64,000 bases of DNA from Halogeometricum sp. S3BR5-2 (GTDB taxonomy: Archaea; Halobacteriota; Halobacteria; Halobacteriales; Haloferacaceae): NCBI RefSeq assembly GCF_031624635.1, contig NZ_JAMQOQ010000001.1:496001-560000 (forward strand). The letters are read 5' to 3'. Position numbers and translations under genes: made by a program. The notes under the pieces are model-generated. The model was given only the letters and a program-made list of their open reading frames with translations, was not told the DNA's origin and made no database searches. Shown here one piece after another: positions 1-64,000 of the stretch. How positions within the stretch are numbered: the first letter of the stretch is position 1; each line of letters opens with the position of its first letter.

Positions 1-88
1 GTCGGGTGCGTCGTCGACCATGTCATACCGGAGGCGCCCGACGACGATGAACGTCGCGCGCGGGCCGAACCGACGGTCCGACGCGACG

Positions 89-598
89 TTACGCGTCCGC
101 CTCGTCCCCACCCTCGGGTCCGGCGCCGAACCGGTCCGTCTCGGTGCCGCAGGCCGCACAGGAGAGCACGTACACCGGCCGGCCGTCCGACTCGACAGAC
201 TCGTACGTCCGGTCGGTCACCGCGCCGCAGGCGGGACACTCCTCCTCGATGACCGCGCCGTCGCCGTCCTTCGGCGCCCCGACGGCGACGACCTCTGCAA
301 CCTCCTCGCCGTCGTTGCGCGCGCGGTTCTTTTCGCCGGGTTCGACGAAGATGGCGTCGCCCGCCGCCGCGCGGACCGGCCCGTCCTCGGTGTCGACGAC
401 TATCTCGCCGGAGACGACGTAGAACAGTTCCTCGTGCTCGGGGTGGGAGTGGTAGCCCCACGGCACCCGCTCGCCGGGCCGCACCTCGTAGACGTTGAAC
501 CCGAACGCCGACGCGCCCACCGCCTCGTCGACCTCCTTCTTGCGACTCGTCGGGTTCGGCGCGTCGGGCAGGTCCGGCGCTGAGACTCGCTTCACCAT
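89..598 (-). CDS. Cupin-domain protein with C-terminal zinc ribbon
   Basis: 169 residues. The cupin core spans residues ~35-105 and carries the metal-binding motif HSHPEHEE at 50-57. A short tail follows with two CxxC pairs (Cys121/124 and Cys147/150) typical of a zinc ribbon. Cupins of this kind bind a metal ion and a small ligand, often a sugar or carboxylate; the substrate cannot be told from sequence. The usual second cupin histidine is not obvious (FVEPGEKNR region), so catalysis is uncertain and a sensing or binding role is possible. A TTATCG element at 621-626 on the minus strand lies about 28 bases before the ATG, which fits a leaderless mRNA and supports this start. The cupin-ribbon fusion is the odd point. 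Confidence 0.85.
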   Translation of the reverse strand: MVKRVSAPDLPDAPNPTSRKKEVDEAVGASAFGFNVYEVRPGERVPWGYHSHPEHEELFYVVSGEIVVDTEDGPVRAAAGDAIFVEPGEKNRARNDGEEVAEVVAVGAPKDGDGAVIEEECPACGAVTDRTYESVESDGRPVYVLSCAACGTETDRFGAGPEGGDEADA

Positions 599-737
599 GT
601 CGTCCCTTCGGGCGGTCGGGCGATAAGTTCGGTGCCGGCGCGCCGTTCGGTGGTCGACTCGTCACCGTCCCGGGGGTTTCGTGCGCCGCAGTGACATTGG
701 AAAAGACCCATTAGGGGTGCGAACGCCTTCTCTGTCG

Positions 738-2534
738 ATGGCCCTCTCCGACGCCTTTCTCACTCCGCTCGGGTTCGCCGCCCTGTTGGCGGCGGTTCCG
801 ATACTCATCCTGTATCTCGTCCGGCCGGACCCGAGGCGCGTCCGACTGCCGACGTACCGGTTTCTCTCGGAGGACCGCCGCGACGTCACCTCCCACCCGC
901 TCTTCGAACGGCTCAAGCGCAGCACGCTGTTGCTCCTCCAACTGCTCGCCATCCTGCTGTTCGCGACGGCGCTGGCGTCGCCGTACGTCCCCGTCTCGGA
1001 GTCATCGACGGTCGAGGAGACGGTGCTCGTCGTCGACACCAGCGCCAGCATGACCGTCGAGTCGGGCGGGCAGACGCGGTTCGCCCGCGCGGTCGGTAGC
1101 GCGGACGGAGCCGTCACCGGCACCACCTCGGTCGTCCTCAGCGGGTCGGACCCGACCGTCGCCCTCCGGAGCGGCGGCCCCGACGAGGCGCGGTCGGTCC
1201 TGTCTGAACTCTCGGCCACGACGGCTCCGGGCGACCTCCGCTCGGCCGTCTCGACGGCGGCGTCCATCGCGGGCGACGGCTCCCGCATCGTCGTCGTGAG
1301 CGACTTCGCCGACGAGAGCGCGTGGGAGGACGCCGTCCGCGTCGCCCGCGCCCGCGGCCTGTCGGTCGAACTCCGGCAGTTCGCCGACGGCGGCGCGAGC
1401 AACGTCGGCATCGTCGAGCGGTCGTTCTCCGGCGACGAGGTGACGCTGTCGCTGAAGAACTACGGCGAGGAGTCGGTCACGCGGTCGGTGTCGCTCGGCG
1501 GCCGGGAGCAGTCGCTGTCGCTCGGACCGGGCGACGTGCGCACGGTGACGCTCGGGATTCCCGCCGGCGGCGGCACCGCACGGCTCTCGCCGGGCGACGA
1601 CTTCGCCGCCGACGACGCCTCCTACGTCGCCGCCCCCTCCGACGCCGTCGTCGACGTGCTCGTCCTGACGAACGACGAGAACCGCTATCTGACGACGGCG
1701 CTGTCCGTCGTCGACAGCGTCGAGGTGACGGTGAAGGAGCCGCCCACCTCGGTGACGGAGGAGTACGACGCCATCGTCTACTCGAACGTGGACGGCGGGC
1801 GACTGCTCCGGACGAACGTCGAGGAGGGACGCGAGACGCTCGAACGCGGCGGCGGCGTCGCGATACAGGCGCAGGAGCCGATGCCGGACAGTTACGGCGA
1901 CCTGCTGCTCCTCGAACCGAACGGGACGGGGACGAACCCGACGCTGCGGACGCCCGCGGAGGCGGAACTGACGCGCGACATCGAGTTCCCGCCGCCGGAG
2001 GTGTACCTGACGGGGAGCCTCCGCGAGGGACGCGCGCTGGTGTCGACGGCCGACGGGTCGCCGCTCGTCGCCACCGCCCAGCGCGGGAACGGCCGAATCC
2101 TCTACTACGGCTACATCGAGGAGGAGTCGGCGTTCAAGTACGACTATCAGTACCCCGTGTTCTGGAAGCGCGCCGTCTACGACCTCGCCGGGCGGCCGCC
2201 GCTGACCGAACTGAACGCCGAGACGGGCGGACGGCTCTCGTTCGGTAACGAGACGACCGTCGAGACGCCGTCGGGAACCGTCACCGCGGCGTCCGTCCCC
2301 CTCGACGGCGCCGGCTTCTACGAGGCGGGCGGGACCCGCTACAGCGCGTCGCTCCTGAGCGAGTCGGAGTCCTCGGTCGCCGCGACCGACCTCGACGCGG
2401 CGGGTAACGGGAGCGTGCCGGCGCGCGAGGAGGAGCGGACCGTCCCCGACCCGCTGACCGAGTGGGTCGCCCTCGCGGTCTTGGGGGGCGTCGTCCTCGA
2501 AGTCGCCTACCTGCGGCGACGGGGGGACCTCTGA
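738..2534 (+). CDS. BatA-like membrane vWA-domain protein
   Basis: 598 residues. The N-terminus has the BatA-type layout: a hydrophobic helix at ~9-28, a basic stretch, and a second helix at ~63-82. A von Willebrand A domain follows with the MIDAS motif DTSAS at 100-104. A single C-terminal membrane helix precedes a basic tail. Such proteins pair with MoxR ATPases as metal-dependent chaperone or envelope-stress modules; the target is unknown. An upstream in-frame ATG at 681 exists, but ATG 738 starts exactly at the hydrophobic region and an ATTAGG element at ~710 lies 28 bases before it, fitting a leaderless start. It opens a tightly coupled operon running to 8372; its TGA overlaps the next ATG (TGATG). 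Confidence 0.85.
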   Translation: MALSDAFLTPLGFAALLAAVPILILYLVRPDPRRVRLPTYRFLSEDRRDVTSHPLFERLKRSTLLLLQLLAILLFATALASPYVPVSESSTVEETVLVVDTSASMTVESGGQTRFARAVGSADGAVTGTTSVVLSGSDPTVALRSGGPDEARSVLSELSATTAPGDLRSAVSTAASIAGDGSRIVVVSDFADESAWEDAVRVARARGLSVELRQFADGGASNVGIVERSFSGDEVTLSLKNYGEESVTRSVSLGGREQSLSLGPGDVRTVTLGIPAGGGTARLSPGDDFAADDASYVAAPSDAVVDVLVLTNDENRYLTTALSVVDSVEVTVKEPPTSVTEEYDAIVYSNVDGGRLLRTNVEEGRETLERGGGVAIQAQEPMPDSYGDLLLLEPNGTGTNPTLRTPAEAELTRDIEFPPPEVYLTGSLREGRALVSTADGSPLVATAQRGNGRILYYGYIEEESAFKYDYQYPVFWKRAVYDLAGRPPLTELNAETGGRLSFGNETTVETPSGTVTAASVPLDGAGFYEAGGTRYSASLLSESESSVAATDLDAAGNGSVPAREEERTVPDPLTEWVALAVLGGVVLEVAYLRRRGDL

Positions 2535-4888
2535 TGGTCGGCGTCGAACTCGGGGGACTGACACTCGGACTCGAACGACCGCGGTTCCTCCTCGCGGGCG
2601 TCGGCGCCGTCGCCGTCCTCTGGGCGCTCATCTGGTACAACGCCCGCGGCACCGCCTCCGGGCGGAGCAGACGGCTGTTCTTCGCCGCCCGCGTCCTCAC
2701 CGTCGCCCTCGTCGTCTTCGGCGCGGCGGGACCCTACACCGTCCAGTCGACGGAGACGCTCGGCGACCCGCGCGTGAACCTCCTCGTGGACCGCTCGGAC
2801 AGCACGAACGTCTCGCCCCAACGGGCCGACCAGTTGGCGACGGCCATCGAAGACACCGGCCTACCGGTGACGACGACGACTATCGCCAACGACGATTCCT
2901 CGCCCATCGGGGAGGGCATCGCGGCGAACCTCGAAGAGAACGGGAGCCTCGTCGTCGTCTCCGACGGGCGGGTGACGGAGGGGCGGTCGCTGCAGGAGAC
3001 GAGCGAACTCGCCCGCTCGCTGAACGCCAGCGTCTCCGTCGTCTCCCCGGAACCGGCCGAGACGGAGCGGTACGTCACGCTCAACGGCCCCTCGAAGACG
3101 AGCGTCGGCGTCGAGAGCGCCTTCCTCGTCAGCGTCGGCGGCGTCGAGGTGGACTCGCCGGCGACGGTGACCGTCGAAGTCGACGGCGAGCAGGTGTTAG
3201 AGGAGACGGTGGCGAACGCCTCCGACGCCCGCGAGTTCTCCTACACGTTCGAGGAGACGGGCACCCACCGCGTCACCGCGCGCGTCGAGAGCGACGACGA
3301 GTTCGAGCAGAACGACGTGTTCTACAAGACGGTCCGCGCCGTCGAGCGACCGCAGATACTGTACGTCTCGCAGCGCTCGTACCCGTTCGAGGACTACCTC
3401 GAACAGGTGTACGACGTGGAGACGGCCTCGGAGGTGCCCTCGGACCTCTCGCCGTATTACGCCGTCGTGATGCAGGACATGCCGGCCTCGCAGGCGGGCG
3501 ACGTCGACGCCCTGCAGGAGTTCGTCATCGACGGCAACGGACTGCTCACCGTCGGCGGGCCGAACTCCTTCGAGAACGGCGGGTACGAGGGCTCGTCGCT
3601 GGCGTCGATGCTGCCGGTCACCACCGGCGAGGGGGCGGGCCAGTCGACGAACATCGTCCTCGCCGTCGACGTCTCCGGGAGCGCCGACAGCGGCATGCGC
3701 GTGCAGAAGGCCGTGGCGCTCTCGGCGCTCGAACAGCTCGGCGACCAGAACGACGTCGGCATCGTCGGCTTCAACTACCGCGCCTACAGCGTCGCCGACC
3801 TGCAACCGCTCGGGCCGAACCGCGAGGAACTCTCCGACAGGGTCCGCCGCCTGCAGGCCGGCGGGGCGACGGACATCGCGGTCGGACTGCGCGGCGCGGG
3901 CGAGATGCTCGGCGACGACCCCGGAACGATAATCCTCATCAGCGACGGGCAGGACAGGCCCGACGCGGCCGTCAGCTACGCGAGTCAGCTCCGAGCGGAG
4001 GGCCAGCGCGTCATCACCATCGGCGCCGGCCAGCGGGTCAACGAGAACACCCTCCGCTCCATCGCGCAGGCCTCCGGCGGGAGCTACTTCCGCGCGACGC
4101 AGACGAACCGGCTCAACATCCTGTTCGGCGGCGCGCAGTCCTACGAGGGCGAGGGGCTGGTCATCGTCGACCCGAACAACTTCGTCACCTCGGGCGTCGA
4201 ACTGACCGCGAATCCCGGGTCGACGAACGACGTCTCCATCCGGCGCGGCGCGAACTTCCTCGTCGCCAGCGACGACGGGACGCCCGCCGTCGCCACGTGG
4301 CGCTACGGGCTGGGCCGCGTCGGCACCATCACGACGTACGCCGCCGACGGCAGCCTCGGCGGCCTGCTCTCCCGGCCCGACTCGCTGCTGTTGACGAAGT
4401 CGACGAACTACGTCATCGGCGACCCCGAGCGGAAGGCGACGGGCATCGTCGGCATCGCGGACACGCGCGTCGGGTCGCCGACGACGGTGACCTACCGCGG
4501 GGGCGAGCGGCCGGCCGCCGCGGACGTCTCGTTCCGGCAGGTGGGCGAGGAGACGTACCGCGCGACGGCGACGCCCGACGAGGCGGGTTACCACGAGGTG
4601 CTGGACGCCGCCTACGCGGCGAACTATCAGGAGGAGTACGCCGCCTTCGGTCCCGACCCGGCGCTGGAGACGCTGGCGGAGGCGACCGGCGGCCGGGAGT
4701 TCTCCGCGACGCAGGCCGCCGAAATAGCCGAGTTCACGCGCGAGGAGTCCCGCCGGGTGCGCTCGGTCCGCACCGACTGGACGTGGCTGGCGATGGCGCT
4801 CGCCTTGGCGCTGTTCACCCTCGACGTCGTCTATCGGCGGGTTCAAGTCCGTCGGAGCAGTAGCGCGGGTGAAGGAGGCCTGACATGA
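2534..4888 (+). CDS. Membrane vWA / glutamine-amidotransferase-fold protein
   Basis: 784 residues. Two N-terminal membrane helices (~17-38 and ~52-72) are followed by a first vWA-like segment with DRSDS near residue 92. Next come an Ig-like beta region, a class-I amidotransferase-like fold (ILYVSQRSYPF to LTVGGPNSFENGG), a second vWA domain with MIDAS DVSGS near residue 379, and a C-terminal helix near 755-775. This architecture is known in archaeal and bacterial MoxR-linked operons, probably for extracellular protein-protein or matrix contacts. The start is set by the TGATG overlap with the upstream gene. The stop overlaps the next start (ATGA), so translation is coupled. The catalytic Cys of amidotransferases is not apparent, so that domain is probably structural. 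Confidence 0.85.
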   Translation: MVGVELGGLTLGLERPRFLLAGVGAVAVLWALIWYNARGTASGRSRRLFFAARVLTVALVVFGAAGPYTVQSTETLGDPRVNLLVDRSDSTNVSPQRADQLATAIEDTGLPVTTTTIANDDSSPIGEGIAANLEENGSLVVVSDGRVTEGRSLQETSELARSLNASVSVVSPEPAETERYVTLNGPSKTSVGVESAFLVSVGGVEVDSPATVTVEVDGEQVLEETVANASDAREFSYTFEETGTHRVTARVESDDEFEQNDVFYKTVRAVERPQILYVSQRSYPFEDYLEQVYDVETASEVPSDLSPYYAVVMQDMPASQAGDVDALQEFVIDGNGLLTVGGPNSFENGGYEGSSLASMLPVTTGEGAGQSTNIVLAVDVSGSADSGMRVQKAVALSALEQLGDQNDVGIVGFNYRAYSVADLQPLGPNREELSDRVRRLQAGGATDIAVGLRGAGEMLGDDPGTIILISDGQDRPDAAVSYASQLRAEGQRVITIGAGQRVNENTLRSIAQASGGSYFRATQTNRLNILFGGAQSYEGEGLVIVDPNNFVTSGVELTANPGSTNDVSIRRGANFLVASDDGTPAVATWRYGLGRVGTITTYAADGSLGGLLSRPDSLLLTKSTNYVIGDPERKATGIVGIADTRVGSPTTVTYRGGERPAAADVSFRQVGEETYRATATPDEAGYHEVLDAAYAANYQEEYAAFGPDPALETLAEATGGREFSATQAAEIAEFTREESRRVRSVRTDWTWLAMALALALFTLDVVYRRVQVRRSSSAGEGGLT

Positions 4889-5487
4889 GCTTCATCGGCC
4901 GCCCCATCAACCTCGCCCTCGTCGCCGTCGTCGCCCTCCTCCTCACCGGAACGGTGGGCGCGACGGTCGTCTATCAGTCGTCGGCGGGCGACCTGGAGGC
5001 GCAGAACGAACAGCTGAGAGCGCAGAACGAGGAGCTTCAAGCAGAGCTGACCGAGACCCGAACGGAGCTCCGGTCGCTGCGGGAGCGTCTCGACGACCTG
5101 AACCAGAGCGTCGAGCGCTCGGAGGGCGACGTGGGACAGGTCTCCACCGAACTTCAGCGGACCGAGCAACTGCTCAATCAGACCCAAGAGGAGTTAGCGG
5201 ACACGGAGTCCTCGCTCGAAGAGCGCACCGAACAGCTCGGAATCGTCCGCGACAACCTCGAAGAGGCGCAGGCGGAGATAGACGACCTCGAAGAGCAGAC
5301 GGACGCGCTCGAAGCGGAGAACCGCGAACTGACCGACGAGGTGGAGGACCTCGAAAACCAGAACGAGCAGTTACAGGAGGAGGCCGACGACCTGCGGGCC
5401 GAGCGCAACGAGTTCGAGGACGACCTCGAAGCCGTCTGCAACCAGTGGAACACGAGCGCGGACGACAGACCGCCGGAGTGTTCCTGA
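4885..5487 (+). CDS. Membrane-anchored coiled-coil protein
   Basis: 200 residues. One N-terminal membrane helix (~8-32) is followed by a long, nearly uninterrupted heptad-rich coiled coil (~35-185) made of Glu, Gln, Leu, Arg and Asn, ending with two cysteines (VCNQW and the last-but-one residue). No catalytic motif is seen. It is locked in the operon by ATGA overlap upstream and TGATG overlap downstream, so it is probably a structural spacer or oligomerisation subunit of the vWA/MoxR membrane complex (inference from context). Coiled-coil similarity to SMC or tropomyosin-like proteins would be compositional only. Confidence 0.75.
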   Translation: MSFIGRPINLALVAVVALLLTGTVGATVVYQSSAGDLEAQNEQLRAQNEELQAELTETRTELRSLRERLDDLNQSVERSEGDVGQVSTELQRTEQLLNQTQEELADTESSLEERTEQLGIVRDNLEEAQAEIDDLEEQTDALEAENRELTDEVEDLENQNEQLQEEADDLRAERNEFEDDLEAVCNQWNTSADDRPPECS

Positions 5488-6518
5488 TGAGCGGCGACGA
5501 CAACCGCGACCGAACTGACGGCGACGACGGCCGCGAGTTCGACGCCGACTCCGGGTTCGGCCCGGGTCTCGACGCGACCGGGTCGGGCGACGGCGACAGC
5601 GCCGATGGGAGAGCCGACGCCGACGAACCGACCGCCGGGGACGACACCTCCTCGCGGATGCGCGCGGCGCTCTCGGAGGTCCGCGAGGAGGCGCGGAAGG
5701 TCGCGTTCCTCCACGCCGCCCTCGACGCCGGCCTCGTCGCCCTCGTCGTGAACGTGCTCCTCCGACTGTTCCGCCCGGCCGCCCTCGGCGACGCCGTCGG
5801 CCTCCCCGGGTTCCTCGCGGGCGTGGGCGGCGTCGTCCCGACCACGATTCACACCGCCTCGGTCGTCGGCCTCCTCCTCGGTGCCGTCGCGTTCGTCGCC
5901 GAGTACCTCCTCCGGACGCGGCGCCCGCTTGTCGAACAGTTCGAGGCGGGCAACCCGAGCGTCGCCGAGGCGCTCCGGACCGCCCGCGACAGCGTCGAGG
6001 ACGGCGCGAACACCGAGATGGCGCGACGGCTCTACGAGCGCGTCCTCCTCGACCTGCGCGGGACGTCCAGCTTCGAACTCGTCGGGACGCGCCGGGTCGT
6101 CGTGACGACGCTCCTCATCGTGCTCGTCAGCCTCGCGAGTATCCAGGTCGCCGTGGTCGACCTCGACCTGAGCGACTTGGGCGACGACGAGGACGAGGAG
6201 ATGCCCGGCGAGCAGCCACAGCGGACCGAGGCCGAGGACGAACTGCAGGACGGCGACGAGATACTCGGCGACGCCGAGAACGTCTCGGCGGGCGACGAGA
6301 GCATCAACGCCTCCGTGCAGGGCTCCGACGAGGGGGAGGGCGAGGGCGGGTCCGTCTCGCCGCCCTCCTCGTACGACGACGGCGGGTTCGCCGACGCCGC
6401 CGTCGAGGGGCAGGACGCGGGCTACGCCCCCTCGGAGAACATCGAGGACGCGGAACTCATCCGGGAGTACAACCTGCGGATACGCGACAGCGACGAGGCG
6501 GACGAGGACGACAGCTGA
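5487..6518 (+). CDS. Haloarchaeal multi-span membrane protein of the MoxR operon
   Basis: 343 residues. A disordered acidic N-terminus (~1-55) precedes three hydrophobic helices (~78-98, ~115-140 and ~200-222) and a strongly acidic, Gly/Ser-rich tail. No enzyme motif is visible. The start ATG overlaps the previous TGA. The gene sits immediately before moxR, a position in which haloarchaeal genomes keep a protein of this type, so it is most likely a membrane partner of the vWA proteins. The exact function is unknown. Confidence 0.75.
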   Translation: MSGDDNRDRTDGDDGREFDADSGFGPGLDATGSGDGDSADGRADADEPTAGDDTSSRMRAALSEVREEARKVAFLHAALDAGLVALVVNVLLRLFRPAALGDAVGLPGFLAGVGGVVPTTIHTASVVGLLLGAVAFVAEYLLRTRRPLVEQFEAGNPSVAEALRTARDSVEDGANTEMARRLYERVLLDLRGTSSFELVGTRRVVVTTLLIVLVSLASIQVAVVDLDLSDLGDDEDEEMPGEQPQRTEAEDELQDGDEILGDAENVSAGDESINASVQGSDEGEGEGGSVSPPSSYDDGGFADAAVEGQDAGYAPSENIEDAELIREYNLRIRDSDEADEDDS

Positions 6519-6545
6519 TTCGAAGACACCCATGCCAGCACGACA

Positions 6546-7496
6546 ATGCCAGTAGACGACATCGACCGAGTACAGGAGCGACTGACCCGCGTCCGCGGCG
6601 AGATAGGCAAGCGAATCGTCGGCCAGTCCGAGGTGGTCGAGCGACTGCTCGTCTGCATCCTCTGCGACGGCAACGCCCTCCTCGAATCCAATCCCGGTCT
6701 CGGGAAGACGACCCTCGTCCGCACCGTCGCCGAGGTGACGGACCTCTCCTTCTCGCGCATCCAGAACACGCCGGACCTGATGCCCTCGGACATCACGGGC
6801 ACCGAAATCATCCGCGAGTCCGCGCAGGGGCGGGAGTTCGTCTTCGAGAAGGGGCCGGTGTTCGCCAACCTCGTCCTCGCCGACGAGATAAACCGGGCGA
6901 CGCCGAAGACGCAGGCGGCCCTCCTCGAAGCGATGCAGGAGCGACAGGTGACGGCGGCGGGCGACACCTACGAACTCCCCCGGCCGTTCTTCATCCTCGC
7001 CACGCAGAATCCCATCGACCAGGGGGGCACCTACCCGCTGCCGGAGGCGCAGACCGACCGCTTCCTGATGAAGATACTCGTCGACTACCCCTCCGAGACC
7101 GAGGAGAACGACATCGTCACCCGCTACACGGGCGGCGCGCCGGACCCGACGGTCGAACGCGTCCTCTCGCGCGAGCAGTTGCAGGCGGCGCAGCGCTTCG
7201 TCCGCGAGATGCCCATCGCCGACGACATCCGAAAGCGCACGGTCAGACTCGTCCGCTCGACGCGCGAGGAGGAGATGATAGAGTACGGCGCGAGTCCCCG
7301 CGCGAGCATGGGTCTCGTCCTCGCGGCGAAGGCGCGCGCGTTCCTCGCCGGCCGGTCGCACGTGAGCTGGGAGGACGTCGCGGACATGGCCCCGCCCATC
7401 CTCCGACACCGCGTGCTGCTCGACTTCCGCGCCGAACGCGAGGGGACGACGCCGGACGACGTGGTGAAACGACTCGTCTCGGAGACGCGGCAGTAA
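6546..7496 (+). CDS. MoxR-family AAA+ ATPase
   Basis: 316 residues, the normal size for MoxR. The Walker A motif NPGLGKT is at ~49-55 and Walker B LVLADEINRA at ~109-118. The sensor-1 region ATQNPIDQGGTYPLPEAQ follows, then the AAA_lid_2 C-terminal helical domain. MoxR ATPases remodel or metallate vWA-domain partners. Here it is flanked by two membrane vWA proteins upstream and a DUF58 vWA protein 16 bases downstream, the classic MoxR-BatA-DUF58 module. The protein is cytoplasmic and acts at the membrane. Confidence 0.95.
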   Translation: MPVDDIDRVQERLTRVRGEIGKRIVGQSEVVERLLVCILCDGNALLESNPGLGKTTLVRTVAEVTDLSFSRIQNTPDLMPSDITGTEIIRESAQGREFVFEKGPVFANLVLADEINRATPKTQAALLEAMQERQVTAAGDTYELPRPFFILATQNPIDQGGTYPLPEAQTDRFLMKILVDYPSETEENDIVTRYTGGAPDPTVERVLSREQLQAAQRFVREMPIADDIRKRTVRLVRSTREEEMIEYGASPRASMGLVLAAKARAFLAGRSHVSWEDVADMAPPILRHRVLLDFRAEREGTTPDDVVKRLVSETRQ

Positions 7497-7511
7497 CCGC
7501 ACCCGCATGAC

Positions 7512-8372
7512 ATGACTATCGACCCGGGCTTCTTCGCCGAACTCGCGCGGTTCGACGCCTCGCTGAAGCGGGTCTCCGAGGACCTCCAACAGGGCGAACA
7601 GGAGTCCCCGAGCGTCGGCGAGGGGTTGACGTTCAGCGACTACCGGCGGTACGCCCCCGGCGACGACACCCGACTCATCGACTGGCGGGTGTACGCCCGC
7701 ACCGAGGAGTACTACGTCAAGCAGTTCGAGGAGGAGCGAAACCTCACCGTCCACGTCCTCGTCGACACCTCGGCGTCGATGGACTACGGCGAGGGCGACG
7801 CCCACAAGTTCGAGTTCGGAGCGAAACTCGGCCTCGGGTTCGCCTACCTCACCGTCGAGGAGAACAACGACTTCCAGTTCTCGACGTTCCGCGACCGACC
7901 GCTCCGCCTCGACACCGGGCGGTCGAGTCGCGGCGACCTGCTCCGCGTCGTCGACCTGTTGAACGAGACGGACCTCAGCGGCGAGGCCGACCTCGTCTCG
8001 TCGCTGGAGGAGTACGAGAGTCAAATCCGCTCGCGGTCGCTCGTCGTCGTCGTCAGCGACTTCCTCGTCGACCCCGAGGAGGTGGAGGCCGCCGTGGCCG
8101 CACTCGGCGACAACGACGTGCTGTTGCTCCAGACGCTCGCGCCCGACGAACTCGACCCGAGCGTCTCGGGCGACACCATCTTCGAGGACCCCGAGTCCGA
8201 GGAGTCCCGCCGGTCGTACTTCGGCGGGTCGCTCGCCGAGCAGTACCGCCGCCGCCTGGAGGCGCACGTCGACACCGTCGCAGACCGGGCCGAGACGCTC
8301 CGCGCGGACCACGTCCTCGTGAACACCGACGACGACTTCTTCGACGCCTTCGCCGACGTCTGGGTCGGCTGA
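7512..8372 (+). CDS. DUF58 / vWA-domain protein
   Basis: 286 residues. The N-terminal DUF58 signature runs from SVGEGLTFSDYRRYAPGDD to IDWRVYART at residues ~34-64. It is followed by a vWA fold whose MIDAS motif DTSAS is at ~85-89. DUF58 proteins are regular partners of MoxR ATPases. It is the last gene of the operon that begins at 738. No membrane helix is visible, so it is probably cytosolic and peripheral. It lacks the N-terminal membrane segment many DUF58 proteins carry, but the membrane role may be filled by the upstream operon members. Confidence 0.93.
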   Translation: MTIDPGFFAELARFDASLKRVSEDLQQGEQESPSVGEGLTFSDYRRYAPGDDTRLIDWRVYARTEEYYVKQFEEERNLTVHVLVDTSASMDYGEGDAHKFEFGAKLGLGFAYLTVEENNDFQFSTFRDRPLRLDTGRSSRGDLLRVVDLLNETDLSGEADLVSSLEEYESQIRSRSLVVVVSDFLVDPEEVEAAVAALGDNDVLLLQTLAPDELDPSVSGDTIFEDPESEESRRSYFGGSLAEQYRRRLEAHVDTVADRAETLRADHVLVNTDDDFFDAFADVWVG

Positions 8373-8405
8373 ACGGCTCTTCCGCTCGCTCTCCGCCTTC
8401 TTCCC

Positions 8406-8603
8406 CTACCCGGACCACTCGCCGCGCATGTCGTCGGCGACGCTGCTCCGCCACGCCTCGAACCCGCGTTCGCAGACCGGACTCTCCTTCAGGTGGGCGA
8501 GAAAGCCGGCGCCGGGGTCTTCGAGTTCGGTCCGACAGAACGGACAGCGGTTCGGGTCCTCCCACGTGTACGCTATCTCGGACGGTGACTGCGATTGCGA
8601 CAT
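8406..8603 (-). CDS. Small zinc-finger protein (haloarchaeal)
   Basis: 65 residues. CPFC near residue 20 with HLKESPVCERGF around residues 37-48 gives a CxxC-HxxxxxxC metal-binding pattern like a C2HC finger. Related short haloarchaeal proteins have no known role; RNA, DNA or protein binding are all possible. A TATAAAA element at 8628-8634 is placed for a leaderless transcript. The gene is divergent from the transporter-like gene at 8761, sharing an A+T-rich region that contains an inverted repeat. Confidence 0.75.
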   Translation of the reverse strand: MSQSQSPSEIAYTWEDPNRCPFCRTELEDPGAGFLAHLKESPVCERGFEAWRSSVADDMRGEWSG

Positions 8604-8627
8604 GCATACATATATTCGACTAGAGAG

Positions 8628-8634
8628 TATAAAA
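8628..8634 (-). promoter_or_regulatory. TATA box of the zinc-finger gene
   Basis: The minus strand reads TTTTATA about 25-31 bases before the ATG at 8603, the position expected for a leaderless haloarchaeal transcript. It lies in an island of low G+C (8601-8700) that stands out from the surrounding sequence. Confidence 0.6.
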
Positions 8635-8652
8635 TCACTAGCTTCATCTGGT

Positions 8653-8697
8653 ATTTAGTGAACTATACTCCGACTTGTTGCTCACAAAACACTAAAT
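8653..8697. promoter_or_regulatory. Inverted repeat ATTTAGTG / CACTAAAT in a divergent promoter
   Basis: ATTTAGTG at 8653-8660 and CACTAAAT at 8690-8697 are perfect 8-bp reverse complements separated by 29 bases. They sit in the A+T-rich gap between the divergent genes starting at 8603 and 8761. The right arm overlaps the best TATA candidate for the plus-strand gene (ACTAAA at 8691). It could be an operator; no bound regulator is suggested by the neighbours. Confidence 0.4.
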
Positions 8698-8760
8698 TTT
8701 CAGGAAAGAGCGCGTTCGTAGGTCGAAACCGTCAACCCCGCCCCGTCGAAACCGCACGAC

Positions 8761-9186
8761 ATGAACTACCTCCCGTGGGCCCTCCTCGCGTTGGGCGCGT
8801 ACGCGTTCGTCGCGCCCTTGATGAGCGTCGCGACGACCGGGACGCCGAAGATTCCGAGCAACGTCGCCGCCCTGATAGCCAACACCGTGCTCGTCGTCGT
8901 GACGGCGGGCGTCGTCGTCTACACCGACGCGGACGCCCTCTCCTACGTGACGCACCCGAAGACGAAGTTCGTCCTCGCCGCCGGTCTCTGTCTCACCGTC
9001 GGCATCCTCTCGTACTACCGGGCGCTGTCGATGGGACCGGTGAGCGTCGTCGCGCCCATCTTCGGGATGTTCCTCGCGCTCAGTTCGCTCGTCGGCATCG
9101 TCTTCCTGAACGAGTCGTTCACCGCGCGGAAGGGGCTGGGCATCGCCCTGGCCGTCGTCGCCGTCTACCTCGTCAGCGTCGAGTAA
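8761..9186 (+). CDS. EamA-like small multidrug/metabolite transporter
   Basis: 141 residues with four predicted membrane helices (~4-22, ~33-55, ~70-90 and ~98-138) and the pattern SYYRALSMGPVSVVAPIF near residues 84-101 that is typical of one EamA (DMT) repeat. A standard EamA protein has two such repeats and ten helices. This half-size version would work as a dimer, like small multidrug resistance proteins. The substrate is unknown. Start chosen at the first ATG, which opens directly into helix 1. Confidence 0.8.
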   Translation: MNYLPWALLALGAYAFVAPLMSVATTGTPKIPSNVAALIANTVLVVVTAGVVVYTDADALSYVTHPKTKFVLAAGLCLTVGILSYYRALSMGPVSVVAPIFGMFLALSSLVGIVFLNESFTARKGLGIALAVVAVYLVSVE

Positions 9187-9295
9187 CGGTCGGCGGTCGC
9201 GTGCTCTGCGTCCTCGTCGGCGACCGATGCACGTGTGCCTCGGCCACAACCGACACATCGACACGTACTTTCGTTTCCTTCCGGACTACTGTCAC

Positions 9296-10216
9296 GTGAG
9301 ACGACGCCCCTTCCTCGGCGCCGTCGGTGCGGCGCTGGCCGCGGGCTGTTCGGGCCGGTCGCGTCCCGTCGCGACCCGAACGGAACGGCCGACGCCGCCG
9401 GCGAACGTCACGACGATAACCGACACGAAACCGCTCCCGACCCCGGACGGGGACGGCGGCCGCCGCGCCGCGCTGTCGTTCGTCGAGATGCACGAGCGGC
9501 GGTTCGTCTACAACGAACTCGTCGGCGGGTTCGGAACCGCTCAGCCGGCCATCAGTATCGACGTCGGCCCGGTGCACGCGGCAGTCGTCCGCGCGACCGA
9601 CCGCGGTCACTACCTCCTGTCGACCTGCAGCGGCTCGGCGCGGTACTACGACCCGGACGGTTCACCGAGCGGTGCGAGCCGAAACGCCGCGAGCGTCGCA
9701 CACTTCGTCGGCCCCGACACGCACCGCCGAATTCCGTTCAACGCCTACCGGTGTCGCGAAGCGGTCCTCGCGGCGTCCGAGGCGAGCGACCGGGACCGGG
9801 AGACGGCCGGAGCGCGGTTTCAGATCTACGACTTCGATACGCCTCCGGAGTACGACCGGCCCGAAGAGGGCGGTCGCGCGGTCGAAGTAACCGTCTCCGG
9901 CAGCGACGGGGAACGGGTACTCGACCGCTCGTACCGCACGTCTCTGCCGCTGACCGTTCAGCCGGGAATCACCGAGACGCCCGGCACGTACACGCTCTCT
10001 GCGACGCTCGACGGCGGCGCGAGCGTTCGACGGGAGTGGACGCTCCCCGACTCGCGGACGCCCTCGTGGTGGGGGATGGCCGTACTGATCACGAACGGCG
10101 GCGGAATCGCGTTCCAGTCGTTCTACCCGAACGAGACGGTCGGTGTCCCTCGGGGGACGCTCTGTCGGCGGAGACCGGAGGGGAGCGTCGACGAATCGAC
10201 GGCGCTCGACCGGTGA
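9296..10216 (+). CDS. Predicted lipoprotein of unknown function
   Basis: 306 residues from a GTG start. The leader begins with three arginines, then a short hydrophobic stretch and the lipobox LAAGC near residues 14-18, so the mature protein should be lipid-anchored outside the membrane. A Thr/Pro-rich linker (~20-52) leads to a beta-rich domain with no recognisable fold. An ATG further upstream (9227) would put a long polar stretch before the signal, so GTG is preferred. Function unknown; no operon partner is evident. Confidence 0.7.
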   Translation: MRRRPFLGAVGAALAAGCSGRSRPVATRTERPTPPANVTTITDTKPLPTPDGDGGRRAALSFVEMHERRFVYNELVGGFGTAQPAISIDVGPVHAAVVRATDRGHYLLSTCSGSARYYDPDGSPSGASRNAASVAHFVGPDTHRRIPFNAYRCREAVLAASEASDRDRETAGARFQIYDFDTPPEYDRPEEGGRAVEVTVSGSDGERVLDRSYRTSLPLTVQPGITETPGTYTLSATLDGGASVRREWTLPDSRTPSWWGMAVLITNGGGIAFQSFYPNETVGVPRGTLCRRRPEGSVDESTALDR

Positions 10217-10291
10217 ACGGGACCAACGGGACCGCTCACCCGTCACTCGGCGGCAACGACTTTCCGCCCCGCTACCGTAACCCCCACTGAG

Positions 10292-10855
10292 ATGGTACTG
10301 AAGGAGTCCGAATCCGAACTGACGCACGGCGACGCCGCGCCCGACTTCTCGCTGCCGGGTGCGGACGGCGAGACGTACTCGCTCGACTCGTTCGAGGAGT
10401 ACGAGGCGCTGCTCGTCGTGTTCACCTGCAACCACTGCCCGTACGCGAAGGCGAAGTTCGACGAACTGAACTACCTCGCGCGCTCGTACGACGAACTCGC
10501 GGTCGTCGGAATCAACGCCAACGACGCCGAGGAGTACCCCGAGGACTCCTTCGAGCGGATGGAGGAGTTGGTCGAGGACGGAACCATCGGATACACGGCG
10601 TACCTCCGCGACGAGTCCCAGGAGACGGCCCGCGAGTACGGCGCGGTGTGCACGCCCGACCCGTTCCTCTTCGAACGGGAGGGAGGGGAGTTCCGACTGG
10701 CGTTCCACTCGCGCGTCGACGACGCGATGAGCCCCGACGACGAGGTGACCGACTACGAGATGCGGACGGCCGTCGAGGCGGTCATCGGCGGCGAGGAGAT
10801 TCCGCTGGACGAGACGCCGTCGCAGGGTTGTTCGATCAAGTGGAAAGACGAGTAG
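10292..10855 (+). CDS. Thioredoxin-fold peroxiredoxin-like protein
   Basis: 187 residues, AhpC/TSA-type thioredoxin fold. The redox motif CNHC is at residues ~47-50, where ResA/TlpA-like proteins keep WCxxC, and the cis-proline loop CTPDPFLF is near residue 120. The conserved tail GCSIKWK occurs near the C-terminus, as in the cytosolic thioredoxin family seen in many bacteria and haloarchaea. No signal peptide, so it is cytoplasmic. Probable role: thiol-disulfide exchange or peroxide reduction; the exact substrate is unknown. Confidence 0.87.
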   Translation: MVLKESESELTHGDAAPDFSLPGADGETYSLDSFEEYEALLVVFTCNHCPYAKAKFDELNYLARSYDELAVVGINANDAEEYPEDSFERMEELVEDGTIGYTAYLRDESQETAREYGAVCTPDPFLFEREGGEFRLAFHSRVDDAMSPDDEVTDYEMRTAVEAVIGGEEIPLDETPSQGCSIKWKDE

Positions 10856-10874
10856 CGCGTCGCGCGTGAGTCAC

Positions 10875-11324
10875 TCACTCGGCGTCCGCGTCCATCTCGG
10901 CGGCCTGCAACAGCGCCTCCCGCGCGTTCTCGACAGCGGCCTCCTTCTTCGCGGGGTACGCCTCCACTTTCGCGCGGAAGGTGATGCCGTCGCCGAGGCG
11001 GGCGTCGCCTCCGAACGCGGCCTGCTTGTCCAACCGGAGGAAGAGTTCGCAGTTGTCGGTCACGCGCTGGTCTAACTCCTCGAGGAGTCGGTCGAACGTC
11101 GACAGTTCCGAGAGCGCCGAGAGGACGTGCCGGACCTCGTCGGCGCGTTCGACGCGCGCGGAGAGGACGACGATGCGGTCGCCGTGGTGGCCGGCGTTCT
11201 CGGCGCGTTCGACCTCGAACTCGGGCGGTAGGAAGTTCCGGAGCGCCGCCTCGACGCGCTTCTCGTCTTCGGTCTCGTAGCAGAAGGTCCGCAGGTCGAC
11301 GTAGTGGAAGGGGACGCGAGCCAT
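10875..11324 (-). CDS. RNA-binding protein, COG1325 type (exosome-associated)
   Basis: 149 residues. The alternation of VPFHYVDLRTFCYETEDE, a hydrophobic beta core and DNCELFLRLDKQAAFGG matches the archaeal COG1325/DUF54 family, described as an RNA-binding protein and possible exosome subunit. The full length fits the family. It is convergent with the thioredoxin-like gene and upstream of the KOW-like gene at 11364. The assignment is by recognisable family pattern, not by a catalytic motif. Confidence 0.75.
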   Translation of the reverse strand: MARVPFHYVDLRTFCYETEDEKRVEAALRNFLPPEFEVERAENAGHHGDRIVVLSARVERADEVRHVLSALSELSTFDRLLEELDQRVTDNCELFLRLDKQAAFGGDARLGDGITFRAKVEAYPAKKEAAVENAREALLQAAEMDADAE

Positions 11325-11363
11325 CTTCGTCCCGTCTTCGCGCCCCGGCGGAAAAAGTCCGTC

Positions 11364-11576
11364 TTATTCCTCGTCGGCGTCGACGTCGGCTTCGTCCTCG
11401 TCGGCCTCGTCGAGTTGGTCGGACGAGATGCCGACCTCCTGTCCCTCGTCGAAGCTGACGACGTACGTCTCGTCGCCGAACATCGTCTCTACGACCTGCG
11501 TGATCTTGCCGACCTGTCCGTCGAACTCGCTGTGTTTGTCGTGCAGGACGACGGCGTCGCCTTCGTCGAATTCCAT
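11364..11576 (-). CDS. Small acidic SH3/KOW-like protein
   Basis: 70 residues: MEFDEGDAVVLHDKHSEFDG followed by GQVGKITQVVE, then a beta-rich segment and a very acidic tail. The first 50 residues resemble an SH3-like barrel (KOW or DUF1918-like) as used for RNA or protein contacts. Longer in-frame extensions upstream are compositionally non-coding, so ATG at 11576 is taken. Function unknown. Confidence 0.7.
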   Translation of the reverse strand: MEFDEGDAVVLHDKHSEFDGQVGKITQVVETMFGDETYVVSFDEGQEVGISSDQLDEADEDEADVDADEE

Positions 11577-11726
11577 ATCACGGATGGGGTTCGCGGAGGT
11601 GAAAAGTAGACTGGTTCGCCGCGACGGCGGCGTTCGCGGTGTCGAAGGCGTCTTTAGCCGCGCCCGCGAACGGCGTCCCGTGACCCGCACCGACGCGCGA
11701 CCGACCCGACCGGCCGGCCGCGAGCG

Positions 11727-12314
11727 ATGGTCGTAAGCGACCTCTGGTTCCTGGCCGAGGAGGCGAGTCAGCGCGCCGAACAGGCCCGCCAGCGCCTCCG
11801 CGAACGGTATTCGGGTTACCTCGACGACCGCTGCGACCGCCGGGTCTCCCGGCGACGGTTCCGGACGCTGGCGCGTCGGGTGAAGCGCACGGGCGCCCCG
11901 TACGGCGCGCAGACCATCGTCTCCCGCGGGGGCGGGGACGGGGACGAGAATGGGGCCGACGAGGTGCTCCTCGTCCGTCACGAGGGGGCGGACCTGTGGG
12001 TCCTCCCCGGCGGCGAGGTGCGCAGAGGGGAGACGTACCGCGAGACGGCGGTCCGCGAACTCCGCGAGGAGGCCGGAATCGGGGCCGACTACCGCGGCCT
12101 CGCCGTCGTCGAACGCGTCGACATCCGCTGTTCGGAGTGCGAGACGTGGGGCGTGCTCCCCGTGTTCGCCGCCACCGCCGAGGGGGCGACCCCGCGGGCG
12201 CGCGACCCCGACGGCGAGATATCCGCCGCCCGCTGGTTCCCCTTCGAGGACCTGCCCGCCGACACCCGGGACCGGTCGGACCTCCTCGCGTGGCGCGACC
12301 GGACGGCCCCCTGA
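11727..12314 (+). CDS. Nudix hydrolase
   Basis: 195 residues. A basic helical N-terminal domain (~1-55) of the type found in haloarchaeal Nudix proteins precedes the catalytic fold. The Nudix box runs at ~95-117: GGEVRRGE, then REL and REEAGIG, meeting GX5EX7REUXEEXGU. It hydrolyses a nucleoside-diphosphate-linked compound with Mg2+; which one is not readable. A CSEC pair lies after the box. A run of six T follows the gene at 12369. Confidence 0.92.
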   Translation: MVVSDLWFLAEEASQRAEQARQRLRERYSGYLDDRCDRRVSRRRFRTLARRVKRTGAPYGAQTIVSRGGGDGDENGADEVLLVRHEGADLWVLPGGEVRRGETYRETAVRELREEAGIGADYRGLAVVERVDIRCSECETWGVLPVFAATAEGATPRARDPDGEISAARWFPFEDLPADTRDRSDLLAWRDRTAP

Positions 12315-12368
12315 CAGAGACGGCGACGGCGACCCGCCGTCGACCGTTCGTCTCTCCGCCTTCGGGCG

Positions 12369-12374
12369 TTTTTT
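12369..12374 (+). terminator. Oligo-T terminator-like run after the Nudix gene
   Basis: TTTTTT after a G+C-rich stretch, 55 bases past the Nudix stop and 30 bases before the next ATG. Archaeal RNA polymerase often stops at such runs. It would separate the two genes. Confidence 0.4.
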
Positions 12375-12403
12375 CAACTCGCTGTGTCTCGAACGGAACG
12401 GAC

Positions 12404-13081
12404 ATGAGCGTCGTCGCGCAGTTCGTCGTCCCGACCGACTCGTTCGCGCTCAGCGAGGCGGCCGCCGCCCACCCGGAGGCCGTCCTCGAGGCCGAACGGC
12501 TGGCCACCCACAGTCCGGAGTGGGCGCTGCCGTTCCTCTGGGCGTCCGGCCCGGACCTCGCGGCGTTCGCGGAGTCGATGCGCGCGGACCCGACCGTCGA
12601 CGGCGTCGAGTGCATCGAGGACGCGGGGCGCGAACGCCTCTACCGGGTGGAGTGGAGCGACGGCGTGCTGGAACTCATCTCCGAGATGATAAACAGGCAC
12701 GCCGTCGTCTCCGAGGCCGTCCTGCGCGGGGGCGAGTGGCGCCTCACCGTTCGGTTCTCCCGGGACGAACAGGTCTCGGCGTTCCGAGACCACTTCGAGC
12801 GTCGGGGGCGGACGTTCGACGTCGAGCGCATCTACCACCCGACGGCCCCGCGGGGGAGCGTCCACGGACTCACGCGCCAGCAGCGCGAGACGCTGCGGAC
12901 CGCCAGCCGGGAGGGTTACTTCGAGATTCCGCGCCGACTCTCGATGCAGGAGTTGGCCGAGAAACTCGGCCTCTCCTCGAACGCCGTCTCGCAGCGGATT
13001 CGCCGGGGCACCGGCAACCTCGTCCGGAACACGCTGACCGTCGGTCCGGACGACGAGCGAGCGGACGACTCGCGGGGGTAA
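12404..13081 (+). CDS. Bat-type HTH_10 transcriptional regulator
   Basis: 225 residues. An N-terminal sensor-like domain (~1-155) resembles the bacterioopsin-activator GAF/HTH-associated region. The C-terminal HTH_10 domain carries the signature LTRQQRETLRTASREGYFE followed by the helices LSMQELAEKLGLS and SNAVSQRIRRG at ~158-210. These proteins act as haloarchaeal activators. No ligand-binding residues can be named and no target operon is apparent nearby. Confidence 0.9.
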   Translation: MSVVAQFVVPTDSFALSEAAAAHPEAVLEAERLATHSPEWALPFLWASGPDLAAFAESMRADPTVDGVECIEDAGRERLYRVEWSDGVLELISEMINRHAVVSEAVLRGGEWRLTVRFSRDEQVSAFRDHFERRGRTFDVERIYHPTAPRGSVHGLTRQQRETLRTASREGYFEIPRRLSMQELAEKLGLSSNAVSQRIRRGTGNLVRNTLTVGPDDERADDSRG

Positions 13082-13173
13082 CGGTCGCTGGCGACGACGG
13101 TCCCGCGTTCGCATATAAACACCGTTACTGTCGCGTCCGCGAGGTGATACGGTATCGAGTGATAGTGAACACG

Positions 13174-13536
13174 ATGTCCGAACATCCCGACTCTCTGCGT
13201 TCATCTCTGATCGAACTCTCCGAAGCGACCGACCTCTCTTTCGACGCCGCCTTCGACGTCCTCTCGAACGCCCGCCGCCGGTACGTCGTCGACTGCCTCC
13301 GCGGACGCGACTCGGCGGCGCTGGCCGCCCTCGCGGACGACGTCGCCGCGCGGGAACGCCGCGCCGAGGACGACGCGGACCCCGACGCCGAAACCGTCGC
13401 GGTGTCGCTCTACCACGTCCACCTCCCGAAGTTGGCCGAGGCCGGACTCGTCGAGTACGACTCCGAGCGGCGGACGGCGGCGCTGCGCGAGGGCGTCGGC
13501 CGCCTCGCGCCCGTCTTCGGGTTCGCGGCCGACTGA
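13174..13536 (+). CDS. Winged-helix DNA-binding protein (DUF7344-like)
   Basis: 120 residues. FDVLSNARRRYVVDCL near residues 28-43 is the first helix of the haloarchaeal winged-helix family often linked to stress or envelope operons. The remainder (residues ~80-115) has the recognition-helix and wing pattern YHVHLPKLAEAGLVEYD. A TATA candidate CATATAAAC at 13113 suggests a ~30-base leader. The repeated elements TATC and GTGATA at 13153-13164 just before the gene are noted separately as a near-miss to the motility box. Confidence 0.82.
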   Translation: MSEHPDSLRSSLIELSEATDLSFDAAFDVLSNARRRYVVDCLRGRDSAALAALADDVAARERRAEDDADPDAETVAVSLYHVHLPKLAEAGLVEYDSERRTAALREGVGRLAPVFGFAAD

Positions 13537-13580
13537 GCGGCCGCTCAGCCTTTTACGCCTCGGAGCCGTCGTCCCATCGC

Positions 13581-13772
13581 ATGCCTCTCGTGAGCGTCCC
13601 CTGTCCCGCCTGCGGCGCGTCGACGTACCTCTCGATTCCGGACGGCAACCGCTTCGTCACGACCGAACCGGGCGAGGGCGACGGCGGCCGGACCGACCTG
13701 ACCGAGGAGACGCTGACGTGCGACGACTGCGGGGAGACGTTTCCGGCGCTTCACGGTCCTGCGGACGACTGA
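13581..13772 (+). CDS. Two-CxxC zinc-ribbon protein
   Basis: 63 residues with CPAC near residue 8 and CDDC near residue 48, the two knuckles of a small zinc ribbon separated by a charged loop. A typical haloarchaeal micro-protein with unknown partner. Starts 28 bases after the previous stop region and could be cotranscribed with the winged-helix gene. Confidence 0.7.
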   Translation: MPLVSVPCPACGASTYLSIPDGNRFVTTEPGEGDGGRTDLTEETLTCDDCGETFPALHGPADD

Positions 13773-13889
13773 GTCGGCGGCCCGCGGACGCGGCCGCGGC
13801 CGAATCGGCGGCGACGCGCGGGTGGTTCGCCTCTGCGACGGCTTCCGGTTCACGGTGAGCATAAATAGCCAGACTCCTTCGACACGACT

Positions 13890-14564
13890 ATGCGAACGAC
13901 CCGACGAGCGTACCTCGCCGCCGCCGGCGGCGCCGTCGCCGCCACCGCCGGCTGCCTCGGCGGGAGCGGCACCGCCGGGATGGCCGACCTCTCCTGCGAC
14001 GTCGGCCAACTCGACCAGGTGAACTCCCTCCCCCGTCCGTCGCTCGGCCCCGACGACGCCCCGGTCACCGTCGACGCCTACGAGGACTACGCCTGCCCCC
14101 ACTGCGCCACCTACAGCCTGAACGTGTTCCCGAAGATACGGGAGAACTACATCGACGGCGGCGACGTCCGCTACCGCTTCTTCGACTTCCCGCTCCCGGT
14201 GAGCGAGCAGTGGTCGTGGGGCGGCGCCGTCGCCGCCCGCGCCGTGCAGGACCGCGCGGACGCGGAGGCGTTCTTCGAGTACGGCAAGACGCTCTTCGAG
14301 CGGCAGGACGAACTCACGAGCGACGGCTTCTCCGTCGTCCACGACGCCGCCGAGGAGTTCGACGTGAACGGCTGCGAAGTCGCCGCGTCCGTCGACCAGG
14401 AGACCTACCGCCCCGTCGTCGAGAGCGACCGAGAGCGCGCCGTCGACGCGGGCTACCAGTCGACGCCCACCATCGTCGTCAACGGCGAGACGGCGGCCGA
14501 CCCCAGTTGGGAGACCGTGCGACGGACTATCGACGGACACCTGAAGTCCGCCTCGAAGTCGTAG
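13890..14564 (+). CDS. DsbA-family extracytoplasmic thiol oxidoreductase
   Basis: 224 residues. Leader MRTTRRAYLAAAGGA with AGC at 20-22 marks a twin-arginine-like lipoprotein. The redox motif CPHC is at Cys69/Cys72 within EDYACPHCATY, and the cis-Pro loop QSTPTIVVNG lies near residue 195: the DsbA/Thioredoxin_4 fold. It probably forms or isomerises disulfides in secreted proteins outside the membrane. It is followed at once by TlpA-like and CcdA-like genes, which suggests a redox relay. Confidence 0.9.
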   Translation: MRTTRRAYLAAAGGAVAATAGCLGGSGTAGMADLSCDVGQLDQVNSLPRPSLGPDDAPVTVDAYEDYACPHCATYSLNVFPKIRENYIDGGDVRYRFFDFPLPVSEQWSWGGAVAARAVQDRADAEAFFEYGKTLFERQDELTSDGFSVVHDAAEEFDVNGCEVAASVDQETYRPVVESDRERAVDAGYQSTPTIVVNGETAADPSWETVRRTIDGHLKSASKS

Positions 14565-14570
14565 AGGAGT

Positions 14571-15086
14571 ATGAGACGACGCCAACTCCTCGCGGGTCTC
14601 GGCGGCCTCGGCGTCGTCGGCGGTGCGGGGTACGTCGCCCTGAACGGGGTCGGACCCGCCGACGGACTCCCACTCACCGTCCGGACGCTCGACGCGCCGG
14701 GGTCGACGGCCGGAGAGCGGACGCTCCCCGTCCCGGACACCCCGACGGTGCTCGACCTGTTCGCCACGTGGTGCGCGCCGTGCACCGAGCAGATGGAGTC
14801 GCTGACGGCGCTCCACCGGGAGTTCGGCGACCGCGTCGCGTTCGCCTCGGTGACGAACGAGCGGTTCGGCGGCGGCCTCTCGGCCGCCGACGTGCGCGAG
14901 TGGTGGGTCGACCACGACGGCGCGTGGACTCTCGGGCACGACCCCGAGAGCGACCTGATGGGCGAGTTGGGGGCCGGCGGCCTCCCCTTCCTCGCCGTCG
15001 CCGACGCCGACGGGACCGTGACGTGGACGCACCGCGGACTCGCCGCGGAGTCGGCGCTGCGCGAGGAGATTCGGGCGGTGCTGTGA
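14571..15086 (+). CDS. TlpA/ResA-like membrane-anchored thioredoxin
   Basis: 171 residues. Tat-like MRRRQLLAG leader with a hydrophobic anchor at ~6-24 but no lipobox cysteine. The WCAPC motif (Cys68/Cys71) in DLFATWCAPCTEQM and GGLPFLAVAD as cis-Pro loop define a TlpA-type reductase. In bacteria these reduce apocytochrome c or the copper-centre cysteines of SCO/CuA proteins. Here the gene lies 7 bases after dsbA-like and 2 bases before the CcdA-like gene, its likely electron donor. Confidence 0.9.
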   Translation: MRRRQLLAGLGGLGVVGGAGYVALNGVGPADGLPLTVRTLDAPGSTAGERTLPVPDTPTVLDLFATWCAPCTEQMESLTALHREFGDRVAFASVTNERFGGGLSAADVREWWVDHDGAWTLGHDPESDLMGELGAGGLPFLAVADADGTVTWTHRGLAAESALREEIRAVL

Positions 15087-15087
15087 G

Positions 15088-15750
15088 GTGACCGTCGCCC
15101 CCTTCGCCGGCACCGTCGCCTTCGCCGTCTCGGCGGGCGCGGCCACCTTCCTCGCCCCCTGCGCCTATCCGCTGCTTCCGGGCTACGTCGGCTACTACGT
15201 CGGCCGCGAGGACGCGGACCTGCGCGGCGCGGCCGTCCGCGGCGTCGCCGCCGCCGCCGGCGCCCTCTCGGCGCTCGGCGCCGTCGCCGCCCTCCTGTTC
15301 GCCGTCGGAACCGCCGCCGTCTCGCGACTCGTCTTCTTGGAACCGCTCGCCGGCGCCGCCCTCGTGCTCTTCGGCGTCCTCCTCTTCTTCGACCGCGCGC
15401 CGACGCTCCACCTCCGACTCCCGGCGCGGCGCGCCTCCGTCGGCGGCTTCGCCCTCTTCGGCGCCGTCTACGCCCTCGCGGCCGCCGGCTGCGTCGTTCC
15501 CGTCTTCGTCGGCGTCCTCACGCAGTCGCTGACGCTTCCGGCCTCGCAGGCCGCCGTCGCCCTCCTCGCGTACGTCCTCGCCGCGGCGGCGCCGCTGGCC
15601 GCGGTCACCGTCCTCGGCGCTCTCGGCAGCGACGCCGTCGGCGGCCTCTCGGAACGAATCGGGTCGGTGCGGCGCGTCGCCGGCGCGGTGATGGCGCTCG
15701 CCGGTCTCTGGCAGGTAGCCGTCTCGGCGCGCTTTCTCGGCCTCGTCTGA
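15088..15750 (+). CDS. CcdA/DsbD-like transmembrane electron carrier
   Basis: 220 residues from GTG, six predicted membrane helices. The two conserved CcdA cysteines are seen in FLAPCAYPLLPGYVGYY (helix 1) and AAGCVVPVFVG (helix 4). The family passes electrons from cytoplasmic thioredoxin to extracytoplasmic TlpA/ResA-type proteins. The start overlaps none but follows the TlpA stop by one base, so the two are cotranscribed. Length matches short CcdA proteins, not long DsbD. Confidence 0.88.
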   Translation: MTVAPFAGTVAFAVSAGAATFLAPCAYPLLPGYVGYYVGREDADLRGAAVRGVAAAAGALSALGAVAALLFAVGTAAVSRLVFLEPLAGAALVLFGVLLFFDRAPTLHLRLPARRASVGGFALFGAVYALAAAGCVVPVFVGVLTQSLTLPASQAAVALLAYVLAAAAPLAAVTVLGALGSDAVGGLSERIGSVRRVAGAVMALAGLWQVAVSARFLGLV

Positions 15751-15761
15751 ACCCGTTCTCC

Positions 15762-16190
15762 CTACCCCCGCCAGCCGCCGCTCCCGAGGTGTCTCCGAAC
15801 TTCGTTGACGGCCTGCGGTTGGTGTTCGGCGACGTCGGTCACCGTGACGACGCCGACGAGTTCGACGCCGTCGCGGACGGGCAGTCGCTTCACCCCGCGC
15901 CGCTTCATCTCCTCGACGGCGCTCGTGACGCTCGCCTTCCCCGTCGTCGTGACGAGGTCGCGGCTCATCGCTCTGGAGACCGGAACGGTCGAGAGCGACC
16001 CGTCGCCGCGGTACGCCTCGCGGAGGGCGTCCGTGCGGGTGACGATGCCGACCGGTCCCGCGTCGACGACGATGACGCTCCCCACCCCGCGCTCCAGCAT
16101 CTCGCCGACGGCGTCGCGGAGGGTCGCCCCGGCGTCGACGGTCACCACGGGCGAACTCATTATCTGGCGGACCTGCATACGACCGCCCAC
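15762..16190 (-). CDS. Two-CBS-domain protein
   Basis: 142 residues made of a CBS pair: the first repeat RQIMSSPVVTVDAGATLRDA to VGIVTRTDALREAY, the second SRAMSRDLVTTT to GVVTVTDVAEHQPQ. CBS pairs bind adenine nucleotides and report energy state. No effector domain is attached. An alternative start is the second Met at 16178. Convergent with the CcdA-like gene. Confidence 0.9.
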   Translation of the reverse strand: MGGRMQVRQIMSSPVVTVDAGATLRDAVGEMLERGVGSVIVVDAGPVGIVTRTDALREAYRGDGSLSTVPVSRAMSRDLVTTTGKASVTSAVEEMKRRGVKRLPVRDGVELVGVVTVTDVAEHQPQAVNEVRRHLGSGGWRG

Positions 16191-16209
16191 GGGAAGCGTA
16201 GAAGTAAAA

Positions 16210-17496
16210 CTACTCGACGCCCGGCACCTCGCCCGCCGGCGTCGGCAGCGCTCGCAACGCCCGGGGCGGGACGAGGAAGTTGCCGCGCCGTTGGACGAAG
16301 ATATACTCTAAAATACCGTTGTTCACCCGCTGGCGGATGGTCGGAACGTCGGTGAGGTCCGACCCGTTCATCGCCTCCCGGACCGCCTCGAAGTCGGAGA
16401 TTCCGCGCTGGAGGCTGGGGAAGTGCAGGCTCGCCTCGCCGTCGTCGGTCGACTCGAAGTGCCGGCGGAGCAGTTTGACGTTCCCCTCCTCGTCGCGGTT
16501 CGCGCGCGCGGCCTTCTGGGCGTGACCGACGCGGCCGAACTCCCGCGCGTCCTCGGGGAGGGAGTCGAGCATCGCCTCGATGCCGCTGTCGTCGCCGAGG
16601 TTCTCGCCGACGCCCTCGACGAGGTTCTGCTCCGCGTGCTCCGGGGAGAACATCTCCATCACGCGCTCTTCGAAGTCCTGCTCGCCGTACCAGTCGTCGA
16701 GTCGCTGGCGGATGTTCGCCACCGTCTTCGTCGTCGCGCCGGCGAACGGCCCCTCGTCGATGGTGACGTAGTCCTCGCTCGCCTGGTTCTTCGCGAACCC
16801 CGCCTTGAACCCCATGAACAGGGGCGACTGCTCCGGAACGGGGCCGGAGTCGGGGATGCCGTTCAGGTCGCCCTGTCGCTCGGCGGGCATCCCCGCGCCG
16901 ACGAACCCGGTGCGCCGGTCGGCGACCGAGAAGGCGTCCGTCAGGGCCGACTCGACCGATTCGCCGTTGACCGTCTCCGCCTCGCCTTTCAGCGCCTCTT
17001 CGGCGCCGAGGAGGGCGTCCGGGCGGTCCGAGGCGAGGTGGACGAGGGCGTCCTGCCGGTCGAACTCGGGCGTCTCGAACGACGAGAGCGCCCGCGGTTC
17101 GGGCAGGTCGACGTTCTCCGGGAGGGAGGCGTCGTACCGCGAGAAGTACCGCGGCGAGTACGCGATGGAGTACACGAGACCCTCGTTGCTCCGCTCGTAC
17201 GCCCGGTCCAGCGTCGAGAGCGCCGCCTCGACCGTCTGCCGGTCGCCGGCGCTCGGCCGGCCGTCGAGGGTCAAGTAGAGGAGGACCTGATGGCGCGGGA
17301 GGACGACGTTGCCGGCGTCGTCCTCGGGGAGCGAGTCGTTCCACGCGTGCTGTCGGGCCGGGAGCGAGGAGGGGTCGTCGGTCCCCGTCGGAATCGGCTC
17401 CTCGGCGCGCGAGGTGCACGCGGCGAGGGCCGTGGCGCCGCCGACGGCGACGGCGGCCTTCATGAACTCCCGGCGCGACGCGCCACGCTCGAACAT
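16210..17496 (-). CDS. Tat-exported Dyp-type-peroxidase-like protein
   Basis: 428 residues. A twin-arginine leader ASRREFMKAAVAVGG is followed by a lipobox-like LAAC (~22-25). Downstream features recall dye-decolourising peroxidases: GFVGAG where the family has GFxDG, the putative haem-ligand region FGRVGHAQKAAR, VKLLRRHF, and LHFPSLQRGISDF near the end. Because the catalytic Asp of GxxDG is replaced, peroxidase activity is uncertain; haem or iron handling is an alternative. Exported by Tat and probably membrane-tethered. It is divergent from the SCO gene, inside the redox cluster. Confidence 0.78.
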   Translation of the reverse strand: MFERGASRREFMKAAVAVGGATALAACTSRAEEPIPTGTDDPSSLPARQHAWNDSLPEDDAGNVVLPRHQVLLYLTLDGRPSAGDRQTVEAALSTLDRAYERSNEGLVYSIAYSPRYFSRYDASLPENVDLPEPRALSSFETPEFDRQDALVHLASDRPDALLGAEEALKGEAETVNGESVESALTDAFSVADRRTGFVGAGMPAERQGDLNGIPDSGPVPEQSPLFMGFKAGFAKNQASEDYVTIDEGPFAGATTKTVANIRQRLDDWYGEQDFEERVMEMFSPEHAEQNLVEGVGENLGDDSGIEAMLDSLPEDAREFGRVGHAQKAARANRDEEGNVKLLRRHFESTDDGEASLHFPSLQRGISDFEAVREAMNGSDLTDVPTIRQRVNNGILEYIFVQRRGNFLVPPRALRALPTPAGEVPGVE

Positions 17497-17623
17497 GGGT
17501 CGGCTAGGCGTCTCGCGGTCAAGTGGGTTCTGGTGCGCCCGTCGGGACCAGCCCCGAACCGTCCGTCGAATGGCGACGAACGAACCGGTTCGTTCTTCAC
17601 CTCCGAACGCGGAGTCAGATGCG

Positions 17624-18313
17624 ATGGACCGACGGTCTTTCCTCGGCGCGGCGGGGGTCGCGGGAGCGAGTAGCCTGGCGGGGTGCGTCGGCGGGTCGAT
17701 ACCGGGCCTCGGCGACGCGAATCCGAACGTCGCCCTCGGCGAACCCGACCGGGAGGAGGGGTTGGAGAGTTCGGACCTGCCGTATCCGGCGTGGGGCCAA
17801 CGCGTCCCGGACGTAACGGTCCCCTACGGGCTCTCGGAAGGGAGCGTCGCCGTGCGCGACATCGACGGGCCGCACTTTCACACGTTCTTCTTCACGAACT
17901 GCATGACGGTGTGTCCGGTGCTCATCAGCGCCCTCCGGGAGGTGCAGGTGCACTCGGTGAACGAGGGGTACGCCGACGAGGTGTCGTTCTACCCAATCTC
18001 GTTCGACCCGGCGCGCGACGACGCCGCGGCTTTTCGAGAAGAGGCCGACCAGATGAACGTCGACACCGACGCGGGCAACTGGCAGTTCCTCCGGCCCGAC
18101 GGCGAGAGCGAGGCGCGGCGCATCGTCGACGACGAGTTCGGCGTCTTCTTCCAGAGGCAGGCGAACGGCGACGGTCCGTACATGTTCGCGCACACGAGCG
18201 TCGTCCTCCTCGTGAACGGCGAGGGCTACGTCGAACGCGCCTACCGGGGCACCCAACCCGACGAGGGGACGATGATAGACGACCTGAAGCGGGTCCGGCG
18301 CGCCTCCGAGTGA
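17624..18313 (+). CDS. SCO1/SenC-family copper chaperone
   Basis: 229 residues from ATG 17624, which begins the Tat/lipoprotein leader MDRRSFLG with LAGC at 18-21. The copper-binding CxxxC pair (Cys93/Cys97) in TNCMTVCPVL and the distal His in MFAHTSVVLL define a SCO protein. It should deliver copper to the CuA centre of a terminal oxidase or to a similar secreted cuproprotein. No oxidase subunit lies in the window. The nearby TlpA/CcdA genes are plausible reductants for its cysteines (inference). Confidence 0.9.
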   Translation: MDRRSFLGAAGVAGASSLAGCVGGSIPGLGDANPNVALGEPDREEGLESSDLPYPAWGQRVPDVTVPYGLSEGSVAVRDIDGPHFHTFFFTNCMTVCPVLISALREVQVHSVNEGYADEVSFYPISFDPARDDAAAFREEADQMNVDTDAGNWQFLRPDGESEARRIVDDEFGVFFQRQANGDGPYMFAHTSVVLLVNGEGYVERAYRGTQPDEGTMIDDLKRVRRASE

Positions 18314-18361
18314 GGGCGGGCGGAGCGACGCGACTTTCCCCGGGCGCGCCGAGTCGATAGT

Positions 18362-19588
18362 ATGGACAGACAGACCGAGCGCAGGCGACTCGCGCTCGCG
18401 GTCTGGACGGTGTTGGTGTCTCAGGTGCTCCTCTACCCCGGCCTCTCGGACCTCGTGGCGGCGTTCGGCGTCGAGAGCACCACCGCGACGCGGACGCTGT
18501 TTCTCGTCGCCGAGTACGCCGCCTTCGTCGCCTTCGCGGGCGTCTGGGGCGCGGTGAGCGACTCGCTCGGCCGCCGCCGCCCGCTCATCGTCGCCGGTGC
18601 CCTCGGCGGCGCCGTCGGCTACCTCGTCCTCGCGGCCGTCCCGTCGCTCGGCCTCCCGTTCGCCGCCGTCCTCGCCGTCCGCCTGGTCGGCGGCGCGGCG
18701 ACCATCGGCGCGTTCTCGCTGTCGATGACGGCGCTGGCGGACCTCTCTTCGGACAACGGGCAGAACATGGGCGCGGCCGGCATCGCAATCGGCTTCGGCG
18801 CGGCGCTGGGGTCCGTCGCCGGCGGCTTCCTCACCGACGCCGACCCGCTGTATCCGCTGTACGGCGCCGCCCTCCTCCTGACCGTCGCCGCCGTCCTCGC
18901 CGCCACGGTTCCCGACCGGACGCCGGAGGGCGTCCGCGTCCGCCTCGGCGCCGCCCTCGGGCGTCTCCGCGCGCGGCCGCAACTCGGCGTCCCGTACGCC
19001 TTCGGCTTCATCGACCGGATGACGGCCGGCTTCTTCGCCCTCGTCGGCGTCGCCTACTTCCGCGAGACGTTCGGACTCGACGCCTCGCTCGCCGGAATGG
19101 CGCTGTTCGCCTTCTTCTTCCCGTTCGCCCTCCTCCAGTACCCGTTCGGCATGCTCTCGGACCGGGTGGGTCGGTTCGTTCCCGTCGTCGCCGGGTCCGT
19201 CTGCTTCGGTCTCTCCATCGTCGCCGTCGGCCTCGCGCCGTCGCTCGCCGTCGCCCTCGCGCCGTCGCTCGCCGTCGCCGTCGGTCTGATGGTGCTCGTC
19301 GGCGTCTTCGGCGCCCTCGTCTCCCCGGCGACGATGGCGCTGGTGACGGACGTCGCCTCGCCCGAGGAGCGAGGGGCGGCGCTGGGCGGGTTCAACGTGT
19401 TCGGGAGTCTCGGCTTCCTCGCGGGCTTTCTCGTCGGCGGCGTCGCCAGTTCCACCGCGGGCTACCTCGCCGCGTTCGTCGTCGTCGGCCTCTCGGAAGT
19501 CGCCATCGCCCTCGTCGCCGGACGGGCGGTCAAACGGCTCTCCTCGGGCGGGTTCGGGTCGGGATTCGTCGAGTCGGCGGGCGACTGA
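18362..19588 (+). CDS. MFS transporter
   Basis: 408 residues, twelve predicted helices, with the loop 2-3 motif GAVSDSLGRRRPLIVAG (~63-79) and the equivalent SDRVGRF in the second half. Typical of a drug/H+ antiporter-like MFS; substrate unknown. The stretch at 19232-19279 is an exact 24-bp tandem duplication, giving LAPSLAVA twice within a membrane helix of the C-terminal half. It keeps the frame. Its effect on folding is unknown. Confidence 0.9.
   Translation: MDRQTERRRLALAVWTVLVSQVLLYPGLSDLVAAFGVESTTATRTLFLVAEYAAFVAFAGVWGAVSDSLGRRRPLIVAGALGGAVGYLVLAAVPSLGLPFAAVLAVRLVGGAATIGAFSLSMTALADLSSDNGQNMGAAGIAIGFGAALGSVAGGFLTDADPLYPLYGAALLLTVAAVLAATVPDRTPEGVRVRLGAALGRLRARPQLGVPYAFGFIDRMTAGFFALVGVAYFRETFGLDASLAGMALFAFFFPFALLQYPFGMLSDRVGRFVPVVAGSVCFGLSIVAVGLAPSLAVALAPSLAVAVGLMVLVGVFGALVSPATMALVTDVASPEERGAALGGFNVFGSLGFLAGFLVGGVASSTAGYLAAFVVVGLSEVAIALVAGRAVKRLSSGGFGSGFVESAGD
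19232..19279 (+). repeat. Exact 24-bp tandem duplication inside the MFS gene
   Basis: Bases 19232-19255 and 19256-19279 are identical, including all third positions. The unit encodes LAPSLAVA, so eight residues are repeated in frame in a transmembrane helix. Identity at every wobble position indicates a recent slippage event. Confidence 0.9.
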
Positions 19589-19619
19589 AGAGCGAGAGGG
19601 GCAACGCCGGCGGACGGCG

Positions 19620-20597
19620 CTACTCGTGGCCGCTGACGCGGACCGGTTCGTACGGCTCTTCGAGGTACTCCATATCGGAGTCCGAGAGGTCGATATCGAG
19701 CGCCTCGACGGCGTCTTCGAGGTGTTCGACGCTCGTCGTGCCGACGATGGGCGCGTCGACCCAGTCCTTCCCGAACTGCCACGCCATCGCTATCTGCGCC
19801 ATCTTCACGTCCTTTTCCTCTGCGAGTTCCTGGATGTGCTCGTTGACCGCCTCGCCGCCGCCTTCGAGGTAGGGGTGTTCGCGCGCGTAGTCGTCGGTTT
19901 CGCCGCGGGCGGTCGAGCGCGCCTCCTCGTGCGGACGAGCGGCGACGCCGCGCGCCAGCGGACTCCACGGGATGACGCCGACGCCCTCCTGCTGACAGAG
20001 CGGCAGCATCTCGCGTTCCTCCTCGCGGTAGAGCGGATTGTAGTGGTTCTGCATCGTCGCGAAGCGCTCCAGTCCCAATCGCTCGCTGGTGTGAAGCGCG
20101 TCGGCGAACTGGTGGGCCCACATCGAGGAGGCGCCCACGTACCGGGTCTTTCCCCGCCGGACGGCGTCGTCCAGCGCCCGCATCGTTTGCTCGATGGGCG
20201 TGTCGTAGTCCCAACGGTGAATCTGATAGAGGTCGACGGTGTCCATCCCGAGTCTGTCCAGCGAGTTGTCCAACTCCTGCTCGATGGCCTTCCGCGAGAG
20301 GCCGCCCGAGTTCGGGTTCTCCTCGTCCATCTGTCCGTACACCTTCGTCGCGACCACCTGCTCGTCGCGGTCGTACTCGTTCAGCGCCTCGCCGAGGATT
20401 CTCTCGCTCTCCCCCTCCGAGTAGACGTTCGCGGTGTCGAAGAAGTTGATTCCGAGTTCGATGGCCCGGTCGACCAACTCCTTACCCTCCTCTTCGTCCA
20501 GCACCCACTCGCGCCAGTCACTCGTCCCGAAGCTCATACAGCCGAGACAGACCTTCGACACTTCCATCCCGGTGTCGCCGAGCGTCGTGTACTCCAT
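19620..20597 (-). CDS. Aldo/keto reductase (AKR)
   Basis: 325 residues. Starts with MEYTTLGDTGMEVSKVCLGC, the standard N-terminus of the Tas/YajO-like AKR group. Catalytic residues are visible: Asp in NFFDTANVYSEGESE, Lys in VATKVYG, and His in YQIHRWD. The C-terminal NADP-binding pattern is IVGTTSVEHLEDAVEALD. It reduces carbonyl compounds with NADPH in the cytoplasm; substrate unknown. The five extra residues of a start at 20612 are not part of the conserved N-terminus. Confidence 0.93.
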   Translation of the reverse strand: MEYTTLGDTGMEVSKVCLGCMSFGTSDWREWVLDEEEGKELVDRAIELGINFFDTANVYSEGESERILGEALNEYDRDEQVVATKVYGQMDEENPNSGGLSRKAIEQELDNSLDRLGMDTVDLYQIHRWDYDTPIEQTMRALDDAVRRGKTRYVGASSMWAHQFADALHTSERLGLERFATMQNHYNPLYREEEREMLPLCQQEGVGVIPWSPLARGVAARPHEEARSTARGETDDYAREHPYLEGGGEAVNEHIQELAEEKDVKMAQIAMAWQFGKDWVDAPIVGTTSVEHLEDAVEALDIDLSDSDMEYLEEPYEPVRVSGHE

Positions 20598-20845
20598 GTT
20601 ATCTGCCCGCACGACCGCGGCGCGGAAAAACCCACGCGAGGCGGTGGGGACGGCCGGGTTCTGTCCCGGACGGTCGCGGTTCGCGGGGACGAACGGAGCG
20701 CGTGATTCTCACGCCGTAGGAGTTCACGCGGTCTTTATCGCCCGATACGTCGTATTAGCCTCCGTGAGCGAACCGGCCCGGTGGGGGCCGTAGACTCCGC
20801 GCGATTCGGTCCGCGAGACGCGAGAGCGTTCGCTCGGGAGCCATC

Positions 20846-21946
20846 ATGTCCACTCCGTCGGTACGTAGGTCGTTCGCCGTCCTCGTCGCGTTGCTCGTCT
20901 TCACGGGGAGCGCCGTCGGCGTCGCGAGCGCGCAGGAAGCCCCCTTCGGCGGCGCCATCGTCGTCGCCGAGGGCGAGACGCACGTCGGAACGCTCGAAGC
21001 CGCGGCCGGGAGCGTCGTCGTCGCCGGCACCGTCGACGGCGACGTGCAGGCGCTGGCCGGGAACGTCGTCGTCACCGAGACGGGCCGCGTCACCGGCGAC
21101 GTGGGCGCCGCCGCCGGGTCCGTCACGATAGACGGGGCCGTCGACGGCGACGTGCAGACAGCGAGCGGAACGCTCCTGGTCGGGAGCACCGCCGCCGTCG
21201 GCGGGAACCTCGAAGCCGGTGCGGGCGACGTCCGACTCGACGGCACCGTCGACGGCGACGTCACCGTCGGCGCCGAGACGTTCCTCGTCGGGAGCACCGC
21301 CGTCGTCGGCGGGAGCGTCACCTACGACGCGGAGACGTTCTCCGTCGCCGACGGCGCGTCCGTCGCCGGAACCGTCACGCGCGACGAGAACCTCGCGACG
21401 GCGACGCCCGTCGTCGGCGACGTCGACGGGTTCGTCGTCCCCGAGGGCCTCGTGGCCGCCTACTGGTTGCTCGTCAACCTCGTCCTCGGCGCCGTCCTCC
21501 TCGCGGTCGCCCCCCGGTTCGCCGCGCGCGTGACGCGCGTCGGGACGGAGCGGGCGGTCAGGAGCGGCGGCGTCGGCCTCCTCGCCCTGGTCGGCGTCCC
21601 CGTCGCGTTGGTGCTGACGCTCTTCACCGTCGTCGGCATCCCGCTGTCGATAGCCGGGTTCGTGCTGTTCGCCCTCGTCCTGTGGGTGACCTCGGTGTAC
21701 GGCGCGATCGTCGTCGGGACGTGGCTGCTGTCGCTCGGCGAGTACGAGAGCCGCTGGGCCGCGCTCGCGGTGGGGCTGCTGCTCGTGACCCTCGTCGGGT
21801 TCGTCCCGTTCGCGGGCGGCGTGCTCCAGTTCCTCGTCCTCCTCGTCGGTCTCGGGGCGTTCGCCCTGGCGCTCCGCGGCGAGGGCGGGACCGACGGCGA
21901 CGAGTCGGCGGGCGCCGTCGGCGGCGACGAAGCCCCGATGGCCTGA
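20846..21946 (+). CDS. Secreted bactofilin-like beta-solenoid with membrane domain
   Basis: 366 residues. A Sec-type signal peptide (~1-31, ending ASAQE) is followed by a repeat region (~38-175) with recurring DGDVQAxAG, GSVTIDGxVDGDV and GNLEAGAGDVRLDG units, a right-handed beta-helix like bactofilins and polymer-forming cytoskeletal proteins. The C-terminal half holds about four membrane helices (~205-345). In haloarchaea such proteins are thought to organise the cell surface; here the solenoid would face outside. A TATA candidate CTTTATC at 20732 implies an ~80-base leader. Confidence 0.82.
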   Translation: MSTPSVRRSFAVLVALLVFTGSAVGVASAQEAPFGGAIVVAEGETHVGTLEAAAGSVVVAGTVDGDVQALAGNVVVTETGRVTGDVGAAAGSVTIDGAVDGDVQTASGTLLVGSTAAVGGNLEAGAGDVRLDGTVDGDVTVGAETFLVGSTAVVGGSVTYDAETFSVADGASVAGTVTRDENLATATPVVGDVDGFVVPEGLVAAYWLLVNLVLGAVLLAVAPRFAARVTRVGTERAVRSGGVGLLALVGVPVALVLTLFTVVGIPLSIAGFVLFALVLWVTSVYGAIVVGTWLLSLGEYESRWAALAVGLLLVTLVGFVPFAGGVLQFLVLLVGLGAFALALRGEGGTDGDESAGAVGGDEAPMA

Positions 21947-21993
21947 GTCGCCGAGAATTTCCCTCTTCGAGTTCGATGCGTCGGGAGCGTCGG

Positions 21994-22447
21994 CTACGAC
22001 GAGTCGGACTTCTCGACGGCGACGACGCGGGTGCCCGCGGCGATGTCGCCGAGTCGACCGTTCCGTTCGGAGACCGGGCGTCTCCCCGTTCCCGTTGACG
22101 ACGCGTAGTCCGAGCGCCTGTTTACCGGCGGTCCTCCCGGCCGACCCCTCCAGCAGGGTCCAGTACGCGAGGTCCGCGAGGAACGCGCTGACGAGGAGCG
22201 GCGCGGTCTCCTGCCAGGTACTCAACGAGTCGACGTTCACGCCCATGGCCACGAGTCCGGCGACGAAGACGACCAGACCGAGAAGCGAGCCGACGACGAG
22301 GACGGGAACCAACACTGCCCAGTCGACGAGCAGGGCGACGAATCGCCGGCTGAACACGTCCTTCCCGGGGTCGACGGTGACCCGACCGTTCGCCTCGTCC
22401 GAGAGCGTCCGCCCGTCGGTAACTTTCCCCTCGCGGAACCACTCGTA
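21994..22447 (-). pseudogene. RDD-family membrane protein, frameshifted and internally deleted
   Basis: From GTG 22357 the frame reads FSRRFVALLVDWAVLVPVL, a second helix, and GKQALGLRVVNGNGETP, the clear start of an RDD domain. Reading is then lost; in the next frame the end of the family is found: NGRLGDIAAGTRVVAVEK, stop at 21994. Between these parts about 25-30 residues expected in RDD proteins are missing, so a deletion plus frame change is inferred. Upstream, RYEWFREGKVTDGRTLSDEA remains in frame but has no start codon before a TGA. Compare with neighbours: no coding signal on either strand otherwise. A sequencing error cannot remove the missing segment. Confidence 0.7.
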
Positions 22448-22832
22448 TCGAACCGAATAGATTCAGCGAGGGAATTATTTCACGTTCACAGTGACGCAGT
22501 GTATAAATATAGGATGGCTAACCTAAATTACTACTGTGGGACGTTCCCGATATCAGAGCATGGCACTGTCGCACGACGACGCCGTCGGCGGGTCGGGTGG
22601 GACATCCCGAAGGAGTACTCTCTCCCGGCGGTCGTCGAGTCGCACCCGGCGACGTGGTGAAGGCGTACGTCGTCCTCGGGGAAGGGTACGAGAGGTCACA
22701 GAGACTCACGGCCGGGATATAGAGTTCGTGAAGGAGGAGACGTTCGGACGGTAGCGGGTGCGGGTATCGAAACCCCGACAACCGCGCCGGCTCACGTACT
22801 TTCTTCTCCCTTCTCGCAGTCTCTCGGGGTAG
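22448..22832. other. Gene-poor stretch with debris and an A+T-rich patch
   Basis: 385 bases lie between the RDD pseudogene and the creatininase gene. The acyl-CoA synthetase remnant fills 22598-22754. An A+T-rich patch at 22497-22535 (TATAAATATAGG and neighbours) looks like an orphan promoter pointing into the remnant. Nothing else was identified. Confidence 0.5.
22598..22754 (+). pseudogene. Remnant of the C-terminus of an acyl/acetyl-CoA synthetase
   Basis: Three small coding fragments in changing frames fit one family in order: EYSLPAVVESHPA (22613-22650), DVVKAYVVLGEGYERSQRL (22651-22707) ending GI-stop, and IEFVKEETF (22719-22745). AMP-forming acyl-CoA synthetases end with HPAV..., VKAYVVL..GY, LT.EIQEFVKE in just this order. 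About 15 residues between the first two parts are absent. So this is gene debris, not a gene. Recognised by pattern only; the match is short. Confidence 0.45.
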
Positions 22833-23630
22833 ATGTACGTCGCAGACCAGACGTGGCCCGAACTCGGGGACTACGTCGCCGAGGAGTCCGTCGCGCTGAT
22901 TCCGCTCGGTTCGACCGAACAGCACGGTCCGCACCTCCCGCTCGCGACCGACCACCTCATCGCCGAGTCGCTCGCGCGGGCGGCGGCCGACCGGGCCGAG
23001 GTGCTCTGCGCGCCGACGGTGAACGTCGGCGTCAGCCCCCACCACCGGCAGTTCCACGGGACGATGTGGGTGGACCCGCCGCAGTTCCGCGACTACGTGG
23101 AGTCGATGACGCGCAACCTCGCGTACCACGGAATCGACCGCGTGGTGTACGTGAACGCCCACGGCGGCAACGTCCAGCACCTGCGCGAGGTGGGCCGCCG
23201 CCTCCGCGACGACGGGACGATGTACGCCGTCGAGTGGATGTGGGACGAGTCCATCCCGGACCTCGTCGACGAGGTGTTCGAGCGCAACGGTCCCCACGCC
23301 GGCCCGAAGGAGACGGCGATGATCATGCACGTCGCGGGCGAACTCGTTCGCGAGGACCGCCTCGAAGACGCCCGCGACGGCGGCCTCGTCGACCTCGACG
23401 ACTCGCCGAACTACATGACGCACGGCGCGCGCACCTTCTTCGACGCCGTCGAGAACTCGGGGAACGGCGCGTTCGGCGACCAGACGGACGCGACGCCCGA
23501 GAGCGGCGAACGGTTGTTCGAGGCGGCGACAGAGCAGTTGGTGAAACTGGTCGAGTGGCTGGACGACAGCGACATCGAGGACCTGATGGCGCCCGCGCAC
23601 GTCGACCCGCAACCCGGCAGTCGGCGGTAG
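22833..23630 (+). CDS. Creatininase-family amidohydrolase
   Basis: 265 residues. Metal-ligand motifs of the family are all present: GSTEQHGPHLPLATD (Glu, His, Asp), SPHHRQFHGT, NAHGGN and HAGPKETAMIMH with the second Glu. The family includes creatininase, MftE peptidase and the archaeal ArfB formamide hydrolase of riboflavin/F420 synthesis. Which reaction is catalysed cannot be decided from this sequence, and no pathway gene is adjacent. Cytoplasmic. Confidence 0.9.
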   Translation: MYVADQTWPELGDYVAEESVALIPLGSTEQHGPHLPLATDHLIAESLARAAADRAEVLCAPTVNVGVSPHHRQFHGTMWVDPPQFRDYVESMTRNLAYHGIDRVVYVNAHGGNVQHLREVGRRLRDDGTMYAVEWMWDESIPDLVDEVFERNGPHAGPKETAMIMHVAGELVREDRLEDARDGGLVDLDDSPNYMTHGARTFFDAVENSGNGAFGDQTDATPESGERLFEAATEQLVKLVEWLDDSDIEDLMAPAHVDPQPGSRR

Positions 23631-23688
23631 CGTCGCTCGGAGGGCGGTTCGACGGTCCGAGCGTCTGAACGACGGGCTCTTTCCCGAA

Positions 23689-24606
23689 TCAGAACGGCGT
23701 CCCGCCCGCTTCGACGACCAGCACGACGGCGGCGTTCGAGAGCGACACGCTCAGATACGCGAGCGCCGGAACGAGGAGCGACCCGGTCCGCTCGTACGCG
23801 TAGGCGGCGACGCCGAGCACCGCGAGGTGGGCGAGTGCGAACAAACCCGCGGCGATCGATTCGACCCCGGCGACGCCCGCGAGGAGCAGCGCTGCGGCGA
23901 AGAGCGACGCCGTCGCCGCCGCGAGCGACCGTGCGCGTCCGCCGACGGCGTCGGCCGCGTAGCGCAGGACGGCGAGAGCGAGGACGAACGCCGCCGCGCC
24001 CGCCAGTTTCCCCCGCTCCGGCACCGCCGTCAATCCGCCGGCGGTGCTCAGCGTCGCGAACGCGGCGACGAGCGTCGTCGCGAGGACGGCGCGCCCGCCG
24101 TCGAACGCGCGGGCGAGACTCCCCTGCACGAGCACCTGACAGGTCACCGCGAGGCACGGGACGGCGACGGCCGTCCCCACCCCGACGAGTGCGAGCGTCG
24201 CCGGCGACGCGGGGTCCGGATAGTACGTCATCGTCAGCGAACTGTACGGGACGCCGGTGTACAGGCCGACGAACGCGGTGACGCCGACGAGGACGACGGG
24301 AGTGGCAACCGCCAGACCGACGAACCGCAGGTCGGCGCGCGAGGGGAGCGACAGTCCGGCGTCGACGCCGCGGACGGCCGCGAAGGCGCCGGCGAGGGCG
24401 ACGACGCCGAGAGCGAACAGGCCGCCGGCGAACGCGGGGCCGACGGGGACCCATTCGACGGACGGGAGCGACCCGACGGCCGCCCGCGACGCCGCGAGGC
24501 CGACGAGGCGGGACCAGACGAAGAGGACGACCAGACCGGCGGTGACGACGCCCAGTTCGGTCGACAGCGGGCGCTTCGCGGACGCGAATCCGCGTTTCGG
24601 GGACAT
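23689..24606 (-). CDS. CPBP-like integral membrane protein
   Basis: 305 residues with about eight membrane helices. The end YERTGSLLVPALAYLSVSLS recalls the last motif of CPBP (Abi/CAAX protease-like) proteins, but the EExxxR and central HxxxN residues of active members are not seen, so it is probably an inactive relative. TTTATT at 24635-24630 on the minus strand is 30 bases before the ATG, supporting the start and a leaderless mRNA. Confidence 0.65.
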   Translation of the reverse strand: MSPKRGFASAKRPLSTELGVVTAGLVVLFVWSRLVGLAASRAAVGSLPSVEWVPVGPAFAGGLFALGVVALAGAFAAVRGVDAGLSLPSRADLRFVGLAVATPVVLVGVTAFVGLYTGVPYSSLTMTYYPDPASPATLALVGVGTAVAVPCLAVTCQVLVQGSLARAFDGGRAVLATTLVAAFATLSTAGGLTAVPERGKLAGAAAFVLALAVLRYAADAVGGRARSLAAATASLFAAALLLAGVAGVESIAAGLFALAHLAVLGVAAYAYERTGSLLVPALAYLSVSLSNAAVVLVVEAGGTPF

Positions 24607-24629
24607 AGCCGGGTTACCTATCAGTAGAT

Positions 24630-24635
24630 AATAAA
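24630..24635 (-). promoter_or_regulatory. TATA box of the CPBP-like gene
   Basis: TTTATT on the minus strand, first base 29 bases before the ATG at 24606, in a short A+T-rich patch. This is the leaderless geometry seen repeatedly in the window. Confidence 0.6.
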
Positions 24636-24772
24636 GTTTTCCCGAGAGGCATCTCCCTCTCGCGGGCGCGTCCCGAACGCGAGAGCGGTCGCTCGCAGCG
24701 GGTTAAAATACCGAGAATCATGATGAGAATCGACGTGACCGCCGACCGCAGTACCGCTACCGTATTGCGTTC

Positions 24773-24967
24773 TTACAGGCGTTGAAGATTCGTCGCGCGG
24801 GGACCCTTGTCCGCCTGTTCGATGTCGAACTCGACTTCCTGGCCCTCTTCGAGGTCCGGGCCGCCGACGTCTTCCATGTGGAAGAAGACGTCTTCGTCCG
24901 AGTCTTCGCTTTCGATAAATCCGTAGCCGCCGGTGTCGTTAAAGAACGCAACCGTACCTTTCGCCAT
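24773..24967 (-). CDS. cspA: Cold-shock-domain protein
   Basis: 64 residues, full-length CSD. The RNA-binding motifs RNP1 (GGYGFIESE) and RNP2 (DVFFHMEDV) are intact. It binds single-stranded RNA/DNA and probably acts as an RNA chaperone. TTATCA at 24999-24994 (minus strand) lies 32 bases before the ATG, so the transcript is leaderless or nearly so. Replacing the usual KGFGFI, the loop here is TGGYGFI and the protein is acidic, as normal for haloarchaea. Confidence 0.95.
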   Translation of the reverse strand: MAKGTVAFFNDTGGYGFIESEDSDEDVFFHMEDVGGPDLEEGQEVEFDIEQADKGPRATNLQRL

Positions 24968-24993
24968 TGCGAGTTGACAGTGGTCGACCGAGT

Positions 24994-24999
24994 TGATAA
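24994..24999 (-). promoter_or_regulatory. TATA box of the cold-shock gene
   Basis: TTATCA on the minus strand, 27-32 bases before the ATG at 24967. Confidence 0.5.
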
Positions 25000-25030
25000 G
25001 GCTTCCGCCGTCGACTCGCGAGCCGGAGTG

Positions 25031-25426
25031 TCACGCGCCGGACATAGTCAGCGAGAGAACGGACACGCGGCGGACGGCGTCGAAGTCGCGCAGACGGTAG
25101 ACGAGTCGGCGCACGCGTTCGGCCGGCCCGTCGCAGAACGCAACCTCGAAGCACCAGTGACCGTGATGGGTGTGGCTCGTCGCTTCGATGACGTCCTCGA
25201 AGTCGTGTTGAACGGTGTGTAACTCGCGGATGACGGCCTCGTGTTCGTAGTCGAACGCGACGACGGCCGCGATGTCCCCCTCGGCCTCCTCCAGTCGCGT
25301 GTGCGATTCGACGTACTCCAGCATCGCCTCGCGTATCGCCCGCGAACGGGAGTCGAGGCCCTCGGCTTCCCACACCGCGTCGAACTCCGCGAGGACGTCG
25401 TCGGGGACGTTCAGACTCGTTCGCAT
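25031..25426 (-). CDS. nikR: NikR-family nickel-responsive regulator
   Basis: 131 residues. Ribbon-helix-helix DNA-binding domain at 1-45 (MRTSLNVPDDVLAEFD, SRSRAIREAMLEYVE), then the ACT-like nickel domain. Ligand residues line up with NikR: His74 in TVQHDF, His85/His87 in SHTHHGHWC and Cys92. NikR tetramers bind DNA with nickel and repress nickel uptake. The start at 25426 begins the RHH strand; 13 more residues upstream are basic and unlikely. Divergent from a His-rich transporter gene; a palindrome covers its core promoter. Confidence 0.9.
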   Translation of the reverse strand: MRTSLNVPDDVLAEFDAVWEAEGLDSRSRAIREAMLEYVESHTRLEEAEGDIAAVVAFDYEHEAVIRELHTVQHDFEDVIEATSHTHHGHWCFEVAFCDGPAERVRRLVYRLRDFDAVRRVSVLSLTMSGA

Positions 25427-25448
25427 GGGTCTCCCTCCGCGGAGGAGG

Positions 25449-25485
25449 CGTAAGAATCGTCGCATCCGGCTCGCGGATTATTACG
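25449..25485. promoter_or_regulatory. Candidate NikR operator (interrupted palindrome)
   Basis: CGTAAGAATC (25449-25458) and GATTATTACG (25476-25485) are reverse complements with one mismatch in ten, separated by 17 bases, in the nikR / transporter gap. The left arm contains the nikR TATA element (TTCTTA on the minus strand, 30 bases before its ATG); the right arm lies upstream of the transporter TATA (TTATCA at 25513, 29 bases before ATG 25542). Binding would block nikR and could affect the transporter. Arm spacing is larger than in E. coli NikR sites, so this is inference. Confidence 0.5.
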
Positions 25486-25541
25486 AACTCCTCGAAACCG
25501 TCTTAACAGCCGTTATCACCGCCCGAAGATAGGATTCTGGT

Positions 25542-26342
25542 ATGGCGACGGACCTGCTCGGACTGTTCGGCGGCGCGGTCGCACTCGGTATCGTCCACGG
25601 CGTCGAACCGGGACACGGGTGGCCTGTCGCCGCCTCCTACGCGATGGAGAAGAAGAACAAGTGGCTCTCCGGGGCGGCCGCCGGGACGATACTCGGCGTC
25701 GGCCACCTGATAAGCAGCATCGCCATGGTGCTCGTCTTCTTCGCGGCGAAATCGTACTTCGACCTGACGCAACTGCCGTGGATATCGCAGGTCGCGGGCG
25801 TCCTGCTGATCCTCCTGGGGCTGAACGAACTCCGCGGCGGCGGGCACGGCCACGACCACGGCGGGGACGACGGACACGACGGACACGACCACCACGACCA
25901 CACGCACGACGGCCACGACCACGACCACCATGACGACCACGACCACCGCGACGAGGGCGGCGTCCTCACCCGCCTGAAGTCCGCACTGCCGTTCGTCGGC
26001 GGGCACTCGCACTCGCATTCGCACGACCGCTCCCACGGCTTCGACGGCGACGCCTCGGGGACGACCCTGTGGAGTCTCGCGTGGTTCGCGTTCGTCCTCG
26101 GGTTCGCCCACGAGGAGGAGTTCGAGATTCTGCTCCTGTGTACGGGGTCGAGCTACTGTCTGGAACTCATGAGCGCGTACGCGCTGGCCGTCCTCGCCGG
26201 TATCGTCTCGCTGACGCTGCTGCTCGTCGCGGGCTACTACCGCTACGAGGACCGCGTGGAATCGCTGGCCGAGCACTTCCCCACCATCTCGGCCGCGATT
26301 CTGATCCTGATGGGACTCGGGTTCCTGACGGGACTGTTCTGA
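25542..26342 (+). CDS. Nickel/cobalt-type transporter with His-rich loop
   Basis: 266 residues, six or so membrane helices. The N-terminal motif VHGVEPGHGWP resembles the HX4DH-type metal motif of NiCoT/RcnA/UreH proteins. A long loop (~100-165) has over 25 histidines alternating with Asp and Gly (HDHG, HDHHDHTHD, HSHSHSHDRSH). The second half has LGFAHEEEF. RcnA-like proteins export and UreH/NiCoT-like ones import nickel or cobalt; the divergent nikR favours nickel. Direction of transport cannot be decided. Confidence 0.82.
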   Translation: MATDLLGLFGGAVALGIVHGVEPGHGWPVAASYAMEKKNKWLSGAAAGTILGVGHLISSIAMVLVFFAAKSYFDLTQLPWISQVAGVLLILLGLNELRGGGHGHDHGGDDGHDGHDHHDHTHDGHDHDHHDDHDHRDEGGVLTRLKSALPFVGGHSHSHSHDRSHGFDGDASGTTLWSLAWFAFVLGFAHEEEFEILLLCTGSSYCLELMSAYALAVLAGIVSLTLLLVAGYYRYEDRVESLAEHFPTISAAILILMGLGFLTGLF

Positions 26343-26355
26343 CGCGTCGACCCGC

Positions 26356-26940
26356 TCACTCCCGCTTTTCGCGCCCCAACGCGTGAAACTCCTCGTTCGG
26401 TCGCATGTCCGCGAACATCGCCATCCGGTTCGAGAGGTTGAACATCGCCGTCACGGAGGCGATATCCCAGATGGCCTCCTCGGAGTACCCCGCCTCGGCC
26501 AGTCGCTCCACATCCGACTCGGTCACCTCGCGCGGCGACTCGGTGAGTTTCACGGCGACGTCGAGCATCGCCATGCGTTTCTCCGAGATGTCGGCCTGCC
26601 GGTAGTTGGCGACGAGTTGGTCCGCGAGCGTCGGGTCCTTCGCGTAGATGCGGACGAGGGCGCCGTGGGCGACGTTGCAGTAGTAGCAGTGGTTGACGCC
26701 CGAGACGGCGACGATTATCATCTCTATCTCCTCTCGGTCGAGCGCGGAGTCCTCCACGAGGGCGTCGTGGTAGGCGAAGAACGCGCGGAAGTGGCTCGGC
26801 TTGTACGCGAACGCCGAGAAGACGTTCGGCGTGAACCCCGCGCGTTCGGTCTCCTCGTCGATTCGCTCCTGCAGGTCCTCGGGCAGGTCCTCGTAGTCGG
26901 GCACCGGGAATCGGGTCATCGCGTCGTCGGCCAGTTCCAT
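26356..26940 (-). CDS. AhpD-like / carboxymuconolactone decarboxylase-fold protein
   Basis: 194 residues. The AhpD core has the redox motif CYYC followed by NVAHG at ~84-93, the pattern of peroxidase-related alkylhydroperoxidase D-like proteins. Flanking helices (FRAFFAYHDALVED; ISEKRMAMLDVAVKL; YSEEAIWDIASVTAMFN) complete the fold. It may reduce peroxides with a thiol partner; physiological role unknown. ATATAA at 26970-26965 on the minus strand is 30 bases before this ATG, which favours 26940 over the internal Met at 26919. Confidence 0.9.
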   Translation of the reverse strand: MELADDAMTRFPVPDYEDLPEDLQERIDEETERAGFTPNVFSAFAYKPSHFRAFFAYHDALVEDSALDREEIEMIIVAVSGVNHCYYCNVAHGALVRIYAKDPTLADQLVANYRQADISEKRMAMLDVAVKLTESPREVTESDVERLAEAGYSEEAIWDIASVTAMFNLSNRMAMFADMRPNEEFHALGREKRE

Positions 26941-26964
26941 GCGCGAGACTATCCCGGTCGACCC

Positions 26965-26970
26965 TTATAT
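26965..26970 (-). promoter_or_regulatory. TATA box of the AhpD-like gene
   Basis: ATATAA on the minus strand with first base 30 bases before the ATG at 26940; leaderless geometry. Confidence 0.6.
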
Positions 26971-27001
26971 TCTCGCTCGGCGCTCGGGTTCCGGTTCGGG
27001 A

Positions 27002-27433
27002 CTACTCCGCCCCCCGGCCCTCGGCCGCCGGTCGCTCCTCCCGGTCGACCAGCGCGAACAGTTCGTCCCAGTCCTCCTCGGCCGGGAGTCGCTCGCGGAC
27101 GGTGTCGACGGCTCCCTCGGTGGTCGCGTCGTCGACGACGCTCAGGACGACTCGCGCGTGGTGGGCGGCGGTACCGCCCGCGCCCTCGTCGTAGCCCCCC
27201 GCCTCGACGAGACGGCCGACGAACTCCCCCCACGCGAAGCGCTCGGTCCCCTCCTCCTTCGTGAGGAAGCGTTCGAGTTCGCCGGGGAGCTGCGCCCCGA
27301 GGCGTTCCGCGGCCTCCGAGTCGACGCGCCGGCCGAGCGTCTCGAACGTGATTCGCGTCGCTCTGAGGGCGTCCTCCGTCGACGCGAGCTGTCCGCGGCT
27401 CTCCACCCTGCCGAGGAAGGTGTCGAAGTCCAT
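27002..27433 (-). CDS. DUF2267-family protein
   Basis: 143 residues. MDFDTFLGRVESRGQLAST, then ATRITFETLGRRV and LPGELERFL, is the DUF2267 helical pattern; a second, weaker copy follows (FVGRLVEAGG to VREQLP-like VRERLPAEEDWDELFA). The family is widespread in haloarchaea and actinobacteria with unknown function. Residues upstream of 27433 in the same frame look non-coding. Acidic tail. Confidence 0.8.
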   Translation of the reverse strand: MDFDTFLGRVESRGQLASTEDALRATRITFETLGRRVDSEAAERLGAQLPGELERFLTKEEGTERFAWGEFVGRLVEAGGYDEGAGGTAAHHARVVLSVVDDATTEGAVDTVRERLPAEEDWDELFALVDREERPAAEGRGAE

Positions 27434-27521
27434 CTTTCGCACCAGTCCGACGGGAACGTCAATAGGTACTGTGCCCGCGGGTCGGCCGGCGGTGGCGGTG
27501 GTGGCCCGGCGGGGAAAAGCG

Positions 27522-27527
27522 ATTAAC
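27522..27527 (+). promoter_or_regulatory. TATA box of the universal stress gene
   Basis: ATTAAC with first base 32 bases before the ATG at 27554; preceded by GGAAAAGCG as a B-recognition-like element. Confidence 0.5.
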
Positions 27528-27553
27528 CTCCGTCGCGCACATGTAGAACCATC

Positions 27554-28423
27554 ATGTACGAGCGCATACTCGTGCCGGTCGACGGCAGCGACGGCTCCGA
27601 GGAGGTCCTGTACCACGCGGGCGAGATGGCGCAGCGGACCGACGGCGAACTCACGCTGCTGTTCGTCGCCGACACGAGCAGGGACAGCGTCACCGTCGTC
27701 GAGAACGACGTGGTCGACGCCCTCGAAGAGGAGGGGGCCGACATCGTCGAGGGCGCCGGCGGAGTGCTCGACTCGCTCGGCGTCGACTACTCGACGGACG
27801 TGGTGCAGGGCGACGTGGTCCCCACCATCGTCGACTACGCCGAGGAGTACGACTACGACGCCGTCGTGATGCCGACGCAGGGGAAACAGGGCCTCTCAAA
27901 GCAGTTGCTGGGAAGCGTCACGGAGAAGGTCGTCCGCCTCTCCGAGCGGCCGGTCGTCACGGTCCGCACGGGCACCGAGCGGTCCCTGTCGTTCCCCTAC
28001 GAGCGGATCCTCGTGGCGACCGACGGGAGTTCGACGGCGACGTACGCGGCCGAACACGCCGTCGACCTGGCGGCGTCGCTCGGCGCGACGCTGCACGTGC
28101 TCAGCGTCGTCGACGACTCGCTGCTCGGACTCGACGTGCGCTCTGCGCTCTCCGGGGCCGAGGAGGAGGAGGCCGCCGAGGAGGCCGTCGAGAACGTCGT
28201 CCTCGCCGCGGAGTCCCGCGACGTCGACGTCGAGAGCCACGTCGAGCACGAGTCGCCGCACGAGGCCATCCTCGACGCCGTCGAGTCGTACGACATCGAC
28301 GCCGTCGTGATGGGAACGACGGGGAAGGGCGCCGTCGACCGCATCCTACTCGGCAGCGTCGCCGAGAAGACGGTCCGCACGTCGCCGGTGCCGGTGGTCA
28401 CCGTCCACGAACCCTCGGAGTAA
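27554..28423 (+). CDS. Tandem universal stress protein (two UspA domains)
   Basis: 289 residues with two UspA folds: YERILVPVDGSDGSEEVLYH opens the first (~1-140) and YERILVATDGSSTATYAAEH the second (~145-289). The nucleotide-binding loop of the second, MGTTGKGAVDRILLGSVAEK, fits the G2xG9GS pattern; the first has MPTQGKQGLSKQLLGSVTEK. So ATP binding is likely in both. The role is stress tolerance by an unknown mechanism. Tandem fusion is common in haloarchaea. Confidence 0.94.
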   Translation: MYERILVPVDGSDGSEEVLYHAGEMAQRTDGELTLLFVADTSRDSVTVVENDVVDALEEEGADIVEGAGGVLDSLGVDYSTDVVQGDVVPTIVDYAEEYDYDAVVMPTQGKQGLSKQLLGSVTEKVVRLSERPVVTVRTGTERSLSFPYERILVATDGSSTATYAAEHAVDLAASLGATLHVLSVVDDSLLGLDVRSALSGAEEEEAAEEAVENVVLAAESRDVDVESHVEHESPHEAILDAVESYDIDAVVMGTTGKGAVDRILLGSVAEKTVRTSPVPVVTVHEPSE

Positions 28424-28448
28424 CGCTGACGAAGTCGGACACGGACTC

Positions 28449-28961
28449 TCAGACCGCGACGGCCGCGTACAGCGCCCCTGCGGCGGCGAACACGCCCAGT
28501 CCGAACAGCGCGTAGTTGGCGACGCGGTTGTCCGCCCGCCACGCCGAGGCGGTGTAGCGGCGACCGGAGAGCGGCCACAGGAAGTTCACGCCCATCGGCG
28601 TGAGGGCGTCGCCGAGCAGGTGCGCGAAGACGGTGAGAGAGCCGAGGCAGAACGCGAAGACGGCGAGGCTCCCGTCCGCGAGGGCGGCGAGTCCGGCGTC
28701 GCCCACGCCGACGCCCGCGGACGTCAGCGCGCGGACGGCGCCGGCGAAGGCGCCGCCGACGAGCGCCGCGAAGAGAAGCGAGTGCGTCGGGCCGCGGTGC
28801 GGCAGGCCCGGAATCCGGTGGTCGACGTCCGGCAGCATCGTCAGCCACAGCATCGTCGCCCCGACGACGAACGCGAGGTCCGGGCGGCCGAGGCGGACGA
28901 GAGCGAACCCGACGGGCGCGAAGACGAGGAGCGAGACGCCGCAGTGTCCCTTCCAGTACAT
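28449..28961 (-). CDS. Membrane-bound metal-dependent hydrolase (YdjM/DUF457)
   Basis: 170 residues with four to five membrane helices. Conserved family residues are clear: His in KGHCGVSLLVFAPVG, MLPDVDHRIPGLPHRGPTHS (Asp, His and the HRGxTHS motif), HLLGDALTPMGV. The family is thought to be a membrane hydrolase acting on phospholipid-like or prenyl substrates, but activity is unproven. Full length. Confidence 0.88.
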   Translation of the reverse strand: MYWKGHCGVSLLVFAPVGFALVRLGRPDLAFVVGATMLWLTMLPDVDHRIPGLPHRGPTHSLLFAALVGGAFAGAVRALTSAGVGVGDAGLAALADGSLAVFAFCLGSLTVFAHLLGDALTPMGVNFLWPLSGRRYTASAWRADNRVANYALFGLGVFAAAGALYAAVAV

Positions 28962-29054
28962 ACCTCCGGTCTCGCCGGAACTCGGAAAAGCTGATTGGTC
29001 GGCGGCGACGACCGTACGGGAAACCGTTATCTCCGGACGCGTCCTCTCTCAGGC

Positions 29055-30275
29055 ATGCTCGGCCCATTCGCGGGCGCGTTCGAGGGTCTCTCCGCGGTGG
29101 AGGCGACGGCCGCCCTCCTCCTCGTCTCCGTCGCCGCCGCCCTCGCCCTGGAGTTCGTCGTCCTCCGGACGGCCCGCCGCTACGTCGTCCACACCGACAG
29201 CGCCTACGACGACATCGTTCTCTCCGAATTGCGAGCGCCGCTGGTCGTCACCGCGGCCCTGGCGGGCGTGCTCCTCCTCACGCAGGTGCCGGCCGTGCGG
29301 GCGTCGACGGTGTTCCCGCCGGCGACGCTCGACACCTTCTTCGGCAAACCCTCGGTGTCGGTCATCGTCCTCGTCTGGGCGTACGCGGCCAACCGCGCGG
29401 TGAACCGACTCGTCGAACGCGTGAACGAGGAGGGCGGCCGGTTCGACTTCGCGCCCGTCCTCTCGAACGTCTGGACGCTCGTGGTCGTTCTCGGCGGCGC
29501 GGCCACCCTGCTGTACGTCTGGGACATCGAGATAACGCCGCTGCTCGGCGCGGCGGGCGTCGCCGGCATCGCCGTGGGCTTCGCCGCGAAGGACACCGTC
29601 GCCAACTTCTTCGGGGGAATCGCGCTGTACTTCGACGACACGTACAAACTCGGCGACTTCATCGTCCTCGACGACGGCACGTCTGGGTCCGTTGTGAAGG
29701 TGGGCATCCGCTCGACGACGCTTCTCACCCGCGACGAACTGATGGTGACGGTGCCGAACTCCGTGCTCAACGCGGCGAAGATAACGAACGAGTCCGCGCC
29801 GCAGCGACGCCGACGCATCCGCGTCCCCCTCTCCGTGGCCTACGGCACCGACCTGGACGAGTTCGAGGCGTTGGCCGTCGACGCGGCCGACGCGGAGTCG
29901 CTCGTCCTCGACTCGCCGAAACCCCGGATGCGCTTCCGCCGGTTCGGCGACTCCGCCCTGGAGTACGAACTGCTCTGCTGGGTGAGCGCCCCCACGCGCC
30001 GCCGCCGCGCCCAGCACGAACTGAACCGCGCGCTGTACGCGGCGCTTGACGACGCCGAGATAGAGATTCCCTTCCCGAAGCGGGACGTAACGCTGACGAC
30101 GGCCGCCGCGCCCGCGGCGCAGGGGACGACCCGAGGGGCACCCGGTTCGAGCGACACCGACGCCGACTCCGGGGCGGACGAACGGGTGGCGACGGACGGC
30201 GCAGGCGGGGCGGGTGGGGCGGACGAGGGCGTCGAGAGGGGCGACGCGGATGCGGACGCCAGCCCGAAACGGTAA
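29055..30275 (+). CDS. MscS-type mechanosensitive ion channel
   Basis: 406 residues. About four N-terminal helices, then the pore helix and beta domain: GAAGVAGIAVGFAAKDTVAN (Gly/Ala-packed TM3), FFGGIALYFDDTYKLGDFI, and the conserved VTVPNSVLNAAKITNES. A C-terminal alpha/beta domain (~255-360) and a disordered acidic tail follow. Releases solutes on hypo-osmotic shock. ATG 29055 is chosen because upstream residues are polar and not membrane-like. A small membrane gene follows after 24 bases. Confidence 0.94.
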   Translation: MLGPFAGAFEGLSAVEATAALLLVSVAAALALEFVVLRTARRYVVHTDSAYDDIVLSELRAPLVVTAALAGVLLLTQVPAVRASTVFPPATLDTFFGKPSVSVIVLVWAYAANRAVNRLVERVNEEGGRFDFAPVLSNVWTLVVVLGGAATLLYVWDIEITPLLGAAGVAGIAVGFAAKDTVANFFGGIALYFDDTYKLGDFIVLDDGTSGSVVKVGIRSTTLLTRDELMVTVPNSVLNAAKITNESAPQRRRRIRVPLSVAYGTDLDEFEALAVDAADAESLVLDSPKPRMRFRRFGDSALEYELLCWVSAPTRRRRAQHELNRALYAALDDAEIEIPFPKRDVTLTTAAAPAAQGTTRGAPGSSDTDADSGADERVATDGAGGAGGADEGVERGDADADASPKR

Positions 30276-30299
30276 CCCCGCGGCGTCCGAAGCGCCGGC

Positions 30300-30533
30300 A
30301 TGGCCGTGCTGCTCCAGACCGTTGTCGCGCGCTTCTTCGATTGGCTCGTCGGGTCGTACGGGCCGTTCGTCATCCCGGTGCTCCTGTTCGCCGTCGGGGC
30401 CGTCGGCTACCTCGTCCTCGTCGCCGCCGGCCGCGCCGGCATCGCGGAGGAACTGGTCGAGACCGACGAGATGGGGTGGGGGGAGTCGCCGCCCGACAGC
30501 CCGAACGACGGCGAGGAGAAGTGGCAGCGCTGA
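30300..30533 (+). CDS. Small membrane protein next to the MscS gene
   Basis: 77 residues. One or two hydrophobic helices (~18-48, GPFVIPVLLFAVGAVGYLVL) and an acidic C-terminus. No recognised family. Sits 24 bases after the MscS gene in the same direction and is probably cotranscribed, so it may be an accessory subunit (inference). Convergent with the following reductase gene. Confidence 0.65.
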   Translation: MAVLLQTVVARFFDWLVGSYGPFVIPVLLFAVGAVGYLVLVAAGRAGIAEELVETDEMGWGESPPDSPNDGEEKWQR

Positions 30534-30537
30534 GCGG

Positions 30538-31326
30538 CTACTCGCGGTTCCACGGCGCCGCCTCCGGGTCGACGAGTCGACGCTCCTCCTCGATACCGTC
30601 GAGCGCCGCGAGGTCCTCCCCGTCCAGTCGCAACTCGGTCGCGGCGAGGTTGTCCGCGGCGTGGTCGCCCGACCCCTTCGGGATGGGGACGACCCCCTTC
30701 TCGACGGCCCACGCGAGACACACCCGCGCCGGGGACGCGCCGCGCCGCGTCGCCACTTCGGAGACGACGGGGTGGTCGAAAATCTCGCCGCGCGCGAGGG
30801 GGACGTAGGCGACGAGGCGGTGGTCGTGCTCCTCCGCGTACGCGCGGAGTTCCTCCTGCGGGAAGAGCGGGTGACACTCCACCTGGTGGGCCGCGACGGG
30901 GGCGTCGAGAATCTCGCGCGCCTCGTCCGACAGCGCGGGCGTGAAGTTGCTGAGACAGACGTGGTCTATCAGGCCGTCCTTACGGAGTTCGTCGAACGCC
31001 GGGAGCGTCTCCTCGGCGTCGTACGCCTCGGTCGGCCAGTGGACGTACAACATTTCCACCTTCTCGACGCCGAGTCTGTTCAGACTCTCCCTCGCGGTGC
31101 GCTTCACGTCCTCGGGCGCGAGGTTCTCGGGACGAACCTTCGTCGCCAGGACGACGTCCTCGCGGTCGACGTCGCTCTCCGCCACCGCCTCGCCGACCTC
31201 CGCCTCGTTGTCGTACATCTGCGCGGTGTCGAGGTGTCGGTAGCCGACGCGGAGCGCGCGGGCCACGTCCTCCTTCGTCGCGCCGCCGGTGCCGTACCCG
31301 ATATCGGGAAGGTCGAGCGCCGTCAT
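30538..31326 (-). CDS. Aldo/keto reductase, copy B of a tandem pair
   Basis: 262 residues, AKR family 5-like. Active-site residues: Asp and Tyr in HLDTAQMYDNEAEVG, Lys in LATKVRPENL, His in LYVHWPTE. Ends with VPIPKGSGDHAADNLAATEL, the coenzyme 2'-phosphate loop. NADPH-dependent carbonyl reduction; substrate unknown. Closely similar to the gene at 31334 over the whole length, with the same gene order of motifs, so a tandem duplication. The two are separated by 7 bases. Confidence 0.93.
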   Translation of the reverse strand: MTALDLPDIGYGTGGATKEDVARALRVGYRHLDTAQMYDNEAEVGEAVAESDVDREDVVLATKVRPENLAPEDVKRTARESLNRLGVEKVEMLYVHWPTEAYDAEETLPAFDELRKDGLIDHVCLSNFTPALSDEAREILDAPVAAHQVECHPLFPQEELRAYAEEHDHRLVAYVPLARGEIFDHPVVSEVATRRGASPARVCLAWAVEKGVVPIPKGSGDHAADNLAATELRLDGEDLAALDGIEEERRLVDPEAAPWNRE

Positions 31327-31333
31327 CGGTCCG

Positions 31334-32137
31334 TCACTCGCGGTTCCACGGCCCCATGTCGGGGTCGATGACGCGCTTTCGCTCCTCGATTCCGTCTATC
31401 TTCTCGAGGTCCGCCTCGTCCAAGTCCATCTCGGCGGCCGCGAGGTTGTCGGCGACGTGGTCGCCCGAGGACTTCGGGATGGGGACGATGCCGTGCTCGA
31501 CGGCCCACGCGATGCACACCTCGGCCGTCGAGGCGTCGTGTTTCTCGGCCACCTCGGAGAGCACGGGGTGGTCGAGTATCTTCCCCCGACCGAGCGGCGA
31601 GTAGGCGACGAGGTGGTGGTCGTGTTCGTCGGCGTACGCGCGGAGTTCCTCCTGGGGGAGAAGCGGGTGACACTCCACCTGGTGGGCCGCGACGGGGGAC
31701 TCCAGAATCTCGCGCGCTTCGTCCAAGAGGTCCGGTTCGAAGTTGCTGAGACAGACGTGCTCGACGAGACCCTCCTCGCGGAGTTCGTCGAACGCCGGAA
31801 GCGTCTCCTCGGCGTCGTAGGCGTCGGCGGGCCAGTGGACGTACAGCATCTCCACAGAGTCGACGCCGAGACGGTCGAGGCTCTCCTCGGCCGTCTCCCT
31901 CACGTCCTCGGGCGCGAGGTTTCCGGGCTCTATCTTCGTCGCCAACACGATATCGTCGCGGTCGACGTCACTCTGCGCGATGCCGGCGCCGACCTCCGCC
32001 TCGTTGTCGTACATCTGCGCCGTGTCGACGAAGCGGTAGCCGGCGTCCAACGCCGCGACGACGTTGTCGGTCCACTCGTCGCCTTCCTCGTCGCCGGAGG
32101 TGCCGTAGCCTATCGCGGGGAGGTCGAGGTCTGTCAC
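31334..32137 (-). CDS. Aldo/keto reductase, copy A of a tandem pair
   Basis: 267 residues. Same catalytic set as its neighbour: FVDTAQMYDNEAEVGAGIAQ, LATKIEPGNLAPEDV, MLYVHWPADAYDAEE and VPIPKSSGDHVADNLAAAEM. It carries a four-residue insert (DEEGDEWTDNV region near residue 20) absent from the copy downstream. First gene of the pair's transcription unit; the second starts 7 bases after its stop. Confidence 0.93.
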   Translation of the reverse strand: MTDLDLPAIGYGTSGDEEGDEWTDNVVAALDAGYRFVDTAQMYDNEAEVGAGIAQSDVDRDDIVLATKIEPGNLAPEDVRETAEESLDRLGVDSVEMLYVHWPADAYDAEETLPAFDELREEGLVEHVCLSNFEPDLLDEAREILESPVAAHQVECHPLLPQEELRAYADEHDHHLVAYSPLGRGKILDHPVLSEVAEKHDASTAEVCIAWAVEHGIVPIPKSSGDHVADNLAAAEMDLDEADLEKIDGIEERKRVIDPDMGPWNRE

Positions 32138-32210
32138 GTTCGGTGGGAGGGACGGGTCGGTAAAAGGCGTGTGCGAGGCGGAAAACGGCGGGGACGACGG
32201 GAATGAGACC

Positions 32211-33788
32211 TCAGTCGCCCTTCGTCCCGCCGCGGACGAAGCGGTCGTACGCGGAGGCGAACTCCTCGTCGGCCTCGGCGGACGCCTCCCACTCGTTCAG
32301 CCCGCGTTCCTCGCGCGTCCCCTCGATGGTGTTGTCGAGGACGAACGCGAACAGGCCGCCGACGGCCATCCCGGTCGACCCGATGACGAAGACGGTGTTC
32401 GAGACGACCTGCGCACCGAGAATCGGACCGAGGTAGGCGACGGCCGCCATCCCCTCCTGAAACGCGCTCGCGGACCCGACGTTCGCCATGTAGGTGGGGA
32501 CGGCGAGGCCGACGAACAGCGAGACGCCGACGACGAAGATGTTGCGCGAGGAGTCGAGGTCGACGTACTTCAGGTTCGAGAGGCCGACGGCGACGATTTG
32601 CCCGAACATGGCGATGTAGAGGCCGCCGACGACGGGGTCGGGGATGGTGGCGACGAGTTGGCCGAAGTAGCCGACGAAGCCGACGACCAGCATGACGGCG
32701 GCGCCGATTTGGACGACGTAGCGGGAGGCGACGCCGGTGAGGCCGATGGCGCCGATGTTCTCCGAGTAGGAGGTCGACCCCGACCCGCCCATGAGCGCGG
32801 AGAAGACGTTCATCAGCCCCTCCATCCCGATGCCGTGGTTGATGCGCTTCTCGGAGGGGGCGCCGACGCCCGAGAGGCGCGCGACGGCGTGGTAGTCGCC
32901 GAGGCTCTCTATCATCGAGGCGCCGACGCCGGCGAGCATCCCGACGACGAACGCGGAGGTGACCTGCGGGATGCCGAACGCCACCTCGCCGAGGAGGGGG
33001 AGGGCGACGGTGACGGCGTTCGGTCCGCCCGCGAAGCCCCACTGGAGGGGGTAGATGGGGACGAACGCGGGCGCCGACAGCACCGCCCCGAAGTCGACGT
33101 AGCCCGAGGTACCGGGCGCGTAGACGCCGACCGCGGAGAGCACCGCCGCGATGCCGTAGGCGACGACGATGCCGAGGAGAACCGGGAACAGGCCGAACAC
33201 GCGGTGCGCCGTATCGACGTACTGCGAGAAGAGGACGATGAGGAGCAGCGTCAGACCGAGGAGGGGGATGTTGTTCGTCGCCGAGGTGACCTGTCCGGTG
33301 TTGAACAGCGAGAGGCCGATGAGGGCGATGGTGGGCGCGATGACGACCGGCGAGAGAAAGGAGCGGAGTTTCCCGAGGAGTCCGAGGTAGCCGACCAGAA
33401 TCTCGACGAGGGCGGCGACGAGTATCGCCCCCTGTAACTGGAGGAGGGCGGCCTGCCACGCCGGCCCCGTCGGATTGCTCGCCGTCACGACGCCGACGAC
33501 GGCCAGGGCGGGCGCGAGCATCGAGAACGGCGCGCCCTGCACGATGGGGTAGCGGTTGCCGAACGTCGTCTGCGCCAGCGTCGCCACGCCGGAGACGACG
33601 AAGAACGTTCCGACGAACCGCGGGACGATGTCGGCGGGCATGCCGAGGGCGCCCGCGAGGATGAGCGGAACGGCGATGTTCGCCCCGACCATCGTCAGGT
33701 AGTGTTGGACGCCGAGGAGGAGGGAGGTGCCGAGCGGTGGTCTGTCTTCGATGCCGTAGGCCACGAAGGAGTCGTCGTCCCGACTCAC
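32211..33788 (-). CDS. NCS2 uracil/xanthine permease
   Basis: 525 residues from a GTG start, about fourteen helices. NCS2 signatures are seen: GVQHYLTMVGANIAVPLIL near the start, the QGAPFSMLAP segment, the central GVGASMIESLGDYHAVAR, and the NCS2 motif region GGSGSTSYSENIGAIGLTG. It is a proton- or sodium-coupled nucleobase permease; xanthine/uracil cannot be told apart. Longer readings upstream of 33788 are not like any permease N-terminus. No purine or pyrimidine gene is adjacent. Confidence 0.92.
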   Translation of the reverse strand: MSRDDDSFVAYGIEDRPPLGTSLLLGVQHYLTMVGANIAVPLILAGALGMPADIVPRFVGTFFVVSGVATLAQTTFGNRYPIVQGAPFSMLAPALAVVGVVTASNPTGPAWQAALLQLQGAILVAALVEILVGYLGLLGKLRSFLSPVVIAPTIALIGLSLFNTGQVTSATNNIPLLGLTLLLIVLFSQYVDTAHRVFGLFPVLLGIVVAYGIAAVLSAVGVYAPGTSGYVDFGAVLSAPAFVPIYPLQWGFAGGPNAVTVALPLLGEVAFGIPQVTSAFVVGMLAGVGASMIESLGDYHAVARLSGVGAPSEKRINHGIGMEGLMNVFSALMGGSGSTSYSENIGAIGLTGVASRYVVQIGAAVMLVVGFVGYFGQLVATIPDPVVGGLYIAMFGQIVAVGLSNLKYVDLDSSRNIFVVGVSLFVGLAVPTYMANVGSASAFQEGMAAVAYLGPILGAQVVSNTVFVIGSTGMAVGGLFAFVLDNTIEGTREERGLNEWEASAEADEEFASAYDRFVRGGTKGD

Positions 33789-33909
33789 GCGGAATCGCCG
33801 TCCATGTTCGTCGTTCTGTCCCCCGTCGAGGCACAAGTATCCGCCGTTCTGGACCGACCGACGTTCCGATTCGGTAACCTCTTTGGCCCCCGCTTCCGTC
33901 CGGTGTCTC

Positions 33910-35256
33910 GTGAGCGAGACGCGCCGACCGAGCGACGCCTGGTTGTACGGATGGGCGGCGGGGTACGCCTCGGTGGGCGCGGCGTCGGTGCTGGTTCCGC
34001 TGTACGCCATCGACCTCGGAGCGGGGGCGTTGCTCGTCAGCCTCATCGCCGCCACCGCGGCGTTCGCGGGCGTCCCCGGTGCGATTCTCTGGGGAAAGGC
34101 GGTCTCGCGGACCCACCGGCGGCGGCCGTTCATCCTCGTCGCCCTCGGTTCGACGGGCGGCGTCCTCCTCCTCGCGCCGCTCCTCTCCTCGCCGTGGACC
34201 GTGCTCGTCGCCAACGCGGCGCTCTGGTTCGTCGTCGCCGCGGCCGCGCCCGTGTTGAACCTCGTCGTCGTCGACGGCTACCAGCCGCACGAGTGGTCGG
34301 TCCGGTTCGGCAAACTGAACCAGTATCAGGGGTACGGTTGGTTAGCGGGCCTCGTCGCCGGCGCGCTGTGGTCCGCGCTCGCGGGGTCGGCGTTCGGAAT
34401 CGCCCCCCTTCCGGCCAAGCGCCTGTTCTTCCTCGCCGCGGGCGTCGTCGCCCTCCTCGGGTTCGCCGCGGTGTACGTCCGCTATCCGGAGCGGCCGCGG
34501 CTGACCGAGCGCCGGTACGTCCGACTGCTCCGCCGCGTCCGGCAGGACGGCCTCGGCGGCAGTCGGTCCACGCGGGCCGTCCCGTTCGGCCCCGGCCGGG
34601 TGTACTGGGCGCTCCGCTCGCTCCGCCGGAACGGGCGGTCCGGCAAACCCGCGACCGAGCGGTTCTCGGGCGAACTGACGCGCTACCTCGCGGCGGCGAC
34701 GCTGTTCTTCGGGGGGTTCGCCGTCTTCTTCGCGCCGCTGCCGTCGTTCCTGACGGACGTCGGCTACACCACCGACCACGTGTTCGCGCTGAACGTCGTC
34801 TCCGCGGCCGCCTCGGCGGTCGCGTACGCGCCCGTCGGGTCGCTCGCGGCCCGGTTCGACCGCTTCCGGCTCCAGACGGGGGCGCTGCTCTCCCGGGTCG
34901 TCGTCTTCCCCCTCGTCGCCGTCGTCGGGGGCGCCCTCGCCCCGCCGGGCGGACTGCTCGTCGTGGGCGCCCTGTTCGCCGTCATCGGACTCGCCTGGGC
35001 GTTCATCGCCGTGACGGCGACGGACATCGTCGCCGACCTCGCGGCGGAACCCGTGCGGAGCGAGGCGCTCGGCGCGTACACGGCGCTCGGGAGCCTCGGC
35101 GGCGGCGTCGGGAGCGCCCTCGGCGGCGTCGTCGCCGGCGGCGTCGGGTACGAGGCCACGTTCGCGCTGGCCGCCTGCTGCATCCTCGCGGCCGCCGTGG
35201 TCGTCGTCCGCGGCCGGCGGTCCGGACGAGGCGCGACGGGAAGTAGCGGGCTCTGA
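33910..35256 (+). CDS. MFS transporter
   Basis: 448 residues from GTG 33910, twelve helices, with the loop motif GKAVSRTHRRRPFILVALGS after helix 2 and VGSLAARFDRFRLQ after helix 8. A long basic central loop (~205-255, RRVRQDGLGGSRSTRAVPF region) separates the halves. Efflux-type MFS; substrate unknown. Divergent from the NCS2 permease with a gap of 121 bases. Confidence 0.87.
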   Translation: MSETRRPSDAWLYGWAAGYASVGAASVLVPLYAIDLGAGALLVSLIAATAAFAGVPGAILWGKAVSRTHRRRPFILVALGSTGGVLLLAPLLSSPWTVLVANAALWFVVAAAAPVLNLVVVDGYQPHEWSVRFGKLNQYQGYGWLAGLVAGALWSALAGSAFGIAPLPAKRLFFLAAGVVALLGFAAVYVRYPERPRLTERRYVRLLRRVRQDGLGGSRSTRAVPFGPGRVYWALRSLRRNGRSGKPATERFSGELTRYLAAATLFFGGFAVFFAPLPSFLTDVGYTTDHVFALNVVSAAASAVAYAPVGSLAARFDRFRLQTGALLSRVVVFPLVAVVGGALAPPGGLLVVGALFAVIGLAWAFIAVTATDIVADLAAEPVRSEALGAYTALGSLGGGVGSALGGVVAGGVGYEATFALAACCILAAAVVVVRGRRSGRGATGSSGL

Positions 35257-35301
35257 GGCGCGGCGACGCGGCCGGAAACGACGGGAAAAAGGACGCCGCG
35301 C

Positions 35302-35778
35302 TCAGTGCGCCGCGACGGCGTCGACCGGCGAGATCCAGATGACGAGTTCGCCGTCGCGCTTGATGACGCCCTCGATGGAGTCGTCTTTCTCTAAAGGCGG
35401 TTCCTCTATCTCGTCGGCGTCGACGCGGACGACTTGGTACACCTCGTCGACCAGCCACCCCACCGCGGCGTCGTCCTCGAACTTGCTGGAGTCGAAGATG
35501 ACGATGCGCTTGGACTCTCCCTCGCCCGTATCGAGGTTCAGGAGGGCTTTCGGGTTGACGATAGACGTGGTGCGACCCCGGAGGTCCATCACGCCGTCGA
35601 CGTAGGCGGGCGCGTTCGGGACGGCGGTCAGAGAGCCTCTGTCGACGATTTCGGAGACGTACTCGATGTCGACGCAGTAGGTCTCTCCGCCGAGTTTGAA
35701 CTCGAGCACCTGTATCTCTCGGACGTCTTCGACCTCGTCGGCGTCGGGCACGGCAGCGGTCTGTGGTTCCTGCGACAT
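35302..35778 (-). CDS. cheW: CheW chemotaxis adaptor
   Basis: 158 residues, one CheW SH3-like double barrel: QVLEFKLGGETYCVDIEYVSE, AVPNAPAYVDGVMDLRGRTT and the final VIWISPVDAV. It bridges CheA to transducers in the polar array. It is divergent from cheB-cheA-cheR-cheF and shares with it a palindromic box. Its TATA (TTTATG at 35844-35839, minus strand) predicts a leader of about 36 bases. An upstream in-frame extension to 35841 is not conserved-looking, so ATG 35778 is taken. Confidence 0.95.
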   Translation of the reverse strand: MSQEPQTAAVPDADEVEDVREIQVLEFKLGGETYCVDIEYVSEIVDRGSLTAVPNAPAYVDGVMDLRGRTTSIVNPKALLNLDTGEGESKRIVIFDSSKFEDDAAVGWLVDEVYQVVRVDADEIEEPPLEKDDSIEGVIKRDGELVIWISPVDAVAAH

Positions 35779-35838
35779 GGTTAATCCCCCGTGACGCGCG
35801 AGCGTCACCGGCTTGGAAGAATCTCGCGTCAAATCGGG

Positions 35839-35892
35839 CATAAAGCTACGTACCCGATTATCAGACGTGAGTATCGTCGGGGAGCGTTTAAG
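35839..35892. promoter_or_regulatory. Bidirectional cheW / cheB promoter with motility box
   Basis: The 14-bp box TATCAGACGTGAGT sits at 35859-35872. Going right, TTTAAG starts at 35887, 28 bases from the first box base. Going left, the box reads ACTCACGTCTGATA and TTTATG starts at 35844, again 28 bases from its first base. Thus one dyad feeds two core promoters with identical geometry. The left-facing half is a perfect TGATA; the right-facing half is degenerate (TGAGT). See the findings for the other copies. Confidence 0.7.
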
Positions 35893-36032
35893 ACCCCTAC
35901 TCCGGAAGAACGGGTAGAGATGAGCGGTCAGAAAAACAGAACGTCACCGACCGGTCGCGCGCCGCCCGCCGGGCCGCGGTGCCGTTCTTCGCGCGCCGAA
36001 CGCGCGCACAGAGAACGAGGGGGAGGGTCGCG

Positions 36033-37205
36033 GTGAGCGCCGCATCCGAGTCGAACGCGGGGGGGAGCGCGACGCGCGCCGTCGTCGTCGACGACTCGCG
36101 GTTCATGCGGACGCTCATCCGCACGCTCCTCGAAGACGGGGGAATCGACGTCGTCGCGGAGGCGGAGAACGGGGCCGAGGCGGTCGACGTCGTCGCCGAA
36201 CACCGCCCCGACGTGGTGACGATGGACATCGAGATGCCCGAGATGAACGGCATCGAAGCCGTCGAGGCCATCATGGAGTCGTGCCCCACACCCGTGTTGA
36301 TGCTCTCGGCGCACGCGGAGGACGACGCCGACGTGACGTTCGAGGCCCTCGACGTGGGCGCCGTCGACTTCGTGACGAAACCCGGCGGCGAGGTCACCTC
36401 CTCGATGCCGCGCGTGAAGCGCGAACTCGTCGAGAAGGTCCGCTCGGCCGCGGCGGTGGACCTCTCGGCGACGCGGCGGACGGAGGCGCTGGGTCGCCGC
36501 GAGACGCCCTCGCGGGGCGGCAAGCGAGCCTCCCGACGGAGTCGGAGAAGCGGCGCCGACCGGACGGAGCGCGCGCCCGCGCCGTCGTCGCGTCGACGGG
36601 CGGCGTCGGACTCGCCGTACCCCGACGTGTCGACGCTGATACTCGGCGCGTCGACCGGGGGGCCGAACGTGGTCGAACGGGTCCTCGCGGACCTGCCGAC
36701 GGTCGCGAACCTCAGAATCGTGGTCGTCCAGCACATGCCCGCGGGGTTCACGAGGCGGTTCGCGGACCGCCTCGACGCGCGGTCGGCGTACCGCGTCGCG
36801 GAGGCGACGGACGGCGAGCGAATCGGCGTCGGCGAGGCGCGCGTCGCCCCCGGCGGGTCGCACCTCGTGGTCGACCGCGACCGCGCGGGGCGACTCTCGC
36901 TGAAACTCACGGACACGAAACCGGTCCACGGCGTCAAGCCCGCCATCGACCTGACGATGGCCTCGGCCGTCGAAGCCGTCGAGGGACCCCTCGTCGGAAC
37001 GCTCCTGACCGGGATGGGACGCGACGGGGTCGACGGCATGGGCCGTATCAACGCCGCGGGCGGGTACACGGTCGCACAGGACGAGGGAACGTCGGCTATC
37101 TTCGGGATGCCGAAGCGGGCCATCGAGGCGGGATGCGTCGACGCCGTCGCCCCCGCCGACGACATCGCCTCGCACATTCTGGCGGGACTGACGGAGGAGG
37201 AGTAG
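36033..37205 (+). CDS. cheB: CheB protein-glutamate methylesterase
   Basis: 390 residues from GTG. The receiver domain (~15-125) has DDSRF, phosphoacceptor Asp65 in TMDIEMPEMNG and the SAHA/KP sites. A basic linker follows, and then the methylesterase domain with the catalytic triad: Ser in LGASTGGPN, His in VVVQHMPAG, Asp in MGRDGVDGM. It removes methyl groups from (and deamidates) transducers. First gene of cheB-cheA-cheR-cheF1; cheA follows after 3 bases. A short 38-codon reading frame (35920-36036) overlaps the GTG as GTGA. Predicted TSS is near 35917. Confidence 0.96.
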   Translation: MSAASESNAGGSATRAVVVDDSRFMRTLIRTLLEDGGIDVVAEAENGAEAVDVVAEHRPDVVTMDIEMPEMNGIEAVEAIMESCPTPVLMLSAHAEDDADVTFEALDVGAVDFVTKPGGEVTSSMPRVKRELVEKVRSAAAVDLSATRRTEALGRRETPSRGGKRASRRSRRSGADRTERAPAPSSRRRAASDSPYPDVSTLILGASTGGPNVVERVLADLPTVANLRIVVVQHMPAGFTRRFADRLDARSAYRVAEATDGERIGVGEARVAPGGSHLVVDRDRAGRLSLKLTDTKPVHGVKPAIDLTMASAVEAVEGPLVGTLLTGMGRDGVDGMGRINAAGGYTVAQDEGTSAIFGMPKRAIEAGCVDAVAPADDIASHILAGLTEEE

Positions 37206-37208
37206 ACG

Positions 37209-39746
37209 ATGGACGAAGAACTCTACCAAGCATTCATCACGGAGTCGGAGGAGAGCATCACGCAACTGAACAACTCGCTCCTGGAGTTGGAGTCGAACCC
37301 CGAGGCCACGGATGCCATCGACGACATCTTCCGGCAGGCGCACACGCTGAAGGGGAACTTCGGCGCGATGGGCTTCGACAACGCCGCCACGGTGGCGCAC
37401 GCCGTCGAGGACCTCTTAGACGAGATACGGCACGACCGACTGGCGGTGACGCCCGACCGCATGGACCTCGTCTTCGACGGGATGGACGAGATTCTCGAAA
37501 TCCTCCGCGACATCGAGGAGCACGGCGAGTCCAAGAGCGACCCGACGGCCCTCGTCGAGGAGATACGCGCCGCCGCGCGGGCGGAGGACGCCGCGGGCGA
37601 GGAACCGTCGACGGCCGACGACGACGATGCCCCGAACGACGACGCCCTCGCCGTCGCGGCCGAGACCCTCGACTTCGAGAGCGACGAACTTACCGACGCC
37701 GAACTGCTGTATCACGCCGACATCGAACTGAACGCCGGCGAGATGAAGGGCGTCGACGCCGGCCTGTTCCTCGGCGGCGTGCCCGACGGCGTCGACGTCG
37801 TCGGGTCGGTCCCGGACATCGACAGCATCGAGGACGGCGAGTTCGACGACGGCTTCGCGCTGTTCGTCGCGAACGTCCCCGAGGCCGAACTCGGCCCGAC
37901 GCTCGCCGGCCTCTGGAAGGTCGAGAGCGTCGAACTGACCGACGTGTCGGCCGTCCTCGCGGACGACCGCGACGCCGAGGCGGCCCTCGCGGACTCGGAC
38001 GCGGAGGCGGATGCGGGCGCGGCCGTAGACGCGGACGCGGCCGAAGTCGACGCGGAACCGGTCGAATCGGGAGCCGCGGACGACGCCGAAGCCGAGGCCG
38101 CCGCGCTCGCCGAGACGTCCGAGGCGGACGCCGAACCGGACGCTGAGCCGGAAGAAGCCGAGGACGGCGACCCCGCCGCGGCGGTCGACCCCGCCGAGGC
38201 CGCGGAGGCCGTCGCGGCCGTCGAGGCCGCCTACTCCGGCGCCGAGTCGGAATCGGAGCAGGAGTCGGAGTCCGAGGACGGACGCGAGAGCGACCGCGAC
38301 GCCGGCGGCGAGTCGGTTTCCGACGCCGACGGGGACGCGGGCGCGGCCGAGGCGACCGCCGCCGAGAGCGGCGCAGAGGGGAGTGCCGAGGGCGCCGACT
38401 CGCCCGCGCGCGACGACGCGGACGAGGAGACGAAGGCGGAGGGCGAGAAGAAACGGGAGAAGCGGGAGAAGGGACAGTCCATCTCCGCGGTCAAGTCCGT
38501 CCGCGTCGACGTCGACCAACTCGACGAACTGCACGAACTGGTCGAGCAACTGGTCACCAGCCGCATCAAACTCCGGCAGGCGATGGAGGGCGAAGTGGTG
38601 GACACGACGAGCGGCCTCGACACGCTCGACGAACTGGACAAGATTTCGACGAACCTCCAGAACACGGTGATGGACATGCGGCTCATCCCGCTGAAGAAGG
38701 TGTTCGACAAGTTCCCGCGACTGGTCCGCGATTTGGCGCGCGACCAGGACAAGCGGGTCCGGTTCACCGTCGAGGGCGAGGACATCGAACTCGACCGGAC
38801 CATCCTCGACGAGATTTCCGACCCGCTGATGCACGTCCTGCGGAACGCCGTGGACCACGGCATCGAACTGCCGGACGAACGAGAGGCCAACGGGAAGCCG
38901 CGAACCGGGACGGTCGAACTCAGCGCGCACCGCGAGCACGACACGGTGGTCATCACCGCCTCCGACGACGGGAGCGGAATCAACGCCGACGCCGTGCGCG
39001 AGAAGGCCGTCTCGAACGGCCTCGCCACCCGCGAGGAACTGAACGCGATGCCCGACGAGGAGGTGTACGACTACATCTTCCACCCCGGCTTCTCGACGAA
39101 CGAGGAGATAACCGACGTCAGCGGCCGCGGCGTCGGCATGGACGTGGTGAAGACCACCGTCGAGGCGCTCGACGGCTCCGCCAGCGTCACCAGCACGCCC
39201 GGCGAGGGCTCGGTGTTCACCATCCGCCTGCCCGTCTCCGTCGCCATCATCAAGGTGCTGTTCGTCCGCGTCGGAGACCGGGAGTTCGGCGTTCCCATCA
39301 AGTACATCGACGAGATTTCGCGGCGCCAGAAGGTCCAGACGATCAACGGCGCGGAAGTCGTCGTCCACGAGGACTCGCTGTTCCCGCTCATCCGCCTCCG
39401 GGACGCCCTCGACATCGACGTCGCCGAGGGCGACGGCGGGATGATCGTTCGCATCCGCCCGTCGGACAGACAGGTGGCGCTGCACTGCGACCACGTCACC
39501 CGGCAGGAGGAAGTCGTCGTCACGCCGCTGCAGGGACCGCTCGGCGGCACCCAGGGGCTCTCCGGGACGGCCGTCATCGGCGACGGAAACGTCATCCCCA
39601 TCCTCGACGTGAGCACGCTCGAACTGCCGTCCGGCGGACGGGAGGCGCTGCGCGAGTGGACGCCGCCGTCCGACGGCGAGTCGGCCGAGGGGTCAGCCGA
39701 CACCGACGCCGACGGGCCCGCCGAAGTCGAGGAGGCGGCGGACTGA
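37209..39746 (+). CDS. cheA: CheA chemotaxis histidine kinase
   Basis: 845 residues. Domains in order: Hpt P1 with phosphoacceptor His45 (RQAHTLKGNFGAMGF), a P2-like CheY-docking segment ~150-255, a highly acidic Ala/Glu/Asp-rich linker (~255-415), dimerisation helices ~425-490 (VRVDVDQLDELHELVEQLV), the ATPase domain with N box LRNAVDHGIE, G boxes DDGSGIN and GRGVGMDVVK, and the CheW-like P5 domain ending near 800. It phosphorylates CheY and CheB. The ~160-residue acidic linker is longer than in bacterial CheA and is presumably disordered in high salt. cheR overlaps the stop (TGATG). Confidence 0.97.
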   Translation: MDEELYQAFITESEESITQLNNSLLELESNPEATDAIDDIFRQAHTLKGNFGAMGFDNAATVAHAVEDLLDEIRHDRLAVTPDRMDLVFDGMDEILEILRDIEEHGESKSDPTALVEEIRAAARAEDAAGEEPSTADDDDAPNDDALAVAAETLDFESDELTDAELLYHADIELNAGEMKGVDAGLFLGGVPDGVDVVGSVPDIDSIEDGEFDDGFALFVANVPEAELGPTLAGLWKVESVELTDVSAVLADDRDAEAALADSDAEADAGAAVDADAAEVDAEPVESGAADDAEAEAAALAETSEADAEPDAEPEEAEDGDPAAAVDPAEAAEAVAAVEAAYSGAESESEQESESEDGRESDRDAGGESVSDADGDAGAAEATAAESGAEGSAEGADSPARDDADEETKAEGEKKREKREKGQSISAVKSVRVDVDQLDELHELVEQLVTSRIKLRQAMEGEVVDTTSGLDTLDELDKISTNLQNTVMDMRLIPLKKVFDKFPRLVRDLARDQDKRVRFTVEGEDIELDRTILDEISDPLMHVLRNAVDHGIELPDEREANGKPRTGTVELSAHREHDTVVITASDDGSGINADAVREKAVSNGLATREELNAMPDEEVYDYIFHPGFSTNEEITDVSGRGVGMDVVKTTVEALDGSASVTSTPGEGSVFTIRLPVSVAIIKVLFVRVGDREFGVPIKYIDEISRRQKVQTINGAEVVVHEDSLFPLIRLRDALDIDVAEGDGGMIVRIRPSDRQVALHCDHVTRQEEVVVTPLQGPLGGTQGLSGTAVIGDGNVIPILDVSTLELPSGGREALREWTPPSDGESAEGSADTDADGPAEVEEAAD

Positions 39747-40582
39747 TGTCGCGCTCGGAGGCCTCCGACGAGGGGTTCCGACGGCTGCTCGACCACGTCG
39801 AGGAGTCGCTGTCGTTCGCGACGAGTTCGTACAACGACGCGTACCTCGACCGGCGAATCTCCGCGCGGATGCGCCGCCGCGGCGTCGACGGCTACGACGC
39901 CTACCAGTCGCTCCTGACCGAGGACGCCGAGGAGCAGCGGGCGCTGTTGAACTCGCTGAGCGTCAACGTCACCAGTTTCTTCCGCAACCCGGAGGTGTGG
40001 GAGGCGCTCCGCGAGGTGCTGGCCGAACTCGCCGAGAACGGGAACGGTCGAGTCCGCATCTGGAGCGCCGCCTGCTCGGACGGCCGCGAGGCGTACTCGC
40101 TTGCGATGCTGGCGCACGACGACGACCGCATCGACCCGAACCGCGTGTCGATACTCGGCACCGACATCAAACCCGAGATACTCGACGCCGCGCGGGCGGG
40201 CGAGTACCGCGCCTCCGAGACGAACGACGTCGCGGAGCAACTCGCGCCGCTCTCCGGGAACGACCGCTACGTCGAACGCGACGGCGACGTCTACCGCGTG
40301 AGCGAGGCGGTGAAGTCGCTGGTGTCGTTCGAGAAACACGACCTCGTGCAGGAGCGGCCGCCGGACACGTTCGACTTGGTGGTGTGTCGGAACCTGTTCA
40401 TCTACATCAACAGCGAGGCGAAGCAGGCGATATTCGACACGCTGGGGTCGGCGCTCAGCCCGCACGGCTACCTCACCATCGGGATGACCGAGACGGTGCC
40501 GCCGTCCTGTCGCGACTGGTTCGAACCGGTCGAGAAACGGCTCCGAATCTACCGGAACGCGACGGGGTCTTCGACTCCGTGA
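39746..40582 (+). CDS. cheR: CheR chemotaxis methyltransferase
   Basis: 278 residues. N-terminal helical domain with the substrate-binding basics (FRRLLDHVEESLSF, RISARMRRRGV) and the SAM-binding Rossmann domain: IWSAACSDGREAYSLAML, GTDIKPEILDAAR, FDLVVCRNLFIYIN. It methylates transducer glutamates with S-adenosylmethionine. Start ATG overlaps the cheA stop. Length is typical. Confidence 0.97.
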   Translation: MSRSEASDEGFRRLLDHVEESLSFATSSYNDAYLDRRISARMRRRGVDGYDAYQSLLTEDAEEQRALLNSLSVNVTSFFRNPEVWEALREVLAELAENGNGRVRIWSAACSDGREAYSLAMLAHDDDRIDPNRVSILGTDIKPEILDAARAGEYRASETNDVAEQLAPLSGNDRYVERDGDVYRVSEAVKSLVSFEKHDLVQERPPDTFDLVVCRNLFIYINSEAKQAIFDTLGSALSPHGYLTIGMTETVPPSCRDWFEPVEKRLRIYRNATGSSTP

Positions 40583-40590
40583 GATAACAG

Positions 40591-41475
40591 ATGAAGCCTG
40601 GCGAGACGAAGGTCGCGGACACGAACGGACGATTCCTGCAGGTGCGGCGCGGCGGGCGGAGTCTCAACGACGCCAACTGGACCAACGGGCGGATTCTCCT
40701 CTCGAATCAGCGGCTCATCCTCGCGGGCACCGGCGGGAAGCGGACGTTCGCGCTCTCCGACATCGAACAGATCGGCGGGCGGTTCGACGTGAACCAGCGC
40801 ATCGCCACCGTCTCCGATTACCTCGCGCTCCGGTACAACGACGGTGAGGACGTGGTCCTCGTAGCGCCGGCGGACCCCGACGAGTTCGAACTCGACCTGT
40901 ACGGGACGCTCCTGAACGCGACGAAGTTCCTCGTCCGCCACCCGGCCGTCGAGGGCGGCGTCGTCCAGAACACCGAGTGGGTCGGCGCGCGACTGAAAGT
41001 CGAGGAGGCGGGGGTCAGCATCGCCACCGTGGAGGGGTCGTTCGTCCACGTCAGACTCGACGACATCGGCGACATCGAGATGGGCCGACGGACGGTCCGC
41101 GAGGAGACGCGCGAGGTCATCGAAGTCGAGCACTCCTACGACGACGGGACGAGCGTGCAGACGTACATTTCGGGGCCGGAGCGCCCGGTGACCATCCTGA
41201 AGTCGCTGCTCCGAATCGGCGAGGAGCAGTCCGAGACGGCGCTCGAACTGTCGAAGCAGGACAAACAGGTTCTGATGGCGCTGTACTCCGGCGTCTCTCC
41301 CTTCGACATCCCGGCCTTTCTCGGCATCGACGTCGACGACGTCGAGGAACTGTTCACCCGCCTCATCGACCACAACGTCCTCGACGAGGTCCGCGTCCGC
41401 CACGAGGTGGAGTTGAACGCCCGCGGGCGCTCCATCGCCGCGGACGCCATCGACGACCAAGCCGCGAACATGTGA
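40591..41475 (+). CDS. cheF: CheF-type archaellum adaptor (CheF1)
   Basis: 294 residues. DUF439/CheF pattern: WTNGRILLSNQRLILAG, SFVHVRLDDIGDIEMGRR, ITILKSLLRIGEE-type ending TILKSLLRIGE, and a C-terminal winged-helix-like segment KQVLMALYSGVSPFDIP. CheF proteins are known in Halobacterium to bind CheY, CheC2 and CheD on one side and archaellum components on the other. It closes the cheBAR operon 8 bases after cheR. A paralogue, CheF2, lies at 42409. Confidence 0.92.
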   Translation: MKPGETKVADTNGRFLQVRRGGRSLNDANWTNGRILLSNQRLILAGTGGKRTFALSDIEQIGGRFDVNQRIATVSDYLALRYNDGEDVVLVAPADPDEFELDLYGTLLNATKFLVRHPAVEGGVVQNTEWVGARLKVEEAGVSIATVEGSFVHVRLDDIGDIEMGRRTVREETREVIEVEHSYDDGTSVQTYISGPERPVTILKSLLRIGEEQSETALELSKQDKQVLMALYSGVSPFDIPAFLGIDVDDVEELFTRLIDHNVLDEVRVRHEVELNARGRSIAADAIDDQAANM

Positions 41476-41632
41476 GCGGGCGGGCGGTGGTCCGGACCCG
41501 GCTTTTCGACGTTTCGAGCGCCTCCCTCCGACGAGAGCGACGTCGATAACCCTAAGACGGACTACCATGCGGATAAGCGAGGAGTACGCGAAGACGCTCA
41601 GCTATTAGTATATGTAGATTGACAAAGAGGGT

Positions 41633-41905
41633 GTGGAACGGCTGTACGTCTACAGCGGCGCTCTCGCGGTGATCGGGGTTTCCGTCGGGTCCCCGGCGGT
41701 GCGCTCGCTCGCCGCCGGTGACCGCAGTATTCCCGTACTGCTCGTGGCGGTCGGCGGGGGATGGATGGTCGTCGGTGCGGTCTACGAATCGCTGCGAACG
41801 GACCCCGACGAGTTTCGCGTTCCCGCCGCTGTGCTCTTCGCGTTAGTCGGCGCCGCCTGCCTGAGTCTCCTCGGAACGCTGCTCTCCGCGCTGTCCGGCG
41901 CGTGA
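41633..41905 (+). CDS. Small three-helix membrane protein
   Basis: 90 residues from GTG: three hydrophobic helices (~4-24, ~33-50 and ~65-88) and no soluble domain. TATTAG at 41603 is exactly 30 bases before the GTG, which supports a leaderless gene. The second half (VAVGGGWMVVGAVYESL) resembles FVTGSGGWLLISIGVNLF of the neighbour on the opposite strand (41958-42299), so the two may be relatives. Both sit between the two cheF genes. Function unknown. Confidence 0.6.
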   Translation: MERLYVYSGALAVIGVSVGSPAVRSLAAGDRSIPVLLVAVGGGWMVVGAVYESLRTDPDEFRVPAAVLFALVGAACLSLLGTLLSALSGA

Positions 41906-41957
41906 GTGGCGTGCATCGAGCGGTCCACCGCGCAGAGACGACGCTCGAATCGGGCGG

Positions 41958-42299
41958 TCATACCCCCGACAGCATCGCGCCGGTCGCGGCGACCACGAGG
42001 AGACCGAAGAGGAGGAGCCACGCGGAACCCAGCCACGCCGCGCGTTCGCTCCCCGTCCACTCGAAGTCCAGCGCACCCCGTCCGCGGAAGAGATTGACGC
42101 CGATGCTGATGAGCAACCATCCGCCGCTACCCGTGACGAACAGCGCCAGCGAACGCTCGTTACTGAACGCCAGCGGCAGTTGACTCGCTCCGACGAGCAC
42201 GCAGGTGAGACCGGTGAGGTGCGACCGCTCGACCGACCCGCGGAGGCGCGACTCGCTACCCGACGAATTGAGGAGGCGAGAGAGTCGATTCCGAACCAT
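41958..42299 (-). CDS. Small membrane protein between the cheF genes
   Basis: 113 residues. A basic N-terminus (~1-30) precedes three or four helices (LTGLTCVLVGASQLPLAF, ALFVTGSGGWLLISIGVN, AWLGSAWLLLFGLLVVAATG). Faces the 90-residue gene convergently. No family is recognised. Start at 42299 is chosen because the residues before it are non-membrane and arginine-rich. Base use at third positions is less extreme than in the che genes, as if inserted later. Confidence 0.5.
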   Translation of the reverse strand: MVRNRLSRLLNSSGSESRLRGSVERSHLTGLTCVLVGASQLPLAFSNERSLALFVTGSGGWLLISIGVNLFRGRGALDFEWTGSERAAWLGSAWLLLFGLLVVAATGAMLSGV

Positions 42300-42408
42300 C
42301 ACGGCGTGTCGTTCCGCCGTCACAATATCGTTTATCCCACGCGACGACCGAACGGCGCGGGCGTTCGCCACTGAGTCGAAAACTGAAAAATAGCCTCGAA
42401 CGGAGCGT

Positions 42409-43509
42409 TCAGACGTTGACGCCTTCTATCTCCTCGTTGACCACGAACCTCCCCTGCGGCGTCAGTTCGCAGGGCAGTTCCGCGCCGGTGACGAGGTTGT
42501 CGTCGAACAGTTCGCCGAGGTGGTGTTCGAGTTCCGCGTCTTCGAGTTCCAGGAGCGACGCGAGGTCCACGTCCGACCCGGTGGAGTAGAGGCCGACGAG
42601 CACCTCCAGAGTCCCCTCTTCGATTTCGACGTCCCGCACGTCGCTTTTGATCCAGTGGTAGATGAGGCGGAGGTAGCGCCCGAGGATGTTCATCTTCCGG
42701 CGCGAGGCCATCGACATCTCCGAGGTCACCGTCTGGCCGTTCTCGACGTGTTGGACCGAGAGGACGAGTCGCTTCTCGTCGTCGATGGTCCGCTCGATGA
42801 CCTCGAAGAAGATGACGGACGCGAGGTCTATCTCGAACGGGCCGTCGCCCTCGCCGAGCACGTCGTTGCCGGGGAAGACAACCGACTCGTAGTCGAGGTG
42901 GAGTCCGGTCTTGCGCTTCGGCGTGTCCATCACGCGGCCGCCCACCTTCGCGGGGTGTTTCACCAGCGTCGTCGACCCGTTCAGCGTCGCGCGGAACAAC
43001 AGGAGAGAGAACTTCTCGATGGTCTCGCGGTCGCCGCCGATGACCGTCGTCCGCCGGCGATTGCCGACGATGTAGCCGACCATGACGGTGTAGTCGAAGA
43101 ACTCCTCGACTTCCGGCGGCACCTGCCCGACCGCGATGTCGAAGATGGAGGTGATGGGCACCACCGTCTTCGTCCGCGAGGTGGCGAGGATGAGTCGCCG
43201 CTCGCTCATCAGGACGCGCCCCTTCACCGGTTCGAAGGTCGCGTCGCCGCCGGCGACGAAGTTCGCCACGAAGTCGACGATGATGGACTCGCCGTTCTTC
43301 GAGCGGCGGAGCTCCTTGCGCTTCCGCGCCTCCGCCGTCTCCCCGTCTTCGGCGGGTTCTTCTTTCTGCTGACGGTAGGCTTCGAGTAGGTCGTCGTTCC
43401 CGGGGGAGGCCGTCCCTCCGTCGGTCCGGAGTCCGCGCTCGCCGTCTCGGACGTCGTCCGGCGGTTCGAGCGTCGATGCGTCGGTCTGTCGGTGGGGTTC
43501 GTCGGTCAT
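42409..43509 (-). CDS. cheF: CheF-type archaellum adaptor (CheF2)
   Basis: 366 residues. A disordered, charged N-terminal extension (~1-65) is followed by the CheF core: KGRVLMSERRLILATSRTKT, VIFFEVIERTIDDEKRLVLS, MNILGRYLRLIYHW and a C-terminal winged-helix-like part ending with FVVNEEIEGVNV. It is the last gene of the arl operon; its ATG overlaps the arlJ stop (ATGA), so CheF2 is made with the motor. It differs from CheF1 mainly in the extension. Confidence 0.9.
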   Translation of the reverse strand: MTDEPHRQTDASTLEPPDDVRDGERGLRTDGGTASPGNDDLLEAYRQQKEEPAEDGETAEARKRKELRRSKNGESIIVDFVANFVAGGDATFEPVKGRVLMSERRLILATSRTKTVVPITSIFDIAVGQVPPEVEEFFDYTVMVGYIVGNRRRTTVIGGDRETIEKFSLLLFRATLNGSTTLVKHPAKVGGRVMDTPKRKTGLHLDYESVVFPGNDVLGEGDGPFEIDLASVIFFEVIERTIDDEKRLVLSVQHVENGQTVTSEMSMASRRKMNILGRYLRLIYHWIKSDVRDVEIEEGTLEVLVGLYSTGSDVDLASLLELEDAELEHHLGELFDDNLVTGAELPCELTPQGRFVVNEEIEGVNV

Positions 43510-45263
43510 ACGCTTATCAGTGCTCCCGCGAGCGAGGAGGTCATCACGGCGCTCGCACAGCCGATCCACACGAGCACCACGAAGTGGAGGTAGGCGTTCG
43601 CCTTGTGCCCGCCGTCGACCATCCGGATCATCAGGGACGACAGCAGGGCGTTGAACAGGATGATGAGCGCCAGCAGGAACTCGATGAACGGGATGTCGTA
43701 CACGCCGGCGTAGATGAGTTGTCCGAACTCCAGTTGGTCGAGGTTCATCTGCGTCGAGAAGGAGGCGAGAATCTCGACGACTTCGAGGCCGATGAAGAAG
43801 GCGAACGACGCGGAGGCGGTGATGCCGTAGAGGACGCCGATGAGCGTGACCGTCGCCTGCTCGCGCTGGCGGCGGAGCTTGATTATCTCGTTCATGTTCC
43901 GCGAGATGAGTTCGCCGAGCTGTTTCGGTCGTCCCCCCATCTGCCGGCCGATGTTGTACATCTCGCTGAACTTCTGGATGAGATAGGAGCTGGACTCGGC
44001 GGTGAAGAAGAACCACGACCGCGTCGGCCCGATTCGCATGTTGAGCCGGACGTACAGCCGGTCTATCTCCCGCGAGAGGACGCCGAAATCCTTCGTCCGC
44101 AGCGTCTTCAGGACGGCCGTCGTCGTGCTCTGCTTGGCGCTCTCGGAGGCCCCCAGCGCGCGGATGAAGCCGGGGTACTCCTCGTCTCGCTCCTTGATGC
44201 GGTTCTCGTGCCGTCGGGCGATGATGCCCGGGATGGCCAGCGGGGTCAGCGGCGCGGCGATGAGCAGGGGGACGGGCGTGTCCAGCATGACGCCCCGCAC
44301 CGCCAGACCGAGGGACCCGACGCCGGCCGTCCCGAGGGCGAGGACGCAGACGAGGACGAACGACAGCGCCACCGCGCCGTACAGCGCGATGTCTATCTGC
44401 CGGTCGGCCTTCGTCCGGTACTCGCTCTGGACGTACCACAGGGGGTCGTGCGGCGACATCGTCTTGATGACGTAGTAGAAGCCGAGTTGGACGAAGACGA
44501 ACAGGACGATGACGGCGCCGATGGTCATCGTCGCGTCCGTCCCCGTCAGGATGGGGAGGACGATGGCGTTGATGACGGCGAACGTCATCGAGAGAATCAT
44601 CGAGAGGTAGAGGTCCTTCATCACTTCGAGGTTGCCCAAGGCGCTCTCGTAGACGGTGATGTACTTCTGGACCATCGCGTTCTGCTCGCCGAGCAGGAAG
44701 TCGTCGATATCCTGCCCCGCGCTGAGCGAGTAGGCGAGTCTGTCGAGGAAGTCCGCGAGGGGCTTCGAGGGCACCTGCCGGGCGCGGCGCTCGCAGGCGT
44801 CGTCGAGCGACTGGTTCCACGTGTCGACGAGTTGCGTGATGCGCCGCATCTCGATTGCGAGTTCGCCGTACTCCTCCTCTCTCCCTAACTGGCGGAACAC
44901 GGAGACGCGGTCGATGTTCGTTGTCGAGAGCACGGTCATGTGCGTGATGAGCAGGTGGAGTTGGTTCTCCAGGCCGCGGCGTTGCTCCTCGACGAGCAGG
45001 CGGGGGTACAGCACCGCGCCGGCGACGATGAGTACGCCGAGGAGGAAGACGGGGATGCGGACGAGCACCGGGAACGGAAGCGCGACGGCGCCGGCGAGGC
45101 TGACGAGGAAGAAGACGCCCGCGGGGGCGAGCACCGTCAGCGCGTACCGCCGGATGGGCATCGGCATCCGCTCGTAGGACTCGAGGACGGAGTCGAAGAA
45201 CGCCCGGACCTGTCTGGTCTGCGCGCCGAACCCGTCCTCGGTGCCGGTGCTCGTCTCGGACAT
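43506..45263 (-). CDS. arlJ: ArlJ, archaellum membrane platform protein
   Basis: 585 residues with two blocks of membrane helices (N-terminal ~45-85, middle ~225-360, C-terminal ~480-580) around cytoplasmic T2SSF-like domains. It is the membrane anchor on which ArlI assembles archaellins (FlaJ). Its partner arlI ends 2 bases upstream in reading order. Normal length for the haloarchaeal family (longer than the methanogen protein). Confidence 0.95.
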   Translation of the reverse strand: MSETSTGTEDGFGAQTRQVRAFFDSVLESYERMPMPIRRYALTVLAPAGVFFLVSLAGAVALPFPVLVRIPVFLLGVLIVAGAVLYPRLLVEEQRRGLENQLHLLITHMTVLSTTNIDRVSVFRQLGREEEYGELAIEMRRITQLVDTWNQSLDDACERRARQVPSKPLADFLDRLAYSLSAGQDIDDFLLGEQNAMVQKYITVYESALGNLEVMKDLYLSMILSMTFAVINAIVLPILTGTDATMTIGAVIVLFVFVQLGFYYVIKTMSPHDPLWYVQSEYRTKADRQIDIALYGAVALSFVLVCVLALGTAGVGSLGLAVRGVMLDTPVPLLIAAPLTPLAIPGIIARRHENRIKERDEEYPGFIRALGASESAKQSTTTAVLKTLRTKDFGVLSREIDRLYVRLNMRIGPTRSWFFFTAESSSYLIQKFSEMYNIGRQMGGRPKQLGELISRNMNEIIKLRRQREQATVTLIGVLYGITASASFAFFIGLEVVEILASFSTQMNLDQLEFGQLIYAGVYDIPFIEFLLALIILFNALLSSLMIRMVDGGHKANAYLHFVVLVWIGCASAVMTSSLAGALISV

Positions 45264-45265
45264 CG

Positions 45266-46933
45266 TCAGATCCTCGCCATGTCGAACGGGAGTCCCTCCG
45301 CGCCGTCGCGCTGGAAGGACTCGATGAGTTCGTTCACCTCGTGGTAGCCGGTGATGTTCTCCTGGATGGCCCGGCGGACGATTTCGGCGCGGTACTCGAT
45401 GTCGTCGTATATCTTCCGCGTGTCGTCGTAGCCGAGCAGCGTCGCGATCTTCTCCTCCATGATGAAGGAGTTGTTCCGCCCTTGGAAGACGATCTCGTCC
45501 TCGACGGGGTCCCAGTAGAACGCCTCGCGGGTGACGACCCCGCCCATCTCCTTCGAGTAGCCCTCTATCTCCTGCACGCTCGTCACGCGCCGGAGCGTCT
45601 CGTTACCGCGCTTGACCCGGTTTTGGAACAGCGCGATGTCGCAGTTCGACATGAACGTCTCGGGGACGTTGATGGGGTCGCCGGTGAACCGCTGGATCAT
45701 CGAGACGATGTCGCTCGCGTGGAACGTCAGCATCACGGGGTGACCCGTCTGGGCCGCCTGGAACGCCATGCGGCCCTCCTCCCCGCGCACCTCCCCGACG
45801 ATGATGTAGTCGGGGCGGGACCGCAGGGCGGCCGCGACGAGGTCGAACATGTCCACCTCGGAGTCGGCGCCGCGCCCCTCGCGCGTGAGGAGTTGCTGCC
45901 AGGTGTCGTGCGGCGGGAGTACCTCGGCGGTGTCTTCGGCGGTGTATATCTTCGAATCTTGGGGGATGAACGAGAGGATGGCGTTCAGCGTCGTCGTCTT
46001 CCCGGACGCCGTCTCCCCGACGACGAAGATGGTCCGCTCGTTCTCCAGCGCCATCCAGAGGTAGGCGCACAGGTCCGGTGAGAGCGTTCCGAACTTGCAG
46101 ATCTGGAAGACCGAGAGGGGAACGTCGTCGCCCTGACGGATGGTGAGGCTCGACCCCTTCAGCGACACGTCGTCGGAGTAGATGATGTTGATACGCGACC
46201 CGTCCGGGAGCGTCGAGTCGACGATGGGGTGGGCGTCGGAGACGGGGTCGCCGATGCGTTCGCCCATGTTCCGGAGCCAGTTGTCGAACTGCGCCCGCGA
46301 GTCGAACTCGACGGTCGTCTCCAGAAGGCCGTAGACGCCGTGGTCGACGTCGACCTGGTTGGGCCCGATGACGTGAATGTCCTCGTTCGCCGGGTCGCGC
46401 ATGATGGGTTCGAGCGGTCCGAGACCGACGATGTCCCGCACGAGGCGGTACTGTATCTTCTCGTAGGTCTCCTCGGACACCTGAAGCGGACCGATGTCCA
46501 GCCGCTGGATGAGTTCGTGGACCTTCCCCGTCCGGGAGCCCTCCAGCATGACTATCTCCTCCAGCAGTTCCTGGATGCGGTCCTCGTACTCCACGTCGGC
46601 CTCGGGGGCGGGCTTGGAGACGGAGCGTTCGAGCAGTTTGTCCTTCACCTGGTCGAATATCTCCCGCTCGGCCTCGTCGAGTTCCGGTTCGATGGCGTAG
46701 TACTTCGTCGTCTCCCCGAAGTTGCCGTACACCTGCGCGTAGATGGGACCGCCGAGGTGGTAGATGACGTTCGGTCGGCGGGACTCGTACTCGCTCGACG
46801 CCTCCTCGACCAGCATCGGGAACTCGCCCGTGATCTGGCGGAACCGCTTGAGGTGTTCGCGCAGGTGACCCCACCGCATCGCGTGCTGTTTCAGGTCGTC
46901 CGAGAGCTTCGCGGAGCCGTGTTCGGTCGCCAT
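45266..46933 (-). CDS. arlI: ArlI, archaellum assembly and rotation ATPase
   Basis: 555 residues, type II/IV secretion-type ATPase. Walker A GETASGKTTT is near residue 303, the Asp box and Walker B (IIVGEVRGEEGRMAFQA) near 380-400, and the His box VMLTFHASDI follows. It powers both filament assembly and rotation, as hexamers under ArlJ with ArlH on top. Start overlaps the arlH stop by one base, so synthesis is coupled. Confidence 0.97.
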   Translation of the reverse strand: MATEHGSAKLSDDLKQHAMRWGHLREHLKRFRQITGEFPMLVEEASSEYESRRPNVIYHLGGPIYAQVYGNFGETTKYYAIEPELDEAEREIFDQVKDKLLERSVSKPAPEADVEYEDRIQELLEEIVMLEGSRTGKVHELIQRLDIGPLQVSEETYEKIQYRLVRDIVGLGPLEPIMRDPANEDIHVIGPNQVDVDHGVYGLLETTVEFDSRAQFDNWLRNMGERIGDPVSDAHPIVDSTLPDGSRINIIYSDDVSLKGSSLTIRQGDDVPLSVFQICKFGTLSPDLCAYLWMALENERTIFVVGETASGKTTTLNAILSFIPQDSKIYTAEDTAEVLPPHDTWQQLLTREGRGADSEVDMFDLVAAALRSRPDYIIVGEVRGEEGRMAFQAAQTGHPVMLTFHASDIVSMIQRFTGDPINVPETFMSNCDIALFQNRVKRGNETLRRVTSVQEIEGYSKEMGGVVTREAFYWDPVEDEIVFQGRNNSFIMEEKIATLLGYDDTRKIYDDIEYRAEIVRRAIQENITGYHEVNELIESFQRDGAEGLPFDMARI

Positions 46934-47682
46934 CAGGCCACGCTCCTCGACTCGATGACGATGCCGATACCGGACCGAACCGAGAACCCGATTCGGTCGC
47001 CGACCTGTTCGCCCATCCCCGCGAACCGCTTGACGAAGATGTTCCGCCGCACGTCGTTACCGACTTCGACCATCTCCAACTTGAGGTAGACGTCGGCGAT
47101 GGAGCGGAACGGACCGATGGCGTCCTCGTCGACCGTCGAGGGGTCGACGGTGAGGATGATGGTCTTGTTCTTCGTCGTCAGTTCGCGGAAGAAGGAGATG
47201 ATCTCCAGGGCGGCCTGTCGCTCCTCGTTCTGGCGGACGAGGGCCTCGAACTGCGGGTCGTTGCGCAGGATGGCGTCGAACGTGTCGATGATGGTCACGT
47301 CCGCCTCCCAGAGCGTCTCGGCCTCCATCAGCCGCCGGAGGAGCTGTTTGCGCTCGGAGGCCGCGCCGCCGGTGAGGGCGCCGGAGGCGTCTATCTCGGC
47401 GGGGATGAAGAGCACCTCCTCGTCGAGCAGCGGTTTGACCATGTCGTACGACAGCGAGTGCATCTGGTCGAGGAAGCCGCGGACGCCCAACTCCGTGGAG
47501 ATGAGCGAGGTGACGATGTCCTCGCGGCTGAAGCCGTAGGTGAACCGCTGGGAGAGAACGCTCTTTCCGGCGCCGTAGTCGCCCTCGATGAGGACGATGG
47601 CGCCGCGGGGAATCCCCCCGCCGAGTTCCTTCTGCAGGCGGTCGTGCTGTTGCAACCCGAGTGAGAACTGATTCGATTTCAT
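46933..47682 (-). CDS. arlH: ArlH, KaiC-like regulatory ATPase of the archaellum
   Basis: 249 residues, single RecA/KaiC domain. Walker A EGDYGAGKS at ~33-41 and Walker B region VTIIDTFDAI near 130-140 are intact. ArlH binds ATP and docks on ArlI; its autophosphorylation/ATP state is proposed to switch assembly to rotation. It lacks the KaiC tandem second domain. Begins 1 base after arlG stop. Confidence 0.96.
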   Translation of the reverse strand: MKSNQFSLGLQQHDRLQKELGGGIPRGAIVLIEGDYGAGKSVLSQRFTYGFSREDIVTSLISTELGVRGFLDQMHSLSYDMVKPLLDEEVLFIPAEIDASGALTGGAASERKQLLRRLMEAETLWEADVTIIDTFDAILRNDPQFEALVRQNEERQAALEIISFFRELTTKNKTIILTVDPSTVDEDAIGPFRSIADVYLKLEMVEVGNDVRRNIFVKRFAGMGEQVGDRIGFSVRSGIGIVIESRSVA

Positions 47683-48132
47683 TTATGTGTTGAACCGGAA
47701 CGTCTCTTCGTCGCCGTCGACGACGAACGTCGCGCGGTGGTCGCCGGTGTCGAGGTCCAAGTCGCCGACGACGACTTTGACCACGCCGTGCGGTCCCCAC
47801 GCCGACTCGCCGTCCGCGATAGTGACGGTGACGTTCGTCCGGTACCGCGCGTCGACGATGACGTCGAACGTCTGACCGGTCGCCGGGAGGGACCGGGTCC
47901 CGGTGTTCTTCACGTACAGCGTGAGCGTCCCGTTGGCCGAGTCGTAGACGTTCGGCTCCGGAGCGCTGAGTATCTCCACGTCCGTACGGATGTTGTTCGA
48001 TACGTCCGCTCCTCTGTCGTCGAGGGCGCCGCTGATGTCCGTCACCGTGTTGATGAGGACGCCCGAGACGCCCGCCGCGATGACGAGGCTGGCGATGAAC
48101 AGGATGAGCGTCGGCGCGGAGACGTCGGCCAT
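47683..48132 (-). CDS. arlG: ArlG, archaellum stator protein
   Basis: 149 residues. N-terminal helix LILFIASLVIAAGVSGVLI anchors it; the rest is a beta-sandwich like archaellins (NGTLTLYVKNTG, DFVVDG-type end TFVVDGDEETFRFN). ArlF and ArlG form the stator that binds the S-layer outside the membrane. Follows arlF directly, stop-to-start without gap. Confidence 0.93.
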   Translation of the reverse strand: MADVSAPTLILFIASLVIAAGVSGVLINTVTDISGALDDRGADVSNNIRTDVEILSAPEPNVYDSANGTLTLYVKNTGTRSLPATGQTFDVIVDARYRTNVTVTIADGESAWGPHGVVKVVVGDLDLDTGDHRATFVVDGDEETFRFNT

Positions 48133-48588
48133 CTAGTTCACCACCGTGGCGTTGGTGTCGCTCACGCCGTAGGCGGTGACGACCTTGACCGTCTCGGGTT
48201 TCTCGTCGGTCATGTACTGAAGGTGGAGCGTCTGCCCCGGCGCCCAGACGTCGGTGGTGCCGTCGTCGTCGACTTCGGCGACGTCGAACTGACTCGGGTC
48301 GACGTACTCGTTGTTGAGCAGGACGGAGGTGTCGTTCACCGACAGCGTCGTCGCGCCGGTGTTCTCGATTTGGAAGTTCACCGTGTAGCTGGTCGACTCG
48401 TTACCGGTGTACGTCGCCGACGCGACGTCGATATCCGTGTTCCGCTGTTCGAGTATCCGCTCGTCGTTCGCGTGTCTCGCGTCGGTGAGTTGCTCTGCGC
48501 TCCCCGCCGCCGCGGTGTACAGCGTCCCGGTGCAGACGAGCACGCCGAGGAAGATGATGGCGGCCGACCCGCTAACGCCGAAGCCCAC
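48133..48588 (-). CDS. arlF: ArlF, archaellum stator protein
   Basis: 151 residues. N-terminal helix (GSAAIIFLGVLVCTGTLYTAA) followed by a beta domain: NFQIENTGATTLSVNDTSVLL and DVWAPGQTLHLQY. ArlF binds the S-layer protein and holds the motor. The start overlaps the end of arlCE by about 16 bases. Function from the family; the sequence is short and divergent, as typical. Confidence 0.92.
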   Translation of the reverse strand: MGFGVSGSAAIIFLGVLVCTGTLYTAAAGSAEQLTDARHANDERILEQRNTDIDVASATYTGNESTSYTVNFQIENTGATTLSVNDTSVLLNNEYVDPSQFDVAEVDDDGTTDVWAPGQTLHLQYMTDEKPETVKVVTAYGVSDTNATVVN

Positions 48589-49924
48589 GGGTCCCTCCTC
48601 GGTGCGACAGCGCCTCGGCGACGTCGCCGGCGAGGCGGCTGACGTACGTGAGGCTCTCCTTGTGGTGTTCGACGCGCAGGTCCTGCGGTTCCTCCGCCGT
48701 CGTCGCCGAGGCGGCGTTGCGGACGTGCGCGTTCATCTGTCGTTCGACGGGGCGGGAGATCCACTCCTGTTCGCGGTACTGGCGGAGCGCTCGGGCGGCG
48801 CCGATGGCGCCGCCGACGGAGACGAGGAACTGCGTCCACTCCAGCGCCACCGACTCGGCGACGTAACTCGCCGGGAGGGTCGCGAGGTAGACGTCGGCGT
48901 CCGCGTCCACCGTCGCCTCCGCCTCGGTGTCCGCACCCGCGTCCTGCGCGGACTGGGCCGCCGCGTCGGCACCGGTCGCCTCGGCCTCCGTCGCTTCCGG
49001 TTCGGCTTCGGTTTCGGCGAACTCGAAGGACCCCGCGTCCGATTCGGTCTCCTCGACCGACCCGTCGTCGAGTTCCTCCGCATCCGCCTCGTCCCCTTCG
49101 CCGAGGAGTTCCTCGGTCGTCGGCACGTCGGCGTCCCCGACCGCCAGGTCGTCGGCGTCGAGGGGTCCGTCGTCGACGTCCTCCTCGTCCCAGCCGTCGC
49201 CCTCCTCGTACTCGGCCTTCAGGTCGTCGAAACTCGACCCGCCGGCGGTCGATTTCTCTTCTTCCTCCTCGTCGCCGCCGATCGGGTCTTCCTCGCCGAG
49301 TATCTCGGCGGGGTCGTCCCGTTCGTTCTCCGCGAGTTCGTCCTCGGCGGCGAGTTCGGCCTCCTCGGCCGCCTCGTCGGCGTCGAGTTCGCCGAAATCC
49401 TCGTCGAAGAAGCTCTCGGCGTCCGCGCTGGCGACGGCGGGGTCGAGGTGTTCTTCCTGCTCCTCTTCGGCCTCGAACAGGCCGAACGACCCGCCGCCCT
49501 CCAGTCCGCCCATCTCGCGGGCGTCGTCGACGAACGGGTTGATGCCGCGGGTGACCATCTCGTAGATGTCGAGCAGTTTCCTGATGGTGTCGTCGAGTTC
49601 CTCGACGGTCTCGCCGATCTGTTTGTTCTCCTCGCGGACGGTGTTCATCCCGGAGGACGTCGCGCTGACCTCGTTCTCGAGGTCGGAGACGCGGTCTTCG
49701 AGGTCGGCGATGGCGTCGGGGTCGACGGCGCCGCCGCCGCTGAACTCGTCGTACTCCTCGTCCTCGTCGTCGAACCCCTCCAAGTCGTCTCCGAAGTCTC
49801 CGAAGTCGTCTCCGAAGTCCTCGAGGTCCTCGTCGAAGCCGAGGCCGTCGGTGGCGAGGCCCGTCCCCTCCTCCTCCGAACGCGTCTCCTCGTCCTCCCC
49901 GTGTATCCAGTCGGTCATTCCCAT
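48572..49924 (-). CDS. arlCE: ArlCE fusion, CheY-docking part of the archaellum motor
   Basis: 450 residues. N-terminal acidic run, a FlaC-type coiled coil ~75-125 (LEDRVSDLENEVSA, NPFVDDARE), an extremely acidic, probably disordered linker (~150-345) and the C-terminal FlaD/E domain (LATLPASYVAESVALEWTQF, ALRQYREQEWIS). In haloarchaea ArlCE links CheY-P and CheF to the motor. First gene of the arl operon; the promoter box lies ~180 bases upstream, so a leader of ~140 bases is predicted. A second Met at 49918 is an alternative start. Confidence 0.93.
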   Translation of the reverse strand: MGMTDWIHGEDEETRSEEEGTGLATDGLGFDEDLEDFGDDFGDFGDDLEGFDDEDEEYDEFSGGGAVDPDAIADLEDRVSDLENEVSATSSGMNTVREENKQIGETVEELDDTIRKLLDIYEMVTRGINPFVDDAREMGGLEGGGSFGLFEAEEEQEEHLDPAVASADAESFFDEDFGELDADEAAEEAELAAEDELAENERDDPAEILGEEDPIGGDEEEEEKSTAGGSSFDDLKAEYEEGDGWDEEDVDDGPLDADDLAVGDADVPTTEELLGEGDEADAEELDDGSVEETESDAGSFEFAETEAEPEATEAEATGADAAAQSAQDAGADTEAEATVDADADVYLATLPASYVAESVALEWTQFLVSVGGAIGAARALRQYREQEWISRPVERQMNAHVRNAASATTAEEPQDLRVEHHKESLTYVSRLAGDVAEALSHRGGTRGLRR

Positions 49925-50193
49925 CCGACTCGCCTCCGCTGCGTGCGACGGGCCGTCTCGACCCGCGGGTCGTTCGACGGCGACGGACGGCCCTCACACC
50001 GCCGTCGCGTCGACTCCCGGCCGGACGAGTACTCCGACGTCGGGGAAACAGGTAGCATTGACTCAGATGAACAGTCATCGGTACAAGAATGTTCCCACCA
50101 AATTATCAGCCGTGATACGAAATTTCGGGGCGACTCGCCGCCGCGTTCGGCTGTCTTCGCGCGTGTGAGAAGAATTATCCGGGTGGAACCCCG
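49925..50193. other. Divergent arlCE / KaiC-like intergenic region
   Basis: 269 bases without a gene. It contains the perfect motility palindrome at 50104-50117 and an AT-rich element AATTAT near 50171 in front of the plus-strand gene. Nothing else is recognised. Confidence 0.6.
50084..50117 (-). promoter_or_regulatory. arlCE operon promoter with motility box
   Basis: TATCAGCCGTGATA at 50104-50117 is a perfect palindrome of the TATCA-N4-TGATA type. On the minus strand, 28 bases from its first base, the sequence is TTCTTG (50089-50084), a weak TATA; on the plus strand the same offset gives GACTCG, no TATA. So it most likely drives arlCE-cheF2 on the minus strand, with a start site near 50059. 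The weak TATA would make the promoter dependent on an activator. Confidence 0.55.
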
Positions 50194-50976
50194 ATGAGCG
50201 AACCGATAGTCTACACGGAGTCATCATCTATGCCAGAGCTCGTCAAAACCGGAGTCGAAGGCCTCGACTCCATCCTCAACGGCGGCATCGTACGGAACGC
50301 CGCGGTACTCATCAGCGGCAACCCCGGAACGGGGAAGAGTATCCTCGGTCTCCAGTATCTCTACAACGGCGTCGACAAGTACGACGAGGGGGGAATCTAT
50401 CTCACCTTCGAGGAGACCGAAGACGACATTCGCCAGGCGGCGGAGTCCATCGGTTTCGACCGCTGGTCGGAGTACGTCGAGGAGGGGAAGATCAAGGTGT
50501 ACGACAAGCGCGCGCTCCTCCGGGACGGCGACTTCTCCGCCACGCTTGACCGCATCCTCGGCGACTTACAGGACACCTCCTACGACCGACTCGTCCTCGA
50601 CTCGCTGACGATGTTTCAACTGTTCTTCGAAGAGGAGAAAGAGCAGCGACACTACCTCCTGAAGTTCATCGACATCCTGAAAGACAGCGGGCTGACCTCG
50701 CTTCTGACCACCGAACAGTCGGCCATCTTCCCCGAGACCGAAATCGGACTGGAAAACTTCCTCACCGACGGGAACATCTACCTGATTCAGAGCCCCGCCG
50801 GCGCGACGAGCAACCGGTACGTCTGGGTGGCGAAGATGCGGAAGCAATCTATCAAGAATTCGATGTTCCCCCTCGAAATTAATGAAGGAGGGATTCAGAT
50901 CTACGAGCAGGCGGCCGGCTTCTCGATGGTCGGCGAGTCGCCGCCGTGGTTTGGCGAGGAAGGCGACTTAGAGTAG
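50194..50976 (+). CDS. KaiC-like RecA-superfamily ATPase
   Basis: 260 residues. One KaiC domain: GVEGLDSILNGGI, Walker A GNPGTGKSILG at ~42-52 and Walker B region DRLVLDSLTMFQL near 130-142. C-terminal residues EINEGGIQIYEQAAGF complete the fold. Similar single-domain KaiC-like proteins are common near haloarchaeal signal-transduction genes. It lies between arlCE and the archaellins and resembles ArlH in fold. Met at 50230 is a plausible alternative start, with GGAG 10 bases before it. A TTTTTT terminator follows. Confidence 0.85.
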   Translation: MSEPIVYTESSSMPELVKTGVEGLDSILNGGIVRNAAVLISGNPGTGKSILGLQYLYNGVDKYDEGGIYLTFEETEDDIRQAAESIGFDRWSEYVEEGKIKVYDKRALLRDGDFSATLDRILGDLQDTSYDRLVLDSLTMFQLFFEEEKEQRHYLLKFIDILKDSGLTSLLTTEQSAIFPETEIGLENFLTDGNIYLIQSPAGATSNRYVWVAKMRKQSIKNSMFPLEINEGGIQIYEQAAGFSMVGESPPWFGEEGDLE

Positions 50977-50985
50977 ACGGCTCCG

Positions 50986-50991
50986 TTTTTT
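50986..50991 (+). terminator. Oligo-T terminator of the KaiC-like gene
   Basis: TTTTTT begins 10 bases after the stop at 50976, behind GACGGCTCCG. It lies between two convergent units (the archaellins end at 51104). Confidence 0.55.
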
Positions 50992-51103
50992 CGCGTTCGT
51001 CTGCGGCGTCCGTTCTCTCCTTGATAGCGCGACCGCTCGGCGGTCGAGTTCGCGAAGAAATTGAAAGATAGTCGAAAAGCGATGCGAAGGGAGACTGTCG
51101 AAC

Positions 51104-51778
51104 TTAGAGTTCGACGGGGTCGCCCGCGTCCTTACCGGCGAGTTGCTGGGGCATGGTCAGGATGACCTGCGTCGTGCCGCCCGTTCGGCTCGTGATTTCG
51201 AGGGTGACCCTCTCGCCCGTGTTGAGGCCCTCATCGTGTTCAACTGTATCGTCCTGTGCTTCGATCTGCGAAGTGTTAATGGCCACTTCGTAGCGGTCGT
51301 TCATGCTGTTGAGCACGCCAAACGAGTCGTCGTCGTCCGTAACCTCCCAGAGACCGAACTCGTCAGCGTCTGGGATTCTAGCGGTGTCGGCTTCCTGAGT
51401 GCCTGCATCAGTTTCACCGTCCTTGGTCGACTGATTGGTTAACGTCTGCACAGTGGTTGAGCTCAGATACTTCACTGAGGTCTCGTTCATGTCGACGCTG
51501 CTAGAACCCGCGGCAAGGCGCACGGTTAGGTTGATACTACGAATGTTGTCGTCGCCAACGGTACCGTGGGTATTGAGCACTTCGACACGGTTGGTCACTT
51601 TGTCGACGCTCTGCTGTCCTGCGTCCTGTGCAGTCGCCTGCAGGAAGCCCGCGGTGTTCACGAGAACGCCCGCCGCAATCGCCGCGACAAGGACCATCGC
51701 GATGAACACGATGAGCGTACCGATACCGACCTGACCGCGGTCTTCTTTGCTGAATATGTTGTTGAACATTGTACTCAC
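51104..51778 (-). CDS. arlA2: Archaellin (second copy)
   Basis: 224 residues. Class III signal: KEDRG then [19 protein letters not shown]; the prepilin peptidase cuts after Gly15. The long hydrophobic N-terminal helix polymerises in the filament core, the C-terminal beta domain is exposed. Asn-linked glycosylation sites NLT, NET, NQS and NTS are present. Starts 3 bases after the stop of the first copy, so both are cotranscribed. G+C is lower than in surrounding genes. Confidence 0.95.
   Translation of the reverse strand: MSTMFNNIFSKEDRGQVGIGTLIVFIAMVLVAAIAAGVLVNTAGFLQATAQDAGQQSVDKVTNRVEVLNTHGTVGDDNIRSINLTVRLAAGSSSVDMNETSVKYLSSTTVQTLTNQSTKDGETDAGTQEADTARIPDADEFGLWEVTDDDDSFGVLNSMNDRYEVAINTSQIEAQDDTVEHDEGLNTGERVTLEITSRTGGTTQVILTMPQQLAGKDAGDPVEL
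51690..51742 (-). repeat. 53-base identical block in archaellin 2 (pair of 52395-52447)
   Basis: Bases 51690-51742 equal 52395-52447 with no mismatch, wobble positions included. The block encodes [17 protein letters not shown] and nearby residues around the cleavage site. It points to recent duplication or gene conversion. Confidence 0.9.
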
Positions 51779-51781
51779 TTC

Positions 51782-52468
51782 TTAGAGGGCGATGGGGTCG
51801 TTGTCGTTCTTACCCGCGAGCTGCTGAGGCATCGTCAGGATGACCTGGCTGGAGCCGCCAGAGCGGCTGGTGATTTCGAGGTTGACGGTCTCACCGGTGC
51901 TGAGGCCCTTCATGGGGGTCTTCTCAACGACAGACGTGTTGATGATGATCTCGTAGCGGTCGCCCTGATTGCTGAGGACGGGGAACGAGGTGTCGTCGCC
52001 GTCTTCAAGCGCGTAGGCAGTGAACTCGGTTGCGTTGAGACCGTTGTTAGTCCCATCTGCGAGGGGATCTTTAGACGCGTTGACGTACCCGAGGCTCGTT
52101 CCAAGGTTGTTAGTCGTCGCGTTGTCGTACACAAGGTTTCGCGCCGTGCTTCCGCTCACGTACTTGATGGTTGTATCTTCCATCGAGACACTGCCGGAAC
52201 CTGCCGCGAGGCGAACTGTCAGGTTCAGACTGTCAACTGTAAGCTCGCCATCTTCATCGTTCACGATGCCGTGCTTACTCACGACGTCGAGGCGATTCGT
52301 GACCTTGTCGACGCTCTGTGTCCCCGCGTCCTGTGCGGTGGCCTGCAAGAAGCCCGCCGTGTTCACGAGGACTCCGGCGGCGATCGCCGCGACGAGGACC
52401 ATCGCGATGAACACGATGAGCGTACCGATACCGACCTGACCGCGGTCGGCTTCAAATTTTTCGAACAT
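51782..52468 (-). CDS. arlA1: Archaellin (first copy)
   Basis: 228 residues. Signal [10 protein letters not shown] is cleaved after Gly10, then [19 protein letters not shown]. The central variable region differs from copy 2; the C-terminal pattern [20 protein letters not shown] is shared. Five Asn sequons (NLT, NAT, NAS, NAT, NTS). A motility box and ATTATG TATA lie 82-115 bases upstream, predicting a leader near 57 bases. Confidence 0.95.
52395..52447 (-). repeat. 53-base identical block in archaellin 1 (pair of 51690-51742)
   Basis: Identical to the block in archaellin 2; covers the signal-peptide cleavage site and the start of the N-terminal polymerisation helix. Confidence 0.9.
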
Positions 52469-52549
52469 GTGTTTTGTGTATCTCCAGTTCGGTCCCCCAC
52501 CCCCGTGCCGGAGGTGACGACCTACGACCCAGACAATCAGGGATGACTA

Positions 52550-52583
52550 CATAATCCTACGGTCTCGATTATCCGCTGTGATA
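52550..52583 (-). promoter_or_regulatory. Archaellin promoter with motility box
   Basis: On the minus strand TATCACAGCGGATA (52583-52570) begins 28 bases before ATTATG (52555-52550). The distal TATC is intact; the proximal TGATA reads GGATA. On the plus strand the 14-mer reads TATCCGCTGTGATA. Predicted start site near 52525. Confidence 0.65.
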
Positions 52584-52715
52584 ACAGCGTGTCGCACGGA
52601 CGGAATACTCGGTCTTACGCGCGCACGCGTATGCTTAAGAACAGTTCGTTAACGGCTTACGGAACGATCGAAGGGAAAACGAAGAAGAGAGCGACGAGGA
52701 CGCGTGTACGCGGGC

Positions 52716-53054
52716 TCAGTCCTGCGCGATCTTCCGCCAGACGTCGTCGAGTTTGTTCTTCACTTCGGGGCGCTCGGTCACCTGCACGTTGCACTCCTGC
52801 CCGTCGAACCGGATGACTATCTCGTCGACCTCGCGTCGGTAGACGTTCGTTCGCCGGTGCTCGTCCGAGAGGACCCTGTCGTGGAGTTCGAGGAGGCCGG
52901 CGGCCGTGAGTTCCTCGATGCGCCGATAGCACGTCGCGATCGGAATGTCGAGCATTTTACTGAACTCCTGTGCGGAGTGCGGTTCGTCCGCGGCGCGTAA
53001 GATATCGGGGTTGTATTCGTTGCCGAGCGCTGCGAGGGTCCTGTCAGACTCCAT
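52716..53054 (-). CDS. Winged-helix (ArsR-type) regulator beside the archaellins
   Basis: 112 residues. Winged helix at ~7-65: NEYNPDILRAADEPHSAQEF, IPIATCYRRIEELTAAGLLE, then the wing with DEHRRTNVYRREVDEIVIRF. No metal site or sensor domain. It is encoded upstream of the archaellins on the same strand. ATTAAC at 53083-53078 is 30 bases before the ATG (leaderless). Its own promoter has a half-site of the motility box. It is the best local candidate to bind the box, but this is inference. Confidence 0.85.
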   Translation of the reverse strand: MESDRTLAALGNEYNPDILRAADEPHSAQEFSKMLDIPIATCYRRIEELTAAGLLELHDRVLSDEHRRTNVYRREVDEIVIRFDGQECNVQVTERPEVKNKLDDVWRKIAQD

Positions 53055-53077
53055 AGACGGAGATACGTCTGTCGTGA

Positions 53078-53111
53078 GTTAATGTGAATGTGTTGGTTAT
53101 CCTACTGAGAC
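53078..53111 (-). promoter_or_regulatory. Winged-helix gene promoter with half motility box
   Basis: On the minus strand GGATA (53102-53098) is separated by 14 bases from ATTAAC (53083-53078). The distal part of the 14-mer (GTCTCAGTA) does not match. The 14-base gap and proximal half are the same as at the archaellin promoter. Confidence 0.4.
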
Positions 53112-53232
53112 GACGGACGACCGGTCGTCGATTAATCCGCTCGTAAGGCGCCCGGCGGCACGAGGCTTGCCCGCGCCGACGCGGGTCGGACCCGGCGATG
53201 GGCTTATTAGTTCGCCGGAGCCACCACCGAGC

Positions 53233-53796
53233 ATGGCGTCCGACGACCCTCCAGACGAAGAACCCTCCCGCCGAGACGGCGAGGGCGTCGTCGGACCGGG
53301 CGAACTCGACTACACGGCGAGCGACAGCGTCGCGGACCTCGGCGGCGGTCGGTTCGTCGTCGCCACCGACCGGGACGGCACCCCGACGGTCGACGACGCC
53401 GAGGCCGTCGAGGACGACCGCTCGCTGGAGGAGCGCGGGAAGTTCGCCGCACAGCAGACGAGCAGGTACGTCTCCGACCGCGACGCCGCCTACGGCTTCT
53501 CGCTCACCGCCGCGTTCGACGGCTCCGTCGCGCACCGAGAACGCTTCTCCGACGACGTCGCCGCGGCGTTCGGGGACATCGCGACGTGGTACGCCGGACA
53601 GGTCGACACCGACGCGTCCGACGCCGAGGTGTTGGGAATCCTCCTCCTCGCCTCGAACACGGACGTGACGTTCCCGACCAAGGTGTTGGCGCCCGTGCTC
53701 CGGGAACACGGACTGACGCCCGACGACTCCATCGCGGACCTCATCGAAGCGCTGGCCGGCGAGGGACTCCGAATCCCGCCCTCCGAGCGGGACTGA
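53233..53796 (+). CDS. Haloarchaeal DUF7500-like protein
   Basis: 187 residues. Conserved start-block GELDYTASDSVADLGGGRFVVAT (~18-42), a charged linker and a helical C-terminus (LTAAFDGSVAHRERF to APVLREHGLTPDDS). The block matches ELDFRRDPSVTPLGDGRYVVAT in the protein at 62433, so they are paralogues of a haloarchaeal family without known role. TTATTA at 53204 is 29 bases before the ATG (leaderless). It sits inside the chemotaxis island just before cheY. Confidence 0.75.
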   Translation: MASDDPPDEEPSRRDGEGVVGPGELDYTASDSVADLGGGRFVVATDRDGTPTVDDAEAVEDDRSLEERGKFAAQQTSRYVSDRDAAYGFSLTAAFDGSVAHRERFSDDVAAAFGDIATWYAGQVDTDASDAEVLGILLLASNTDVTFPTKVLAPVLREHGLTPDDSIADLIEALAGEGLRIPPSERD

Positions 53797-53840
53797 TAGT
53801 GTGAGGCGGTTCGTCGTCCGTTCCCCTCAGCGACCTGTCG

Positions 53841-53874
53841 TATCATCGCTGATAATGGGGGGGAAGGGTTTATA
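53841..53874 (+). promoter_or_regulatory. cheY-cheC-cheD promoter with motility box
   Basis: TATCATCGCTGATA at 53841-53854 (perfect TATCA-N4-TGATA) precedes TTTATA at 53869-53874 by the standard 28 bases. The TATA is 30 bases before the cheY ATG, so the mRNA should be leaderless, even though GGAGG is printed 5 bases upstream of the start. Confidence 0.75.
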
Positions 53875-53898
53875 GCCGGATTCCCGGAAGGAGGGTGC

Positions 53899-54267
53899 AT
53901 GGCAAGCACCGTACTGGTCGTGGACGACTCAGCGTTTATGCGAAACCTGCTGAAGCAACTGCTCGACGGCGAACACGAAGTCGTCGGCGAGGCGGAGAAC
54001 GGCGTCGAAGCGGTCGAGAAGTACCGCGAACTCTCGCCGGACGTGGTCACGATGGACGTCGTGATGCCCATCCGGAACGGCATCGAGGCGACGACGGAGA
54101 TCAAATCGCTGGACGCGAACGCGTCGGTCATCATGTGCACGTCCGTCGGACAGGAAGAGAAGATGCGCGAGGCCGTCGAGGCCGGCGCGGACGGCTACAT
54201 CACGAAACCCTTCCAGAAGCCCAACGTCCTCCAAGCGATAGACGACGTGGTGAGCGTCGAGGCATGA
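53899..54267 (+). CDS. cheY: CheY response regulator
   Basis: 122 residues, one receiver domain. Acid pair Asp9/Asp10, phosphoacceptor Asp53 in TMDVVMP, Thr in IMCTSVG and Lys in YITKPF are all present. CheY-P controls archaellum switching through CheF/ArlCE. cheC starts inside its stop (ATGA). The promoter carries a motility box. Confidence 0.97.
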   Translation: MASTVLVVDDSAFMRNLLKQLLDGEHEVVGEAENGVEAVEKYRELSPDVVTMDVVMPIRNGIEATTEIKSLDANASVIMCTSVGQEEKMREAVEAGADGYITKPFQKPNVLQAIDDVVSVEA

Positions 54268-55469
54268 ACCTCGACGTCCAGTCGCTGCGCACGTTCAGCC
54301 GCCTCGCCCACTCGGGAGCGGAGCGAGCGGCCGGGTCGCTCTCGCAGCTCACCGGCGTCGAGACGTTCGTTAAGGTGACGAAGATAGAGGTGAGCACCCG
54401 CTCGGACGTCGAGCGCGAGTTCCGCGAACAGGACCTCGTGACGGTCCACATCGGGTTCAACGGCGGCATCGACGGGCGGACCATCCTCGCGTTCGACCGG
54501 GCGGAGGCGGTCCAACTCGTCGACGCCCTCGTCCCCGGCGCCGCCGACCACCCCGACGGGGAGATGGCGACGAGCGGGCTGAAAGAGCTCGGAAACATCA
54601 TGCTCGGCGGCTTCCTCGACGGGTGGGCCGACTACCTCGACACCTCCATCGACATCACGACGCCGACGTTCGTCGACATCCAGACGGAGGGGGCGCTCGA
54701 AGACATCACCGGCGACTCCGGGTTCAAGATGGCGACGGGAGACGACCACGTCCTCGCGTTCCGGAACCAACTCGACACCGACGACCAGCAGGTGGGTTTC
54801 CACATCTACATGCTGCCGACTCACGACTCCATCGAGACCATCTCGCACGTCGCGGGCGAGGGGGGCGTCGGGAGCGTCCCCATCGAGACGTTCACGTCGT
54901 TCTCCGGGATGATATCCGACGGGGCCGAACAGGCCTCCGACGACCTGACGGCGATGACCGGCATGGAGTCGGTAGTCGAGGTCAGCCGACTCAACTTCGT
55001 CCCCATCGAGGCGGTGCCGATGCAGCTCACGGACGCGACGCGGAAGGGCGTCGTCTTGGAGTTCATGGGCACGCCGTCGGGCTACATCGCCATCCTGTTC
55101 GACGAGGCGTCGGCCGACAGCGTGGCCGACGCGCTCATGCCCGGGATGGAGGCGGACCCCGCGATGCAGCAGAGCGCTATCCAGGAGATAGGAAACATCG
55201 TCACCTCCGGGTTCATCGACGGCTGGGCGAACGCCTTAGAGACCACCATCGACATCTCTCCGCCCACCTACGTCGACGACATCGGCTCGGCCATCATCGA
55301 CCCACTGGCGACCGAACTCGCCCAGGCGCAGGAGTACGCGTTCCTCATCGATTCGGCGATTCGGACCGCGAACGACGAGTTCACCTGCGACATCTACGCG
55401 CTCCCGAACGAGGCGGAACTCCGCGAGGCGCTGGACCGACTGGCGGCGGGAGCGCAGTCGACGCAGTGA
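54264..55469 (+). CDS. cheC: CheC CheY-phosphatase, double-domain form
   Basis: 401 residues made of two similar halves. Each holds the phosphatase signature ELGNI/EIGNI: KELGNIMLGGFLDGWADYL near 95-115 and QEIGNIVTSGFIDGWANAL near 308-328, with the conserved Glu and Asn in both. CheC removes phosphate from CheY-P and binds CheD. About twice the length of Thermotoga CheC, so the double form is complete. ATG overlaps the cheY stop. Confidence 0.93.
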   Translation: MNLDVQSLRTFSRLAHSGAERAAGSLSQLTGVETFVKVTKIEVSTRSDVEREFREQDLVTVHIGFNGGIDGRTILAFDRAEAVQLVDALVPGAADHPDGEMATSGLKELGNIMLGGFLDGWADYLDTSIDITTPTFVDIQTEGALEDITGDSGFKMATGDDHVLAFRNQLDTDDQQVGFHIYMLPTHDSIETISHVAGEGGVGSVPIETFTSFSGMISDGAEQASDDLTAMTGMESVVEVSRLNFVPIEAVPMQLTDATRKGVVLEFMGTPSGYIAILFDEASADSVADALMPGMEADPAMQQSAIQEIGNIVTSGFIDGWANALETTIDISPPTYVDDIGSAIIDPLATELAQAQEYAFLIDSAIRTANDEFTCDIYALPNEAELREALDRLAAGAQSTQ

Positions 55470-55509
55470 ATCCCTCGCACCCCGGTTTCGCCGTCCCGAA
55501 CGGGCTACG

Positions 55510-56028
55510 ATGAAAGTATACACGAGCACCACCACGACTGCACCCGCCGCGCGCGCCGAGCGAGAGCGCACGAAGGTCGGAATCGCCGACTTCGCCGTCG
55601 CGTCCGGCGACGCCACGCTGACCACGAGCGGTCTCGGGTCGTGCGTCGGCATCGCCCTCTACGACCGAGAGGCCGGAGTCGCGGGGTTGGCGCACGCGAT
55701 GCTGCCCTACGCCGACGGGGACGCCACCGAGGCGAAGTACGCCGACACCGTCGTGCCGGCGCTCGTCCGGGCGATGGTCGAGGAGGGGGCGGAGCCGCGT
55801 CGGATGCGGGCCAAACTCGCCGGCGGGAGCACGATGTTCGAGTTCTCCTCCGCCGACGGCAGCATCGGCGACCGGAACGTCGCCGCGGCCAAGGAGGCGC
55901 TCTCCCGGCAGGGCATCCGCGTCGTCGCCGAGGACGTCGGCGGCGACCACGGCAGGTCGCTCGAACTCGCGGCCTCGACCGGCGCGTTCCGCGTCCGCAG
56001 CGCGCACGTCGGCGAGACGACGCTCTGA
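55510..56028 (+). CDS. cheD: CheD receptor deamidase
   Basis: 172 residues. Catalytic triad of the family: Cys in LGSCVGIALYD, His in LAHAMLP, Thr in KLAGGSTMFEF. It deamidates specific glutamines of transducers and enhances CheC. 40 bases after cheC in the same direction; a new motility box separates it from the transducer. Length normal. Confidence 0.95.
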   Translation: MKVYTSTTTTAPAARAERERTKVGIADFAVASGDATLTTSGLGSCVGIALYDREAGVAGLAHAMLPYADGDATEAKYADTVVPALVRAMVEEGAEPRRMRAKLAGGSTMFEFSSADGSIGDRNVAAAKEALSRQGIRVVAEDVGGDHGRSLELAASTGAFRVRSAHVGETTL

Positions 56029-56056
56029 GCGCCGACCGCGCTCCGCGACGCTACAG

Positions 56057-56090
56057 TATCTGTTTTGATATTCGGCGGGGTGGGTTTATT
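56057..56090 (+). promoter_or_regulatory. Transducer promoter with motility box
   Basis: TATCTGTTTTGATA at 56057-56070, then TTTATT at 56085-56090, the standard 28 bases from box to TATA. The predicted start site (~56115) coincides with the second ATG of the transducer reading frame. Confidence 0.7.
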
Positions 56091-56114
56091 CGTCGACTCA
56101 CATGACAGATGGTC

Positions 56115-58496
56115 ATGAATCGGCTCCGCTCCGCAGTGCGGCGCGTCGCGCGACGCGCCCGCGAGTTCTCCGCACCGAACGTCTCGCTCCCGACGCCGAA
56201 CGCCGGCCCCGACGCCGGGGCGCTCGTCCCCCGACAGATTCGACGAAGCTACGCCAGAAAGCTCGCTTCGCTGTTTCTCGTCGTCATCGTCCTCTTCGCC
56301 GGCGTCGCGGCGTTCGAGTACCGGACGGTCGCCGCGGAGGTGCAGTCGAACGCCCACGCGGACGTCCAAGAGACGGCCAGACTGCAGGCGAACCAGCTCG
56401 GCGAGTGGATGCAGCAGCGCCGCGAGACGACCCGGATGCTCTCCTCCTACGAGATGTACGACACGCCGCCGTACATCCTGAACGAGAACCTGAAATCCGA
56501 GCGGACGAAGCTCCCCTTGGGCTACACCGCCATCCACTACGCGGACGCCCGCTCGGGCGACGTCGTCGCTAGCTCGAACGACTCGCTGGTCGGCGAACGA
56601 CCGTGGGGCGACGCCGACTTCGTCTCCGAGGCCGGGTCGCGCTTCGCGGACGACGTGGTGCGGTCGGACCCGTACACCGCGCCCTCCGGCGAGCGGGTCG
56701 TCGCGTTCGCCTCCAGCGTGCCGAGTCGACCGAACGGGGTTCTCGTCGCCACCGTCGACGTGTCGGCGCTGGAGTCGCGGCTCGAAACGAGCATGAACGG
56801 CTCCGTCGTCACCGTGGTCTCCCAGACGGGAACGCCGATGTTCGCGTCGAACGGCGCCGAGGCGGCCGGACTCGACCCCGACAGCCCGATACTCTCGCGC
56901 GCGACCAGCGGGAAGTCCGGCGTCCTCGAACGGGAGGCCGACGGCGCGATGGACGCCGAGCACCTCCTCGCGTACGCGCCGTCCGGCGACGGCTCGGTCG
57001 TCCTCGTCTCCGTCCCGACGTCGACGGCGTACGCCCTGCAGGACACCGTCGGAACGCACGTCCTCCTCATCGTCGGCCTCGCCGTCGTCTCCCTGGCCGG
57101 CGTCGGCTACGTGCTCCGTCGCATCACCGTCAGACCGCTCGACGACCTCTCGCAGGCCGTCTCGCGGCTCCGGTCGGGCGAACTGGACGCGGAACTCGAA
57201 GCCGACAGAGAGGACGAGTTCGGCGAGGTGTTCGCGGGCGTCGCGCAGATGCGCGACGACCTGCGCGACCAGCGCGCCGACGCCGACGCCCACCGCGAGG
57301 TGATGGAGCGGACGGCCGCGGGCGACCTGACCGCGCGGATGGACGAGGACAGTCGGTCCCGCGAGATGGCGACCATCGCCGGGGCGTTCAACGGCATGAT
57401 GGACGAGATGGAGTCGACCGTCGTCGCCGTCTCGCGGTTCGGCGAGGACGTCGCGTCGCTGAGCGACGAGGTGGCCGAGAGCACGGAGCGCGTCAGCGAG
57501 ACGAGCCTGGAGGTCTCGCAGTCGATCGAGCAGATATCGTCGGGCGCCGAGGAGCAGAGCGAGAGCCTCACCCGCGTCACGCAGGAGGTGAACGACCTCT
57601 CGGCGTCGGTCCAACAGATCGCGTCGGCGGCCGACGAACTGTCGTCGCTGTCGGCGCGGACGGCCGACCGGGCGCGCGGCGGCGCCGACGCCGCCGAGGA
57701 CGCCCTCGCGGGGATGGACGACATCCGCACCGAGACCGAACGCACCGTCGCCGAGGTCGACCGCCTCGACGACCGACTCGGCGAGGTGGGCGACGTCGTG
57801 GCGGTCATCACCGACGTGGCCGAGCAGACGAACGTGCTCGCGCTGAACGCGCAGATAGAGGCCGCGCGAGCGGGCGAGGACGGCGCCGGCTTCGCCGTCG
57901 TCTCCCGCGAGGTGAAGGCGCTGGCCGAGGAGACGCGCGACTCCGCGGCGGAGATTTCGGCTCTCGTCGAGGACATCGGCGAACAGCGAGAGCGGGTGGT
58001 CGAGCGGGTGGAGCGGATGCGCGACGGCGTGCGCGACGGCGCCGAGGACGTCGACGGGGCGCTCCGGTCGCTCGACGACGTCGTCGAGCGGATAGAGGAG
58101 ACGGACGCGAGCGTCCGCGAGATAACCGACGCGACGGGCGGACAGGCGGCCTCCGCCCAGGAGGTGCTGGCGACGGCCGACGGGATAGCGAGTATCGCCG
58201 AGGAGATGGCCGGGGAGGCGGGCGCCGTCGCCACCGCCGCCGAGGGGCAGACGACGACGCTCGGCGGGGTGGACGACCGGATGCAGTCGCTGTCGGCCGA
58301 CACCGGTCGACTGGTCGCCGTGCTCGACCGGTTCGAGACGCGGGAGTCGGCGGTCGAGGACGGAGCGCTCGACGGCGCCGGGGTCGGCGGCGACGCCGCG
58401 TCCGACCCCGTGAGCGGACCGGGCGCCGACCCGGCGCCGACCCCGACCGCCGACGGGGGACGCGTTCGGTCCGAGGCGGACTCGGCCGACGAGTAG
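56115..58496 (+). CDS. Methyl-accepting transducer (Htr family)
   Basis: 793 residues. TM1 at ~50-68, an extracellular dCache-like sensing region (~70-315), TM2 at ~316-338, HAMP ~340-395, a second HAMP-like helix, and the signalling domain with the hairpin tip [20 protein letters not shown]. Glu/Gln-rich methylation helices flank it. It senses an external ligand and controls CheA; ligand unknown. ATG 56115 is preferred over 56109 because the TATA at 56085 is exactly 30 bases upstream. Flanked by cheD and arlD-like genes. Confidence 0.94.
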
Positions 58497-58518
58497 ACGC
58501 GGCGACCGCGAGACGTAT

Positions 58519-58552
58519 TATCTCGACTGATATTCTCGGGGGCAAGTTTATC
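58519..58552 (+). promoter_or_regulatory. arlD-like gene promoter with motility box
   Basis: TATCTCGACTGATA at 58519-58532, then TTTATC at 58547-58552, again 28 bases from box to TATA. Predicted start ~58577, leader ~77 bases before ATG 58654, which has GGTGAGG 4 bases upstream. Confidence 0.7.
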
Positions 58553-58653
58553 AGTTACCCGTGGCTGTTCTCCGACAACACGCCCCCGTCTCTGACCCGA
58601 CGGAGTCGGCCGCGCGACGCCGTACCGCGCCGTCGTGCGGGCGAGGTGAGGAC

Positions 58654-59604
58654 ATGAAGATAGATCCCGACAACTACGACTTACGCGAACTCCGGCGCAT
58701 CGCCGACGAACGACGCAGCGACCGAAACGGCACCGACGACGGCGGACGTCGGCGGGGCCGCGACGGCGGTCGACCGCCCCGCGAGGACGCCCGCCGCCCG
58801 CGGGACCGCTCGACCGGGGGCGGAGCCGACGACGACGGGTTCGACTACCGGGACGGTCGCGACCGGTACGACGAGGACCGCGGGTACGGCGACGCCGATC
58901 GATACGACCGCCACGACGGCTACGACGACTACGGCGCCGACCCGCGCGGTCACTCCCGCCGGGACGACGGCCTCCGCCGCCCCTACGAGGGGTACGACGA
59001 CCACGCCCGGGCGCACGACCAGGTCCGTCACGCCGACTTCCTCGCCGGCCGCTACGGTCTCGGCGGCGGGCGCCGGGACGGCGGCGACCGGGGGTACGAC
59101 GAACTCGGGTACGAACGTCGCTCCGGGGGTCGCGGGTACGACTTCGAGGAGGTCGGCAAGTTCCGCTTCGACCAACCCGTGCGCGACCGACCGCGCGGCC
59201 GCGCCGGCGAGGCCCTCCGCAACAACCAACTCGAACAGCTTCTCATCCACGAGACGGCGGCCGCCGGCGGGTCCCTGGAGAAGCCCTACCTCTCCGAGGT
59301 GCCGAAGGAGTACGCCGCGGAACGCGTCGTCTTCGACTGGCTCGAATTTTTGGTCCTGAAGGGCGGATTCAAGCGGACGATGGACGCCTTGCGGTACTAC
59401 TACGCCGTCGAGTGGATCACCGAGGAGGTGGAGGTCGAACTGCACGACTACCTCATCGGCTTCTCGGGTAACGTCTCCGACACGTCCGAGTTCGACGTCG
59501 ACGACCACCACCTCAGTCTCCTCCACGTCGCGCAACTCGCCTCGATGGCCGGCGGAGTCGACGAAGAGCCCACGATTCGGCCCGCCAGCGCCCGACGTCG
59601 CTGA
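58654..59604 (+). CDS. arlD: ArlD-like protein with Arg/Gly/Tyr/Asp-rich disordered region
   Basis: 316 residues. Residues ~18-165 are a low-complexity region rich in Arg, Asp, Gly and Tyr (DRYDRHDGYDDYG, RRDGGDRGYDELGYE and similar). The C-terminal FlaD/FlaE domain (~200-285) reads PYLSEVPKEYAAERVVFDW, FKRTMDALRYYYAVEWI, VELHDYLIGFSG. A second FlaD/E protein besides ArlCE fits the haloarchaeal ArlD, a motor adaptor. The disordered region is unusual in its RG/Y pattern. Start is chosen by the SD GGTGAGG. Confidence 0.85.
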   Translation: MKIDPDNYDLRELRRIADERRSDRNGTDDGGRRRGRDGGRPPREDARRPRDRSTGGGADDDGFDYRDGRDRYDEDRGYGDADRYDRHDGYDDYGADPRGHSRRDDGLRRPYEGYDDHARAHDQVRHADFLAGRYGLGGGRRDGGDRGYDELGYERRSGGRGYDFEEVGKFRFDQPVRDRPRGRAGEALRNNQLEQLLIHETAAAGGSLEKPYLSEVPKEYAAERVVFDWLEFLVLKGGFKRTMDALRYYYAVEWITEEVEVELHDYLIGFSGNVSDTSEFDVDDHHLSLLHVAQLASMAGGVDEEPTIRPASARRR

Positions 59605-59659
59605 CTGTCTCCGTTCTTTTCCTGTCTTCTGTGCTGACCAGTCGCATTACGGACAAGAC

Positions 59660-59666
59660 TTTTATC
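59660..59666 (+). promoter_or_regulatory. TATA box of the actin-like gene
   Basis: TTTTATC, first base 28 bases before the ATG at 59688. No motility box is found 28 bases upstream. Confidence 0.55.
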
Positions 59667-59687
59667 CTAGTTGCGCCACGGAGGGGT

Positions 59688-60758
59688 ATGGTGGAGGATG
59701 GAACTGACAACGACGCATCGTTCGACGACGAAACCGCAGACGGGCCGACGCCCGTCGGGGTGAAATTGGGGAGTACGCGGACCATACTCCAGTTTTACGA
59801 CGAGGATAACGAGTTGAAGACGGTCCGCACGCTCACCTGTCTCGCGACGTACGAGGACGCCATCACCGGCGACGAACGCGTCATCTACGGCGAGCAGGCG
59901 GCGCAGGAGTACCCCGACAGAGTCGAGTACATGCTCCGTTCGGGCCTCCCGGAGGACGACGAGGGCGCGGCCTTAGCGCAGAAGTTCTTCACCGAACTCG
60001 TGACCGCCAACGGCCTCGACGCCGACAGCGCCGTCGTCTACGCGATTCCCACTATCGACAACGAACCCGGTCTGAAGAACCTCAACAGCGTCATCGAGGA
60101 GAGCCCGGTGGGGGGCGCCCTGGTTCGGAGCTTCCCCGAGTCGCTCTGCGGGGCGATTCCGGCGTTCGGCGACGACTTGGAGGCCATCGACAGCGTGTTC
60201 GTCGCGGTCAACATGGGGTCGACCAACCTCGAAGCGTCGGCGTACCGACACGGCGAACAGCTCTCGCCGTTCGTCTCCGGCGCCGTCACCGGCAACGAGG
60301 TGGACCGTCGCATCGCCAACGCCGTCGAGGAGGAGACGCAGGGCCGGGTCAACGTCGACCTGACGACGGCCCGCGAGTACAAGGAGGAGCACGCCGACTT
60401 CGACGACTTCGAGGCGTTCACCGACGTCATCCAGCAACCGGGCGGGGGCTCTCACGAGTTCACCATCGAGCGCTCCGTGATGGAACCGCTGGACGACTAC
60501 CTCGACGACGCCGTCGACGAGGTGGCGAACAACTTCCTCGCGGAGTTGGCCAACGACCACATGAAGCCCTACCAACTCGCCCTCTCGAAGCCCATCGTGC
60601 TCACGGGCGGGATGGCGTGCATCCCCGGCATCGTCGAGGAGTTCGAGACGCGCCTCTCGGAGGAACTGAACCGCGACGTCGAGGCCACCTCGGCCGACCG
60701 ACCCGACCTCGCGCCCGCCGAGGGCGCCCGGCGCATCGCCGAGCGACTGGCGAAGTAA
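59688..60758 (+). CDS. Actin-superfamily ATPase (salactin/volactin-like)
   Basis: 356 residues. Actin fold signatures: phosphate-1 GVKLGSTRTILQFYD near residue 25, phosphate-2 VAVNMGSTNLEASAY near 180-195, and adenosine motif IVLTGGMACIPGIVEEF near 312-328. It resembles the haloarchaeal dynamically unstable actins salactin (Halobacterium) and volactin (Haloferax), which affect cell shape or chromosome distribution. Genus-level naming is by similarity of layout. Adjacent to the motility island without a shared motility box. Leaderless. Confidence 0.75.
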   Translation: MVEDGTDNDASFDDETADGPTPVGVKLGSTRTILQFYDEDNELKTVRTLTCLATYEDAITGDERVIYGEQAAQEYPDRVEYMLRSGLPEDDEGAALAQKFFTELVTANGLDADSAVVYAIPTIDNEPGLKNLNSVIEESPVGGALVRSFPESLCGAIPAFGDDLEAIDSVFVAVNMGSTNLEASAYRHGEQLSPFVSGAVTGNEVDRRIANAVEEETQGRVNVDLTTAREYKEEHADFDDFEAFTDVIQQPGGGSHEFTIERSVMEPLDDYLDDAVDEVANNFLAELANDHMKPYQLALSKPIVLTGGMACIPGIVEEFETRLSEELNRDVEATSADRPDLAPAEGARRIAERLAK

Positions 60759-60771
60759 CCGAAGTACCCGG

Positions 60772-61791
60772 TTAGGACGCTCCTTCTCTGAACGCTCGGA
60801 CCGCCTCGCGGTCCGGGAGCGCGGTCATCGCGCCCGCCGCGGTGGTCGTCACCGCGGCCACCGCGTTGGCGAACGCCAGCGCCTCCGAGAGCGGTTTCCC
60901 CTCGACGAGCGCCGCGACTATCCCGGCGGTGAAAGCGTCGCCCGCGCCCGTCGTGTCCACGGGGTCCACGTCGTAGCCGCCGTGCGAGACGACCGACACC
61001 TCGTCGGCGCCCGTCCCCGCGCCCCCGTCTCTCCACGGCGACGCCTCGGTCGTCGCCGCGAGCGACCCCTCGCCGCCGAGCGTCAGGAACACCGTGTGCG
61101 GCCCCGCCTCGGTTATCTCCCGGGCGATGTCGGCCGGGTCGCCCTCGTAGTCGAGTTCCGCGAGGTCCTCCGGCGTCGCCTTCACCACGTCGGCGAGTTC
61201 GAAGGCCTCCGCCACGGAGTCGCCGTAGTCGAACTCGTCCCACAGTTCGGGGCGGGCGTTGGGGTCGAACGACACCGCGGCGCCGGCGTCGCGGGCGCGG
61301 CGCATGAGGTCCAGCGTCGCCTCCCGCGAGGGTTCGTCCGTCAGCGTGACGCCGCCGACGTGGACCCACTCGGCGGCGTCGAGCGTCGCGTCGGGGACGC
61401 CGCCCACCTCCATCCGGGTGTCGGCCGTCCGGTCGCGGTAGAAGGAGAACCCCCGGTCGGCCTCCTCGCCGAGGGCGACGAACGCCAAGGAGGTTTTCGC
61501 CTCCGCGTCGCGTTCGACCAAGTCGGTGTCGAGGCCCGCGTCGGCCAGCGTCTCGACGAGGAAGTCGCCGAACGGGTCGTCGCCGACCCGCGTCGAGAAC
61601 GCGGGCGTCTCGTTCAGGTGCGAGAGGCCGACGGCGACGTTCGCCGGCGCGCCGCCGGGACGCCGCGTGAACGACTCCACGTCTCGGAGCGAGCCCTCGC
61701 GGTCCGGGAGGAAGTCGATGAGCGTCTCGCCGGCGACGACGACGCGCGGCGCGTCGCCGTCGGTCGCGGTGGTGTCGATGTCGTCGGGCAT
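60772..61791 (-). CDS. PfkB-family sugar kinase
   Basis: 339 residues. Ribokinase fold: N-terminal GETLIDFLPDREG, sugar-binding GGAPANVAVGLSHL (~47-60), ATP-binding/catalytic DTTGAGDAFTAGI (~275-287) with the catalytic Asp. Similar to fructokinase / 2-keto-3-deoxygluconate kinase members; the substrate cannot be decided. The ATG 61791 begins 17 residues before the beta-1 strand; longer versions are not plausible. Convergent with the actin-like gene. Confidence 0.9.
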   Translation of the reverse strand: MPDDIDTTATDGDAPRVVVAGETLIDFLPDREGSLRDVESFTRRPGGAPANVAVGLSHLNETPAFSTRVGDDPFGDFLVETLADAGLDTDLVERDAEAKTSLAFVALGEEADRGFSFYRDRTADTRMEVGGVPDATLDAAEWVHVGGVTLTDEPSREATLDLMRRARDAGAAVSFDPNARPELWDEFDYGDSVAEAFELADVVKATPEDLAELDYEGDPADIAREITEAGPHTVFLTLGGEGSLAATTEASPWRDGGAGTGADEVSVVSHGGYDVDPVDTTGAGDAFTAGIVAALVEGKPLSEALAFANAVAAVTTTAAGAMTALPDREAVRAFREGAS

Positions 61792-61889
61792 AGCCCGTCG
61801 TACGGCCAGCGGGTAATTGAAACCACCACACCGCGCCGCGGCGGCGGGAAAGCCGCGCGTTGAAGTCGGTGGCCCCCCTCCGCGTCTGT

Positions 61890-62294
61890 ATGCCGACCGA
61901 CCCGCGCGACCCCCTCGCCGCGTTCGACGACGCCGTCTTCGGCCGCGTCGCGCGCGAATCCGGTATCGAAGCGGCCCGACTCCGCCGCGTCGCCGCCGCC
62001 CACCAGCGCGGCGTCCGGTCGCTGCCCGGCGTGGACGACATCGTCTACGAGTGGCGGCGGACGCTGCCGTCCGACCCCCTCGCGGAGCGCCGCGATGAGG
62101 CGTACTTTCTCGCCGTCGACCCGACGGTGTGGACGGAGTTCCTCGACGCACTAGACGCCACGGACGAGGAGGGCGACGCCCTGCGTGCGGTCCACCGCGA
62201 GCAGTTCGCGGCGTCGCTGGGCGCGGACGCGGTCCCCGAGGACGGCGGAGACGAAGGCCGGCGCGCCGTCCCCCTCGTCCTGACTCGACCCTAA
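61890..62294 (+). CDS. Haloarchaeal conserved hypothetical protein
   Basis: 134 residues. Predicted mostly helical: AAFDDAVFGRVARESGI, VRSLPGVDDIVYEWRRTLP and EEGDALRAVHREQF. No known motif; no membrane segment. Divergent from the sugar kinase with ~100 bases between. The first ATG of the same frame (61860) would add ten basic residues not typical of the family. Function unknown. Confidence 0.65.
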   Translation: MPTDPRDPLAAFDDAVFGRVARESGIEAARLRRVAAAHQRGVRSLPGVDDIVYEWRRTLPSDPLAERRDEAYFLAVDPTVWTEFLDALDATDEEGDALRAVHREQFAASLGADAVPEDGGDEGRRAVPLVLTRP

Positions 62295-62432
62295 CCCCCG
62301 TCGTCGGCGCTTTCAGATGTTCGCCGCGAACCGAGTTTAACCGCCCGATGAGCCGGCGAAAGCGGCGGTTACGGTCTCCCGGTCGCTCGTCACGTCGTCC
62401 ATAACGATACCGGAGGGAGGACCACGAAAGGT

Positions 62433-62876
62433 ATGGACGACAGCGAGCCCCTCACCCCGGAGGAACTGGACTTCCGCCGCGACCCGAGCGTAACCCCCCT
62501 CGGCGACGGCCGGTACGTCGTCGCCACCGCCCGCGACGACCCGCCGACGCCGGGAGGCCGAACCTCGCGGACGCGACGCGAGGCGGGGCAGTCGGACAGC
62601 GAGGAACGGTCCGACGGCGATTCGGCGGCGGGAATGAGCGCCGAAACGGAAACGGTCGACTCGGAGGACCCGGACTACTTCGTCCGCCTCGCCGCGCGCA
62701 CGGACGAGGGGACGTTCGAGACGCGCGTCGCGGACGACGATATCGGCGCCGTCTGCGCCGCGATGCTGCGGTGGTACGCGCGCCGCGTCTCCCCCGAGGA
62801 CGACCCGGCGGAGGTACTGTCGGTGCTGCTCTCTCGCTCGGAGTTCGCCTTCACAGCCCCAACTGCCGACCGATGA
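62433..62876 (+). CDS. DUF7500-like protein (paralogue of 53233)
   Basis: 147 residues. The N-terminal block PEELDFRRDPSVTPLGDGRY then VVAT corresponds to GELDYTASDSVADLGGGRF then VVAT in the protein at 53233. A Ser/Glu/Asp/Thr-rich linker (~40-80) and a helical C-terminus (RLAARTDEGTFETRVA, VSPEDDPAEVLSVLLSRSEF) follow. The linker is shorter than in the paralogue. Its 3' end overlaps the dehydrogenase gene by 26 bases, tail to tail. Unknown function. Confidence 0.7.
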   Translation: MDDSEPLTPEELDFRRDPSVTPLGDGRYVVATARDDPPTPGGRTSRTRREAGQSDSEERSDGDSAAGMSAETETVDSEDPDYFVRLAARTDEGTFETRVADDDIGAVCAAMLRWYARRVSPEDDPAEVLSVLLSRSEFAFTAPTADR

Positions 62877-63993
62877 CGAGGTGCTGAATCTCGCTGGTCC
62901 CCTCGCCTATCTCCATCAGTTTCGCGTCGCGGTAGAACCGCTGGGGGGCGAAGTCCTCGGTGTAGCCGTAGCCGCCGAGCACCTGCACGGCGTCCTCGGC
63001 CACCTCGCGGGCCGCCTCGGAGGCGTCGAGTTTCGCCAGCGCCGACTCGGTGGTGACGCTCTCGCCGGCGTCGTAGCGCGTCGCCGCCTTGTGCGTCAGG
63101 AGGCGCGCGCGTTCGGTCTTTCTGTGCATGTCCACGAGTTTGTCGCGGATGGCGTCGAACTTCGAGATGGGTTTACCGAACTGCTCCCTGTCGCCGGCGT
63201 ACGTCTTCGCCGCTTCGTAGGCGCCCTGCGCGAGTCCGGTCGACAGCGCCGCGATGGAGATGCGCCCGCCCTCCAACGTCTTCATCGTCTGCGTCCAGCC
63301 CTCTCCTTCCTCGCCGAGCAGTCGGTCCTCGGGGATGCGGACGTCGTCGAAGGCGAGTTCGCACGTCGGCGAGGAGTTCAGCCCCATCTTCTCCCACACC
63401 GTCGTCACCTCGAAGCCGTCGTCGTTCCGCGGGTCGACGATGAAGGTGGAGATGCCGTCGTAGCCTTCGCCGGGGTCGGTGACGGCCTTCACGAGGACGG
63501 AGCCGGCGACGTTGGCGTTCGTGATGAACTGCTTCGTCCCGTTCAGCACCCACTCGTCGCCGTCCTTCTCGGCCGTCGTGTCCATGTCGCTGGCGTCGGA
63601 CCCCGACCCGGGTTCGGTCAGCGCCCACGCGCCGAGATGGTCGCCCTCGGCGAGGGGGCGGAGCCAGCGTTCCTTCTGCGCCTCGGTGCCGAACGCCTCG
63701 ATGGGTTTGGAGCCGAGGCTGACGTGCGCCGCGTAGGAGAGGCCGATGCCGCCGGAGACGCGCCCGAGTTCCTCGGTGACCAGGGCGTACATCAGTTGGT
63801 CGCCGCCGAGTCCGCCGTACTCTTCGGAGACGGGGACGCCGAGCATGTCGAGGCCGGCCAGTTCCTCGAACACCTCCTCCGGGAAGCGGTGCTCGTCCTC
63901 TATCTCCTGTGCGATGGGCGAAATCTCCTCCTCGCAGAACTCCCGGACGGTGTCCCGTATCATCCGGTGCTCGGAGGGCAACTCGAAGTCCAT
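62851..63993 (-). CDS. Acyl-CoA dehydrogenase
   Basis: 380 residues, full-length ACAD: N-terminal helical domain, beta domain with the FAD/substrate motif ALTEPGSGSDASDMDTTAEK, and C-terminal domain with YGYTEDFAPQRFYRDAK and the end EGTSEIQHLVIGR. The Glu of the EGTSE motif and flanking residues fit a short/branched-chain acyl-CoA dehydrogenase. FAD oxidises the acyl-CoA and passes electrons to an ETF. No other beta-oxidation gene lies in the window. Its ATG at 63993 is 8 bases from the window end. Confidence 0.95.
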   Translation of the reverse strand: MDFELPSEHRMIRDTVREFCEEEISPIAQEIEDEHRFPEEVFEELAGLDMLGVPVSEEYGGLGGDQLMYALVTEELGRVSGGIGLSYAAHVSLGSKPIEAFGTEAQKERWLRPLAEGDHLGAWALTEPGSGSDASDMDTTAEKDGDEWVLNGTKQFITNANVAGSVLVKAVTDPGEGYDGISTFIVDPRNDDGFEVTTVWEKMGLNSSPTCELAFDDVRIPEDRLLGEEGEGWTQTMKTLEGGRISIAALSTGLAQGAYEAAKTYAGDREQFGKPISKFDAIRDKLVDMHRKTERARLLTHKAATRYDAGESVTTESALAKLDASEAAREVAEDAVQVLGGYGYTEDFAPQRFYRDAKLMEIGEGTSEIQHLVIGRQLGL

Positions 63994-64000
63994 GCGAACG

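Follow-up and report, generated by a model that had tools for sequence, protein, structure and literature searches.

The closest described counterparts of the element considered here are the operators of CsmR in Haloferax volcanii (Nussbaum et al. 2026; PMC13286277). According to the main text of that report, CsmR (hvo_1209) is a 13-kDa winged-helix protein, predicted to be a dimer and grouped as Lrp/AsnC-like by structure modelling, whose gene adjoins the archaellin genes. By ChIP-seq, 50 of 65 peaks carry the motif TATCA(N4)TGATA, which forms a unit of ∼34 bp together with a TATA box, and the responsive transcription units include cheB/A/R/F1, cheY/C/D, arlA and arlC-J. The sites presented in the main text are strand-oriented and serve one promoter; a box common to divergent promoters is not discussed there, and cheW is not mentioned. 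For the layout itself, the closest precedent is provided by the GvpE sequences between gvpA and gvpD, where a central activator region is flanked by divergent haloarchaeal promoters (Bauer et al. 2008, reviewed in PMC4390858). In that system, a leucine-zipper-like activator uses two 20-nt elements, one per promoter, that overlap by 7 nt; the two TATA-BRE units are 35 bp apart, and the spacing to the BRE is essential, with a 22-bp insertion abolishing activation on the affected side. A further parallel is found in the archaellum promoters of Methanococcus and Pyrococcus, which likewise combine a winged-helix regulator positioned just upstream, EarA, with a weak BRE, and at which EarA is thought to recruit TFB; according to the main text of the CsmR report, EarA is missing from haloarchaea and is not related to CsmR (PMC13286277).

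The window analysed here is a stretch of 64,000 nt from Halogeometricum sp. S3BR5-2. Searches with Pfam confirm two divergent units of che genes within it, CheW leftward on the minus strand and CheB-CheA-CheR-CheF rightward on the plus strand (Table 1); the nearest relatives of the CheW protein are from Halogeometricum (88–91%). The spacer between cheW and cheB contains the 14-mer TATCAGACGTGAGT (reverse complement ACTCACGTCTGATA), which agrees with TATCA-N4-TGATA at eight of the ten defined bases: the half-site facing cheW, TGATA, is perfect, and that facing cheB, TGAGT, is degenerate, with agreement at 3/5 bases. The gap between the box and the adjacent TATA box is exactly 14 nt on both sides. 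A previous sequence-only reading had described a single symmetric 14-mer between the two units, lying 28 bases from a TATA box in either direction and having one perfect and one degenerate half. All of this is borne out, the 28 bases being the 14-nt box plus a 14-nt gap. The arrangement differs from that of GvpE in that the dyad of 14 bp is wholly common to the two promoters and the TATA boxes are 42 bp apart, and also in the class of the presumed protein. A pair of overlapping upstream activating sequences of the GvpE type, comprising two 8-4-8 elements, was considered as well; what is found is a single dyad with a 5-4-5 layout.

Table 1. Positions of the features discussed in the text, numbered from the first base of the window
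Feature	Position	Strand	Basis
cheW, 158 aa	35302..35778	-	Pfam CheW, E 3.9e-29
cheW TATA-like box TTTATG	35839..35844 (35844-35839 on minus)	-	sequence
14-nt spacer from box to cheW TATA box, ATCGGGTACGTAGC	35845..35858	-	length constant at all strong CsmR promoters of the window
Shared CsmR-type box	35859..35872	.	motif match and conservation in relatives
14-nt spacer from box to cheB TATA box, ATCGTCGGGGAGCG	35873..35886	+	sequence
cheBARF TATA-like box TTTAAG	35887..35892	+	sequence
Small ORF, 38 codons, from the predicted cheB transcript start	35920..36036	+	position; stop/start junction kept in relatives
cheB	36033..37205	+	Pfam Response_reg and CheB_methylest; start codon GTG
cheA	37209..39746	+	Pfam Hpt, P2, H-kinase_dim, HATPase_c, CheW
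cheR	39746..40582	+	Pfam CheR, E 6e-49; ORF listed from 39656, internal ATG 39746 likely
cheF	40591..41475	+	Pfam CheF-arch, E 6e-75
Perfect box flanked by arlC/E (minus) and a KaiC-like gene, probably cirA-like (plus)	50104..50117	-	motif
Box upstream of archaellin gene arlA, with ATTATG at a gap of 14 nt	52570..52583	-	motif and gap
csmR ortholog, 112-aa winged-helix protein, presumed box binder	52716..53054	-	HTH_20, identity, gene order
Box 14 nt before cheY TATA box	53841..53854	+	motif and gap; cheY is a response regulator
Box 14 nt before chemoreceptor-gene TATA box	56057..56070	+	motif and gap
Box 14 nt before TATA box of arlD/E-like gene	58519..58532	+	motif and gap

Intergenic regions are locally AT-richer in this GC-rich genome, and an AT-rich palindrome could by chance have come to lie between two unrelated TATA boxes in a short intergenic region. 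However, the window has a single instance of TAAA-14-box-14-TTTA, whereas none of 300 dinucleotide shuffles yields one, even with any equal gap of 0–28 nt and three mismatches allowed, and the two-sided site is unique in the 4.66-Mb genome (pattern search, ≤2 mismatches). The genome-wide statistics all derive from pattern searches, and these are noisy at two to three mismatches: at this stringency, the two-sided pattern matches controls too in many genomes, and a search at three mismatches gives 76 matches versus 52 for controls. We have, therefore, placed weight on sites with at most one mismatch and on synteny.

The box is present in all of the 31 relatives' loci that were collected via CheW, which represent two families, Haloferacaceae and Haloarculaceae (Halogeometricum, Salinigranum, 12 Haloferax records, Haloarcula, Halosimplex, Halorientalis, Halapricum and Halorhabdus), and it agrees with the motif at 8–10 of the 10 bases. 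The gaps are 14/14 in 28 of these loci and 14/16 in the other three, where the 16 is on the cheW side; the TATA box on the cheB side is at 14 nt in every case. The spacers are constant in length but vary in sequence between the families, and conservation of this kind across two families already contradicts a chance origin, to which we attach a negligible probability. The position of the box relative to the promoter elements, together with its conservation, also led us to set aside its interpretation as a recombination site, a terminator or a CRISPR element. Among genomes of other families, one-way boxes were seen near some che genes, with no clear shared cheW–cheB site. Within the two families that carry it, the shared site is found in none of the eight genomes that lack a csmR ortholog, although this co-occurrence may merely mirror the presence of motility genes.

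The asymmetry of the half-sites is itself conserved: that facing cheW is TGATA in all 31 relatives, and that facing cheB is changed at its outermost base in 30. The sequence-only reading took the asymmetry to predict promoters of unequal strength; it does not, however, allow the weaker promoter to be predicted, since one-way CsmR promoters conserve their two outer bases to a similar extent (distal T, 91%; proximal A, 86%). Taken further, the same asymmetry might mean that CsmR governs cheW alone, via the perfect proximal half, with the TATA box on the cheB side served weakly or not at all. The degenerate half-site seen here and its altered outer base in the relatives would be in keeping with this. 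Against it, the TATA box on the cheB side is retained at 14 nt throughout, one-way sites, too, can combine a proximal half of the TGAGT type with a TATA box at 14 nt, and it is the cheB/A/R/F1 side that the main text of the CsmR report names as responsive in H. volcanii (PMC13286277). We regard control in one direction as improbable.

The dimer that had been postulated without a name is most likely CsmR. The csmR ortholog of the window lies immediately upstream of two archaellin genes, a gene order that matches that of hvo_1209, and its product shares 91% identity with its counterparts in two genomes that are likely to be Haloferax (G126 and G192), both of which have a cheW–cheB site resembling the named Haloferax loci. 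Pfam assigns the protein to HTH_20, with an E of 1.5e-8 that passes the curated cut-off, which contrasts with the Lrp/AsnC-like grouping given in the CsmR report; a comparison of its sequence with solved structures found no relative. In common with the H. volcanii operators, the box has the TATCA(N4)TGATA motif, and it is associated with the same downstream units, namely cheBARF, cheY, arlA, arlC-J and arlD; moreover, the ∼34-bp unit described in the main text of that report corresponds to 14 + 14 + 6, i.e. the box, gap and TATA box as measured here (PMC13286277).

Further CsmR-type boxes are found in the window, where TATCA-N4-TGATA with at most two mismatches occurs at nine sites versus 1.5 expected, a number reached by none of 100 shuffles. 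Their spacing is strict: for 89 non-redundant boxes from the window and the 31 related loci, TTTA was seen at a gap of 14 nt in 65 cases versus 0.08 expected, with none at a gap of 13 and one at a gap of 15. In the organism's own genome, strong boxes precede cheY, arlA, arlD and four chemoreceptor-type genes. Boxes with the 14-nt gap that lie outside the window (L154, L158 and L163, at C1:281526, C1:378081 and C1:1134885) stand before two chemoreceptor genes, one of the protoglobin and one of the PAS type, and a gene for a receptor-like protein with a HAMP domain, and at most of them an ATG lies ∼30 nt past the TATA box, as in leaderless transcripts. The perfect box between arlC/E and the KaiC-like gene has a weak TATA-like sequence, TTCTTG, at a gap of 14 nt towards arl, but no such sequence towards the KaiC-like gene.

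Based on motif, spacing, regulator gene and target unit, the 14-mer is a candidate CsmR operator. We consider it likely that it acts as an operator common to two divergent promoters, thereby tying the expression of the adaptor CheW and of the kinase and adaptation proteins CheB-A-R-F to the motility regulon. The identity of the motif and the predicted dimeric state of CsmR make joint control by a single dimer well supported, and this part of the sequence-only reading stands, given the conserved symmetric box and the equal gaps; the claim that the two units are co-activated exceeds the evidence. Use of one box by two promoters at mirror-image spacing would be a variant that is not described in the text of the CsmR report (PMC13286277).

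In the proposed mechanism, one CsmR dimer would bind the two-fold symmetric box, the dyad axis of which is predicted to lie 7 + 14 = 21 bp away from where either TATA box begins. This distance is close to two turns of the helix, so the dimer would present the same face to the TFB/TBP sites of cheW and cheBARF. Both TTTATG and TTTAAG fit the TTWT-type TATA box of the canonical haloarchaeal basal promoter, the consensus for which also includes a CGAAA-type BRE (PMC4983044). No CGAAA-type BRE precedes either TATA box; GGTACGTAGC and TCGGGGAGCG stand there instead. As the BRE region falls within the 14-nt spacer and both promoters are without such a BRE, the dimer, placed just upstream of the spot where TFB binds, would most likely help to recruit TFB. 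Recruitment of TFB is also what the discoverers of CsmR infer from the position of the motif, according to the main text of their report (PMC13286277). An A at −6/−5 is found in 12% of CsmR promoters versus 32% of 37 general promoters, and across the whole −6 to −1 BRE region the two sets do not differ; both are weak comparisons. Transcription is predicted to start near 35814 for cheW and near 35917 for cheBARF, the latter just ahead of the ATG at 35920.

The direction of the control is less straightforward. We infer occupancy of the cheW–cheB box, contact by the dimer on both sides and the sign of the regulation. According to the main text of the CsmR report, deletion of csmR in H. volcanii raises target transcripts, including cheB/A/R/F1, yet abolishes motility (PMC13286277), so the support for joint control is much stronger than that for co-activation. 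CsmR could instead be a shared brake that, once on the box, represses both promoters or restrains them with CirA. The same source reports that up-regulation on deletion is greatest for genes whose CsmR peaks carry the motif and match the strand, and part of this is interpreted by its authors as direct derepression (PMC13286277); additionally, at the csmR promoter of Haloarculaceae, only 2 nt separate the box from the TATA box, a typical repressing position. At cheW and cheB, however, the box is located upstream of the promoter elements, where an activator site would sit, and at a fixed gap of 14 nt it does not occlude the TATA box. Moreover, the main text describes over-expression of CsmR as giving hypermotile cells, the converse of the non-motile deletion (PMC13286277). 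On balance, we consider joint repression rather unlikely.

The csmR promoter has features of its own. At most of the Haloarculaceae csmR loci, the box is found at the 2-nt distance just described (e.g. L041:11356-11405, L114-L116 and L119-L123), and in several other genera a box-like sequence overlies the csmR start codon (L099, L100, L105, L112, L113 and L120). At the promoter of the csmR gene of this window, no such box was found. These positions suggest that csmR may be autorepressed. In the Haloarculaceae loci L041-L056, csmR follows cheW on the same strand at a distance of ∼1 kb, which places the regulator gene close to the shared operator.

On the cheB side, the ATG that follows the predicted transcript start is 33 nt past the TATA box and opens a small ORF, the stop codon of which, TGA, overlaps the GTG start codon of cheB. 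An ATG located 44–56 nt from the edge of the box opens such an ORF in 20 of 23 non-redundant cheW–cheB loci (this one and the related L026-L055, L092 and L125-L127); these ORFs have 13–52 codons and variable sequences, and in the same 20 loci they end between −6 and +7 nt from the first base of cheB. In the Haloferacaceae, the junction with cheB is (A/G)TGA in all loci except one, and the frame is the same for nine of the ten distinct spacings (binomial P of about 4e-4). In a shuffle test, the openness of the ORF given its frame was not significant for the GC-rich Haloferacaceae leaders (P 0.28–0.94), whereas the Haloarculaceae junctions gave P values of 0.008–0.034 each, with the exception of L045 (0.94). 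As openness is unsurprising in GC-rich DNA, the signal in the Haloferacaceae is the frame kept over differing lengths. The small ORF looks like a leaderless leader ORF that is translationally coupled to cheB. H. volcanii is known to use termination–reinitiation where genes overlap (PMC6728339); cheB is missing from the uORF cases of a dRNA-seq study of that organism, which covered longer leaders only. It is conceivable, and we offer this tentatively, that one CsmR dimer contacts TFB/TBP of both promoters, possibly simultaneously, and so sets the ratio of CheW to CheBARF, with the small ORF at the 5' end of the cheB message then retuning that message by passing ribosomes on to cheB.

The first report of CsmR dates from 2026, and the paradox that surrounds the protein is whether it acts as an activator or a repressor. 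One dimer facing two promoters at identical spacing would amount to a built-in paired test of its sign, and the constant gap of 14 nt, taken with the box at the promoter of csmR itself, suggests that position decides the sign of the regulation. More generally, the layout illustrates how archaea could hold the ratios of their chemotaxis proteins fixed through one operator.
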